Virus record (IMG/VR): IMGVR_UViG_3300032278_000023
Location: 1 to 43,000 of that record
Reading direction: 5' to 3' (one strand)
DNA: 43,000 nucleotides
DNA from: a virus
Shown here: one piece after another, positions 1 through 43,000 of the stretch
How positions within the stretch are numbered: the stretch's first letter is position 1
How the letters are laid out: every line of letters begins with the position of its first letter
The notes under the pieces: model-generated
Databases searched by the model: none
What the model was told of the DNA's origin: nothing
What the model saw: only the letters and a program-made list of their open reading frames with translations
Translations under genes and position numbers: made by a program

Positions 1-592
1 TGGGATGCTTGAGAAGGAGCGCATGGTCATCAACGATGCGTTCATGGTTACACTCTTCGACATTCTCGTAGAGACTCCGCAGATGACGGCCACTCAGGCC
101 CTGATCCGGGCTCAGGAGAAGGGGCAGTTGCTTGCTCCTGCTGTGGGTAGGCAGCAGTCGGAGATGTTGGGCCCGCAGGTACACCGGGAGTTCTCGGTCT
201 TGCTACGTCAAGGGCTCGTGGGTCCGCCGCCGCAGGCGCTGATGGAGGCAGCCGGGGACTACGAGATTGTCTACGAGAGCCCAGCGCAGCGTATGCAGCG
301 CAGCGAGGAGTTGGTGGGTATCCAGCGCACGATGGAGATGGCGATGCCGTTCATCGAAACCGACCCGAGCATCTTGCAGATGTTCAACGCGGACGAAATC
401 ATCCGGCTCTCTGCGGACATCAACGGGGCTCCCGCGAGTATTCTGAAGACACCTGACCAGATGGAAGAGTTGAGAGCGCAGCAGCAGCAGCAGGCACAGC
501 AGCAGCAGATAATGGACTCGATCTCTCAGATCGCCCCAGCGGCCAAGGACTTGTCCCAGATAGAACTCCCCGCGGAGGCTGGCGGTGCGTGA
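1..592 (+). CDS. Portal (head-tail connector) protein, C-terminal part, first copy
   Basis: This gene is cut by the window edge; the frame is open from base 2 and stops at 590-592. The remaining 196 or so residues match the C-terminal third of the complete portal at 38168-39823, roughly three quarters identical by eye, including AQEKGQLLAP, GRQQSEMLGPQ and LSADINGAP. Portals of the T7 gp8 family form the dodecameric ring through which DNA is packaged and ejected. The tail end is glutamine-rich (QQQQQAQQQQ) and is encoded by a run of CAG codons, as in the second copy. The next gene starts inside it on a GTG eight bases before its end, which suggests translational coupling. Substitutions relative to the second copy are spread along the whole segment, so this comes from a different genome version and not from a simple assembly overlap. 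Confidence 0.93.
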   Translation, partial: GMLEKERMVINDAFMVTLFDILVETPQMTATQALIRAQEKGQLLAPAVGRQQSEMLGPQVHREFSVLLRQGLVGPPPQALMEAAGDYEIVYESPAQRMQRSEELVGIQRTMEMAMPFIETDPSILQMFNADEIIRLSADINGAPASILKTPDQMEELRAQQQQQAQQQQIMDSISQIAPAAKDLSQIELPAEAGGA

Positions 593-833
593 GGTTTTGC
601 TTGAGAGAAGTCAGGCATATCAGAAGGTTTTTTCTGGGGAGTTGGGGGGTAAGGTTCTGGCTGATCTAGAGAGGTTCTGCCACGCGAATACGACAACCCA
701 CGTCCCAGGCGACAGCCACGGCACGTCACAACTAGAGGGGCGCAGGCAGGTATGGCTTCGCGTCCAGGGTTATCTTCAACTCACTCCCGCAGATGTGGGT
801 GAGTTGGTGGAAACCGCGGAAGTGGAGGATTAG
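585..833 (+). CDS. Bbp19-like small phage protein, first copy
   Basis: This 82-residue protein starts on GTG at 585 and overlaps the portal stop by 8 bases. It resembles the Bbp19-type domain found beside portal genes in short-tailed phages, with a helical start, a conserved core around ADLERFCHANTTTH and an EGRRQVWLR motif near the middle. No enzymatic motif is visible. Its place between portal and scaffold, kept in the second copy at 39816-40064, points to a role in head or connector assembly, but that is inference. The C-terminus is acidic and is the most variable part between copies. The family call rests on remembered similarity and its function is not established. Confidence 0.8.
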   Translation: MREVLLERSQAYQKVFSGELGGKVLADLERFCHANTTTHVPGDSHGTSQLEGRRQVWLRVQGYLQLTPADVGELVETAEVED

Positions 834-837
834 TCTT

Positions 838-1071
838 TTGTCTCCCCCTTATGGGAAGGGCCCCGGACGGAAGTGTAAGTGCCACCCCAATAAAGCTGGC
901 GACCATCATTTCGATGAGGAGTTGGTGTGTTCTTGGTGTGGTTCGAGTTGGGAAGAGAATCAGAATGGCGCTGGTACCCAGTGCGAAGGAGATGACAGCG
1001 AAACATGGCAGCAGAAGAAGTCGGGACAAGTGCGTCAGGCGTTATTGGAGAGTCAGCAGAAACCCCGGTAG
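838..1071 (+). CDS. Small zinc-binding protein overlapping the scaffold gene, first copy
   Basis: This is about 77 residues. It carries a CxCHPN motif, HHFDE and then CSWCG, a set of cysteines and histidines (Cys13, Cys15, His16, His23, His24, Cys31, Cys34) suited to one zinc site. The second version at 40057-40269 keeps all of them while much of the rest has changed, which supports a real protein. I chose the TTG at 838 because GGAGG lies about ten bases upstream and no ATG falls between the previous stop and the zinc motif; this start is uncertain. The last 67 bases overlap the scaffold gene in another frame: TGG CAG CAG AAG AAG here reads ATG GCA GCA GAA GAA there. Function is unknown; structural or regulatory roles are both possible. 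Confidence 0.65.
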   Translation: MSPPYGKGPGRKCKCHPNKAGDHHFDEELVCSWCGSSWEENQNGAGTQCEGDDSETWQQKKSGQVRQALLESQQKPR

Positions 1072-1865
1072 GGGACACCTCCACTGAGCCTTCTGGGGGC
1101 TGGACCGCGGATTTGGGCGAGGATGCCCAGGGATACGTCGAGAACAAGGGCTGGACCGGGGCCGAGCAGATGCTCGACTCGTACCGGAATCTTGAGAAAT
1201 CTATCGGTGTCCCGGCGGACCAGATCGTCCACATGCCGAAAAACGCTGAAGATACAGAGGGTTGGAACTCCGTATACAACCGTCTGGGGCGACCCGAGAC
1301 GGCGGAGGAGTACCAGCTTACCGGGCCTGAGGTGCCGGAGGGGACGGTCGATCTGACGGGTGACCTCAAGGAGTGGGCCCACGAGGCGGGACTGAGCCAG
1401 CAGCAGGCGGCTCTGATCTACGAGAAGTACAACGGGCGTCTGGGGGAAGTCGCTGCGGAGCAGCAGCAGTATCTCGATGAGGCTGCCCAGGCTGAAGAGG
1501 TGGCGCTCAAGAAGGAGTGGGGACCGGCATGGGATGAGAACATCGCTGCCGCAACCCGCTTCCGGCAGCGTTTCGGGATTGACGATACGACGATTGATAA
1601 GCTAGAACAGGCACTTGGGCTTCGTGGCGTCTTGGAGTTGACCGCGCAGATTGGCCGTGGCCTGGGTGAGCATGTCACTCCCGGGGGCCAGGGAGAGGAC
1701 AGCGGCAACGGTCTGCCCTTCGGTATGACTCCCGCCGCAGCCAAGGCGAAGATCGAGGACTTGATGCTCGACAAAGATTTCATGGGCCAGTACACGGAGG
1801 GGAATGCTCAGGCTAACGAGCGTATGGCTCGTCTCCACACGATTGCGTACCCCGAGCCCGAATAA
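1005..1865 (+). CDS. Capsid scaffolding protein, first copy
   Basis: This 286-residue protein lies directly upstream of the capsid gene, the usual place for a podovirus scaffold of the T7 gp9 type. It is acidic, rich in Glu, Gln, Ala and Gly and low in aromatic residues. The N-terminus is disordered-looking and Ser/Thr/Glu-rich; the middle (about residues 40-110) has the motifs ENKGWTGAEQMLDSYRNLEK and RLGRPETAEEYQL, followed by helical stretches. Such proteins direct assembly of the procapsid shell and leave before or during DNA packaging. The start overlaps the zinc-protein gene. The copy at 40230-41090 has the same length and is similar throughout. The strong conservation of the aromatic-containing middle and the C-terminal region is compatible with portal or capsid binding there, which is inference. 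Confidence 0.88.
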   Translation: MAAEEVGTSASGVIGESAETPVGDTSTEPSGGWTADLGEDAQGYVENKGWTGAEQMLDSYRNLEKSIGVPADQIVHMPKNAEDTEGWNSVYNRLGRPETAEEYQLTGPEVPEGTVDLTGDLKEWAHEAGLSQQQAALIYEKYNGRLGEVAAEQQQYLDEAAQAEEVALKKEWGPAWDENIAAATRFRQRFGIDDTTIDKLEQALGLRGVLELTAQIGRGLGEHVTPGGQGEDSGNGLPFGMTPAAAKAKIEDLMLDKDFMGQYTEGNAQANERMARLHTIAYPEPE

Positions 1866-1878
1866 TTTCGCGTACTCA

Positions 1879-1908
1879 TTGCGCCGGGTTTCGACCCGTG
1901 CATAAGAT
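1879..1908 (+). promoter_or_regulatory. Candidate sigma70-type promoter upstream of capsid, first copy
   Basis: A possible -35 TTGCGC (1879-1884) and -10 TAAGAT (1903-1908) are 18 bases apart, just after the scaffold stop. The match is weak here, but the aligned site in the second copy (41097-41126) is TTGCCA and TATGAT, five of six consensus bases each, at the same spacing. The spacer also contains an inverted repeat (CGGGT, TTCG, ACCCG), so a small RNA hairpin is an alternative reading. If used, transcription would begin about 1915 and give the capsid a private mRNA with a leader of about 170 bases. Confidence 0.4.
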
Positions 1909-1941
1909 GTCACCAGTACCAACTTTACACAGCAGCAAACA

Positions 1942-2080
1942 GGCCCCGGTGTGGCGACCGGGTAAGCCTTCCAGCCAAAACAAAAATCGGCCCCGGTGTG
2001 GCACCCGGACAAGCCTTGGAAGCCGTTTGAACCTGCTGGCCCCGGCAACGGATAAGCCTCGCAAAACACTAGAGGCTTAT
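1942..2080 (+). promoter_or_regulatory. Structured capsid mRNA leader: three stem-loops plus an RBS-sequestering stem, first copy
   Basis: Three elements of the same plan start at 1942, 1989 and 2038, spaced 47 and 49 bases. Each opens with GGC, has an inner hairpin and closes with AA-GCC. The inner hairpins are CCCGGT/ACCGGG with loop GTGGCG (element 1), CCGG/CCGG with inner TG/CA pairs (element 2), and CCG/CGG closed by a GCAA tetraloop (element 3). ATAAGCCTC at 2052-2060 is then perfectly complementary to GAGGCTTAT at 2072-2080, which contains the capsid ribosome binding site. That stem and element 3 both need bases 2056-2058, so they exclude each other. Between 1915 and 2084 the second copy differs at only four places, all C/T changes, fewer than in neighbouring coding sequence. 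A translational switch is inferred; the ligand or protein is unknown. Confidence 0.6.
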
Positions 2081-2084
2081 TCAA

Positions 2085-2951
2085 ATGTCAGACCAAGTAA
2101 ATGTTGCATTTGTGCAGCAGTACGCGAACAACGTCGCGCACCTGTTGCAGCAAAAGGGAAGCAAACTGCGCGATACGGTAATGACCGGATCGGCAACCGG
2201 CAAAGCAGCGAAGGCTGTGGAGCAAGTTGGCGCAGTCAATGCCGTCAAGCGCACCACCCGTCACGGCGACACGCCGCTGATCTCCACTCCGCACGATGCT
2301 CGCTGGGTTTTCCCGGTGGACTACGAGTGGGCCGACCTGATCGACGATCAGGACAAGGTCAGAATGCTCATCAATCCCCAATCGCCCTATGCGGTGAATG
2401 GGGCCTACGCCATGGGTCGAGCCATCGATGACGAGATCATCGGTGCGTTCAATGCCACATCCAAGACCGGAGAGAACGGAACCACCGACACGGACTTGGT
2501 TGCAGGACACACCCTCGCAGTATCGGGATCGGCGCTCACACTCGCCCAGCTTCAGGATGCCAAGAAACTGCTGATGGAAGCCGAGGTGGATGTGGACAAT
2601 GACCCGATCTACATGGCGATCAGCGCGTCTCAGCACGATGACCTCGTGCGGATGACAAGCACCCAGAGCGTCGATACCAACGTGGAGCGTTCGCTGGTCG
2701 ATGGCCGGGTTCGTTCGTTCATGGGGATCAACTTCGTCCTCACCGAGCGGCTGACTGTCGATGGCAGTGGCGACCGACTCTGCCCCGTATGGGCGAAGTC
2801 GGGTATGCACCTTACGGTGTGGAACGACATCACCACCAAGATCAGCGAGCGCGAGGACAAGTCCTACGCCACGCAGGTCTACCTGAAGACCACCATCGGG
2901 GCCACGCGCCTTGAAGAGGGCAAGGTAGTCATGGTTACGGCTGGTGAGTAA
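2085..2951 (+). CDS. Major capsid protein, first copy
   Basis: This 288-residue protein follows the scaffold and has the look of the HK97-fold capsid family seen in short-tailed phages (Phage_capsid_2 type). An N-terminal helical segment with AFVQQY is followed by the DARWVFPVDYEWADLIDD region, and a C-terminal part contains KISEREDKSY and the TTIGATRLEE motif. It forms the icosahedral shell. The start ATG lies ten bases after GAGG, which is buried in the leader stem described at 1942-2080. Apart from a few residues between positions 4 and 14 the protein is identical to the copy at 41303-42169. The DNA is also identical from about 2164 onward, including synonymous sites, although the flanking genes are diverged. 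Confidence 0.93.
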   Translation: MSDQVNVAFVQQYANNVAHLLQQKGSKLRDTVMTGSATGKAAKAVEQVGAVNAVKRTTRHGDTPLISTPHDARWVFPVDYEWADLIDDQDKVRMLINPQSPYAVNGAYAMGRAIDDEIIGAFNATSKTGENGTTDTDLVAGHTLAVSGSALTLAQLQDAKKLLMEAEVDVDNDPIYMAISASQHDDLVRMTSTQSVDTNVERSLVDGRVRSFMGINFVLTERLTVDGSGDRLCPVWAKSGMHLTVWNDITTKISEREDKSYATQVYLKTTIGATRLEEGKVVMVTAGE

Positions 2952-3062
2952 CACCCATTGATGTGAGGGGTCCGGGGCGGAGTCGTGCCGGACCCCAACC
3001 ATCGAACGCAAGGAAACAAATCAAATGCCGACTATTTTCAGTAATCTTTTCAATTCAAGCGG
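2164..3062 (+). repeat. Identical 0.9-kb capsid block, copy 1
   Basis: By visual comparison these bases are identical to 41382-42280 (offset 39,218). The block covers the capsid from about codon 27, the downstream stem-loop and the first codons of the next gene. Identity drops at both edges. Confidence 0.85.
2967..2996 (+). promoter_or_regulatory. Strong stem-loop after the capsid gene, first copy
   Basis: GGGGTCCGG (2967-2975) and CCGGACCCC (2988-2996) form a perfect 9-bp GC-rich stem with a 12-base loop, 16 bases after the capsid stop. No T-run follows, so it is not a classical intrinsic terminator. A partial terminator, an RNase-stop stabilising capsid mRNA, or a processing site are all possible. 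It is identical in the second copy (42185-42214). Confidence 0.6.
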
Positions 3063-3597
3063 ATCGGATGGACCGGGCATGGGTGCCCTTACCGAGGAAC
3101 TGGGACTCGATACACAGAAGCGAGCTTCTGCCGGGTTCTCACACGCCCGCGTAAGGCGCACACATGCCATTGTTGGTCTAGGAACGGTGGCCGGGATAGG
3201 CGACGAAGTTCGTATGCTTACGCTGAAGTCCAGCGATCGGATCTATTCGTTGCTCTTTAGCTCCAACAGCGCTTCAAGCGCGGGTGCTGCGGACATCGGG
3301 ATCTACGAGACCGGAGCAGCGCACGACGGGGCTCTTCCCCATGCGAATTGTCACGATGCGTTCGGCACTGCGGTGGCAACGGACACGGGGACGAACCGTG
3401 TTGAGAAGTTCGCCGCAGGCCCTTTTAACGAAGAGGACATGGGTCTACAGATGTGGGAGTTGGTGAACGTCGTCAGTGCGGCTACGTATGCGTCCGATCC
3501 GGGCGGGTCGTTCGACATCACGCTCACGATGACGACTGCCCAGACGGTTGCGGTTGGGACTGTGCAGCTTGAGGCTTTCTACACCGCAGGCGACTAA
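3025..3597 (+). CDS. Head-associated protein of unknown function, first copy
   Basis: This 190-residue protein is encoded just after the capsid gene, preceded by AAGGAAAC as a probable ribosome binding site. I do not recognise a named family. The N-terminal third (about residues 18-60) is highly conserved between the two copies. The middle (about 75-135) varies most, and the C-terminal SFDITLTMTTAQTVAVG stretch suggests beta structure. Small beta-rich proteins directly after a capsid gene are often decoration or head-completion proteins, so a capsid-surface role is a reasonable guess. The first 38 bases lie in the identical block shared with the second copy; identity ends abruptly at 3062. 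Confidence 0.8.
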   Translation: MPTIFSNLFNSSGSDGPGMGALTEELGLDTQKRASAGFSHARVRRTHAIVGLGTVAGIGDEVRMLTLKSSDRIYSLLFSSNSASSAGAADIGIYETGAAHDGALPHANCHDAFGTAVATDTGTNRVEKFAAGPFNEEDMGLQMWELVNVVSAATYASDPGGSFDITLTMTTAQTVAVGTVQLEAFYTAGD

Positions 3598-3619
3598 CAT
3601 AACGGGGGGCCGATAACGG

Positions 3620-4180
3620 ATGCCTAGTGCAGTCGATATATGCAATAGGGCGCTAAGCCGTGTCGGCGAAGCGCGGATCACTTCACTCGCAGATGACAGC
3701 AAACAGGCACGCGCGTGTACAAGCGCGTATGCCGCTGTTCGTGATGAAGTGTTCCGCGCCCATCCCTGGAATAGTGCCATCACGAGAACCTCTCTGGCGA
3801 AGCTCTCCAGCTCCCCCAGTTTCGGGTACGATGATGAGTACCAACTACCAGCCGACTGCCTTCGCGTAGTCGAGGTGTACGATAGCGTCTATCCCTGGGT
3901 GGTTGAGGGGAAGAAGTTGCTATCGGATGAAGGCTCCCCCATCTCGATCCGGTACGTCAAGCGTGAGGAAGATCCTAACCAGTGGGACTCTCTGCTGGCG
4001 TCCGCTGTAGCGGCACGCTTGGCTGTGGAGTTGTGCGAGGAACTCACGCAGAGCAATACAAAGCGGACTTTGGCTGCGGACGAATATACCGCCATCATGG
4101 CATCAGCCCGAAAAGCGGACGGCCAGGAACAAAGCCCGATGCCGTTCGCGGAGGATGCCTGGATCACTGCGAGGAACTAG
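3620..4180 (+). CDS. Tail tubular protein A (T7 gp11-like)
   Basis: This 186-residue protein has the family's hallmark opening, SAVDICNRALSRVGEARI, and the RDEVFRAHPWNSA motif, followed by YQLPADCLRVVEVYD. Such proteins form the dodecameric adaptor ring below the portal, to which the tail nozzle and fibres attach. The length agrees with the T7 gp11 family (about 190-200). The ATG follows a G-rich stretch at 3602-3608, and its stop is followed directly by the ATG of tail tubular protein B. A second, partial version begins at 42839. Confidence 0.92.
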   Translation: MPSAVDICNRALSRVGEARITSLADDSKQARACTSAYAAVRDEVFRAHPWNSAITRTSLAKLSSSPSFGYDDEYQLPADCLRVVEVYDSVYPWVVEGKKLLSDEGSPISIRYVKREEDPNQWDSLLASAVAARLAVELCEELTQSNTKRTLAADEYTAIMASARKADGQEQSPMPFAEDAWITARN

Positions 4181-6907
4181 ATGGCTAAAGCCTCGCATAT
4201 TCAGTTTAGTTTTAACTCCGGGGAGTTGTCGCCGACCCTTGAGGGCCGGATCGATATGGCGAAGTACAAGTCCGGCTGCGCTACGGTCGAGAACTTTTTC
4301 CCTCTCATCCAGGGCGGCCTGCGGAAGCGGAGCGGAACCCGGTTCGTCAAGGAAGTCAAGGACTCCGCTACCAACGTGCGCCTGATCCCGTTTGAGTACG
4401 GTACAGAGCAGGCGTATATCCTTGAGTTCGGGCACGAGTATATGCGGGTCCACCGGGACGGCGGGACGGTTCTGGATGACCTGAAGTCAATCGGGAATAC
4501 GACAGCCGAAGCTCCGGTAGAAGTTCGTGTGACCGACCACGGCTATACCACAGGCGACGAGGTGTATATCGGGAGTGGTGAATCCGGAACCGGAATTTCG
4601 TCTCTGGACGGCAAGTATTGGGTTATCACACGAGTGAGCGATGATCGCTTCACGCTCGATGGAAGCCAAAATCCAGGCGAGGCGACTTCGGGACTGGGCA
4701 TTGTGGGTAGGGTGTTTGAGATAGAAACCGACTACACCGCAGACCAACTAGACTTAATACAGCACGCTCAGTCGGCTGACATTCTCTACCTGGCTTGTGG
4801 TTCCTCTGGACCTGTGACTGGACTCCCCCCCCACAAACTTTCGCGTACAGCGCACAATAGCTGGACGATGGAGGTGATGCTGTTTGACTATGTTCCGTTC
4901 GCCCCCACGAACCTAGACGATGGGATTTATGTCACCGCCAGTGCGACCACGGGAACGATCACCCTGACATCGAACGCGGGTTTGTTTACGGCGGGGATGG
5001 TAGCTAGCGAGTTTCGTCTGGCCGAGATAATCGGCTCCAATCACGGCGAGTGGGTGGGCAACAGCGACAACGACGAGTACACAGGAACCGCTATAAGTTC
5101 GCCTGGGAAAACTCGGTATTTCGATAACAACGTCTACTATTTGGTTACACTCAATGGCAATAGTGAAAGTGGGCACAGCGCCCCCATCCATGAGGTGGGC
5201 GAGGAGTCAGACGGGCGCTGGTTATGGCTATACCTTCACAGCGGAGAAGGTTACGCGGTCATCAACTCGGTCGCGTCCGATGTGCAAATAGACGGCATTT
5301 GGTACGGATATACAGCGACCGCCACGGTCACGAAAAAATTACCCGTCAGTACCACATACGCGAGCGTGGCGATAAGTGCTGCTACCGCCGCCAACCCGGT
5401 GCGAGTCACTACCGCTACGCATAATCTGTCTAATGGGGACAAGGTGTGGATCAATGGCGTAGTCGGAATGACAGAGATCAACAACCGTATTTATGAGGTG
5501 ACCAATAAGGACGCGACCCACTTCGACCTACTCGATGTAGATGGCTCTGCTTATACAGCGTATGCCAGCGGTGGCTTTGTTACCCGGATGCAGACGCACC
5601 GCTGGTCACGCGGGGCGTGGTCCGGGCGTAACGGATACCCGAGGACGGTGACCTTTTTTGAGGATCGATTGTGGTGGGCGGGCACTGAGGCCCACCCGCA
5701 AACTCTCTGGGCATCCAAGACGAGCGAGTATCAGAACCATCAGATTATGGACCTCGACGAGTCGGCCCTTATCTTCACTCTCAACACTGACCAAGTCAAC
5801 GTGATCGAGTGGCTCAACGCGGGCAGCTCTTTGGTGGTGGGTACAGCGGGCGGTGAGTTTATCGTAAGCGCCGCGAGTGAAACCGAGGCGCTGGTTCCGG
5901 GCAATGTCCGCGTCGTGCGGCACACCACTTATGGCAGTCGCGAGAAGGTGCCACCGGTTCGTATCGATCAGTCTCTAATGTTCGCACAAAGAGCGGGACG
6001 AAAACTACGGGAACTTATTTTCGATGACTCTGTTAATTCCTATGTGGCCCATGACATGACCGTATTGTCAGACCACATCGCGCTGGGGTCGATCAAGAGG
6101 TTGGCGTTTCAGCAGGAACCCAACCGATTTCTGTGGGCGCTCATGGAGAACGGCGAGTTGGCCTGCTTTACCTATGAGAGAATACAGCAGGTGACGGCAT
6201 GGCATCGTCACGTTATAGGTGGCACCGATGCGAAGGTCGAGAGCATAGCGACTATCCCGCACCCACTCGGGAATCAGGATCAGCTCTGGCTGGTAGTGAG
6301 CAGAACGATCAACGGTGCGACGAAGCAGTATGTGGAATACCTAGACCCAGACTGGCTGCGCTCAAACGCGCTGTCCGATGCGTTCTTTGTAGACGGCGGC
6401 CTGTCCTACTCGGGCGCTTCGTTTACGAGTCTCGCTGGCCTTGAACACCTTGAGGGGGAGACGGTGACGATCCTCGCAGATGGAGCGACTCACCCGGACA
6501 AGGTAGTGACGGGTGGAGTTGTCACTTTAGACCGTTCGGCTACGAGTATTTCTCTGGGCTTGGGCTACGAGTCCACGGTACAGACGATGCGTGTCGAGGC
6601 GGGTGCTGCTGACGGGACCGCGCAGGGTAAGACGAAACGTATCACCAACATCGTGCTGCGACTAGATCAGACCGGGTCTGGTCTTTTGTATGGGCCGACA
6701 GACGTAGACGCGGATATGGATGAGCTTCATTTGCGTGAGGCGGGTGACCTCATGGACACTGGTGTTCCGCTCTTAGATGGGGACACAGAAGTGTTGCCCT
6801 GGCCTGAAGGCTATGAGCAGCCGGGTCGAATAACACTGAAGCATAGGCTGCCATTGCCCTGCACGATCACGGCGATCATGCCACAGCTTCTTACGCAGGA
6901 TAGATAG
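4181..6907 (+). CDS. Tail tubular protein B / tail nozzle (T7 gp12-like)
   Basis: This 908-residue protein begins with the typical FSFNSGELSPTLEGRIDMAKY and FFPLIQGGLRKRSGTRFV motifs of the podovirus nozzle family. The hexameric nozzle lies below the tubular A ring and closes the tail tip until ejection. The C-terminal half carries the usual beta-propeller-like segments, for example EDRLWWAGTEAHPQTLWASK and QSLMFAQRAGRKLREL. Around residues 105-190 and 400-465 are inserted domains with a shared pattern (TGDEVYI, DGKYWV and NGDKVWI, NNRIYEV) that look like repeats of one small beta domain. At 908 residues it is longer than T7 gp12 (about 794), and the inserts explain the excess. It starts immediately after the gp11-like stop. 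Confidence 0.92.
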   Translation: MAKASHIQFSFNSGELSPTLEGRIDMAKYKSGCATVENFFPLIQGGLRKRSGTRFVKEVKDSATNVRLIPFEYGTEQAYILEFGHEYMRVHRDGGTVLDDLKSIGNTTAEAPVEVRVTDHGYTTGDEVYIGSGESGTGISSLDGKYWVITRVSDDRFTLDGSQNPGEATSGLGIVGRVFEIETDYTADQLDLIQHAQSADILYLACGSSGPVTGLPPHKLSRTAHNSWTMEVMLFDYVPFAPTNLDDGIYVTASATTGTITLTSNAGLFTAGMVASEFRLAEIIGSNHGEWVGNSDNDEYTGTAISSPGKTRYFDNNVYYLVTLNGNSESGHSAPIHEVGEESDGRWLWLYLHSGEGYAVINSVASDVQIDGIWYGYTATATVTKKLPVSTTYASVAISAATAANPVRVTTATHNLSNGDKVWINGVVGMTEINNRIYEVTNKDATHFDLLDVDGSAYTAYASGGFVTRMQTHRWSRGAWSGRNGYPRTVTFFEDRLWWAGTEAHPQTLWASKTSEYQNHQIMDLDESALIFTLNTDQVNVIEWLNAGSSLVVGTAGGEFIVSAASETEALVPGNVRVVRHTTYGSREKVPPVRIDQSLMFAQRAGRKLRELIFDDSVNSYVAHDMTVLSDHIALGSIKRLAFQQEPNRFLWALMENGELACFTYERIQQVTAWHRHVIGGTDAKVESIATIPHPLGNQDQLWLVVSRTINGATKQYVEYLDPDWLRSNALSDAFFVDGGLSYSGASFTSLAGLEHLEGETVTILADGATHPDKVVTGGVVTLDRSATSISLGLGYESTVQTMRVEAGAADGTAQGKTKRITNIVLRLDQTGSGLLYGPTDVDADMDELHLREAGDLMDTGVPLLDGDTEVLPWPEGYEQPGRITLKHRLPLPCTITAIMPQLLTQDR

Positions 6908-6915
6908 GGTAACGA

Positions 6916-7533
6916 ATGTCACTAGCAACCGGCTCTATATTGACCAACGCCAACATGACCTCCGCGAGTTTTGGTGGGGGTGGGGGTTTTGGTGGTGCAG
7001 CAATGGGCGTCGGTTTGTTTTCGTCTATGCTGGGTTCTCTGATGCAGGGCAACGCGGCGATGAAGACGGCGTATGCTCAGAACGCAGCGGCGCAATATAA
7101 CGCGCGGGTGGCAGAGATAGCAGGCAACCACGAATACGCCCGCCGGAAGAAACTTGCGCGCCGCGCACTGTCCAGCCAGTACGTCCAGATGGCTGGGAAA
7201 AGTGGCGTGATCGCGGAAGAGGGGAGCTGGCTGGAACGCTGGGCTGGTAACGCCGCAGCGTATGAGCGAGACGCTTTGAACGCGGCGATAGCGGGACGAA
7301 ACACTGCGCGCCTGGAGCGTATGCGCGGGGCATCCGCAATCTCGACAGGGAAAGATCGGCGCACGGCTTCTTGGATTGGTGCCGCCAGTCAAGCGGCTTA
7401 TACGGGCCTGTCTCTAGGCATACCCGGCGCTTCCGATTCCGGGGCTGGTTACGGTCCCAGGGTGACTTCGTATGGGTCATATGATCTTCCTGCCACTGGT
7501 GGACCGGCGGCTAATTACGGGGTTCTCTCATAG
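6916..7533 (+). CDS. Internal virion core protein, T7 gp14-like
   Basis: This 205-residue protein has a glycine-rich hydrophobic N-terminus (about residues 18-48, GGGGGFGGAAMGVGLFSSML) followed by an Ala/Arg-rich helix (AQYNARVAEIAGNHEYARRKKLARRAL). This is the layout of the gp14-type ejection protein, which inserts in the outer membrane at the start of infection in T7. It is the first of three adjacent internal virion protein genes (6916-17705), in the same order as T7 gp14, gp15 and gp16. The stop at 7531-7533 abuts the next ATG. Assignment rests on size, composition and position; sequence similarity in this family is low. Confidence 0.8.
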   Translation: MSLATGSILTNANMTSASFGGGGGFGGAAMGVGLFSSMLGSLMQGNAAMKTAYAQNAAAQYNARVAEIAGNHEYARRKKLARRALSSQYVQMAGKSGVIAEEGSWLERWAGNAAAYERDALNAAIAGRNTARLERMRGASAISTGKDRRTASWIGAASQAAYTGLSLGIPGASDSGAGYGPRVTSYGSYDLPATGGPAANYGVLS

Positions 7534-9183
7534 ATGCCGTATTCCATACCCAACGTAGAGGAGAGGCCGTTCGGTGCCGGTCGTCGTGCGGGCCCGCGAG
7601 ATTTCGATACTGGCGAAGGTCTTGAGGCGATTGCTCAGAAAGTGGGTGACACGGGCGATCTCGCTATGAGCCTGTTTGAGCAGGAGATGGATTCCCGCGT
7701 ATTGGGTGCCCTGTCTGGCGCGACCCGAGCTATGACGGATTTGGATCAATCGGTGCAAGCCGAGCCGGACCACAACAAGCGCATGGGGATGTACCAAGCG
7801 GGTTCCCAGAAGATTTCCCAGGAGTTCAGAAAAGGGGTTAAGTACCCAAAGTATCAGGAGGCGTTTGACGCGCGGTTTTTCCAACAGATGGAAAGCGGGC
7901 GAATCGCGGTACTGGACAACGTCCGCAACGCAAAGATCGCTTCCGCCCAGGCCACCCTGATTATGTCTGTGGAAACGCAACTGGACTCGGCTAAGAACAA
8001 CCCGGACCCGGTACGCCGTGAGGAAATATACAAAGAAACCTTGATGGATATCAGCTTGGCCGAGAAGAATGGGACACTCGGTCCAGTAGCAGCCGCACGG
8101 ATGAAGATTCAGGTGGGCAACGCGGAAGAAACTGAACGCATTATCTTTGACAGCTACGCGCTAGCGGACGAAATATATGACCAATACCCGGACCATGAGA
8201 AGCGCCGAGAGGCAATTCGCGAAGTACCCGCCCACATGCGAGATCGTGTAAGCGTGATCGTGGAGGGACGGTACGACCGAGAGCAAGCCCACGAGAAAGA
8301 AGCCAACGACGCGCAGTACATCGACGTTATGAAACGTGCGATGACTGACATGACTACGGAAGAGTTGGTTGATGCAGAGCTCCGGGCGAGAGATACCGCG
8401 ATGCCGTGGACTCCGAATCAGTTCGCCCAACTGCTATCGATTATTCAAGAACGCGATAACAAGGGGAAGACGCTTGACGGGAAGGCACTCGAGGCGACAA
8501 CGTATGATACGTTGGTCCGACTGGCCGCTGACCCTGTGACGCGACCCGACTTTTTGAATCTGAATCTGCGCGCAGAGTTTGGTCATGTACTTAGCGATAC
8601 ACTGATAAAGACATTGGAAACCGATCAGGGCAAAGGCGCATCGGAATTGGATGAACACGCCATGAACGAAATGGATATCGCACTTGCCACAATGAAACTG
8701 CCTATCAACAACGCCCAATTCGCAAAAGCGTCCGAGGACGATATGCGTGCCTCCCTACTGTTTCGCGAAAAGGTGGAGAAAGCTCTCAATAGAGCGCGGC
8801 ACGTTAAGCAGCAACCGTTGACCCGTATCGAAACGAGCACTGTCATCCAGGGGCTGAAAGATGAAGTCGTTCTGAAGACAGGGTGGTTTTCGGAGGACAC
8901 GGCGCGGCTGTTCGAGATGACACCAGCCCTTCTTGCCACTCCGACGTTGGTGGTACCCGAAGCGGCAGAGATCGCAATCCGGAACGGATTTCCGGAGAGT
9001 ATAGGTGACAGACAAGACCTAGAAGCGTTGCAAGCGATTCGGGACACATACGCGCTGATGCTGGAAAACCAGCAGGAGGGTTCTTCGTCTTTATCTGGAC
9101 TAATGGACGAATCCCAGAGGGCCGAGGCTGAAGGACAACCCGGCTGGAGAGCCAACTACCAGAACCGGGGCCCAAGATATTGA
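7534..9183 (+). CDS. Internal virion core protein, T7 gp15-like
   Basis: This 549-residue protein is predicted to be almost entirely helical, charged and without a membrane segment or signal peptide. Its N-terminal 70 residues (IPNVEERPFGAGRR and so on) resemble the starts of other podovirus core proteins, and the rest has long Glu/Lys/Arg-rich helices. It lies between the gp14-like and giant gp16-like genes, so by synteny it is the core protein ejected with them to build the trans-periplasmic channel. I see no catalytic motif. The stop TGA overlaps the TTG start of the next gene (TTGA at 9180-9183). Confidence 0.75.
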   Translation: MPYSIPNVEERPFGAGRRAGPRDFDTGEGLEAIAQKVGDTGDLAMSLFEQEMDSRVLGALSGATRAMTDLDQSVQAEPDHNKRMGMYQAGSQKISQEFRKGVKYPKYQEAFDARFFQQMESGRIAVLDNVRNAKIASAQATLIMSVETQLDSAKNNPDPVRREEIYKETLMDISLAEKNGTLGPVAAARMKIQVGNAEETERIIFDSYALADEIYDQYPDHEKRREAIREVPAHMRDRVSVIVEGRYDREQAHEKEANDAQYIDVMKRAMTDMTTEELVDAELRARDTAMPWTPNQFAQLLSIIQERDNKGKTLDGKALEATTYDTLVRLAADPVTRPDFLNLNLRAEFGHVLSDTLIKTLETDQGKGASELDEHAMNEMDIALATMKLPINNAQFAKASEDDMRASLLFREKVEKALNRARHVKQQPLTRIETSTVIQGLKDEVVLKTGWFSEDTARLFEMTPALLATPTLVVPEAAEIAIRNGFPESIGDRQDLEALQAIRDTYALMLENQQEGSSSLSGLMDESQRAEAEGQPGWRANYQNRGPRY

Positions 9184-12100
9184 GCTCTCTACTCTTCACC
9201 GACGAAGACATTCGCCACGCTGGCGAAGAGGTTCTCCGCAAGCGACACCAGAAACAAGTCGCCGATGTGAAGAATACAGCTATCGCTCGAGCCAGAGAAG
9301 AAGCACCTGACCGCGCCGAGGCGTTGAAGATTGAAAGCACCCAAGGTATCCCCTTCGACACAGCGGAGAGGAACCTACCGGAGATTAGGTCCGACGAAAA
9401 GGCGCGGGCCATCGCCGCCCAGTCGGAGAGGAGCGCAGCGACGGCGGAGTTGCTCAGCTCACCTGCGGGCCCCTTGTTGGCCGCTGAGCCAGACAAGGCG
9501 TTAGAACTTCTGAATGCACACCGAGCCCTTCAGAATCTTCCGTTTGTAACACCTGCTCAAAGTGTCGGCGCGGGGACTGCATTAGAACAAAGGCAGCCAG
9601 AACTGTATAGACCGCCGCCTACGTTTGGGGATTATGCGGGATCATATTGGGACCGTGGAACACAAGTGCGAGACATGGGCGTGTTGGCGGCTCGGGTTGG
9701 CATCCTGGGTGCAGGAACCGATGAGGAACGTCTTCAGCTTGAACACGCATTAAACAATCCCATCGTGCCACCGCAGATAGACATGCCATACGGTTTAGGC
9801 TGGGCCGATGACATTTTCGGAGAACTGATTACCCAGGGCCCGATCATGCTGGGGATCGGCACATACGCGGCTGCGGCTGCGGGCCTAGGCGCGGGCCTAG
9901 GCGCAGTAACGACTGGCGGCCCAGGTGCATTACCCGGCGCTGTGATAGCCGCACCGGGTGGTGTGTTCACGGGTAGCTGGCTGATAGAGGGCGGTGGCGT
10001 GTGGATGGAGTTGACCCTCCGCGCCAGAGAGATCGAAGCACGCACGGGCGAGGTAATTGATCCGGACGCGATACGCGGCGCGTCTGCTGTGGCGGGTATT
10101 GCTAGTGCGGGTCTGGAAACCGTAGGGCTAGGGTTTGCGATGCGGTTTGTCCCCGGCTACAGCCGCCTCAAAGCCAAACTGGTAGGCGAGGCGACCGAGG
10201 TATTGCTTACCAATCCGGGCGTGCGTGCTCGCCTCAAGCAAATAGGCAAGCGTATGCTGGGTTCTGCGGGGACGGAGGCCGCGACTGAATTGGGGCAAAC
10301 AGGGGTCCAGCAGGTTGCCGTCAAATCCACTGTGTCCGCTACGACGAACGAACCTTTTTCGTGGACGTTTGAAGACCTGTCGGAACTTGTGTGGTCTGCC
10401 ACGGTAGGCGGTGTAGTGGGGCCGGCCTATACAGGCGGTCTGGGTGTTCCCGTCGCAGGGGTAAACGCCCTCTATGAAGGACGGTACGCGAAGAAACGAG
10501 CCGAGTCTTTGACGGGTGCGGTCGATCAGGCCGTGGGCGATTTTGGGAAGCAGCTCAGAGAGGCCAATCCGGAGATGTACCGCGAGTGGCAGGCCCGCCT
10601 CATCGAAGAGTCCGGCGGCGACCCCAACCTATATATCGATGCCGAGAAGCTCAACGAGCTCTTTCAATCCGAGGATGTGGATGCCGAAGCCTTGGCCCAG
10701 GCACTGCCCGAGGTGTTCGAGCAGTTGCCCGAGGCGATGGCAACCGGCGCTGATGTGGTGGTGCCCCTCGCAGACTATTTGACGCACTTGCCCGAGCATC
10801 ACGAGGCCCTGGGTCAGGACGTTCGCTTCGCTCTCACCGCGCCTTCTGCTGCGGAGGCGGAGGCGTCTGAGGCTGATATAGAGGCTGCCCTCAACGAGAC
10901 GATGGAGGAGCTGGCCGAGGTTGACCGGGGTGGCGAGGAGCTCTCCCCTGGCGAAGGGGTCGAACAACAGTTCCTCAAGCAACTCATCGAGTCTGGGGCG
11001 GCCTCTCCGGATGTGGCGCGTCCACTCGCTGGGCTGTTGCGGACGTTTGTAGAACGGCTCGAGGGCCGTGGTGTAGGCGAGCAGGCGTTCGACTTCGGGT
11101 TGGATGTGGAAGGCCCTCTAGCGGACGAGCTCCGCCCCACGCTCGAGCAGGCTCTCGAGAAGCTGGATTACGGCGTCTTGCTTGATGAGATCCGTGGCGG
11201 GCTCGAGCCAGAGCTCAAGGGGCTACCGATGTATCCTCTACTGTCGCAGCTCAGGAGTTTTAACGACGGCCAAAAGATGAGAGGTGGCGTAGACCCCGAT
11301 AGCGAACTGGCTGGAGAGTTGCGGCACGCGGGTCTGACGCAGGATATGCTGCCAGGCATATTCAGGCGCGGGCCCGGAAGCTACACATCGCGGGATTCGT
11401 TGCTCGAGGTTTTAGGTGAGCAGGGGACGGAAACCTTTTACGCCCTAATTGCCAGGGGGGTGGACCGTCAGGAGGACCGCCAGGGTGGAGTAGAGCTGGA
11501 CGCGCAGCAGATTCTTGACGCTGTGACCGAAGAGCTGCAAGGATTTCCCCTGCGAACGGAAGAGCAACTAGAACAAATACGCGAGCGCCGGCAGCCGCGA
11601 GACGAATTGGCTGCGGTGCTTGACCAGTTGGGGCTGGATCTTGACGAGCTCGGCAACGAGGAAGTGATCTCCACCCTGATGGATCGGTACGGGACCACGC
11701 TCGAGCAGTCGGATGTAATACCCCCGGATATTGAAGACGCTCTACAGCGGGCCGCCCCGGAAGACATCGAGAAAGAAAACAAGAGGCTGGAGAAGCTGGT
11801 AGGTGAGTTCCCTGGCCTCGCCAACATTCTTCCGCTGCTGACTGGGAGCGAGAGAGCGAAGGTCAAAAAGAATGGGCTCGCCCGGATGCTCGAGGTGTTC
11901 GAGCACTTAGACCCCGAGGAACTCGCTACCGTGGCGTACTCGGGGAAAGCAAAGCGTGGCTGGTATCGCGCTAGCGCGCAGGCCATCCTTGATGTGTTCG
12001 GCCTAGAGGACGCTCCACGCTTTACCGCACTGCTGGCCTCCATGTCTCCCCAGACCTCGGTCGAGAACAACCTCATCAACGCACTCAACGTATGGGTGAA

Positions 12101-15100
12101 TTGGGACAAGGCTGGGCGACCAGCGGGCAGTAAAGAGTCTCAGAAGAAGGGCAAGGACAAGTGGGTCAGCCCCGAGATACTGGAAATCATGGGGGCTTCG
12201 GTTCAGGGGACGAAGGGCGTCAAGTCGGTACTGGATGCGTGGAGACAGAACTCTATACGGGCCCTGTCTGCGGAGACATCGGCAGACATGGAGCTCGACC
12301 TCACCATATCGGGCCCGAAGGTAAATTCCTTCATGCTCAATCTGAACAGCATGGTGAACGAGGTCACCCTTGACGCCTGGATGGCAAACTATGGGCTCAT
12401 GTCCCAGGAGATGCTGGCCGGCACCGGCATGAACGTGGCCGAAACGGAACCCGGCAAGGGCTCCGCCTACCTCGCTTTCAGCGCCGTGGTCCGGAGGGCT
12501 GCCGATGTTCTTACGGAGCGCACGGGCGAGCTGTGGACCCCCGCCGAGGTGCAGGAGACGGTTTGGTCATGGGCAAAGGTGCTCTATGAGAAGGCATCTA
12601 CAGCCGGTGAGGACCGTACCGCAAGGGGAATCCTGGCCGCCGCCGACCTTACAGCAGAGGAGATCAGCGATACCCCCGATTTTGCTACGTTGTTCGCAGG
12701 CGGGATCTATCGTAAGATATTAGAAGGAGCACAACTTGGCGAAGGCATCCGAGACACTCAAGAAGGCCGTGGAGTCCCTGTTGCAGAACGAGGAGACGAA
12801 GGCCCAGTCACGCAAGCGGAAGGTTCAGGCATTGCTCAAGATGCTTTCGAGCGACACCTCGCCTCCGCCGCAGACCGACTCGACGCCCTCCGGGCCGACC
12901 GCGAAAGAGATCGAGCAGCAAATCAAGGACTCGCCCTCTCCGAGGAGAATCTCCGGGGGCTCGGACTTCTAAACGCGCAGGGCTCCCTCGGCCTACCCGG
13001 TGATGGTGCCAAGCCAGTCCCGGTCGAGCAGTTGCACAAGGGCGCTCGCGTGCCCGCGTCCGCGCAGCGGTCCATTTACCGGGCCCTCGGGTTGGCGGCT
13101 ACCAAGGGCCAAGACACAAACGAGAGCCTTCGCATATACCCACTCCAAACCGTGTTCGGTGAAACGGTAGAAGAGGTGGAGGCCCAGCTCGCCCAGTGGC
13201 TCGAGAGGGTGGGCTGGGACTACCGAGTCTTCGGTCCCCATGCCGGCGAGAACGGCAAGGCTTTCTATCCGGACTTCAGCGACCCCGAGACACCGTCCTA
13301 CGAGAACAGTCGCACGGTCTGGATCTATGACCCCAGCGAGTCCGAAGGCTCGTTCATGGATCACGCCTACACGCTGGCGTGGCGCGTGACCCACGAGGTG
13401 GCCCACGGCATCGCGAACGAGCAGATGACCGAGAAGTACGGGGCCCGAGGCCGGCGTGCCGGGGCGTTGGGCATCATCGCAAAGGGTCCGCACCGCAAGC
13501 CGGAGGCACCGCTCACCCTGGCCGATGGGATGCGTGCGGTCGAGTGGGAGCACGTTACATTCCTCGAGCAGAGAAGGATACTTGAGGAAGAATTCGGAAT
13601 AGAAATTACGGACGAAGAGTTTCTGAAGGAGAACTCGGTCAACCTTGCGGGCGCGGTGCAGCGTGTACTCACCGGCCAATTTGGTGACCCAGGCGACCTG
13701 GGAGTTGGGGCCGTCGCTCTGGATAGCGATGTGCTTTTGGCGACCGCGTTCGACATCTTGAAGGTGGCGAGTTTTCAAATCACGGGAGACATCGCGCAGA
13801 CGTTCCCAGAGCAAGAGTCTCCCGTCTTCGGGAAGAAGACCGGAATCGAACTCACAGGTGAATACCGTAAGAGGCGGACAGCTCTCCTCAAGGCGCAAGC
13901 TGCCCCCGCCACTCTCGAGCAGGCCCAGGGTGCGGATCGGGTGGTGCGCGGATCGCTCACCTATGACCCGGAACTGCTCAATATCGTCATGCGGTTTACC
14001 GAGGCCAAGAACCTGAGCACCGGGCTCCATGAGATGGGCCATCTGTTTTTCGTGATGATGCTCCGGGCCGTCGAGCAGGGCACCGCAGACGAAGGGCTCG
14101 TATCTGATATCCAGAAAGCCATGAGTTTTCTGGGGGTCGAATCGCTCGAGGCGATTGGCACCGAGCAGCACGAAACGTGGGCACGAGCCTGGGAAGCGTA
14201 TCTGTACGAGGGCAAGGCTCCTAGCGCGGAGCTCCAGTCTCTCTTCCAACGCTTTAGCCAGTGGATGATCCAAGTATACAAGTCGATCAGAAAGCTCGAT
14301 GTAGAGTTGACCCCGGAGATCCGAGAAGTCTTCGACCGGATGCTGGCGACCGAGGAGCAGATAGAAGGCATCCAGGCGCAGGAGAGAATGGCCCCAGCGT
14401 TCAAAGCTCCGCACACAGGCGTGATGACCCAGGCAGAATTTAAGGCGCTTCAGGACGCTTATGGGCGCGCTCAGGGCCAAGCCAACGAGCAGGTGATGAA
14501 GAAGCTGATGCGGGAGCTGGAACGCGAGCTCTCCGAGCAGTGGAAGTCAGACCGGAAGCGGATGCGGGAGCAGGTCGAGACTGACATTAACTCCCAGCCC
14601 GTATACCAGCTCCGCCACTACCTACAGTTCAGGACGCTTCTAAACGAGGACGATCCGGAAGGTTTTGTCGCTCTCCGACTGGACCGGAAAGCCCTCGTAT
14701 CCAAGTACGGAAGATCGATACTGAAGGTACTGGGGGGTAGCGGGCAGTACTCTATGTGGCAGGCGGAGGGTGGGCTACACCCGGATGCTCTGGCGCGGAT
14801 GTTTAGTTTCAGCTCCGGGGATGCTCTGGTGCGGGCCTTGGCGGATAGCCAGAATCGCAAGGTCGCCATCGAGCAGGAAACCGACCGGCGGATGAAGGAA
14901 ACCTACGGGGATATCCTGAACGACGGCACGCTGACCGAGATGGCCCAGGACGCGCTCGAGAGTGATGCGAAGGGGAACTACCTGATCCGAGAGTTGCGGA
15001 TTCTGTCGCGGGCATCCGGAAAGCCGGACACTCCGCAGGCCGTCGCCAAGCAGATCGCCCGCCGGCAAATCAACGGGAAGCGCGTGCGGGATCTCCGACC

Positions 15101-17705
15101 CAACCTTTACCGCGAAGCAGAGGCCAGGGCGGCGCGTGAGATGCTCCAAGCTGTTGAGGATGAGGACTGGGAGGCGGCCCACGCGGCTGGGCTCCAGCGT
15201 CTGCTCAACCACTTCCTGATCGTTGAGGCCACCAAGGCGAAAGAGAAGATGGAGAGGGGGCGGGCCTACGCCCTGACCTTCGACAAGAAGACTACGCAGC
15301 AGCGGATCGGCAAGGCGGAAGGCGGCTATCTCGAGGAGATACTGTCGCTGCTCCATCGCTTCGACTTCCGGCGCATGAGCGATAAGGAGGCCGACCGGAG
15401 GCGGGCCAAGGTCATCCACTCCAAACCCACCCTACAGGAGTGGATCAAAACGGTGGAGGAGGAAGACGCCACGGCAAGTGTGGTGATCGATGAGAGACTG
15501 CGCGATGAAGGCTTCGCGACCCCGTGGAGAAACCTGCGGGTGGACGAGTTCGATGCGGTCATCGATGCGGTCAAGAACATAGAGCACCTCGCCCGTCTCA
15601 AGAACAAACTGCTTCTCGCCAAGGACAAGCGCACCCTCGCCGACAACGTCGAGCGGGCGGTGGAAACCATATCCAACAACAGCAGGACATCCGGCGAGAT
15701 TTCCAAAGAACCCAGGCGTGCCGAGGAGCGTGTCAAGAACGCTATCGGCCATACGTTTGCTAGCCATCGCAAGCTCGCGAGCCTTCTGAATGAGATGGAT
15801 GGCGGGGCGGGCGGAGTGATGTTCGACCTCATCATTCGGACAATGGACGAGCGCGGCACCTTTGAAACAGTCGAACGCGAGAAGGCGTGGGAGGCGCTCT
15901 CTGAGATATTCGCCCCCTTCTCGGACTATGGGAGCAGCGTCCGCAGGACTCTGACGGCGGCTACGTTGGGGAAGGTTCCCATGTTCCACGGGGAGCTGGA
16001 GAGTAAGGGGATGGTCGAGGGTCTGGGCGAAGAGCTCTCGCTCCAGGGCCGGATCGTGGCCGTCTTGAATATGAGCAACGCTGGCAACAAGCAGCGCCTG
16101 AAGGACGGGTACGACTGGAGCCCGGAGCAGATGCAGGCCATTGTCGATTCCCTCACAAAGGAGCAGTTTCAGTTTGTTCAGAAGTTGCTCACCTTTATTG
16201 GCTCCTATCAGAAGATGGCATTCGACAAAGAGAAGCGCGTCACCGGGGTTCGGCCAGAGGCTGTGGAGGCAACGCCCATCAGGCATTCGGTTCACGGCGA
16301 GATACCGGGCGGATACTTCCCCATCGCGGGCGATACGCTCCAGGGTGATAAGCAGTCTCTTGCGAATGCGGCGAAGGACGCGGCTCGGTCCACCTTGCGA
16401 GGGGCCGTAGTGCGGGCCATAACCCGGAACGGTCACCTCCAGGCACGCGCCGAGATGGTCAAAGGCACAAAGATACGGCTGGATCTAGGCGTGGCCTTTG
16501 AGCACATCGACAACGTGATACACGATGTGGCATGGCATGAGTGGCTCATTGATACAAACAAGATCATGGCGCACGGGGATGTACAAAAGGCGATCATGGA
16601 AGGGTTCGGTGAGCCTGTCTACGCCCAGATACGCAGCGCGCTCGAGGACATTGCGGCGGGGGATGTTCCGGCGCAGAAGGGCTGGGAACAGGCGGTCAAT
16701 CATATACGCAAGGGCTCGAGCATCGCCGGCATGGGGTGGAACGTAATGACCGGCGCGATCCAGCCTCTCGGCATCACTCAGTCTATGGTGCGTATCGGGC
16801 CGAAGTGGGTGGCGAAGGGGATCTCGAGATGGCTCCGGGGCGCTGCCACGATGGAGCACACGGTGCGCTGGATCTATGCCATGAGCCCGATGATGGCGAA
16901 CCGGGCGACCACTATGCAGCGCGAGATACGCGAGGTCCAGCAGAAGACCCTGAAGGGTGGAGCTTTTGACCCCGTGAAAGATTCCTACTTCTTTTTCATC
17001 GTGAAGATGCAGCAGGTGGTCGATGTGCCGACTTGGCTCGGTGCCTACGAGAAAGAGATGGACGCCAGCGGCGACGAGGCTCGAGCTGTGTCTATGGCCG
17101 ACCGGGCCGTGATCGATGCCCAGGGCGGCGGCCAGATTCAGGATCTCGCCAGGATACAGCGCGGCGGCCCGCTTCTGAAACTCTGGACAAATTTCTATTC
17201 GTTCTTCAATACGACTCTGAACCTGACTGCGGAGTCCTATCGCGGCACCGACTTCACATCACCGAAGGATGTGGGACGGTTCGCTGTGGACATGCTTCTG
17301 CTTCACACGGTGCCGCTGGTTCTCAGCAAACTCATGGCCGACGCCATCAGGCAGTCTTGGGACGAGGACGAGAGCTGGGCGGAATACATAGGCTGGGCGC
17401 ACGTCGCTTGGTTTGGCAATTTGTTTGTGGGTGCTCGTGAACTGACGGGAGCGGCGGAGGGATACTACGGGTATTCGGGTCCGGCGGGAGCTCGAGGGTT
17501 TGAAGCCATGAGCTCGATGTTAGGGCAGATGGCGCAGGGCGAAGCCGACCAGGCTCTGATGCACTCTACCATTAACACGATGGGCGTTGTCCTCCACCTG
17601 CCGGCGGTAGAGATTATGAGGGCCATCGAGGGCGGGCAGGCTCTTGCAGAGGGTACAGCCACGAGCCCCCATGTCCTCTTTACAGGCCCACCCAAGAAGC
17701 AATAG
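9180..17705 (+). CDS. Giant internal virion (polyvalent) protein with two HExxH zincin motifs
   Basis: This is 2841 residues, about twice T7 gp16. The start is TTG, overlapping the previous stop; no ATG lies nearby in frame. Visible parts: a charged N-terminus; Gly/Ala-rich hydrophobic stretches at about 222-265 and 300-325 that could enter a membrane; acidic helical regions to about 860; a region at about 870-1185 with SMSPQTSVENNL, resembling a domain common in phage polyvalent proteins; HEVAH at 1405-1409; HEMGH at 1617-1621 followed by an ARAWEAYLYEG segment typical of zincin-like phage domains; long coiled regions; and at about 2545-2720 a conserved block with VPTWLGAYEK and LKLWTNFYSFFN, like the LPD38-type polyvalent domain. 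Such proteins are packed in the head and ejected with the DNA. I do not see a T7-like N-terminal transglycosylase motif. Residues about 1186-1263 overlap another gene. Confidence 0.88.
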   Translation: MSSLLFTDEDIRHAGEEVLRKRHQKQVADVKNTAIARAREEAPDRAEALKIESTQGIPFDTAERNLPEIRSDEKARAIAAQSERSAATAELLSSPAGPLLAAEPDKALELLNAHRALQNLPFVTPAQSVGAGTALEQRQPELYRPPPTFGDYAGSYWDRGTQVRDMGVLAARVGILGAGTDEERLQLEHALNNPIVPPQIDMPYGLGWADDIFGELITQGPIMLGIGTYAAAAAGLGAGLGAVTTGGPGALPGAVIAAPGGVFTGSWLIEGGGVWMELTLRAREIEARTGEVIDPDAIRGASAVAGIASAGLETVGLGFAMRFVPGYSRLKAKLVGEATEVLLTNPGVRARLKQIGKRMLGSAGTEAATELGQTGVQQVAVKSTVSATTNEPFSWTFEDLSELVWSATVGGVVGPAYTGGLGVPVAGVNALYEGRYAKKRAESLTGAVDQAVGDFGKQLREANPEMYREWQARLIEESGGDPNLYIDAEKLNELFQSEDVDAEALAQALPEVFEQLPEAMATGADVVVPLADYLTHLPEHHEALGQDVRFALTAPSAAEAEASEADIEAALNETMEELAEVDRGGEELSPGEGVEQQFLKQLIESGAASPDVARPLAGLLRTFVERLEGRGVGEQAFDFGLDVEGPLADELRPTLEQALEKLDYGVLLDEIRGGLEPELKGLPMYPLLSQLRSFNDGQKMRGGVDPDSELAGELRHAGLTQDMLPGIFRRGPGSYTSRDSLLEVLGEQGTETFYALIARGVDRQEDRQGGVELDAQQILDAVTEELQGFPLRTEEQLEQIRERRQPRDELAAVLDQLGLDLDELGNEEVISTLMDRYGTTLEQSDVIPPDIEDALQRAAPEDIEKENKRLEKLVGEFPGLANILPLLTGSERAKVKKNGLARMLEVFEHLDPEELATVAYSGKAKRGWYRASAQAILDVFGLEDAPRFTALLASMSPQTSVENNLINALNVWVNWDKAGRPAGSKESQKKGKDKWVSPEILEIMGASVQGTKGVKSVLDAWRQNSIRALSAETSADMELDLTISGPKVNSFMLNLNSMVNEVTLDAWMANYGLMSQEMLAGTGMNVAETEPGKGSAYLAFSAVVRRAADVLTERTGELWTPAEVQETVWSWAKVLYEKASTAGEDRTARGILAAADLTAEEISDTPDFATLFAGGIYRKILEGAQLGEGIRDTQEGRGVPVAERGDEGPVTQAEGSGIAQDAFERHLASAADRLDALRADRERDRAANQGLALSEENLRGLGLLNAQGSLGLPGDGAKPVPVEQLHKGARVPASAQRSIYRALGLAATKGQDTNESLRIYPLQTVFGETVEEVEAQLAQWLERVGWDYRVFGPHAGENGKAFYPDFSDPETPSYENSRTVWIYDPSESEGSFMDHAYTLAWRVTHEVAHGIANEQMTEKYGARGRRAGALGIIAKGPHRKPEAPLTLADGMRAVEWEHVTFLEQRRILEEEFGIEITDEEFLKENSVNLAGAVQRVLTGQFGDPGDLGVGAVALDSDVLLATAFDILKVASFQITGDIAQTFPEQESPVFGKKTGIELTGEYRKRRTALLKAQAAPATLEQAQGADRVVRGSLTYDPELLNIVMRFTEAKNLSTGLHEMGHLFFVMMLRAVEQGTADEGLVSDIQKAMSFLGVESLEAIGTEQHETWARAWEAYLYEGKAPSAELQSLFQRFSQWMIQVYKSIRKLDVELTPEIREVFDRMLATEEQIEGIQAQERMAPAFKAPHTGVMTQAEFKALQDAYGRAQGQANEQVMKKLMRELERELSEQWKSDRKRMREQVETDINSQPVYQLRHYLQFRTLLNEDDPEGFVALRLDRKALVSKYGRSILKVLGGSGQYSMWQAEGGLHPDALARMFSFSSGDALVRALADSQNRKVAIEQETDRRMKETYGDILNDGTLTEMAQDALESDAKGNYLIRELRILSRASGKPDTPQAVAKQIARRQINGKRVRDLRPNLYREAEARAAREMLQAVEDEDWEAAHAAGLQRLLNHFLIVEATKAKEKMERGRAYALTFDKKTTQQRIGKAEGGYLEEILSLLHRFDFRRMSDKEADRRRAKVIHSKPTLQEWIKTVEEEDATASVVIDERLRDEGFATPWRNLRVDEFDAVIDAVKNIEHLARLKNKLLLAKDKRTLADNVERAVETISNNSRTSGEISKEPRRAEERVKNAIGHTFASHRKLASLLNEMDGGAGGVMFDLIIRTMDERGTFETVEREKAWEALSEIFAPFSDYGSSVRRTLTAATLGKVPMFHGELESKGMVEGLGEELSLQGRIVAVLNMSNAGNKQRLKDGYDWSPEQMQAIVDSLTKEQFQFVQKLLTFIGSYQKMAFDKEKRVTGVRPEAVEATPIRHSVHGEIPGGYFPIAGDTLQGDKQSLANAAKDAARSTLRGAVVRAITRNGHLQARAEMVKGTKIRLDLGVAFEHIDNVIHDVAWHEWLIDTNKIMAHGDVQKAIMEGFGEPVYAQIRSALEDIAAGDVPAQKGWEQAVNHIRKGSSIAGMGWNVMTGAIQPLGITQSMVRIGPKWVAKGISRWLRGAATMEHTVRWIYAMSPMMANRATTMQREIREVQQKTLKGGAFDPVKDSYFFFIVKMQQVVDVPTWLGAYEKEMDASGDEARAVSMADRAVIDAQGGGQIQDLARIQRGGPLLKLWTNFYSFFNTTLNLTAESYRGTDFTSPKDVGRFAVDMLLLHTVPLVLSKLMADAIRQSWDEDESWAEYIGWAHVAWFGNLFVGARELTGAAEGYYGYSGPAGARGFEAMSSMLGQMAQGEADQALMHSTINTMGVVLHLPAVEIMRAIEGGQALAEGTATSPHVLFTGPPKKQ
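12736..12972 (+). CDS. Candidate overprinted gene inside the giant virion protein gene
   Basis: A 78-residue frame lies in the +1 frame relative to the giant gene. It starts on TTG preceded by AAGGAG (12725-12730) at five bases and ends at TAA. By hand count 67 of its 78 codons end in G or C, whereas the giant frame over the same bases has only about 38 of 78, so the composition here favours this frame. The protein has a basic helical start (ASETLKKAVESLLQNEE, then KRKVQALLKML), a Ser/Pro/Thr-rich middle and a short helix. The giant protein at this point looks like a linker. It may be a true overlapping gene, or a once separate small gene trapped when two large genes fused. Function is unknown; no family recognised. 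Confidence 0.5.
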   Translation: MAKASETLKKAVESLLQNEETKAQSRKRKVQALLKMLSSDTSPPPQTDSTPSGPTAKEIEQQIKDSPSPRRISGGSDF

Positions 17706-17714
17706 GATGCAGAT

Positions 17715-20700
17715 ATGACAGTATCAACGACAGCGACCAGAGTGCAATATGACGGGAACGGTACAACAACCGCCTTCGCCGTACCGTTCAAGTTCCTGGC
17801 CGATACAGACTTGGTGGTCATCGTTCGGATCACATCTGTCTTGGTTGACGAAACGAAGACCCTCACTTCTCACTACTCGGTGAGTGGCGCGGGTACACCT
17901 TCGGGCGGCACGGTGACCATGCACACTCCCCCGGAACCGACCGAGACGGTGCTGATCTATAACAACACACCCCTGACTCAAAGCGTTGACTATGTGTCCG
18001 GGGATGCCTTCCCCGCCGAGACGCATGAGCAGGCCCTGGACAAGTTGACCCTCCAGCAGCAGCGCACCCGAGACTTGGTCGCGCGGTCTATCGCTATGGA
18101 CGACGGCGATCCAGCAGACACTGGACCCTACAACGCCCAGGCCCTACGTCTGGGAAATCTGGGTACGCCCACAGGGTCTTTGGATGCGGCTACCAAGGGA
18201 TATGTGGATGTAGCGGTGGTGAATGCGGGGCTGGTCATTCCCTCTGGAGTGACCTCCAACCATTCCGAAACAGACGGTGGCGGTGCTGGGGTCGAACGAT
18301 CTCTCGGAGAGAGATGGAGTGAGCGGCGGAACCCGCTCGATTTCGGAGCTGTGGGCGATGGCTCTACCGACGATAGCGAGGCGATACAGAGGTGTTTGTT
18401 CGCGGTACGAGACAACGGCGGGATCGTTAGCTTCCCATTTCAGAAAACCTTCATGTGCCAGAACTTGGATCTCCAGTTCGGCCCAGAATACGGTGATACA
18501 AGCCCACTCATTATAGAGGGGAATGGGTCCGTACTAAAGGCCCACCCTGATCTTGGTAGCGACCCCCCTGTGCATCCAGATTACAACGAGAGGCTGTTAA
18601 ACATTGCCCAAGGAACGACTGCTAAGTATCTCGTTATTCGTGATTTGATCTTTGATGGCAACAATCTGGATACCACCTATAAGCACCTAGTTAGGCTTAG
18701 CTGCGATGGGGTACATCTGGAGAACTGCCGATTCACCAACTTCAAACAGGGCGGGTTAGACCTAGTTGCTCATAAGGCTTTTCTGCTGAATTGCGAGTTC
18801 GATAATTTGGGTGACACAGATAGATTCGCAGGGGTGGCTCTTGAATCATCTTTCGGCGGGTTAACGACATGGCATCAGCAGCCGCGAGATATACGGATCA
18901 TTGGGTGTCACTTCCACGATCTCCGCTGGTACGGGATGCTTTATGATGGTCGCCGTGCCGTGATCGAAGGGTGCATCTTTGAAAACATTGTCGATACTGC
19001 CGTTCGTATTAGATACAGGGATGCGTCCCCGGCATACGACGTACAGATTATTAACAATATCGTGAGGGGCATAAGGGTTCACGAAGACCCGGACGAGGGC
19101 ATTTCCTTCGGTATCGGCATTGCGCTTGAGGCGGCTGAAGGAATCCGCATCAGCGGAAATCAAATCAGAGACTGCGATAAATACGGCATCCGGATTCTCG
19201 ACTGCGCCTATGTGGATGTGTCGAATAACGTGATCGGGAACATTGGCCGAGCCGACGAGGATGAGTCCTGCGATATAGATGGCGACACAACTTTCACGAT
19301 GGATAATGTCAACAATATCGGCGGTTCGAAGATGGACGTTGATCCGGGGGTGCGGGTTGTTCACGACGCCTTTGAAACAGATCCAGGGACATATGTCGTG
19401 TCAGCCGACTCCGGCTCGGATACTGTTACTTTGGATGTAGCGGCCATCTCTGCTCCCGGTGAGGACCAGACGGTTACATTCATCACGGGCGGATATTGCA
19501 TTGCTCTGGAGGCCAAAAAAACTGGGGCCGGGACAGCGGTATATGCCGATGATCGCAGGACGCGCAACATCTCGATCACCGATAACGTATTTTATGATGA
19601 TGGCATACTCTTTAACGAGAACGAAGTGGGGACCGGATCGGCAGGGGGCCGAGTTGGTGGTCATCGGGTGCCTATAACACGCGGCGGGATTATGGTGGAT
19701 ACGTTGTCCGGGGTGGCCGACGCGGTCGAGAATGTCTCCGTGAAGGGCAACGTCTTTTCACCCGAGCTATTCAACAACAAGCAATCTGACTACGGTGTAA
19801 TGCAATATGTCGAATTTGGGAACATGCTGTGGAAGCCTCAATATGACAACGTAGTATCAGGCAATGTCGGTTTGGAGCAGACGATTACGAAGGCGTCAGA
19901 GGCTTACTTCCCGCTTGAGGATTTGTTTATCGGTGACGAGGTAACATTCGTGGTGACTGGAAGCACCACGCTGACCCGATGCGAGTTCGGTCGCCATGGG
20001 ATGAGGATGACTCTCATCTGGGCTGCGGGGGCCACTTTTTCTATTGCCAATATGTACCCCGCTGACGATACAGACACCTTTGCTTTAAGGGACAACAATA
20101 ACGCACTCGGCTTCCAGGCCGGGGATAGCATCACGTTTGAGTGCGTGGAGACACAGTTCGTAGATCGCACTTGCGATACATATAATGTCGGCGGATCTGG
20201 CTCTTCGGTAATAACTATTGATAACTCCGATGCCCTCTTATGCGGTATGAGCGTTTCCGGGCCTGGGATTCCATACGATACAGCGGTAGAACGCATAGAC
20301 ACGATTGACCCCCCTTCTTTTATCATGGCTAATGGAGCGGGGATCGCGGGCACGGCGAATAGAGTGGCTACAGCGGCTGGTACTAATGTGCCGCTCACTT
20401 TTACGTCGCGAACATGGCACGAGGTCAGCCGCAGCACCAAGGTCGATGCATCGGGGGTGTCTACGCTGGACGACTCGGGAACCCCAAGCGTAGCGGGCGG
20501 GAATCTGTTCTTAACCGGAGGGACAACTGCCATTACTTACTTCGATGATGGCGTGGTGGGTCAAACTATTATGGTAAAGGCGGAACACGCGGTCCAGATT
20601 ACAGATGGAACCAACCTAGAGCTGGTGGGTCATTGCGTGATGGCGGATGGAGACTCGATTACGCTGACCATGTTTGAAGAGGATAAGTGGACTGAGATCA

Positions 20701-20720
20701 GTAGGAGCGACACCACATGA
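17715..20720 (+). CDS. Tailspike 1: T7-type tail-binding domain plus right-handed beta-helix
   Basis: This 1001-residue protein opens with a T7 gp17-type head-binding domain (about residues 1-130): TTAFAVPFKFLADTDLVV, then a QSVDYVSGDAFPAETHEQAL core and the LTLQQQRTRDL helix. A DAATKGYVDVAV trimerisation-type motif follows at about 155-170. From about 207 (LDFGAVGDGSTDDSEAIQ) begins a pectate-lyase-like beta-helix with repeated short strands such as VIEGCIFENI, IRISGNQIRDC and VDVSNNVIGN. The C-terminal 250 residues are Thr/Gly-rich beta structure. This layout is typical of receptor-binding spikes that bind or cut capsular or O-antigen polysaccharide; the substrate cannot be told. It follows the giant gene after nine bases and overlaps the next spike gene by ATGA. 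Confidence 0.9.
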   Translation: MTVSTTATRVQYDGNGTTTAFAVPFKFLADTDLVVIVRITSVLVDETKTLTSHYSVSGAGTPSGGTVTMHTPPEPTETVLIYNNTPLTQSVDYVSGDAFPAETHEQALDKLTLQQQRTRDLVARSIAMDDGDPADTGPYNAQALRLGNLGTPTGSLDAATKGYVDVAVVNAGLVIPSGVTSNHSETDGGGAGVERSLGERWSERRNPLDFGAVGDGSTDDSEAIQRCLFAVRDNGGIVSFPFQKTFMCQNLDLQFGPEYGDTSPLIIEGNGSVLKAHPDLGSDPPVHPDYNERLLNIAQGTTAKYLVIRDLIFDGNNLDTTYKHLVRLSCDGVHLENCRFTNFKQGGLDLVAHKAFLLNCEFDNLGDTDRFAGVALESSFGGLTTWHQQPRDIRIIGCHFHDLRWYGMLYDGRRAVIEGCIFENIVDTAVRIRYRDASPAYDVQIINNIVRGIRVHEDPDEGISFGIGIALEAAEGIRISGNQIRDCDKYGIRILDCAYVDVSNNVIGNIGRADEDESCDIDGDTTFTMDNVNNIGGSKMDVDPGVRVVHDAFETDPGTYVVSADSGSDTVTLDVAAISAPGEDQTVTFITGGYCIALEAKKTGAGTAVYADDRRTRNISITDNVFYDDGILFNENEVGTGSAGGRVGGHRVPITRGGIMVDTLSGVADAVENVSVKGNVFSPELFNNKQSDYGVMQYVEFGNMLWKPQYDNVVSGNVGLEQTITKASEAYFPLEDLFIGDEVTFVVTGSTTLTRCEFGRHGMRMTLIWAAGATFSIANMYPADDTDTFALRDNNNALGFQAGDSITFECVETQFVDRTCDTYNVGGSGSSVITIDNSDALLCGMSVSGPGIPYDTAVERIDTIDPPSFIMANGAGIAGTANRVATAAGTNVPLTFTSRTWHEVSRSTKVDASGVSTLDDSGTPSVAGGNLFLTGGTTAITYFDDGVVGQTIMVKAEHAVQITDGTNLELVGHCVMADGDSITLTMFEEDKWTEISRSDTT

Positions 20721-23700
20721 TAACCAGCACAACGACCCGTGAAACCTACTCAGGAGACGGCGTAACCACTACGTTTGCTGTGCCTTTCAAGTTCCTCGCC
20801 TCTGGCGATCTTGTTGTGGTGAAGCGCACCTCTTTGACATACGAATCAGCACCGGACTGGGCTCCGCTCACTGCCTACGTTGCGGATAACATAGTTCACG
20901 GTGTTCACCTTCTTTACACCGATCACATCTACAAGTGTACTGTAGCTGGAACATCCTCTGCCTCCTCTGGGCCTGAGTGGAGTGGATCGCCCACTGGCAC
21001 GGGGGCTGCCATCAGTGACGGCGTCAGCTTGTTATGGGCGTTTGTAACGCGCGACGGACTGTCGAGTGACCAAGCCCTGTCCACCCACTACACGGTATTG
21101 GGTGCGGGTGACGCCTCGGGTGGATCAGTCACTTTCTTGCCTGACTACATCCCGGCGGTAGGCGAAGAGGTGATTATCTACAACGATCCCGCGCTGACCC
21201 AGGAGGTGGACTATGTAAGTGGCGATTCGTTCCCTGCGGAGACGCACGAGACGGCGCTTGACCGGGTGACTCTCCAGCAGAAGAGGACTCGCGAGATTGC
21301 GGAACGTGCGCTGGGTCTACCGGACAGGGACATAGACGGGGCGGGTGCGTATGACGCACACCTTAACCGTATCAAGAACCTCTCCGCGCCCACCCTGGCT
21401 GCCGATGCTGCGACCAAAACCTATGTCGATGTGGCGGTGACCAATGCAGCGTTTTCTGAGCCCACCGGGATCGTCGCCACTGGCTCCAGCGAGCCGCGAG
21501 ATTTGGCCGACCGCTGGGCACAGCAGTTCAACGTCAAAGACTACGGCGCAGATGATACGGGTCTTGTTAATACGACCGCCTACATCCAGGCTGCACTGGA
21601 TGCGTGCAACACCGCAGGGGGCGGTACTGTCTACTTTCCGAAAGGAGATTATCTGGTCATCGATGCGGGTGACGATACGGCTCTGCTTGTGTATGACAAC
21701 ACTCGGATAGTCTGCGACCACGATGCCTGGATCAAGACCGCAACCGCAGACATCTCGATCTTCAGGAATGCCTCATTCGGCTCCTTCGCTGAACCGGGTG
21801 GGTGGACGGGCGGCAACTCCAACATCGAGATGGATCATGTCAATGTGGACAGCTCCGCCGTCGTCAGTGGCTGGGTGGGGGCATCTGCCCCGGCTCATGG
21901 CGTCTTCCATTTTGAGAATGTGTCTGGTTTGTCTATCCATCACTGCACGATCCTGAACGCATCCAAGACTGCAATACGGATGAGGCACAACGACAACTTC
22001 GACATCTCGCACAACGAGATCGATGGGTCTGGCATTGCACAGAAGTCGACCAACCTGGGCTCACATTCGTCCACACCTGCCGGACATGATGTTCAGTACG
22101 GACACGCCATCAACGGAGGGGGCGATCATCAGGGGATCATAACATCGAATAGGCTCCTGCGGACATGGGGCGCTGTGATTGTGATGTTTAGCAATTACGG
22201 AGAGGCGGGCCCGGAATCTTACGACATCATCATATCCGACAACTACATCGAGGGTGGCGAGGACAACGGTATACGACTCCAGCCGGCGGGGGAGAATGAC
22301 GATGCCGATGATTGGTACGAGGGTCCGTATAACCCCGAGACTCTGTATAACATTCACATCGTGAACAACACGATCAAGGACTGTATAGGCCACTTCATCC
22401 GGGCGCAGGGCAACCAGCTCGTGATCTCGGGAAACATTCTGGTGAAGGATGTAATGTGGAACCGAGGTGCTGACCCGCACACAGCAATCCTGACCGGATC
22501 CACATGGCCGTACTTGCAGAAGCTGGACAATGGAGATGCAGGAGTAGGGATAGCCATCGCCACGGGTGGCGACGATGTGATCTGTACGGGAAACATTATC
22601 CGCACCAATACCAGTATCGAGAACGGCAAGATACAGGGTCCAGCGTTTGATAGTGGCATTACCGTCCGGGTGGATTATGCAAATTACTTCGGTGCCAAGC
22701 GTTCCAAGATTGTCATATCCAATAATGTCATCGACGGGTGTAGGGCGGGGGTAGACATATACGGTGGCACTAACGACTTGGAGCTGATTGAAGACGTAAT
22801 CATATCGGACAATGTGATAGCCCTCGATCAGAACGATGTAGATTCCACTGCGGACTGGACTACTGCCACAGGGTATGCAGTCGGACAAGTGGTGAAGAGA
22901 GCGACTCCTGGGACTGGACAACTCAATCGGTATGTCTGCACCGATGCCATCACTGCCAGCGACACGGAGCCGGATGGCACTTACCCAGGACAGGTGGCTC
23001 TTCCTCTGCCTGATCCGCCGACAGGGTGGTCAAATGGCCCGATAGCCGATGACGATGGGTTCTGGGAGTTGTTGTCAACGACAGAGGTGGCGGGTTGTAT
23101 ACGAGTTAATGCGATGCCTAATCGGATAACCATCAGCGGCAACAACTGTTCCTATGGCAAACATGGGATATCGATAGCCGGCGGAACCTTTCCATCGGAA
23201 CTCCTCTCCGCCACCACCGTCGATGGCGGAACCACTGTTACCTTAACCGGGGGCACCACCACAGAGATCGTGCGCCCTGGCATGGTATTAGCGCAGTACG
23301 ACGCGGCTCGGGGAACCATTCGACGCTACACGCGGGTGGTGATGACTGACTGCGAAATGACCGCCTCTTCAGCCGTCATCACGATGAGTGACACAGGCGC
23401 TGGGCTGAGCGAACTACAAAAGGGCATGAATGCGTATGGCCCAGGGATACCTGCGGGTGCGAAAATCTTGTCCGTTATTGTGGACACTTCGGTGACTCTG
23501 GACGCGGTGGTGACCATCACACATGACCCGTCAGTCGGGGCGCCGCTTACGGGTGCCACCATAGTGTTTGAAGATCCGCACACCAGAGTAGTGGCGATAA
23601 CGAATACCACTCAGTTCACCGTAGACCACGCACCTACATTTACCGGAGCCGTCTCCTTCAGTTTCTACGCGAGGTCACAGAATGTAACCGTCACCGACAA

Positions 23701-24352
23701 CATCTGCTGGAACAATGACGCCGAAGCTGACGGCGGGTATGGAATCTATCTTGTCGATACAGAGGGGTTTGTTATATCCGGCAATAGATGTTTCGATGAC
23801 CGAAGCACAGCAAGACAGAACGGTATACGGATTCAAGATGTGGATAGTGGCGTGGTTATGGGAAACGTCCTTACCAAAACCGCCGATGCGGTGGATGGTA
23901 TAGGTGGCAACGCCGAGTCGGTCACCAATACCCAGGTCTTCGGGAACGTACCGGCATCCCACAGCGTGTTTAACAAGTTCCATCTCGGCCAAGTTGCCGG
24001 GGAAGACGAATCTTTGCATAGATGGAGAGTCGCCACAGAATACATAGCGGTTCCTGCCGTTACACATATCCCCGATAGCGCAGCCCCAAGCAACTCCCAG
24101 TCAGTGACCTTCAGCGCCTTCTCCGGGCTGACCCGTCCAAACTCTGCGGTGGTTGTGGGTGCGTGTATGGGGGACGATACAGCAGCACCTGCGGAGCTTA
24201 TATTCTCCGGGGTTGTCACATCGTCTACCGCAGTACGCATCAAGGTAGTCAACGTCGGGAATACCGACTTCGCTGGAGGCGTTATGAAGTTCACAGTGCA
24301 TGTTTTGCAGACTACCGGGGCTCCATCAGCAGCGTCGGGTCTTCTAATCTGA
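20717..24352 (+). CDS. Tailspike 2: T7-type tail-binding domain, CBM-like inserts and beta-helix
   Basis: This 1211-residue protein starts with the same head-binding fold as spike 1 (TTTFAVPFKFLASGDLVV; SGDSFPAETHETAL; LQQKRTREIAERAL). That fold is interrupted at about residues 45-115 by a small aromatic module (TAYVADNIVHG, YKCTVAGTSS, ending in DGVSLLWAF) that resembles a carbohydrate-binding module. A pectate-lyase/GH28-like beta-helix begins at about 272 (VKDYGADDTG; AGGGTVYFPKGDYLV) with repeats such as IIISDNYIEGG and IVISNNVIDGC. A second module of the same pattern lies at about 709-786 (TGYAVGQVV, RYVCTD, DDGFWELL). The gene overlaps spike 1 (ATGA) and fibre 3 (TGATG). Two complete head-binding domains in consecutive genes is unusual, since co-mounted spikes often branch from one adaptor. 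Confidence 0.9.
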   Translation: MITSTTTRETYSGDGVTTTFAVPFKFLASGDLVVVKRTSLTYESAPDWAPLTAYVADNIVHGVHLLYTDHIYKCTVAGTSSASSGPEWSGSPTGTGAAISDGVSLLWAFVTRDGLSSDQALSTHYTVLGAGDASGGSVTFLPDYIPAVGEEVIIYNDPALTQEVDYVSGDSFPAETHETALDRVTLQQKRTREIAERALGLPDRDIDGAGAYDAHLNRIKNLSAPTLAADAATKTYVDVAVTNAAFSEPTGIVATGSSEPRDLADRWAQQFNVKDYGADDTGLVNTTAYIQAALDACNTAGGGTVYFPKGDYLVIDAGDDTALLVYDNTRIVCDHDAWIKTATADISIFRNASFGSFAEPGGWTGGNSNIEMDHVNVDSSAVVSGWVGASAPAHGVFHFENVSGLSIHHCTILNASKTAIRMRHNDNFDISHNEIDGSGIAQKSTNLGSHSSTPAGHDVQYGHAINGGGDHQGIITSNRLLRTWGAVIVMFSNYGEAGPESYDIIISDNYIEGGEDNGIRLQPAGENDDADDWYEGPYNPETLYNIHIVNNTIKDCIGHFIRAQGNQLVISGNILVKDVMWNRGADPHTAILTGSTWPYLQKLDNGDAGVGIAIATGGDDVICTGNIIRTNTSIENGKIQGPAFDSGITVRVDYANYFGAKRSKIVISNNVIDGCRAGVDIYGGTNDLELIEDVIISDNVIALDQNDVDSTADWTTATGYAVGQVVKRATPGTGQLNRYVCTDAITASDTEPDGTYPGQVALPLPDPPTGWSNGPIADDDGFWELLSTTEVAGCIRVNAMPNRITISGNNCSYGKHGISIAGGTFPSELLSATTVDGGTTVTLTGGTTTEIVRPGMVLAQYDAARGTIRRYTRVVMTDCEMTASSAVITMSDTGAGLSELQKGMNAYGPGIPAGAKILSVIVDTSVTLDAVVTITHDPSVGAPLTGATIVFEDPHTRVVAITNTTQFTVDHAPTFTGAVSFSFYARSQNVTVTDNICWNNDAEADGGYGIYLVDTEGFVISGNRCFDDRSTARQNGIRIQDVDSGVVMGNVLTKTADAVDGIGGNAESVTNTQVFGNVPASHSVFNKFHLGQVAGEDESLHRWRVATEYIAVPAVTHIPDSAAPSNSQSVTFSAFSGLTRPNSAVVVGACMGDDTAAPAELIFSGVVTSSTAVRIKVVNVGNTDFAGGVMKFTVHVLQTTGAPSAASGLLI

Positions 24353-25260
24353 TGTCTGATCTTCGGGACAAGGTGACGCGGAAGAACCTGCCGAAGGGCC
24401 GGGACGGGGAATATCTTGTTATTGATTCCCGAATGCCTCGGGGCTTGCGGTGGCGCAAAGGCGTAGACCGCCTTGTCACCGATATGGCCCCCGTGCTAGC
24501 AGGCGACCTAGACGCCAACGACAAAAGCATTACCGACATCAACAACCTGACCTTTCACGACGGCCAGGGCGAAGTCGCAGGTATCGACAACGAGAACCTT
24601 GTGGACAAGACCGCAGCCGAGACGATCAACGGGGCCTGGACCCACGGTGCCGCCATCGCCATGGGTGGCAACAAGATCACCGGGGTGGGTGATCCCACAC
24701 TGGATCAGGACGCAGCGACCAAAACCTACGTTGACACGCAGCACGCTGGCTACCTCCGTGCCAGCCATACCATACCATCAGGCACCATCGCAACAACCGC
24801 CGCAGGTCAAACCCCTAACAACACGCCACATCTGAGTGGGTGGACGCTTCACGCCAATAGCGGGTGGTCTGAGTCCAGCGCAGAGTTGAAGTATGACGAT
24901 GTGTCCGGGTCAGATACGCGCCTGTTTCTGGTGAACTGGTCAGTCGGGTTCCAATATTTTTCTCTCAACAGGAACCTAGCTATTTATGGGAAGATCGAGA
25001 AGAAGCCTGACGGTGGAGCCTTTGCGGATGTGGCGGGGTCTTTAGAATTGAGTTCAAACGGCCATTACGGCACTTGGTTCGCGTATTACTTCATGCACCA
25101 CAATGTGTCTGGCAGTTGCATTGTGTCGATGCAGGAGGATGACGTTATCAAATTCCGATATGGCACGTATAACGTCGCGGCGGCTGCTTACAGCGCCATT
25201 GCGTCGGCTGCACTCCCCAGCGTACCGGGCGCGGCCTTGACGATCACGCCGATCAGTTGA
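24352..25260 (+). CDS. Third tail fibre / receptor-binding protein
   Basis: This 302-residue protein starts at the ATG that shares its A with the stop of spike 2. The N-terminal part (MSDLRDKVTRKNLPKGRDGEY region) is basic. It is followed by fibre-type motifs: ITDINNLTFHDGQGEVAGID, MGGNKITGVGDPTLDQDAAT and KTYVDTQHAGYL, seen in many phage fibre proteins. The C-terminal 170 residues look like a compact beta-sandwich tip (WTLHANSGWSE, then IYGKIEKK and IVSMQEDDVIKFRY), reminiscent of trimeric C1q/TNF-like tip domains. It lacks the T7 head-binding domain of the two spikes, so it may attach through one of them or be a separate tip. The motif call is reasonably firm and the attachment is inference. 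Confidence 0.8.
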   Translation: MSDLRDKVTRKNLPKGRDGEYLVIDSRMPRGLRWRKGVDRLVTDMAPVLAGDLDANDKSITDINNLTFHDGQGEVAGIDNENLVDKTAAETINGAWTHGAAIAMGGNKITGVGDPTLDQDAATKTYVDTQHAGYLRASHTIPSGTIATTAAGQTPNNTPHLSGWTLHANSGWSESSAELKYDDVSGSDTRLFLVNWSVGFQYFSLNRNLAIYGKIEKKPDGGAFADVAGSLELSSNGHYGTWFAYYFMHHNVSGSCIVSMQEDDVIKFRYGTYNVAAAAYSAIASAALPSVPGAALTITPIS

Positions 25261-25276
25261 TGGAAGAGAGAAGTTT

Positions 25277-25489
25277 ATGAGCAACCACAAATTTGAGGAC
25301 ATAGCGGTGAGGAACCACGCTACGGGTCTGCGTTCGGCAGCCGAGGTGTTTGGCGATTTTAGCCTGGAGCAACTTGGTAAACTGGATGAGATCACTGAGA
25401 TTCTGGAGGCACTGCCGGCTGTGACTGTTGATGATGAACTGGATTCTGTGCTGGAATCGTTGAGAGAGATGAGGGATCGAGATGCCTAA
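25277..25489 (+). CDS. Small acidic protein of unknown function
   Basis: This is 70 residues, with a good ribosome binding site (GGAAGAGAG) and an 8-base overlap with the next gene. The second half is helical and acidic (LEQLGKLDEITEILEALP, then LDSVLESLREMRD). There is no membrane segment and no known motif. It sits between the fibre and lysis genes, so it could belong to either group; a fibre chaperone or lysis accessory is conceivable but there is no direct evidence. Confidence 0.6.
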   Translation: MSNHKFEDIAVRNHATGLRSAAEVFGDFSLEQLGKLDEITEILEALPAVTVDDELDSVLESLREMRDRDA

Positions 25490-25766
25490 TGGGAATGGGA
25501 ATAGTTTGCTGAGTCAGATCGCGTACCCCGTGCTGGTTGCGACACTGATTGCCATCGCTGCATTCACCAGTAGCCGCGCTGGACACGATGACCTTGACCG
25601 GGTGGAGCGCAAGGGGGAAGAGCGAGAAGAGCGTGTCCTGGCCGAGATCGAAAAGGTCGAGGAAACGGTGGCCGGGCTGGAGGAAAAAGTCCACAAGGCC
25701 GAGGTAGAACAGGCAGAGTTCCGAGCCCAGGTCAGGGCTGCTTTAAGGATTTCCGAAGAGCAATGA
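25482..25766 (+). CDS. Membrane protein with coiled coil, possible holin
   Basis: This is 94 residues. One hydrophobic segment (about 13-30, YPVLVATLIAIAAF) follows a short polar N-terminus. The rest is a long charged helix with heptad character (LDRVERKGEEREERVLAEIEKV and on). It lies immediately before the endolysin and overlaps its start by ATGA. A single-span membrane protein here may be a holin or holin partner. The long coiled coil is unusual for a holin, and a structural or spanin-like role remains possible. Confidence 0.65.
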   Translation: MPNGNGNSLLSQIAYPVLVATLIAIAAFTSSRAGHDDLDRVERKGEEREERVLAEIEKVEETVAGLEEKVHKAEVEQAEFRAQVRAALRISEEQ

Positions 25767-26107
25767 ATTTCCATCTTAAAAAAGGCGTGTCCTGCGTAGG
25801 CATCCGGCCCGAGATGCTTATCGGACTGATGATCGCCGAGTCTGTCTGGCATGAGTTTTCTATTCCGGGGGGTCTGGTGGTGACCAGCCTGACCGATGGC
25901 CGAGGCATACACCAAGACGGCTCACTGCATTTTGTGGGGTTGGGCGCTGACTTGAGAACCAACCATCAACTCCAGGGCGGCGTGCCGATCTCTGTCATGC
26001 CGGACCTGATGAAGCGTTTACGCTCAGAGCTGGGCGAGGAGTGGGATGTGATCCAAGAGCGCACCCACTGTCACATTGAATTTCAACTGAAAAAACGAAA
26101 GGACTAA
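25763..26107 (+). CDS. Endolysin, M15-type peptidoglycan peptidase
   Basis: This 114-residue protein shows the metal-binding pattern of M15 (VanY/D-Ala-D-Ala peptidase-like) enzymes. SLHFVGLGAD at 54-63 supplies His56 and Asp63 with the family spacing, and ERTHCH supplies Glu99 as candidate catalytic base and His102/His104. The preceding VVTSLTDG segment also fits the fold. It would cut peptide cross-links of the host wall at lysis. At 114 residues it is short, a bare catalytic domain with no wall-binding module. No signal peptide is seen, so release would depend on a holin. It lies between two small membrane proteins, with spanins downstream. Confidence 0.8.
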   Translation: MNFHLKKGVSCVGIRPEMLIGLMIAESVWHEFSIPGGLVVTSLTDGRGIHQDGSLHFVGLGADLRTNHQLQGGVPISVMPDLMKRLRSELGEEWDVIQERTHCHIEFQLKKRKD

Positions 26108-26108
26108 C

Positions 26109-26306
26109 ATGGACGCAATTAGTAATATTTTGAGCAGTTTGAATTTGGGGGAGTCTACCGTGATGTGGCTGCTGTTTGTCGCAGCGGCGCTTCGTGGGCT
26201 GGCGGCTACGGCGGCTGAATGGATTCCGAATGACAAGCTGGGCGGGTTGGCTGGCATCATCGACCTGATCGGTGGAAACAATCGGAACGCTTCGGGCAGC
26301 CAGTGA
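26109..26306 (+). CDS. Small membrane protein, candidate holin
   Basis: This is 65 residues with one clear hydrophobic segment (about 17-36, TVMWLLFVAAALRGLAATAA) and a second moderately hydrophobic one (LGGLAGIIDLIGG). It starts one base after the endolysin stop and overlaps the i-spanin start by ATGA. Size, position and hydrophobicity fit a holin better than the protein at 25482-25766, but I cannot decide which acts as holin and which as antiholin. Confidence 0.65.
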   Translation: MDAISNILSSLNLGESTVMWLLFVAAALRGLAATAAEWIPNDKLGGLAGIIDLIGGNNRNASGSQ

Positions 26307-26608
26307 TTGCATGGCTGAGTGTAGGGCTCGCTGGAGTGGTGTTAGGGCTGACCTTGGTCTGGCTCTACGCCCGCAGCGAGTACCGTCGCGGCAAGCTCCA
26401 GGCCGAGAAGGAAAGGGAACGCGATGATCTCACGAGGCTGGGCGTCATGGCTGAACACATCGGGCGACCTGTGGTGTCTGATCCTCATGCTCTCGCTGCT
26501 CGCTGGCTGCGCCGCCTGCGAAACAATGCGGGGGATGCCGATCCTCCCCCCGTGTCCGACGCCGACGATGGCGATGGTGGAGGAGGCGACCCAGGGCGCA
26601 CTCGATGA
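26303..26608 (+). CDS. Inner-membrane spanin (Rz-like)
   Basis: This is 101 residues. An N-terminal membrane anchor (about 3-22, AWLSVGLAGVVLGLTLVWLY) is followed by a charged periplasmic helix (RRGKLQAEKERERDDLTRL). This is the plan of Rz-type i-spanins, which join with an outer-membrane lipoprotein to fuse the two membranes in the last step of lysis. A lipoprotein gene with a lipobox starts inside it in the +1 frame at 26424, exactly as in Rz/Rz1. The C-terminal 35 residues, in the overlapped part, are Asp/Gly/Pro-rich and likely shaped by the other frame. Confidence 0.8.
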   Translation: MIAWLSVGLAGVVLGLTLVWLYARSEYRRGKLQAEKERERDDLTRLGVMAEHIGRPVVSDPHALAARWLRRLRNNAGDADPPPVSDADDGDGGGGDPGRTR

Positions 26609-26678
26609 TGCCCCGGCTACCCTGTTCTATCTCGCCCAGTTGGAGAACTACTGCGATGGCATCCAGGCCATTCGCTGA
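26424..26678 (+). CDS. Outer-membrane spanin lipoprotein (Rz1-like), embedded
   Basis: This is 84 residues, with most of its signal region overlapping the i-spanin gene in the +1 frame. The hydrophobic signal (about 16-28) ends in LLAGC, a proper lipobox, giving a lipidated Cys29. The mature protein begins with a proline-rich stretch (MPILPPCPTP) typical of Rz1 proteins. It would sit in the outer membrane facing the periplasm and bind the i-spanin. A Gram-negative host follows from this pair. The stop shares bases with the start of the next gene (TGATG). Confidence 0.82.
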   Translation: MISRGWASWLNTSGDLWCLILMLSLLAGCAACETMRGMPILPPCPTPTMAMVEEATQGALDDAPATLFYLAQLENYCDGIQAIR

Positions 26679-26989
26679 TGCCGAAGGGCGCACCCGGAAA
26701 GGTGAAGCCTGGGCAGCGGGAGAAATCGATTGAGCGGACGAAGCGCGAGGGGGATTTGGAGGCACTGGCCGCTGTCTGGTGTGAGCTTCAGTTTGCCCTG
26801 TCCAACCTCCCTCCCACCCCTGCCGAATTGGATCGCGTGCGCCTCGGGCCAGACCCGCCTATCGGGTACTCGTTGCTGCCAAAGGACAGGGACGGTTTGA
26901 CTGTCCACCGATGGCGACGGTCAGGCCGTGCTGGGCCTAGTTTCACCCCCCAATGCAGAGGAGACAATGATGGGGGAACCCAAAGATGA
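26678..26989 (+). CDS. Small basic protein of unknown function
   Basis: This is 103 residues. The N-terminus is lysine/arginine-rich (PKGAPGKVKPGQREKSIERTKR), then comes a helix (DLEALAAVWCELQFALSNL), and the C-terminus is Arg/Gly-rich and disordered-looking. The start overlaps the o-spanin stop and the 3' end overlaps the next gene by about 20 bases. Codon third positions are GC-rich as in neighbours, so it is probably real. A nucleic-acid-binding role is possible from charge only; no family recognised. Confidence 0.55.
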   Translation: MPKGAPGKVKPGQREKSIERTKREGDLEALAAVWCELQFALSNLPPTPAELDRVRLGPDPPIGYSLLPKDRDGLTVHRWRRSGRAGPSFTPQCRGDNDGGTQR

Positions 26990-27248
26990 TCTGTTAAAAA
27001 TTCATAACGAGAAATGGGCGGGCCGGAACCGCGCCATCGACCTGTGGTTAAGGGGCCACCCTGAACAGGCCGAGCGATTCCAAACATTCGTCCAGGCTTT
27101 TCTTGACATTCGTGATGAGGTGGGCCCGAAGCCGATGGCGTTGCAGAGCCTGCTCGATGCTCTGCTGCTGGATGAGGATCTGGATTTCGACGTTGAGTCT
27201 CTGCCCGCTCTTCGCACTTATATTCGGGAGGAGTTCCCCGATGCCTGA
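26967..27248 (+). CDS. Small helical protein of unknown function
   Basis: This is 93 residues from the ATG at 26967, chosen because GAGGAG lies six bases upstream; the adjacent ATG at 26970 is equally possible. All-helical pattern with a WAGRNRAIDLWLRGHPEQAERF segment and a leucine-rich second half. It overlaps the phosphoesterase gene by eight bases, suggesting coupled expression. It could be a partner of that enzyme; I do not recognise the family. Confidence 0.6.
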   Translation: MMGEPKDDLLKIHNEKWAGRNRAIDLWLRGHPEQAERFQTFVQAFLDIRDEVGPKPMALQSLLDALLLDEDLDFDVESLPALRTYIREEFPDA

Positions 27249-28308
27249 TCCCGAGGAGTTGATCCGGGCCCAGTACGAGGCCGAGCGTGATCGAGAGGAT
27301 GCGTTGGAGTCTGCGCGCCAGATGCGGCGCACGGCCAAGACGATCTCGGAGATCAAAGCCGAGAACCGTGATCTCCACCGGGCGGTGGATGTGCTCGAGG
27401 AGCATCTGTCGGTGCGCGAGGCCCTGGCGAAAGCTATCGCCAAGCCGCCCGTGGTCCGGCTGAAGAAGTCCAGGCGGGGCGAGGCTGTTATCCCTATCGC
27501 CGTGAACAGCGACGAACACTACGATGAAACGTTCACGCTGGAGAATACCGGGGGCATCAACGAACAGAACCCAGAGCTAGCCGAGCAGAAGGTCGAGAAC
27601 TACATACGGCGGCTGCTCAAACTGCTAGAGCGCGAGGCCCTGGCCTCCCCCATTCCCTACATGGTTCTGCCTATGCTGGGGGATATGATCTCGGGGGAGC
27701 TACACCCGAAGTCCGAGCGCGACTCTCCGATGACGCCCACCGAGGCCACGCGCTTTGCGTACCGGCTCAAGCGCCGGATCATCGACTCCCTCCTGGCTTG
27801 GGACATTCCCCGCATACTGATCCCGTGCGTCGATGGCAACCATGATCGGACCACGGAGAAGAGGACGCCGGGGCTGAACCAGAGGTACAGCCATGCCCAC
27901 GATCTGTACCTGAGACTGGCCGATCACTACGAGGAGGCTGGGGAAAAGCGGGTCGAGTTCTACATCCCGCAGCAAGACTTTGCGACCATGGAAATCTTCC
28001 CTGGCTACACCATTTGCATCACCCACGGCGACAGCGTGAAGGGTGGGTCCGGCATCGGAGGGCTGGCCCCGTCGCTCCTCCGAGCTGTATCTCGATGGCG
28101 TCAGGCATACCCCGCTGACCTCTACCTCCTGGGCCACCACCATCAATACTGGGATCTGAACACAGTGTGCGTGAACGGGTGCGCAGTGGGGTACAATCCG
28201 TTTGCAGCGTCCCTGGGTCTGGCTCCAAGCCCCCCGATGCAACTGTTCACCACGGTCCACACAGGGCGTCTGAGCAGGGCCACCACCTGCCCCATCTGGG
28301 TGGACTAA
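27241..28308 (+). CDS. Calcineurin-like metallophosphoesterase
   Basis: This is 355 residues from ATG 27241. All signature blocks of the family are present in order: DEH at 91-93, GD at 147-148, GNHD at 199-202, THGD at 261-264 and GHHH at 298-301. These bind two metal ions and hydrolyse phosphomono- or diesters. The first 75 residues form a charged helical extension (ERDREDALESARQMRRTAK and on) that is not part of the catalytic core and could bind a partner. Such phage enzymes include DNA-processing nucleases and cyclic-nucleotide phosphodiesterases, and sequence alone does not tell which. It sits in the late-direction gene group after lysis, followed at once (TAATG) by an HExxH protein. Confidence 0.88.
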   Translation: MPDPEELIRAQYEAERDREDALESARQMRRTAKTISEIKAENRDLHRAVDVLEEHLSVREALAKAIAKPPVVRLKKSRRGEAVIPIAVNSDEHYDETFTLENTGGINEQNPELAEQKVENYIRRLLKLLEREALASPIPYMVLPMLGDMISGELHPKSERDSPMTPTEATRFAYRLKRRIIDSLLAWDIPRILIPCVDGNHDRTTEKRTPGLNQRYSHAHDLYLRLADHYEEAGEKRVEFYIPQQDFATMEIFPGYTICITHGDSVKGGSGIGGLAPSLLRAVSRWRQAYPADLYLLGHHHQYWDLNTVCVNGCAVGYNPFAASLGLAPSPPMQLFTTVHTGRLSRATTCPIWVD

Positions 28309-28670
28309 TGGACCGCCAGCGTAGAAGGCTGGGCCGGATCAAGCGATGGCTTGAGTTGGAGTTTCCGGCTCCAGGGCATGTCCGGCTGTGGGTGGGAAAG
28401 ATGCCGAAAGCCTACGCGGATTGCCTTGGCACCTACCACCCTCCCGAGAACGGCCAGCCCGCCATGATCCGGCTGGCAAAGGATATCCCCATCTCCCAGG
28501 CTGTGGATACGATGATCCACGAGTGGACCCATGCGGTGGTGGACCCGGAGGGTGAGGGCCATGACAAATGTCACGGCGGGCACACCATCACAGAGTTCTA
28601 TCCGCAGTTGGGCCGGATCGAGCGAGCATTCCACGCTGCCCTGGACGGAGTCTTGAAACCCAATGAGTGA
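28308..28670 (+). CDS. Small HExxH metalloprotease-like protein
   Basis: This is 120 residues with IHEWTHAV (His71-Glu72-xx-His75), the zinc-binding and catalytic motif of zincins. HDKCHGGH follows about 15 residues later and may give the third ligand. The N-terminus is basic (DRQRRRLGRIKRW). The size fits a minimal SprT-like or ImmA-like domain, but without a helix-turn-helix or zinc ribbon. It may clip a host or phage protein; the target is unknown. The start ATG shares its A with the phosphoesterase stop, and its own end overlaps the next gene by eight bases, so these three are likely made together. Confidence 0.75.
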   Translation: MDRQRRRLGRIKRWLELEFPAPGHVRLWVGKMPKAYADCLGTYHPPENGQPAMIRLAKDIPISQAVDTMIHEWTHAVVDPEGEGHDKCHGGHTITEFYPQLGRIERAFHAALDGVLKPNE

Positions 28671-28881
28671 TATCGAGACGCGAATCAGTGTGCTTGAAAG
28701 CCAGTTGGCAGACACCCGCCACGCCGCCAGAAACTCAAGGCAGGTAATCCAGCTCTTATCGTCAGAGCAAGAACTTCTGCACCGGGAGCTAGTGGCCCTT
28801 AGAGCCAAGATGTACGCCGGGGTCAGCGTGGCCCTGGGCGTAGGCCCGCTCTTCGCGTGGCTCCTCGAGCTACTGCGTTAA
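28663..28881 (+). CDS. Small coiled-coil membrane protein
   Basis: This is 72 residues: an N-terminal charged heptad helix (about 3-48, TRISVLESQLADTRHAA and so on) and a C-terminal membrane segment (about 52-70, GVSVALGVGPLFAWLLELL). The shape is the inverse of the membrane protein at 25482-25766. It is the last gene of the rightward late unit. It might be a C-tail-anchored lysis accessory or superinfection factor; no family recognised. Confidence 0.6.
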   Translation: MSDIETRISVLESQLADTRHAARNSRQVIQLLSSEQELLHRELVALRAKMYAGVSVALGVGPLFAWLLELLR

Positions 28882-28935
28882 GGCGCTCCTGTCGCAGGAA
28901 ATCTCAGGGGTGATTTTTCCTGTTTTCCGTACCCA

Positions 28936-29007
28936 GGGGGGTTGGCCCAAGCAGGGGGCCAAGGCGGGGGCCAGGGGGGGCCAACTAAGGGCCAACTAAG
29001 GGCCACG
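28936..29007 (+). repeat. G-rich GGGCCAA repeat array with quadruplex potential
   Basis: Runs of three to eight G are spaced by CC-containing linkers, with GGGCCAA-type units repeated. Near the end the 11-base unit GGGCCAACTAA occurs twice in tandem, followed by GGGCCACGAG. Four or more G-runs within 60 bases could fold as a quadruplex on the plus strand, and the GGCC cores are self-complementary. Confidence 0.6.
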
Positions 29008-29026
29008 AGAAGGGCAGATAACCCCT

Positions 29027-29046
29027 CTTTTTTGGCCTCAAAAAAG
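29027..29046. terminator. Candidate bidirectional intrinsic terminator
   Basis: CTTTTTTG (29027-29034) and CAAAAAAG (29039-29046) form a perfect 8-bp stem around the 4-base loop GCCT. The A/T runs are part of the stem itself, giving a U-run in the transcript from either direction. It lies between the ends of two convergent transcription units, where such a signal is expected. The stem is AT-rich and therefore weak, so confidence is moderate. Confidence 0.4.
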
Positions 29047-29208
29047 GCCACTTCCCTGCCTACCGGGGTATGTGCTAGGGCACATTTTCGGGCCGGGGGG
29101 AAGGGGGCATTTCCGGTGCCAGAATCGGGGACTCCCCCCCGGCTCTAGCAGCCGTGTATTGGCGTAGGACAGATCCCGCGCTTTTTGTCCTGCTCGATGG
29201 GGCCAAGG

Positions 29209-29230
29209 CAGAAAGTGACACTTTCTGTCA
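29209..29230. promoter_or_regulatory. Nested palindrome, possible operator or terminator stem
   Basis: CAGAAAGTG and CACTTTCTG are perfect inverted copies separated by one base (29209-29227), and TGACA and TGTCA (29216-29230) form a second overlapping inverted repeat. As RNA the rightward transcript would form CAGAAAG/CTTTCTG with a five-base loop followed by TCATTTT. As DNA it looks like a two-fold protein-binding site. Confidence 0.4.
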
Positions 29231-29315
29231 TTTTGGGGTCGCCCTCAGATCGACAAGAGGATGATGCAGGCCCAGAGCGCCAAGCCCCGAGCCTCCACCA
29301 CATCAAACCATTCCA

Positions 29316-29804
29316 TTATTTCAGCACCATCGACACGCGGTCTTCGAGCGTGCAGCCGTCGATCACCACGCCGGCCTTGAGGCGATCCTTTATCGCAGCC
29401 TTATCGGGCTCCACCCTCACGCGGGTGAGATCCGGGGGCAGGCTGGCGTCCTCATCGACCACCACCGCCTGACTTTTGCGCCATGCAATCTTCACCCTCG
29501 GATCCGAGATCGTCACTAGTCCGAGATCGTGCAGCAGCGTCCGCTCGAGGTACGTCTTCAGCTTCTCCGCTCTCTTCTTGTGAGATCGGGCCCGCTCCTG
29601 AAGCCGTTTGGCGTGCTCCTCTATCGCCTTTCCCTCGGCGAGCTCGCCCAAGACATACAGGGCGACATTCACGGATTTGTCCTTGAGCGAGCCCTCGAGC
29701 TCATCCAGCTCATCGAGCGCCTCATCGTTCAATTCACCCGTCTCTCTGTCCGTGGCATCAAAGATGAGGCGCTCGATGGCCTCGCTTATTTCAAACAATC
29801 TCAT
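29316..29804 (-). CDS. Gp157 family protein
   Basis: This is 162 residues and the last gene of the leftward early operon. It matches the Siphovirus Gp157 family. An N-terminal segment MRLFEISEAIERL is followed by a long charged helix with AKRLQERARSHKKRAEKLKTYLERTL. The conserved C-terminal half contains DPRVKIAWRKSQAVVV, the Pro-Asp-Leu turn and RVRVEPDKAAIKDRLKAG. The family is linked to phage DNA metabolism next to annealing proteins and SSBs, and its biochemical role is not settled. I chose the ATG at 29804, preceded by GGGGAGAG, over an upstream TTG at 29822. Confidence 0.88.
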   Translation of the reverse strand: MRLFEISEAIERLIFDATDRETGELNDEALDELDELEGSLKDKSVNVALYVLGELAEGKAIEEHAKRLQERARSHKKRAEKLKTYLERTLLHDLGLVTISDPRVKIAWRKSQAVVVDEDASLPPDLTRVRVEPDKAAIKDRLKAGVVIDGCTLEDRVSMVLK

Positions 29805-30073
29805 ATCTGGCTCTCTCCCCAATTATCCTCATCGGCTCGTTCTTTCTGAATGAGCGCCTCGTATCCTGCGCTTTCATGCCTTATCGAGAAGCATTCGTCG
29901 CAAAATTCCTCGCCTTCAAAATCTCGATAGATGTGCTTCCCGACAGGAACCAGCTTCTCGCAGGTGTTACAGCACACTCTCCACTCTGGGATGGCGGCGA
30001 CGGTGAATTTGACACACTCCTTGCGTCTCTCCTCCACCCACTCCTCCACCCACTCATTTCTTGATTCAGCCAT
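29801..30073 (-). CDS. Small zinc-finger-like protein
   Basis: This is 90 residues. A charged Trp/Glu/Arg-rich N-terminus is followed by CCNTCEKLV and, about 25 residues later, FCDECFS, two CxxC pairs that would hold one zinc ion in a ribbon-type fold (aromatic and charged linker VGKHIYRDFEGEE). It resembles the phage zinc-ribbon proteins used as small DNA- or RNA-polymerase-binding factors, but the partner is unknown. It overlaps the Gp157 start by four bases and the upstream gene by eight. Confidence 0.65.
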   Translation of the reverse strand: MAESRNEWVEEWVEERRKECVKFTVAAIPEWRVCCNTCEKLVPVGKHIYRDFEGEEFCDECFSIRHESAGYEALIQKERADEDNWGESQI

Positions 30074-30323
30074 CCTCGGCCTCCATTTCTGCCAGCTCGG
30101 CGGGTGTGTGCCAACCGTTAATCATCGCCTCGAGTGTTCTGAAGTCAGGCTGGTCCGGGGCCATCGAGGCCGCCATGAACTCATCGTACTCTCGCTCCCA
30201 TTTCCAACTTTTTTCGACAACGCTGATGACCTCGCGTGCGCTCCAGTGCTCTTCGTCAGCTAGGTAGCCGAGGAAATGCACCCAGCCGTCCTCGTTGCTG
30301 ATGTCTCGAAGCCTCGTGCTCAT
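30066..30323 (-). CDS. Small acidic protein of unknown function
   Basis: This is 85 residues, acidic, with Trp/Tyr-rich helical segments (DGWVHFLGYLADEEHW, then VVEKSWKWEREYDEF) and a C-terminal TPAELAEMEAEDG tail. It overlaps the genes on both sides (ATGA with the ERF gene), so it is translated as part of the same operon. No family recognised. Acidic small proteins in early phage operons often bind host factors, but there is no direct evidence here. Confidence 0.6.
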   Translation of the reverse strand: MSTRLRDISNEDGWVHFLGYLADEEHWSAREVISVVEKSWKWEREYDEFMAASMAPDQPDFRTLEAMINGWHTPAELAEMEAEDG

Positions 30324-30883
30324 TTTGCAGCCTCCTTTTGGATGAAGTCGCGGTACCGTTTCACCTCTTGAACCGTCGCGGGGATGTGATCCGTACTGAA
30401 GCCGACACCCTCACACACATCCGACCATGACAGGCCAGACTTGTCGAACTCGCCCCGCAGCGTCTTCCGCTCGAGCTGGAGCTCCTGATGCCGGATCTCG
30501 AGAAACTCGGCATCGTCCTCTTCCACCCCACCCGGAGCGAGCGAGAGGGCCGACAATAGAAGGTATCGCCGGTAGTAGGTCAAAAGACTGCCTGTGGCCT
30601 GCCCCCCATTGCTGGTGTCCAGCGCCATTTCGCTGACCTCCCGCTCTCCCGTCTCCGCATCCGTCAGGATGGTCTGGACGGTGGTGGTGTTCGTCTCGGG
30701 GTAGTACCGACAGGGCTGGGTGACGGTGATGCCGTGCTTGCAGCACACGGGCACCGCATCGGTCAGCGCCTTGAGCAGTGAGGGGTAGCGGTTGTTACGC
30801 CCCCCAACCTTGTCGGTGGTCACCTCGGAACCGAGCTCGATTTGAACCAACGCGATCCGGGTGTGCAGCGTTCTGTCACCCAT
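30320..30883 (-). CDS. erf: ERF family single-strand annealing protein
   Basis: This is 187 residues. The core agrees with ERF-type recombinases: ALVQIELGSEVTTDKVG and NNRYPSLLKALTDAVP at the start, GITVTQPCRY, and the hallmark GQATGSLLTYYRRYLLLSAL followed by an acidic EEDDA. The C-terminal 60 residues form a separate charged domain. ERF proteins anneal complementary single strands in phage recombination and circularisation. The TAATG overlap with the SSB-like gene upstream and the Gp157 gene two genes downstream form a standard phage single-strand DNA module. Confidence 0.9.
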   Translation of the reverse strand: MGDRTLHTRIALVQIELGSEVTTDKVGGRNNRYPSLLKALTDAVPVCCKHGITVTQPCRYYPETNTTTVQTILTDAETGEREVSEMALDTSNGGQATGSLLTYYRRYLLLSALSLAPGGVEEDDAEFLEIRHQELQLERKTLRGEFDKSGLSWSDVCEGVGFSTDHIPATVQEVKRYRDFIQKEAAK

Positions 30884-31284
30884 TAGAAAGGCACCTCATC
30901 CGCTCGAGGTAGGTCTTCGCCGGCTGATGCGACAGGAGTGAGGGGGGCAGTCACGGGCCCGCGCTCTACATCGTGATCGACGACATGCTCGACCAGATCG
31001 ATGCCCGCAATCTCCAGATCCGTGAAGTACACCGTCTTGCCCTCTGGGTTCACCCAATCGCGACCCCGGAGCTGCCAGCGGACGAGCACAAACTGGCCTC
31101 GGCTGAAGGCGTCTAGCCTATCGGTCATGTCCTGCACGCCTTTGAACTTGACGTACACCGGAAACGGGTCCGAAGGTTTGTTCACGAGAATCAGGTCGCG
31201 GATCTTGAACGTCCCCTCTTTCCCTTTATGCTCGGTTTCACCGATTTGGTGGACGAGCCCCATCGTGGTGTGTGTTTGATCCAT
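30883..31284 (-). CDS. Single-stranded DNA-binding-like protein (DUF3127 type)
   Basis: This is 133 residues from the ATG at 31284, chosen for GAGAGGGG upstream; an in-frame TTG at 31302 is the alternative. It has an OB-fold-like start (GLVHQIGETEHKGKEGTF, DLILVNKPSDPFPVYVKF), a middle with GQFVLVRWQLRGRDW, and an acidic C-terminus ending DEVPF, close to the DDIPF tip by which bacterial SSB recruits partners. It would coat single-stranded DNA for the ERF annealing protein encoded directly after it. Confidence 0.78.
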   Translation of the reverse strand: MDQTHTTMGLVHQIGETEHKGKEGTFKIRDLILVNKPSDPFPVYVKFKGVQDMTDRLDAFSRGQFVLVRWQLRGRDWVNPEGKTVYFTDLEIAGIDLVEHVVDHDVERGPVTAPLTPVASAGEDLPRADEVPF

Positions 31285-31298
31285 GTCATTCCCCTCTC

Positions 31299-31511
31299 TC
31301 AACTGGAAAAAAAGTATCCCAGAAAACCGCAGATGACGATCAGAGCCGAGCCGATAGCCAGGCCAGCCGGGTCATCCCAAATTGAGTTCAGTTCGCCCCG
31401 CCGGACATGCCGGCGGAACTGCCTCGCGAAATGATCCGCGCAGTGTGGGCATATTTCACCCTCATTGCGCGCGAACAGCTCGCTTTCACATAAGGCGCAC
31501 CTTGCCGTCAT
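31299..31511 (-). CDS. Small zinc-ribbon membrane protein
   Basis: This is 70 residues. ARCALCESELF and EICPHCADHF give two CxxC pairs near the N-terminus, and a C-terminal membrane segment (about 50-68, GLAIGSALIVICGFLGYFF) follows an Arg-rich stretch. The zinc part would face the cytoplasm. It lies two bases after the preceding gene's stop. Function unknown; the combination suggests a membrane-tethered factor. Confidence 0.6.
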   Translation of the reverse strand: MTARCALCESELFARNEGEICPHCADHFARQFRRHVRRGELNSIWDDPAGLAIGSALIVICGFLGYFFSS

Positions 31512-31513
31512 AA

Positions 31514-31747
31514 CTACTGGCCCCCCGCCGAGACGGCGAGTGCCGCCTCTTCCGCCGTTCTCGGCACAGCGTAAACGTCAGACGCGCCCACCGTATTGCC
31601 GTTTGCATCGACGAGGCGCTGCTTCATATCTTTCCCGCCATCGATCTTCCCGGCTAGGTCGCGCAGGATTCGCGCTACCTCGGTGCGTCCAGAATCGTCA
31701 ACGAATGCCGCGTTGGTGATGTTCATTTCAAGCGAGAAAATAGCCAT
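31514..31747 (-). CDS. First gene of the leftward early operon, small conserved phage protein
   Basis: This is 77 residues. The pattern NITNAAFVDDSGRTEVARIL, RDLAGKI and LVDANGNTVG is familiar from many phage early regions and has no assigned function. Ribosome binding site AAGGAG lies about ten bases upstream. As first gene after the leftward promoter at 31808-31835 it may be an early takeover or regulatory protein; this is inference from position. Confidence 0.7.
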   Translation of the reverse strand: MAIFSLEMNITNAAFVDDSGRTEVARILRDLAGKIDGGKDMKQRLVDANGNTVGASDVYAVPRTAEEAALAVSAGGQ

Positions 31748-31807
31748 GTCTGTGTTACTCCTTTTCAGTTAGTTACGCGGGCGTCCGTGGTGCTCGATAC
31801 TTTGCCC

Positions 31808-31835
31808 ATTGTAGACACATTGTCGGCGATTACAA
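31808..31835 (-). promoter_or_regulatory. Candidate leftward early promoter
   Basis: Read on the minus strand, -35 TTGTAA (31835-31830) and -10 TACAAT (31813-31808) are 16 bases apart, with four and five consensus matches. It lies about 60 bases upstream of the first leftward gene, in the 154-base gap between divergent units. The two boxes form an imperfect inverted repeat (TTGTA and TACAA), so the site might double as an operator. Confidence 0.45.
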
Positions 31836-31874
31836 GGGGGGCTTGAGTCTTTTTTCATAGGGGTCATTGCTCCG

Positions 31875-31889
31875 CAGACGTTTCGTCTG
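31875..31889. promoter_or_regulatory. Palindrome upstream of the Cro-like gene, candidate operator
   Basis: CAGACG, TTT, CGTCTG is a perfect 6+3+6 inverted repeat ending 12 bases before the ATG at 31902. It may bind the small regulator encoded next to it, or as RNA form a hairpin close to the start codon. No second identical copy was noticed in the gap, which weakens the operator reading. Confidence 0.4.
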
Positions 31890-31901
31890 TACTCTCCCTG
31901 G

Positions 31902-32141
31902 ATGGTAAAAAAATCACTGGTTCGATGGTGCGAAACGGAAGGGGAGAGCATCCGAGCTCTGGATGTGGCGGTGGGTGGCGGCGGCCAGGTGGCGAAATTT
32001 GCCTCCGGAGAGCGCCTCCTTCCCCTACCGCTGGCTGCGCGAGTGTCCGATCACACTGGGATCCCGCTCTCGAGGCTGCTCGAGCCCGAGCAGATGGTGC
32101 AGGCTCGGTCTATTTTTGCGGCGGTGGCGAGGTCGCTGTGA
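31902..32141 (+). CDS. Cro-like / small HTH regulator
   Basis: This is 79 residues. The segment VAKFASGERLLPLPLAARVSDHTGIPLSRLL follows the usual end of Cro/YdaS-type helix-turn-helix domains (a Ser-Gly-x-Arg turn, then Ala-x-x-Val and TGIPLSRL). The expected first helices (about 18-28) are Gly-rich and degenerate, which lowers certainty. It is the first gene of the rightward early unit, divergent from the annealing operon, as cro is in lambdoid phages. The ribosome binding site is weak (CCCTGG). It overlaps the next gene by GTGA. Confidence 0.6.
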   Translation: MVKKSLVRWCETEGESIRALDVAVGGGGQVAKFASGERLLPLPLAARVSDHTGIPLSRLLEPEQMVQARSIFAAVARSL

Positions 32142-32524
32142 CCGATACGGTCACACGGCACGAGGAGGTGCGCCGGCAGTGTCAGGTGTTCCATGTGGAA
32201 CACCCAGATGTTTGGAGGCTTTTCTGCCAGTTCGCGCTCGAGAAGGCGGAGCTGGGATACGAGCATTTCGGGGCGAGGGCGGTGCTGGAGCGCATCCGGT
32301 GGGAAACGTCTGCGGGGGGCACATCCCCAGACCTGAAATTCAACGATCACTTCGTGCCTTTCTACGCGCGCCGGTTCAACCGCATGCATCCGGAGCTCGG
32401 TGGGGGTGAGTTTTTCCGCGTTCGAGCGCAGACAACGCGGCAACGTGCGGCGACGGGGCGTGCCGCATTTCAAGGGGGGGTGAGAACCAATGGCGAGACG
32501 AAAAGCGTGGTTCAGGGTCGCTGA
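32138..32524 (+). CDS. Conserved early phage protein of unknown function
   Basis: This is 128 residues starting at the GTG in the GTGA overlap at 32138. The pattern HPDVWRLFCQFALEKAELGYEHFGA, AVLERIRWET, LKFNDHFVPFYARRF and MHPELGGGEFFRVRA is a familiar small phage and prophage protein found near replication genes, with no assigned function. The frame stays open upstream of 32138, but that part only mirrors the regulator gene in another frame and lacks coding character. The C-terminus overlaps the replication protein by 35 bases. Confidence 0.7.
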   Translation: MTDTVTRHEEVRRQCQVFHVEHPDVWRLFCQFALEKAELGYEHFGARAVLERIRWETSAGGTSPDLKFNDHFVPFYARRFNRMHPELGGGEFFRVRAQTTRQRAATGRAAFQGGVRTNGETKSVVQGR

Positions 32525-33269
32525 CTCGGTCCTGCATGACAATTTCAGCAACGACCAGCTCGCGGTCTGGGTCAGACTGCTGGCTGCCATGAACAGCCGG
32601 TGGGCTAGGCACGGCCTGACCGCTGACGAAGCTGGCACCATCGAGCTCTCAAGTCGAGAAGTGGCGCTCATAACTGGCCGGTTTCGCCGAGATGTCGGGG
32701 AGAAGTCTCTGAGAAGTCTCGGAGATATCTGCGGGATATCTGTCGAAAGAGAGGGAGAGTTGTTGCGGTTGTCGGTGCCTAAGTTCTCGGATTTTCAGGG
32801 TTTGCGAAGCCCGAAATTCATCCGAAACGAGCCGCCAACTGTCGATACGCCACCTCCCCCTCCCCCTCCCCCTCCCACGCCCCCTATTAGTAAGTCCTCG
32901 GACGCTGCGAAACGTCTTGCGGAGGGGATGCGTTTGTCTCTGGAGGGGAAGGCTGAGCGTGATGGCCGGAAGCTGCGGCGTCACAGTCCGGACGTTTGGG
33001 CCCGCGATATGGACAAGCTGCTGCGTGTGGATGGCATCGCGGCGGACGAGATTGCTCGAGTGATCTGTTGGGCGGTGGATGATTCATTCTGGGGGGGTGT
33101 AATTGCCAGCCCAGCGGGTCTTCGTCGGAACTGGGACAAGGTCAGCGTGCAGGTGGCCCGCTCGGTCGCGGTCGCAGACCCATTTGACGCAGCGCGGCAG
33201 GTGCTCGCTGAATCGGAGGAGAAGGATGGACGCTCGAGAGAAGGCGCTCAGGCTCGGCTCACTCACTGA
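32490..33269 (+). CDS. Replication initiator-like protein (phage O type)
   Basis: This is 259 residues with a two-part plan. An N-terminal winged-helix-like domain (about 1-110: KAWFRVADSVLHDN, then NDQLAVWVRLLAAMNSR and ELSSREVALITGR) is joined by a proline-rich linker (about 120-131, nine prolines in a row) to a C-terminal domain with IARVICWAVDDSFWGGVI and SPAGLRRNWDKV. The last motif is common in phage replisome organisers. It would bind the origin and recruit helicase machinery. The linker DNA is a perfect 6-base repeat. The next gene overlaps its end by 44 bases. Confidence 0.75.
   Translation: MARRKAWFRVADSVLHDNFSNDQLAVWVRLLAAMNSRWARHGLTADEAGTIELSSREVALITGRFRRDVGEKSLRSLGDICGISVEREGELLRLSVPKFSDFQGLRSPKFIRNEPPTVDTPPPPPPPPPTPPISKSSDAAKRLAEGMRLSLEGKAERDGRKLRRHSPDVWARDMDKLLRVDGIAADEIARVICWAVDDSFWGGVIASPAGLRRNWDKVSVQVARSVAVADPFDAARQVLAESEEKDGRSREGAQARLTH
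32855..32876 (+). repeat. TCCCCC hexanucleotide tandem repeat
   Basis: T occurs at 32855, 32861, 32867 and 32873 with C runs between, giving three full TCCCCC units and part of a fourth inside the replication protein gene. The complementary strand is a regular G5-A array that can form a quadruplex. It encodes the polyproline linker. Confidence 0.8.
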
Positions 33270-33600
33270 GATGCTGGTGGCTTACGGGCAGACAGCGACT
33301 CCGGACAGGCTCAAGAGCCTAGGCAATCTGACGAAGGGGGTGCCGGTGGATGTGTTTCGCGAGGCGTGCCAGCTCGCGTGCATCCAGCACGAGGGCGGCT
33401 GGCCTCCGGGCCCCGGCGATGTCATCAAGGCGGCGCTGCAACTGGCTCCGGGCGAGGTGAACCCAGGCCAGGCGCGGAGTCTGCCTCGCTGGTATCGGCG
33501 GGCGACGTTCCAACTCCGGGGTGGGCTGGACGAGCGGCCTCGTGAGATAGAAGGGCGTGGGCCCGCGTCGATTCTCGAGCTCGCGAAGGAGGTGAAATGA
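33226..33600 (+). CDS. Possible helicase-loader-like replication protein
   Basis: This is 124 residues from ATG 33226, with GGAG close upstream. Entirely helical N-terminal part (LRLGSLTEMLVAYGQTA, then GVPVDVFREACQLACIQ and GWPPGPGDVIKAALQLAPG). The pattern resembles small phage helicase loaders or inhibitors (G39P-like), in which a helical domain samples DNA while the tail binds helicase, and the position right after the O-like gene is where a loader is expected. The resemblance is weak, so the name is tentative. It overlaps the following 29-residue frame by ATGA. Confidence 0.55.
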   Translation: MDAREKALRLGSLTEMLVAYGQTATPDRLKSLGNLTKGVPVDVFREACQLACIQHEGGWPPGPGDVIKAALQLAPGEVNPGQARSLPRWYRRATFQLRGGLDERPREIEGRGPASILELAKEVK

Positions 33601-33686
33601 ATCCTTATCACTATCGGTATCCATATCAGTATCACTATCAGGTTCTCATGGGATTAGGGCATGTATTCCATGCGGTTAGAGGTTGA
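33597..33686 (+). CDS. 29-residue Tyr-X repeat peptide (possible gene)
   Basis: A short frame begins at an ATGA overlap and reads MNP then YHYRYPYQYHYQ, a strict Tyr-X alternation, followed by VLMGLGHVF and a few residues. It is coded by the 6-base repeat described at 33606-33641. The overlap with the preceding stop is the kind used by real genes here, but its repeat origin and tiny size make it equally likely that the DNA repeat, not the peptide, is what matters. Confidence 0.3.
   Translation: MNPYHYRYPYQYHYQVLMGLGHVFHAVRG
33606..33641 (+). repeat. Six tandem TATCNN hexamers
   Basis: TATC occurs at 33606, 33612, 33618, 33624, 33630 and 33636, an exact 6-base period; the variable pairs are AC, GG, CA, AG, AC, AG. 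It is AT-richer than its surroundings and lies between the replication genes and rusA, so iterons or an unwinding element of an origin are plausible. Confidence 0.85.
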
Positions 33687-33690
33687 AGGG

Positions 33691-34071
33691 ATGAAGTTTC
33701 ATTGCGAGTTTGAGATGCCTGGGCTGCCGCCGAGCCCCAACGCCATGGGGAAGCACTGGGCTGAGAACCATCGTGTGAGGAAGCGTTGGAGGCGTGATGC
33801 CTTCCTGGCGTTCAAGGCTGCGGCGGGCCCGATGCCTCATTTGGATTGGATCCGAGTGCGTTACACTCGCAGGTCCAGCCGGGAACCGGATTCCGACAAC
33901 GCTGTCGCGGCGACGAAGAACCTGCAAGATGGGTTGACTGATGTGATTCGCGAGGTAAATCAGGCGTTTGACGATACGCCGAGCCAGTTGGCGGGGGAGT
34001 GGCGCTGGGAGAAGGCTGCTCGAGGCAAGGGAAGTATGTTAATCGAGATTTGGGGAGGGGTGACAGAGTGA
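33691..34071 (+). CDS. rusA: RusA-like Holliday junction resolvase
   Basis: This is 126 residues from ATG 33691. Upstream starts at 33661 and 33670 exist, but RusA proteins begin close to the PGLPPSPN motif, found here at about residue 10. The catalytic region EPDSDNAVAATKNLQDGL carries the acidic residues and lysine of the family, followed by the QAFDDTPSQL segment with a further Asp pair. RusA dimers cut four-way junctions, resolving recombination or replication intermediates before packaging. The end overlaps the next gene by GTGA. Confidence 0.85.
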   Translation: MKFHCEFEMPGLPPSPNAMGKHWAENHRVRKRWRRDAFLAFKAAAGPMPHLDWIRVRYTRRSSREPDSDNAVAATKNLQDGLTDVIREVNQAFDDTPSQLAGEWRWEKAARGKGSMLIEIWGGVTE

Positions 34072-34334
34072 CAGGACGAGAGCTCGTGGCGATGCCGATA
34101 CTGGATGCGATGAAGGCGAAGTGGGAAGAAGGGTTGAAGGAGTACGGGCGAGCTCCGGACGAGCCATTCAAGGGGGAGAAGGGTGTGTTCGAGCTCTTCG
34201 GTGAGCTGGTCGACGGGTTGAACTACTGCAACCAAGCCGAGGAGGAGGGTTTCGATGTGGCGAGTATCCGCGAGCATGTCCTGGCTGCGGCTGTCCTCAC
34301 CCGGCTGGCCGTGCGTGAGCAGGTGGAGCGATGA
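34068..34334 (+). CDS. Small protein of unknown function
   Basis: This is 88 residues, starting at GTG in the GTGA overlap with GGAGGGG upstream. Helical, with MKAKWEEGLKEYGRAPDEP, then GVFELFGELVDGLNYCNQAEE and a C-terminal LAAAVLTRLAVREQVE helix. The pattern resembles the MazG-like or dATP/dGTP-related small helical proteins seen in phages, but the four-helix metal motif is not clear, so I leave it unnamed. Confidence 0.6.
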   Translation: MTGRELVAMPILDAMKAKWEEGLKEYGRAPDEPFKGEKGVFELFGELVDGLNYCNQAEEEGFDVASIREHVLAAAVLTRLAVREQVER

Positions 34335-34606
34335 GCCTCGGGGATGACAGTCGGCTACCGGCGGGATTGGATGGCAAGGTCAATGCGGTGGAGTGGGTGA
34401 AGGGTTGGGAGGCGGGAGCTGTTCATGTCTGCGAGCGCCTGGCGTCTGGATTCCCACTGCTCGAGGTACAGCGTGAGGTGCAGATCATCCTCGAGACTCA
34501 TCGAGGTAAGTCGAGTGGTCATCGCCGACCTCGGAGGGGCAAGCCGAATGCTCGAGTGGCGATCACGGCGAGTCAGGGGAGTGGGTGGGAGTCACTCGGA
34601 GGATGA
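34331..34606 (+). CDS. Small protein of unknown function at end of early unit
   Basis: This is 91 residues starting at an ATGA overlap. The first 57 residues look folded and helical (DGKVNAVEWVKGWEAGAVHV, VQREVQIILETH), and the tail is Arg/Gly/Ser-rich and basic. It is the last gene before the 175-base gap ahead of the terminase. No family recognised. Confidence 0.55.
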   Translation: MSLGDDSRLPAGLDGKVNAVEWVKGWEAGAVHVCERLASGFPLLEVQREVQIILETHRGKSSGHRRPRRGKPNARVAITASQGSGWESLGG

Positions 34607-34635
34607 CTTTCTACTGACAAGTCCTTGCGCTGACA

Positions 34636-34664
34636 TTCAAGGCGTGGCACTGGTTCGTTATACT
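34636..34664 (+). promoter_or_regulatory. Weak candidate promoter for the terminase unit
   Basis: In the 175-base gap before the small terminase gene there is a good -10 TATACT (34659-34664). A -35 at 17 bases is poor (TTCAAG, 34636-34641). TGACAT lies too far upstream to pair with it. Nothing else is evident in the gap apart from the ribosome binding site AAGGAG before the ATG at 34782. Confidence 0.3.
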
Positions 34665-34781
34665 CGGCTCTTTCCAAACTGAATCCAACCTGATCCGTCC
34701 TTGCTGCTCTTCCCCCCAGAGGTGAGGAATCGGTGAGAGCGAACACAGGCAGGCTAGAGTTGCAAATAGCAAGGAGAAGCA

Positions 34782-35171
34782 ATGCCGTTCAAGCCAGGGC
34801 AGTCAGGCAATCCGGCTGGCAAGAAGCCGGGGACGCAGAACCGCAGCACGAAGGCGCTGAAGGATGCACTGCTCCGTGCCGGTGATCGTGCCGGCGGAGT
34901 GGATCCGGACGGCAACCCTCGAGGCGTCGAAGGCTGGCTGCTCGAGCTCGCCGCCGATGACCCGAAGGCATTCGCCTCGCTGCTTGGTCGACTGCTGCCC
35001 ACCGAGAGCAAGATCCAGACCGAGGGCCCGACCGTCGTGATCCGCGACTACAGTGGGGGGAAACGCCCAGGCCAGGCCGTGCCCGTGGCCGTGGCCGAGC
35101 TCTCGCCCGAGCCTGACGATTCCGAGCCGGGAGGGGGTACCGAAAGAAACGAAAGCGATGTCCTTCAATGA
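34782..35171 (+). CDS. terS: Small terminase subunit-like protein (DUF5681 type)
   Basis: This is 129 residues. The opening FKPGQSGNPAGKKPGTQNRS is the hallmark of DUF5681-type proteins found directly before large terminases. A helical domain (KALKDALLRAGDRAG, VEGWLLELAADDPKAFASLL) and an acidic disordered tail follow. It has a clear AAGGAG site and the terminase large subunit gene follows after 51 bases. It would recognise the packaging site and regulate the motor. The assignment is by family and synteny. Confidence 0.8.
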   Translation: MPFKPGQSGNPAGKKPGTQNRSTKALKDALLRAGDRAGGVDPDGNPRGVEGWLLELAADDPKAFASLLGRLLPTESKIQTEGPTVVIRDYSGGKRPGQAVPVAVAELSPEPDDSEPGGGTERNESDVLQ

Positions 35172-35222
35172 TCGCCTCGACACGGAATTTTTACCCAAAG
35201 CAACCTGCCCCTAGGGATACGC

Positions 35223-36677
35223 ATGGAAAAGGCTGAGATCACATTAGGTGTAGGTCACTACCCTGTTTTGGATGGCTTCATGGCGTGCCGTGAGCGTGTT
35301 TCTTGCATCATGGGTCCGCTGGGATCCGGTAAGACGTATGCTGCGGTGCAGCGGATTCTGGCTCAGATGACGGAGCAGGCACCCAACGCCCAGGGCGTCC
35401 GTCCCACCCGCTGGTTGGCTGTGAGGAACACCTACCCCGATTTGATGGGGACTACGGTGAAAGACTTCCAGTCTATTTTTGAGGGGCTGGGGACGATGAA
35501 GATGGGCGGCCTCGAGCCCCCCACATTCAGGGTTCAGTTCCAGCTCGAGGACGGTACGAAGGTCAAGTCGGAGGTGATATTCCTGGCTCTGGACCGAGAC
35601 GATGCGGTGCGGAAGTTGCGAGGCTATCAGGTCACCGGGATCTGGTTGAACGAGACGAAGGAGCTGGTCAAGTCGATTGTGGACATGGCTGACCTACGTC
35701 ACGGTCGATATCCGTCGATTGTCTCCGGGGGCGTCCGTCCTACATGGAACGGGATGCTCGGCGACACGAATGCTCCGGACGAGGACCACTGGTACTTCAG
35801 TTTGGCCGAGGAAACCAAGCCGAAAGGCTGGGAGTTTTTTCGTCAACCCGGCGGAGTCTTCCCCGGTACGAAGGAGGGGGAGTGGATTTCCAACCCTGAC
35901 TCGGAAAATCTCGAGAACCTTCCGATTGGGTACTACACCCAGGGCCTCGAGGGGAAAGATCCCGATTGGATACGGGTGATGCTATCCAATGAATACGGAT
36001 TTGTGGTGGATGGTAAGCCGGTCCATCCTGAGTATGTGGATTCAGTCCACTGCGCCTCGGAAAACATTGAAGTCGACAAGCGGTATCCGCTGATTATTGG
36101 CGTGGATTTTGGCCGTACCCCGGCTGCCGCCATTACCCAGTGTATCGAAGACATAGGCCGCCGTGTCATCATTGACGAGATGACCAGCGAGGACATGAGC
36201 GCAGCGGTTTTTGGGCCCGAGCTCAAGCGATACCTCGATGCTCACTATCAAGGGATGCCCGTAGAAGTATGGTGCGACCCCTCCGGTGGAGCGCAGAGTC
36301 AGGCCACCGAAGACACCCCAATCCGCATCATGCGCGCTGCGGGTATCCCTGCTCGCCCGTGCGAAAGCAACAACCCGGACCTTCGTAGAGCTGCGATTTC
36401 CAACCCCGCCATGCGTGTGTGTATGGATGGAAAGCCTGCTCTGCTTGTGAGCCCCAAGGCGAAGATGATCCGCAAGGGACTGATGGGTGGATTCAGTTAC
36501 CGCCGCATGAAGATTACCGGGACCGAGCGATACACAGACGCGCCGGATAAGAATGTCTACAGCCATCCCGTTGAAGCCTGCGAGTATGCGTTGATGGGTG
36601 GAGGCGAAGGGCGCGATGCCTTGATGCCTGCACAACGCAACGGGAAAACCCCTTCACAAACCCACGCAATTTTCTAA
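35223..36677 (+). CDS. terL: Terminase large subunit
   Basis: This is 484 residues. The ATPase half carries Walker A GPLGSGKT at 31-38 and a Walker B-type GIWLNE at 139-144, and the nuclease half begins with the metal-binding GVDFGRTPAA (Asp295). Later acidic residues such as the Asp in VEVWCDPSG fit the RNase H-like fold. It drives DNA into the prohead and cuts the concatemer. The length is normal. It lies between terS and the small head genes leading to the portal. Confidence 0.95.
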   Translation: MEKAEITLGVGHYPVLDGFMACRERVSCIMGPLGSGKTYAAVQRILAQMTEQAPNAQGVRPTRWLAVRNTYPDLMGTTVKDFQSIFEGLGTMKMGGLEPPTFRVQFQLEDGTKVKSEVIFLALDRDDAVRKLRGYQVTGIWLNETKELVKSIVDMADLRHGRYPSIVSGGVRPTWNGMLGDTNAPDEDHWYFSLAEETKPKGWEFFRQPGGVFPGTKEGEWISNPDSENLENLPIGYYTQGLEGKDPDWIRVMLSNEYGFVVDGKPVHPEYVDSVHCASENIEVDKRYPLIIGVDFGRTPAAAITQCIEDIGRRVIIDEMTSEDMSAAVFGPELKRYLDAHYQGMPVEVWCDPSGGAQSQATEDTPIRIMRAAGIPARPCESNNPDLRRAAISNPAMRVCMDGKPALLVSPKAKMIRKGLMGGFSYRRMKITGTERYTDAPDKNVYSHPVEACEYALMGGGEGRDALMPAQRNGKTPSQTHAIF

Positions 36678-36693
36678 CGCACTAAGGGAGTCG

Positions 36694-37248
36694 ATGATGC
36701 AGTGGGATCTGGAGAAAATGACGGAGAGTTGGAACAACTTCTGGGATCAGGTGCGGGAGGATGCCCTGAATGAACATATTGATCCAGGCGATCCCGCGCA
36801 CCCCATCTACACGAGTGGATCAACCTACGGCGTCCCGGCCCCGCCTTCGGGTGGAATTTCCTCTTCCTCCACTCTGGGTGTCTATATGGCCCCCGATTAC
36901 GGGGCCCGCAGTGCCGGGATGCTGGGTGGCGCTGCGTACCGATCGGCCCGCCGAGCGGCTGGTATTCTAGGCATTCCTTCACGCACGGGACCAGTCCAGA
37001 GGGTGGGCTCCAACTATGTCTCCCCGCTTGGGCCTGGGCTCCCCGGCCCTCCGCCTCCCGCCCCCCGCCCCGAAGATGAGCCGCCCGACGCCAGCAACCC
37101 ACTTATGCCTAACCCGACAGGCCCTGATCCCCAAGGCCCCAACGACGATCTCGATGGCCGACCGGGTGGTGGAGGCTGGGGACCGGGAAGCAACGATCAC
37201 AACATGCCAGGGCGGCGCAGCTCCAGGGCCAAAAGACTAACGGGATAG
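36694..37248 (+). CDS. Proline/glycine-rich protein of unknown function
   Basis: This is 184 residues. Only the first 35 residues (TESWNNFWDQVREDAL) look helical; the rest is Pro/Gly/Ser/Asp-rich and disordered, with an ARSAGMLGGAAYRSARRAAG basic segment in the middle and long proline stretches near 118-130. Ribosome binding site GGGAG. It occupies the gap between the large terminase and the acetyltransferase-like gene. No family recognised; a minor head protein or linker is a guess. Confidence 0.65.
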   Translation: MMQWDLEKMTESWNNFWDQVREDALNEHIDPGDPAHPIYTSGSTYGVPAPPSGGISSSSTLGVYMAPDYGARSAGMLGGAAYRSARRAAGILGIPSRTGPVQRVGSNYVSPLGPGLPGPPPPAPRPEDEPPDASNPLMPNPTGPDPQGPNDDLDGRPGGGGWGPGSNDHNMPGRRSSRAKRLTG

Positions 37249-37252
37249 GCTA

Positions 37253-37648
37253 GTGAACTACATCCGAGAAGAAAAGAACCGATTAGAAGCAGCCAAAGAG
37301 GCTATGGAGTGGGGTTACCCGAGGCCAATACCAGACGAAGAAGCAGAGCAAGCGATGTGGGTCCGTTCCGGCGATTCAGTCCTGGCTTGGTTTATAGATG
37401 GTCCACGCGAAGAGGAAGTGATTGTACACTGTTGTGCTAGGAAGGATCGGCGTGGGAACCTGGGTACGCCCCGCGAAATGCTCGCGTTGGAAATCATAGC
37501 GGAGTTGATGGGAGCCAAACGAATCTATTCGGTTACGGGATTGCCGGGGCAAGATGAGAGAATCCCCCGGAAGGCAATGAGAAGATACCTGCGGATGCGC
37601 GGGTGGACACAAACTGAATTCGGAAACTACAAAGACCTAGGAGAATGA
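37253..37648 (+). CDS. GNAT-like protein near portal
   Basis: This is 131 residues with a GTG start at 37253. The segment VIVHCCARKDRRGN, a helix with MLALEIIAELMGAKRIYSVT and the ending AMRRYLRMRGWTQTEF look like the second half of an acetyltransferase (GNAT) fold; T7-like phages carry a comparable small protein (gp13 type) in the virion region. The acetyl-CoA loop is not convincing, so it may have only the fold. It lies four bases after the previous gene. Confidence 0.6.
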   Translation: MNYIREEKNRLEAAKEAMEWGYPRPIPDEEAEQAMWVRSGDSVLAWFIDGPREEEVIVHCCARKDRRGNLGTPREMLALEIIAELMGAKRIYSVTGLPGQDERIPRKAMRRYLRMRGWTQTEFGNYKDLGE

Positions 37649-37649
37649 A

Positions 37650-37898
37650 ATGGGAGTTGAAGCCTTACTTATAGCGAGTCTCGTATCGACGGTAGTCTCG
37701 GCTGCGACACAGCCAGAGATGCCGGAAGTACCTGAACCTGAAACACCGGCTTTGGCTCCTGAAGAAGCCAAGCGAAGTGCGGAAGCGCGGCGCAGAAAAG
37801 TCCGGTCTGGCGGAAGAGCTTCCACTCGGCTGACACAACCACTGGGTGGACCGCAGATGGCTCCGCCGACTGGTGCGACAAAGATCACGGGGGGGTAG
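37650..37898 (+). CDS. Small head/tail protein, paralogue 1
   Basis: This is 82 residues. A hydrophobic N-terminal stretch (VEALLIASLVSTVVSAA) is followed by a Pro/Glu-rich linker and a basic segment ending in TRLTQPLGG, QMAPPTGA and ITGG. The C-terminal 25 residues are repeated in the next gene. T7-like phages place small structural proteins with similar short Gly-rich tails (gp6.7 or gp7.3 type) just before the portal, which is my best guess. The stop lies one base before the next ATG. Confidence 0.6.
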   Translation: MGVEALLIASLVSTVVSAATQPEMPEVPEPETPALAPEEAKRSAEARRRKVRSGGRASTRLTQPLGGPQMAPPTGATKITGG

Positions 37899-37902
37899 TA
37901 TG
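37830..37902 (+). repeat. Direct repeat upstream of portal, unit 1
   Basis: About 73 bases, from CTGACACAACCAC to the next ATG, recur 268 bases downstream at 38098-38170 with around a dozen substitutions. Both units end with an identical ATCACGGGGGGGTAGTATGG, including a seven-G run that acts as the ribosome binding site region of the following gene. Confidence 0.8.
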
Positions 37903-38166
37903 GGCCTTGCAATGTACGACGAGCTTGAACGACAGGCACCTGGGGCTGGACGCGCTCTCTTCGGGCCCACCTTCGATAAGCCAATCGCTAAACGAGACGC
38001 TCGGTCGAAAAAGTCGAAGTCGGATACCGCATCCCGGTATCATAGTTTGGCCCGTGGGGGTAGAGAAGCACGTTCTGGCATAAGGTCTTCCGCGAGGTTG
38101 ACACAACCACTCGGTGGATCGCAGATGGCTCTGCCGACTGGAGCGGGAAGGATCACGGGGGGGTAG
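37900..38166 (+). CDS. Small head/tail protein, paralogue 2
   Basis: This is 88 residues from ATG 37900. The C-terminus RLTQPLGGSQMALPTGA followed by RITGG nearly repeats the end of the preceding gene, and the basic middle (REARSGIRSS) is also similar; the N-termini differ (MYDELERQAPGAGRALFGP here). Stop TAG and the portal ATG are joined in the same TAGTATGG context as the previous junction, so the duplication includes the translation signals. Confidence 0.6.
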   Translation: MGLAMYDELERQAPGAGRALFGPTFDKPIAKRDARSKKSKSDTASRYHSLARGGREARSGIRSSARLTQPLGGSQMALPTGAGRITGG

Positions 38167-38170
38167 TATG
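38098..38170 (+). repeat. Direct repeat upstream of portal, unit 2
   Basis: This is the second copy of the repeat at 37830-37902. It ends at the portal start codon, so the portal has inherited the same start context as the small paralogue gene before it. Confidence 0.8.
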
Positions 38171-39823
38171 GCTAAGAATGTCGAAGACTGTTTACGGCGT
38201 CTAAATGAACTTGAGGGCCGACGCCACAACTGGGATAGCCACTGGCAAGAAGTGGCTGAACGGGTGTGGCCGGCGGCGGATGAGTTCCTGACAACGCGAA
38301 GTGTAGGCGAAAAGCGAAGCACCAAGATATATGATGCGACGGCTGCGATGGCGCTGGAGAAGTTTGCTGCCGCCCTGGAGTCCATGCTCACGCCTCGGGC
38401 TCACAAGTGGCACTCACTACGCTCTACGGATGAGAACTTGAACCGTGATCCTTCGGTGAAGGTCTGGTTTGAAGAAGTGGCGCGCATCATGTTCCAGGCG
38501 CGCAACTCTCCTAACGCTGGGTACTACTCCCAAATGCACGAGGGCTACAAGTCCCTGGGTGCTTTTGGTAACTCGTGCCTATTCGTAGATGAGCCCCGAG
38601 ACGGTCGCGGTGGGGTCACCTATGTCCAGTGCCATGTGGGCTCGGTGTATATCGAGATCAACCCGGCACGGCGTATCGATACCATCTACCGCAAGTACAC
38701 GATGAGTGCGAAGGCTGCCGCGCAGGAGTGGGGCGCTGAGAACCTGCCGGACAAGATCGCCCAGGCGCTAGAACAACCGGACCAGCTCTACAAGCAGTTT
38801 GAGTTTTTGCACGTTGTGATGCCTCGGATGGATTACGACAAAGAGCGGAAAGACGCGGAGGGTATGCCGTGGCTCTCGTACCATATCGGCATCGATGACA
38901 AGGCCATGATCGATGAGGGCGGCTATCACGAGATGCCGTATCTCTACTCCCGCTACACGGTGAATCCCACCGAGATGTACGGGCGATCCCCGGCGATGCT
39001 GGTCCTGCCTTCAATCAAAATGGCGCAGGAGATGCAGAAGACCTTTATCCGAGCTGGTCACAAGTTGGTTGACCCGCCCCTACTCCTTCACGATGACGGA
39101 GTATTGGGTACGGGCAGCAAGCAGGTACGACTCACGCCCGGAGGACTCAACTACGGCGGCGTGGACGCCAATGGTCGCCCGCTGATCCAGCCGCTCCAAA
39201 CAGGGGCTCGCCTGGACATCACCGAGGGGATGCTCGAAAAGGAGCGTGCCGTTATCAACGATGCGTTTCTGGTCACGTTGTTCCAGCTCCTGCTGGACAA
39301 GCCCTACATGACGGCGACCGAGGCGCTGATCCGCGCCCAGGAGAAGGGTCAGCTTCTGGCTCCCACCGTGGGCCGGCAGCAGTCGGAGATGTTGGGTCCG
39401 CAAATCCATCGAGAGTTTTCTATCCTTCAGCGCCAGGGGATGCTGCCCCCGATACCGCAGCCTCTGCTTGAGGCTAGCGGCGAGTATGAGATTGGCTACG
39501 AGAGCCCTTCCATGCGGATGCAGCGCACCGAGGAGCTGGTGGGAATCCAGCGGACGATGGAGATGGTGGCCCCGTTTGCCGAGGCAGACCCGAGCATCCT
39601 GTCCATCTTCAATACGGAGGAGATCATTCGTCTCTCCGCCGACATCAATGGAGCCCCAGCCACCATACTGAAGACTCCAGATGAGATGGAGCAGGTGCGT
39701 CAGCAGCAGCAGCAGCAAGCGCAGCAGCAGCAGATGATGGCGGCCATGACACAAGCCGCGCCTGCGATGAAGGATATGGCGCAGGCCCAGGCGGCACTAC
39801 CGGAGGAGGCAGGCGGTGCGTGA
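38168..39823 (+). CDS. Portal (head-tail connector) protein, complete second copy
   Basis: This is 551 residues from ATG 38168; the frame is open further upstream, but that part is the shadow of the small paralogue and 38168 has the G-run start context. It matches T7 gp8-type connectors: an N-terminal RRLNELEGRRHNWDSHWQEV helix, the KIYDATAAMALEKFAAAL segment, LTPRAHKWHSL, MEMQ-type helices in the stem region, and a Gln-rich C-terminus. Twelve copies form the ring at one vertex that takes the terminase and later the tail. It overlaps the Bbp19-like gene by eight bases, as in the first copy. Confidence 0.95.
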   Translation: MAKNVEDCLRRLNELEGRRHNWDSHWQEVAERVWPAADEFLTTRSVGEKRSTKIYDATAAMALEKFAAALESMLTPRAHKWHSLRSTDENLNRDPSVKVWFEEVARIMFQARNSPNAGYYSQMHEGYKSLGAFGNSCLFVDEPRDGRGGVTYVQCHVGSVYIEINPARRIDTIYRKYTMSAKAAAQEWGAENLPDKIAQALEQPDQLYKQFEFLHVVMPRMDYDKERKDAEGMPWLSYHIGIDDKAMIDEGGYHEMPYLYSRYTVNPTEMYGRSPAMLVLPSIKMAQEMQKTFIRAGHKLVDPPLLLHDDGVLGTGSKQVRLTPGGLNYGGVDANGRPLIQPLQTGARLDITEGMLEKERAVINDAFLVTLFQLLLDKPYMTATEALIRAQEKGQLLAPTVGRQQSEMLGPQIHREFSILQRQGMLPPIPQPLLEASGEYEIGYESPSMRMQRTEELVGIQRTMEMVAPFAEADPSILSIFNTEEIIRLSADINGAPATILKTPDEMEQVRQQQQQQAQQQQMMAAMTQAAPAMKDMAQAQAALPEEAGGA

Positions 39824-40064
39824 TCTCCTGATAGAGCGGAGTCAGGCATACAAACAGACGTTCGACGGTGAACCGTCTGGGAAGGTGATGGCCGATCTGG
39901 AAAGGTTTTGCCACGCGAATACCACTACTCACGTTGGGGGCGATAGTCACGGGACCGCCCAGCTTGAGGGTCGCCGTCAGGTCTGGCTGCGGATTCAGGG
40001 TTATCTGTCACTGAGTGAGGGCGACATAGGGGAGATGGTTGAGACTGCGGAAACAGATGGTTGA
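39816..40064 (+). CDS. Bbp19-like small phage protein, second copy
   Basis: This is 82 residues with a GTG start, the equivalent of 585-833. The core ADLERFCHANTTTHVGGDSHG and EGRRQVWLRIQGYL is nearly the same, while the first third and the acidic C-terminus differ. The overlap with the portal stop is retained exactly, which favours the GTG start in both. Confidence 0.8.
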   Translation: MRDLLIERSQAYKQTFDGEPSGKVMADLERFCHANTTTHVGGDSHGTAQLEGRRQVWLRIQGYLSLSEGDIGEMVETAETDG

Positions 40065-40269
40065 GCCCGTGAAGAAAATTCCTACGGGTCGCAGGTTCGA
40101 CTGCGATTGCCACCCTAATGCCGCCGGGGCACATCATTTCGATGAGGACTTACTTTGTTCGTGGTGTGGGGTCAGGTGGAGTAAACATCAGCGCACTGGG
40201 TTCCAGTGTATAGGAGAGAGTGATAAGACATGGCAGCAGAAGAAATCGGAGTTAGCGCGGAGAGTGTGA
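40057..40269 (+). CDS. Small zinc-binding protein overlapping the scaffold gene, second copy
   Basis: This is 70 residues from ATG 40057, which overlaps the previous stop by eight bases. It keeps CDCHPN, HHFDE, CSWCG and a later cysteine in GFQCIG, like the copy at 838-1071. The final TWQQKKS motif is conserved partly because the same DNA encodes the scaffold start MAAEE. The frames overlap by 40 bases here and 67 in the first copy. Confidence 0.65.
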   Translation: MVEPVKKIPTGRRFDCDCHPNAAGAHHFDEDLLCSWCGVRWSKHQRTGFQCIGESDKTWQQKKSELARRV

Positions 40270-41090
40270 CGAGCGGCGAGCCTTCGGGATCAGCCGAGGT
40301 CACCACATCGGAACCGTCTGGAAACTGGACCGAGGGACTGGCGGAAGACTCTCAGGGGTATATCGAGAACAAGGGCTGGAGCGGGGCTGAGCAGATGCTT
40401 GACTCGTACCGGAACCTTGAGAAGTCGATGGGAGCCCCTGCGGATCAGATTGTACACCTTCCCAAAGACGCGGAAGACGCGGAAGGCTGGAACAATGTCT
40501 ACACGAGACTGGGCAGGCCCGAGACGGCAGACGGCTATAAGCTGTCCGAGACTCCGGTTCCCGAAGGCGCGATGGATCTGACGGGGGATCTCAAGCAGTG
40601 GGCGCACGAGGCTGGTTTGAGTCAGGCCCAGACTGCCCGCCTGCATGAGCGGTACAACGGGAGGCTGTCCGAGCTGGTGCAGGAGCAGCATCAGAAAGGA
40701 GCTGAAGTCGCCCAGGCGGAAGAGGCCGCACTCAAAAAGGAGTGGGGCTCAGCCTGGGATGAGAATATCGCGGCGGCTACGCGCTTCCGGCAGCGGTTCG
40801 GGATTGACGGCGAGACGATTGACAAGCTAGAGGGCGCGCTGGGCTTGAAGGGCGTACTGGAACTGACAGCGAAGATCGGGCGCGGTCTAGGGGAGCATGC
40901 GATGCCTACAGGGTCTGAAGAGGACAGTGGGAACGGTCTAGCCTTCGGGATGACCCCCGGAGCGGCCAAAGCCAAGATCGATGAGCTTATGCTCGATAAG
41001 GAGTTTATGGGGCAATATGTGGATGGACGCCCCCAGGCTGTAGACCGGATGACCCGGCTGCATAGTCTGGCTCACCCAGAATCTGAATGA
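40230..41090 (+). CDS. Capsid scaffolding protein, second copy
   Basis: This is 286 residues, the same length as the copy at 1005-1865. ENKGWSGAEQMLDSYRNLEK and ATRFRQRFGID are conserved. Most differences are in the N-terminal 30 residues and in the charged helix around 145-165. The start is fixed by the conserved MAAEE sequence and the overlap with the zinc-protein gene. Confidence 0.88.
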   Translation: MAAEEIGVSAESVTSGEPSGSAEVTTSEPSGNWTEGLAEDSQGYIENKGWSGAEQMLDSYRNLEKSMGAPADQIVHLPKDAEDAEGWNNVYTRLGRPETADGYKLSETPVPEGAMDLTGDLKQWAHEAGLSQAQTARLHERYNGRLSELVQEQHQKGAEVAQAEEAALKKEWGSAWDENIAAATRFRQRFGIDGETIDKLEGALGLKGVLELTAKIGRGLGEHAMPTGSEEDSGNGLAFGMTPGAAKAKIDELMLDKEFMGQYVDGRPQAVDRMTRLHSLAHPESE

Positions 41091-41096
41091 TACTCC

Positions 41097-41126
41097 TTGC
41101 CACGGTCACCAACCCGTGCATATGAT
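41097..41126 (+). promoter_or_regulatory. Candidate sigma70-type promoter upstream of capsid, second copy
   Basis: TTGCCA (41097-41102) and TATGAT (41121-41126), spaced 18, match five of six consensus bases each. This is the better of the two aligned sites (compare 1879-1908). The spacer holds the inverted repeat CACGG/CCGTG, different in sequence from the one in the first copy but in the same place. Confidence 0.5.
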
Positions 41127-41159
41127 GTAATCAGTACCAATTTTACACAGCAGCAAACA

Positions 41160-41298
41160 GGCCCCGGCGTGGCGACCGGGTAAGCCTTCCAGCCAAAACA
41201 AAAATCGGCCCCGGTGTGGCATCCGGACAAGCCTTGGAAGCCGTTTGAACCTGCTGGCCCCGGCAACGGATAAGCCTCGCAAAATACTAGAGGCTTAT
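41160..41298 (+). promoter_or_regulatory. Structured capsid mRNA leader, second copy
   Basis: It has the same three stem-loops and ribosome-site stem as 1942-2080 with identical spacing. Inside this span three bases differ, all C/T: one at the closing pair or loop of element 1, one at an unpaired base in element 2, and one in the loop of the last stem. None disrupts the main stems. Confidence 0.6.
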
Positions 41299-41302
41299 TC
41301 AA

Positions 41303-42169
41303 ATGTCAGATCAAATTTCAACTGCTTTTGTGCAGCAGTACTCGACTAACGTCGCGCACCTGTTGCAGCAAAAGGGAAGTAAACTGCGCGATACGGTAAT
41401 GACCGGATCGGCAACCGGCAAAGCAGCGAAGGCTGTGGAGCAAGTTGGCGCAGTCAATGCCGTCAAGCGCACCACCCGTCACGGCGACACGCCGCTGATC
41501 TCCACTCCGCACGATGCTCGCTGGGTTTTCCCGGTGGACTACGAGTGGGCCGACCTGATCGACGATCAGGACAAGGTCAGAATGCTCATCAATCCCCAAT
41601 CGCCCTATGCGGTGAATGGGGCCTACGCCATGGGTCGAGCCATCGATGACGAGATCATCGGTGCGTTCAATGCCACATCCAAGACCGGAGAGAACGGAAC
41701 CACCGACACGGACTTGGTTGCAGGACACACCCTCGCAGTATCGGGATCGGCGCTCACACTCGCCCAGCTTCAGGATGCCAAGAAACTGCTGATGGAAGCC
41801 GAGGTGGATGTGGACAATGACCCGATCTACATGGCGATCAGCGCGTCTCAGCACGATGACCTCGTGCGGATGACAAGCACCCAGAGCGTCGATACCAACG
41901 TGGAGCGTTCGCTGGTCGATGGCCGGGTTCGTTCGTTCATGGGGATCAACTTCGTCCTCACCGAGCGGCTGACTGTCGATGGCAGTGGCGACCGACTCTG
42001 CCCCGTATGGGCGAAGTCGGGTATGCACCTTACGGTGTGGAACGACATCACCACCAAGATCAGCGAGCGCGAGGACAAGTCCTACGCCACGCAGGTCTAC
42101 CTGAAGACCACCATCGGGGCCACGCGCCTTGAAGAGGGCAAGGTAGTCATGGTTACGGCTGGTGAGTAA
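41303..42169 (+). CDS. Major capsid protein, second copy
   Basis: This is 288 residues, identical to the copy at 2085-2951 except at several residues between positions 4 and 14 (QISTAFVQQYSTN here, QVNVAFVQQYANN there). The N-terminal codons are clearly diverged while everything after about 41382 is base-for-base the same. Confidence 0.93.
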   Translation: MSDQISTAFVQQYSTNVAHLLQQKGSKLRDTVMTGSATGKAAKAVEQVGAVNAVKRTTRHGDTPLISTPHDARWVFPVDYEWADLIDDQDKVRMLINPQSPYAVNGAYAMGRAIDDEIIGAFNATSKTGENGTTDTDLVAGHTLAVSGSALTLAQLQDAKKLLMEAEVDVDNDPIYMAISASQHDDLVRMTSTQSVDTNVERSLVDGRVRSFMGINFVLTERLTVDGSGDRLCPVWAKSGMHLTVWNDITTKISEREDKSYATQVYLKTTIGATRLEEGKVVMVTAGE

Positions 42170-42280
42170 CACCCATTGATGTGAGGGGTCCGGGGCGGAG
42201 TCGTGCCGGACCCCAACCATCGAACGCAAGGAAACAAATCAAATGCCGACTATTTTCAGTAATCTTTTCAATTCAAGCGG
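41382..42280 (+). repeat. Identical 0.9-kb capsid block, copy 2
   Basis: This is the partner of 2164-3062. It lies inside the longer, diverged duplication that runs from about 39226 to the window end and corresponds to 1-3781. Confidence 0.85.
42185..42214 (+). promoter_or_regulatory. Strong stem-loop after the capsid gene, second copy
   Basis: It is identical to 2967-2996: a 9-bp GC-rich perfect stem with a 12-base loop and no T-run. Confidence 0.6.
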
Positions 42281-42815
42281 GACGGTCAGTCCGGGCGTCG
42301 GTGCCCTTACCGAGGAACTTGGACTCGATACACAGAAGCGAGCTTCTGCCGGGTTCTCACACGCCCGCGTAAGGCGCACACATGCCATTGTTGGCCTGGG
42401 GACGACAGCCGGGATAGGCGACGAAGTTCGTATGCTTACGCTGAAGTCCAGCGATCGGCTCTATTCGTTGCTCTTTAGCTGCGACGGCGCTTCAACGGCG
42501 GGTGACGCGGACATCGGGATCTACCGCACCGGAGCAGCGCACGACGGGGCTCTTCCCCATGCGGATTGTCACGATGCGTTCGCAACTGCTCTGGCAATGG
42601 ACACGGATGCGAACCGTGTTGAGAAATTCGCCGGAGTCGCTTTCGACGAAGAGAACATGGGTCTTCAGATGTGGGAGTTGGTGAACATCGTCGCTGCGGC
42701 TACCTACGCGGAAGATCCGGGCGGGTCGTTCGACATCACGCTCACGATGACGACTGCCCAGACGGTTGCGGTTGGGATTGTGCAGCTCGAGGCTTTCTAC
42801 ACCGCAGGCGACTGA
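42243..42815 (+). CDS. Head-associated protein of unknown function, second copy
   Basis: This is 190 residues, the counterpart of 3025-3597. The first twelve codons are identical in DNA, then differences appear, concentrated around residues 13-20 and 75-135. Same length and ending (LEAFYTAGD). Confidence 0.8.
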   Translation: MPTIFSNLFNSSGTVSPGVGALTEELGLDTQKRASAGFSHARVRRTHAIVGLGTTAGIGDEVRMLTLKSSDRLYSLLFSCDGASTAGDADIGIYRTGAAHDGALPHADCHDAFATALAMDTDANRVEKFAGVAFDEENMGLQMWELVNIVAAATYAEDPGGSFDITLTMTTAQTVAVGIVQLEAFYTAGD

Positions 42816-42838
42816 TTCCAAGGGGGGGCCGATAACGG

Positions 42839-43000
42839 ATGCCCAGTGCAGTCGATATATGCAATAGGGCGCTAAGCCGTGTCGGCGAAGCGCGGATCAC
42901 TTCACTATTGGACGACAGCAAGCAGGCGCGAGCGTGCAACAGCGCCTACACGCATGTCCGAGATGAAGTGCTCCGCGCTCACCCCTGGAACAGTGCCATC
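42839..43000 (+). CDS. Tail tubular protein A, partial second copy
   Basis: The window ends 54 codons into this gene. The visible part (SAVDICNRALSRVGEARI, then RDEVLRAHPWNSA) matches the start of 3620-4180 with scattered changes, so the second version continues beyond the window. Confidence 0.9.
   Translation, partial: MPSAVDICNRALSRVGEARITSLLDDSKQARACNSAYTHVRDEVLRAHPWNSAI

Follow-up and report, generated by a model that had tools for sequence, protein, structure and literature searches.

A permutable RNA bulge module at two head genes of HTVC010P-like podoviruses looks like a switch on head protein synthesis

Introduction

How the amounts of scaffold and coat protein are balanced in double-stranded DNA phages is a long-standing question. 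For P22, post-transcriptional autoregulation of the scaffold protein was proposed decades ago, and we know of no defined RNA site of the kind described below in that system. The question returns at the capsid leader of the viral DNA studied here (the window, meaning the whole 43-kb stretch analysed), where the original prediction had proposed a three-element RNA switch hiding the ribosome binding site of the capsid gene. Is this leader a regulatory RNA, which genes does it serve, and what might read it?

Results

The window comprises a 39.2-kb genome followed by a diverged second genome start. Positions 1-3781 recur at 39227-43000 with about 70% identity over most of the upstream part and with 100% identity at capsid bases 2176-3000, which suggests either that two strains were joined into a chimera or that recombination recently took place across the capsid gene. 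The capsid protein shares 40-51% identity with its counterparts in HTVC010P-like pelagiphages and in Manatee Spring podoviruses. The scaffold protein has weak similarity, below the cut-off, to the T7 capsid-assembly protein, and its homologues are annotated 'capsid assembly protein'. Adjoining the scaffold gene is that of a Bbp19-like protein with a predicted helical fold, represented by 138 homologous ORFs in the fetched loci and carrying the invariant residues Y12, F16, D27, L28, F31, C32, G52, R53, V56 and R59. Between these two genes lies a 92-aa ORF (793-1071) with a zinc-ribbon-like CxCH...CxxC motif (KCKCHPNK...VCSWCG), and the clade relatives L006, L025 and L026 have counterparts of this stretch. 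Near the end of the genome, a 115-nt direct repeat (37789-37903 and 38057-38171, 82% identical) is spaced by 268 bases.

Table 1. Positions of the leader elements, the pairing strands and the neighbouring genes in the window.
Feature	Positions	Strand	Remark
Element 1, normal form, GGC-C-CCGG(TGTGGCGA)CCGG-GTAA-GCC	1942..1968	+	
Element 2, normal form, GGC-C-CCGG(TGTGGCAC)CCGG-ACAA-GCC	1989..2015	+	
Element 3, normal form, GGC-C-CCG(GCAA)CGG-ATAA-GCC	2038..2058	+	Closest to capsid start
Element 1 tail, CTTCCA	1968..1973	+	Pairs with TGGAAG, 2017-2022
Element 2 tail, TGGAAG	2017..2022	+	Pairs with 1968-1973
Enclosing helix around elements 1 and 2, 5' strand CAGCAG	1930..1935	+	Partner CTGCTG, 2033-2038; window MFE
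Anti-Shine-Dalgarno strand, ATAAGCCTC	2052..2060	+	Overlaps element 3 at 2052-2058
Capsid Shine-Dalgarno strand, GAGGCTTAT	2072..2080	+	Perfect complement of 2052-2060
Major capsid protein gene, presumed regulated gene	2085..2951	+	PHROG 3437, HTVC010P-like
Scaffold/capsid-assembly protein gene	1005..1865	+	phrog_3742; directly before the capsid gene
Small Bbp19-like protein gene	585..833	+	PF25181; candidate RNA-binding partner by position and basic sequence only
Second, diverged copy of the three elements	41160..41276	+	Repeated genome start
Anti-Shine-Dalgarno strand, second copy	41270..41278	+	
Shine-Dalgarno strand, second copy	41290..41298	+	

The 219 bases that separate the scaffold and capsid genes hold three elements and a helix that hides the Shine-Dalgarno sequence (Table 1). 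The starts proposed for the three stem-loops were correct, the perfect complementarity around the Shine-Dalgarno sequence was found again as a 9-bp helix, and this helix and element 3 are indeed mutually exclusive, with bases 2056-2058 common to both. Each of the three conforms to the family plan described below (3-bp stem, YAA bulge, Y.R wobble, C-G pair and inner stem), the wobble position being C.A in elements 2 and 3 and C-G, a clade variant, in element 1. The tails of elements 1 and 2 form a joining helix (CUUCCA:UGGAAG) kept in 13-15 of 16 clade leaders, and at the position of the predicted enclosing helix different letters pair in relatives (judged by eye; CATTGAA/TTCAATG in L006). The descriptor matched the forward strand of the window only at the three elements and their second copy, and its reverse strand nowhere (0 matches). 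Among 2000 dinucleotide-shuffled versions of the leader, any element at all arose in 1 and a set of three in 0, and the leader fold (-62.8 kcal/mol, z -2.6) is more stable than those of shuffles; the Shine-Dalgarno complement taken alone is moderately unusual, with 8 bp reached in 6% of leader shuffles. The original prediction had also pointed to the sparse differences between the two copies of the leader. The four C/T changes are correct, but because capsid bases 2176-3000 are identical in both copies, the comparison says little about constraint on the leader, for which the telling evidence comes from relatives.

The leader had been recognised as no named RNA, and this held in Rfam 15, where neither the window nor seven relatives matched a family at the gathering threshold or at a relaxed one. 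A 14.5-bit match to sul1 on the other strand was a chance match, as was the only match to an intrinsic terminator, likewise on the other strand.

We then compared capsid leaders of close to very distant relatives, drawn from IMG/VR, phage records and bacterial genomes. The element consists of a 3-pair outer stem, a Y opposite an R, the bases YAA, and an inner stem that starts with C-G and otherwise varies together with its partner strand. Among 108 leaders less than 80% alike, 82 have an element closest to the capsid start, against 2 reverse complements and 0.7 shuffled leaders, and its outer stem is GGC/GCC in 73 and GAC/GTC in 4, with five others. With one strict descriptor covering the normal form and the permuted form described below, 103 of 151 non-redundant capsid leaders carry an element (normal in 70, permuted in 67); the reverse strands of the same 151 gave 0 of either. 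Since the descriptors themselves require pairing, we relied on reverse-strand, shuffle, anchor and swap controls. When, to avoid circularity, only the sequence anchors GGCYC and GRYAAGCC were fixed and the inner positions left free, inner pairs 2-4 were paired in 98, 100 and 92% of cases versus 83, 48 and 49% after partner shuffling, a level reached in 0 of 2000 shuffles. Alignment A3, in which two or three sequences are one column off in the outer stem with no effect on the conclusion, was 97.3% paired versus 81.2%, with co-variation of 0.432 versus 0.106 (0/500 shuffles), and slid controls collapsed; these co-variation and pairing tests ignore phylogeny, and the IMG/VR leaders are related by descent. 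The compensatory changes whose absence would have counted against the original prediction are thus present in both stems in homologous leaders, where both the element and the Shine-Dalgarno pairing (see below) co-vary. The RNA that it placed in the capsid leader is real, but each unit is one hairpin with a bulge, present in one to four copies, and the three capsid-leader copies are peculiar to the window's clade.

An IMG/VR scan blind to proteins, using the 17-base pattern GGCCCCG-N3..9-CGGACAAGCC, led back to the same gene. It returned at least 79 usable new loci, and among those listed 67 precede an ORF of this capsid family within 1.4 kb, usually starting about 20-90 nt past the pattern; the remaining listed matches were 1 incomplete capsid ORF and 11 apparent chance matches inside other frames. 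Across the relatives, records name alpha- and beta-proteobacterial hosts, and MAG labels add others, although the host names of many contigs are metagenome bin labels that may be wrong. Outside the HTVC010P-like group, the named phages of Acinetobacter, Alcaligenes, E. coli (APEC), Vibrio (VP2/K227) and Alteromonas (ZP6) showed no convincing element.

Several other structures were seen in these leaders. Vibrio phage 1.182.O (L087, -63 from the capsid start) and Yersinia phage YeP5 (L088, -118) each have a single ATAC-type candidate, TCC-C-CTCATGATGAG-ATAC-GGA and CAG-C-CCGG..CCGG-ATAC-CTG, respectively, which may be distant members or chance. Vibrio VP2 (L271), Alteromonas ZP6 (L272) and Vibrio K227 (L273) share a different capsid leader with repeated GGGTAGC or GGTAGC, which may be an analogous regulatory RNA. 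A hairpin with the loop GGAAAGAC or GAAAG, for example CAGGAAAGACTG, recurs between a permuted and a normal element in L186, L191, L163, L089 and others.

Is the capsid gene the only target? The density of elements along contigs has a second peak 1.0-1.3 kb upstream, at the first codons of the scaffold gene. With scaffold starts picked by open frames rather than annotation, 75 of 159 non-redundant sequences have an element 3-48 nt past the start codon, and 0 have one in a stretch 300 nt further on. The distance is mostly 12-18 nt; the detailed list has positions from +3 to +30, and its controls gave 1-2 matches. The capsid gene, named as the target by the original prediction, does carry the element in its leader, but about half of the relatives also carry one at the scaffold start, which makes two genes and not one the target. 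The outer stems there are GGG/CCC, GCC/GGC or ACC/GGT, and the encoded peptides differ as well (GSAMLAGNP, APAIGGQG and TSAVSGQG, or GSxxxAGNP, APxxGGQG and TSxxSGQG); since stems and amino acids differ while the RNA plan stays the same, the constraint lies at the RNA level. No scaffold-start copy was found in the window, in its nearest relatives and clade, or in Burkholderiales prophages. In the cultured pelagiphages HTVC010P, Lederberg, HTVC035P, Greip, HTVC100P and HTVC203P, permuted elements lie at scaffold +11 as well as near -140 in the capsid leader; in HTVC204P and Skadi-3 only the scaffold has one, and the descriptor found none in Baldr and HTVC028P; the pelagiphage scaffold outer stems exchange CAC/GTG, CTC/GAG and CGC/GCG. 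Apart from weak chance matches and one strong extra, searches covering most or all of 10 contigs matched only the capsid leader and the scaffold start. The extra element, GGC-C-CCCC-GCA-GGGG-ACAA-GCC, lies about 15 kb from the capsid leader (G004:C1:4310-4331, - strand; L319). In two genomes, L256 and L259, the last bulge base has changed from A to C at the capsid and scaffold sites alike, as would be expected if each phage encoded its own partner.

The permuted form keeps the internal loop and closes the hairpin on its other side, xxG-ACAA-yyy(loop)y'y'y'-C-Cx'x', as in CCCG-ACAA-CCC-cacaa-GGG-C-CGGG (L034) or in GACCG-ACAA-GCC..GGC-C-CGGTC, found at Burkholderia peredens, Cupriavidus necator and Trinickia soli loci. 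It occurs in 61 of 143 leaders and in 0 of 143 reverse strands, with 21 different complementary outer stems, and some copies overlap the stop codon of the upstream gene. Because the module survives being turned inside out, what is recognised is presumably the internal loop and not the terminal one. Across relatives the bulge hardly varies, and the Y changes in step with the first of the four bulge bases: scaffold sites have U.G 54 times, C.A 23 times and C-G or U-A never, and C.A is found in 137 of 156 capsid-leader cases. As C.A+ and U.G wobbles share one geometry, the bulge proper probably consists of the three bases YAA. The permuted topology and the C.A/U.G exchange together define an RNA bulge module of its own. 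It is not a kink-turn, as Watson-Crick outer pairs follow the bulge and a C.A/U.G wobble precedes it in place of tandem sheared G.A pairs.

We also asked how the element relates to the Shine-Dalgarno sequence in other leaders. Element regions pair better with their own Shine-Dalgarno sequence than with swapped ones (-16.7 versus -12.8 kcal/mol, p 1.7e-12), and an upstream control stretch in the same swap test was at chance. The pairing takes two routes, through the 3' strand of the element (the window, L006, L083 and L188) or through one side of the inner hairpin (CTCCCGGTGAG:CTCACTGGGAG in L036, CTCCTATGAG:CTCATAGGAG in L043), and both exclude formation of the element. Prediction makes the closed state the default: in 73 of 77 leaders the MFE structure has the Shine-Dalgarno sequence paired. 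At window positions 2030-2095 the closed fold is computed at -22.0 kcal/mol and that with the element formed at -11.5 kcal/mol; forcing the element costs 10.5 kcal/mol here and a median of 6.8 kcal/mol. An all-or-none reading does not apply generally, since in 54 of 77 predictions with the element forced at least three-quarters of the Shine-Dalgarno sequence remains paired.

By sequence comparison, then, there is an RNA family that comes in two topologies and at two gene sites, with co-variation and with pairing to the Shine-Dalgarno sequence.

Discussion

This family appears to be a hitherto unrecognised RNA switch controlling the output of each head protein. We consider it probable that the window's leader belongs to a wide family of cis-acting translational operators in HTVC010P-like podoviruses, read by a protein of the phage. 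The bulge module would be recognised by a trans-acting factor, most likely the phage's scaffold, Bbp19-like or capsid protein. Bound some 12-18 nt past the scaffold start, this factor would block initiation. In the capsid leader, where the module competes for bases with the helix that hides the Shine-Dalgarno sequence, the predicted default, binding would stabilise the module, free the Shine-Dalgarno sequence and allow the capsid protein to be made, so that one protein could shift synthesis from scaffold to capsid. That a single phage protein would act in this way on two neighbouring genes, through either topology and with opposite effects (scaffold initiation blocked, capsid Shine-Dalgarno opened), is a tentative proposal. 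A protein partner as such, its identity, the sign of the regulation and any joint action of the window's three copies are what we infer.

Two observations favour a phage protein: with hosts ranging from Pelagibacter to Burkholderiales, the module stays with two head genes of a single capsid family, and in L256 and L259 the A-to-C change is found at both sites. The scaffold protein is the candidate we would name first, as a possibility short of an expectation; the Bbp19-like protein comes next, as a more speculative choice, the capsid protein is unlikely and a host factor unlikelier still. AlphaFold models of the Bbp19-like protein (pLDDT 90) and of the scaffold (pLDDT 77) gave no PDB match and no RNA-binding fold.

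A conserved host factor, such as a ribosomal protein, RNase III or E, or an RNA chaperone, could instead time or process the head-gene mRNA, and a nearly invariant bulge in phages of alpha- and beta-proteobacteria (and, by MAG labels, of others) would suit it. This is nonetheless improbable, given that the element hardly occurs outside two adjacent head genes and a single capsid family and that, in L256 and L259, a bulge base changed at both sites of the same phage. Less probable again is a small-molecule riboswitch aptamer, repeated for a cooperative response and sensing a metabolite or nucleotide state late in infection. The compact conserved core, the tandem copies and the mutually exclusive Shine-Dalgarno helix are what such an aptamer would have; however, no Rfam riboswitch matched, only some ten bases are fixed in a core made of one bulge, the element was not seen in use by host genes, and a site inside the scaffold coding start is unusual for riboswitches.

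With about the same low probability as a riboswitch, the leader may work with no trans-acting partner and set a fixed or kinetic rate, being open during transcription and closed later, or being opened, for example, by ribosomes finishing the scaffold gene (translational coupling). The default fold that closes the Shine-Dalgarno sequence and the permuted elements that overlap the upstream stop codon agree with this, but it leaves unexplained why the unpaired YAA bulge and the wobble are invariant and why the same module is present at the scaffold start. Finally, sites at fixed places in the genome could mean that the conserved letters act as DNA, in the role of a promoter or of a site for replication or packaging, or that those within the scaffold gene reflect amino acids. 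We regard this as very improbable, since compensatory changes in all stems, the C.A/U.G exchange and the permuted topology are meaningless in DNA, and the groups of scaffold sites encode different residues with the same RNA plan.

The reading that we prefer, an operator bound by a phage protein, places the element near several known systems. The coat operator of the single-stranded RNA phages MS2 and R17 is likewise a short hairpin with a bulge; it too sits where translation begins and couples the supply of a virion protein to the regulation of another gene. The MS2 operator has a single bulged A and an ANYA loop, whereas here the loops vary freely, the signal is a YAA bulge beside a wobble, permuted forms exist and the phages have double-stranded DNA; an MS2-type coat operator was rejected because the present element has a YAA bulge, and free loops in place of the ANYA tetraloop. 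The post-transcriptional control proposed for the P22 scaffold also links scaffold amount to head assembly, although no RNA element like the present one is known from that phage. Riboswitches with tandem aptamers that sequester the Shine-Dalgarno sequence also have repeated units and an aptamer-like fold that excludes a Shine-Dalgarno helix, but the present element has no Rfam match, no known ligand and a one-bulge core, and it also lies inside a coding start. T4 operators (the gene 32 pseudoknot, gp43 and RegA sites) are mRNA sites at translation starts to which phage proteins bind (PMC3014915). They resemble the present sites in serving a double-stranded DNA phage at translation starts, protein binding being inferred here, and differ in acting on replication or many early genes, in being A+U rich or partly unstructured and in having no common motif; a gene 32-type operator was rejected, as the hairpins here are G+C-rich and lack an A+U-rich single-stranded tract.

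What is found here of a phage translational operator is the structured site: a conserved mRNA structure in the capsid leader and at the scaffold start, with co-variation. As the defining features of MS2 and T4 operators are absent, we do not count it among those proper, although its working is likened to theirs. The literature searched contained no description of this RNA element, and the main text of a human-microbiome RNA motif list does not mention capsid. We would class it as a new family of RNAs among the phage translational operators, a known kind, with a permutable bulge and a two-gene head-assembly target as its unusual features.

The element is conserved in IMG/VR podoviruses, in prophages of cultured Burkholderiales and in cultured SAR11 phages such as HTVC010P, and it gives metagenome annotation a clean signature of this capsid family. 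A compact RNA site is now defined at exactly the scaffold and capsid genes, which makes the question of their balance directly testable. If the proposed mechanism is true, head assembly itself would set the scaffold-to-capsid ratio in a group that includes abundant SAR11 phages.
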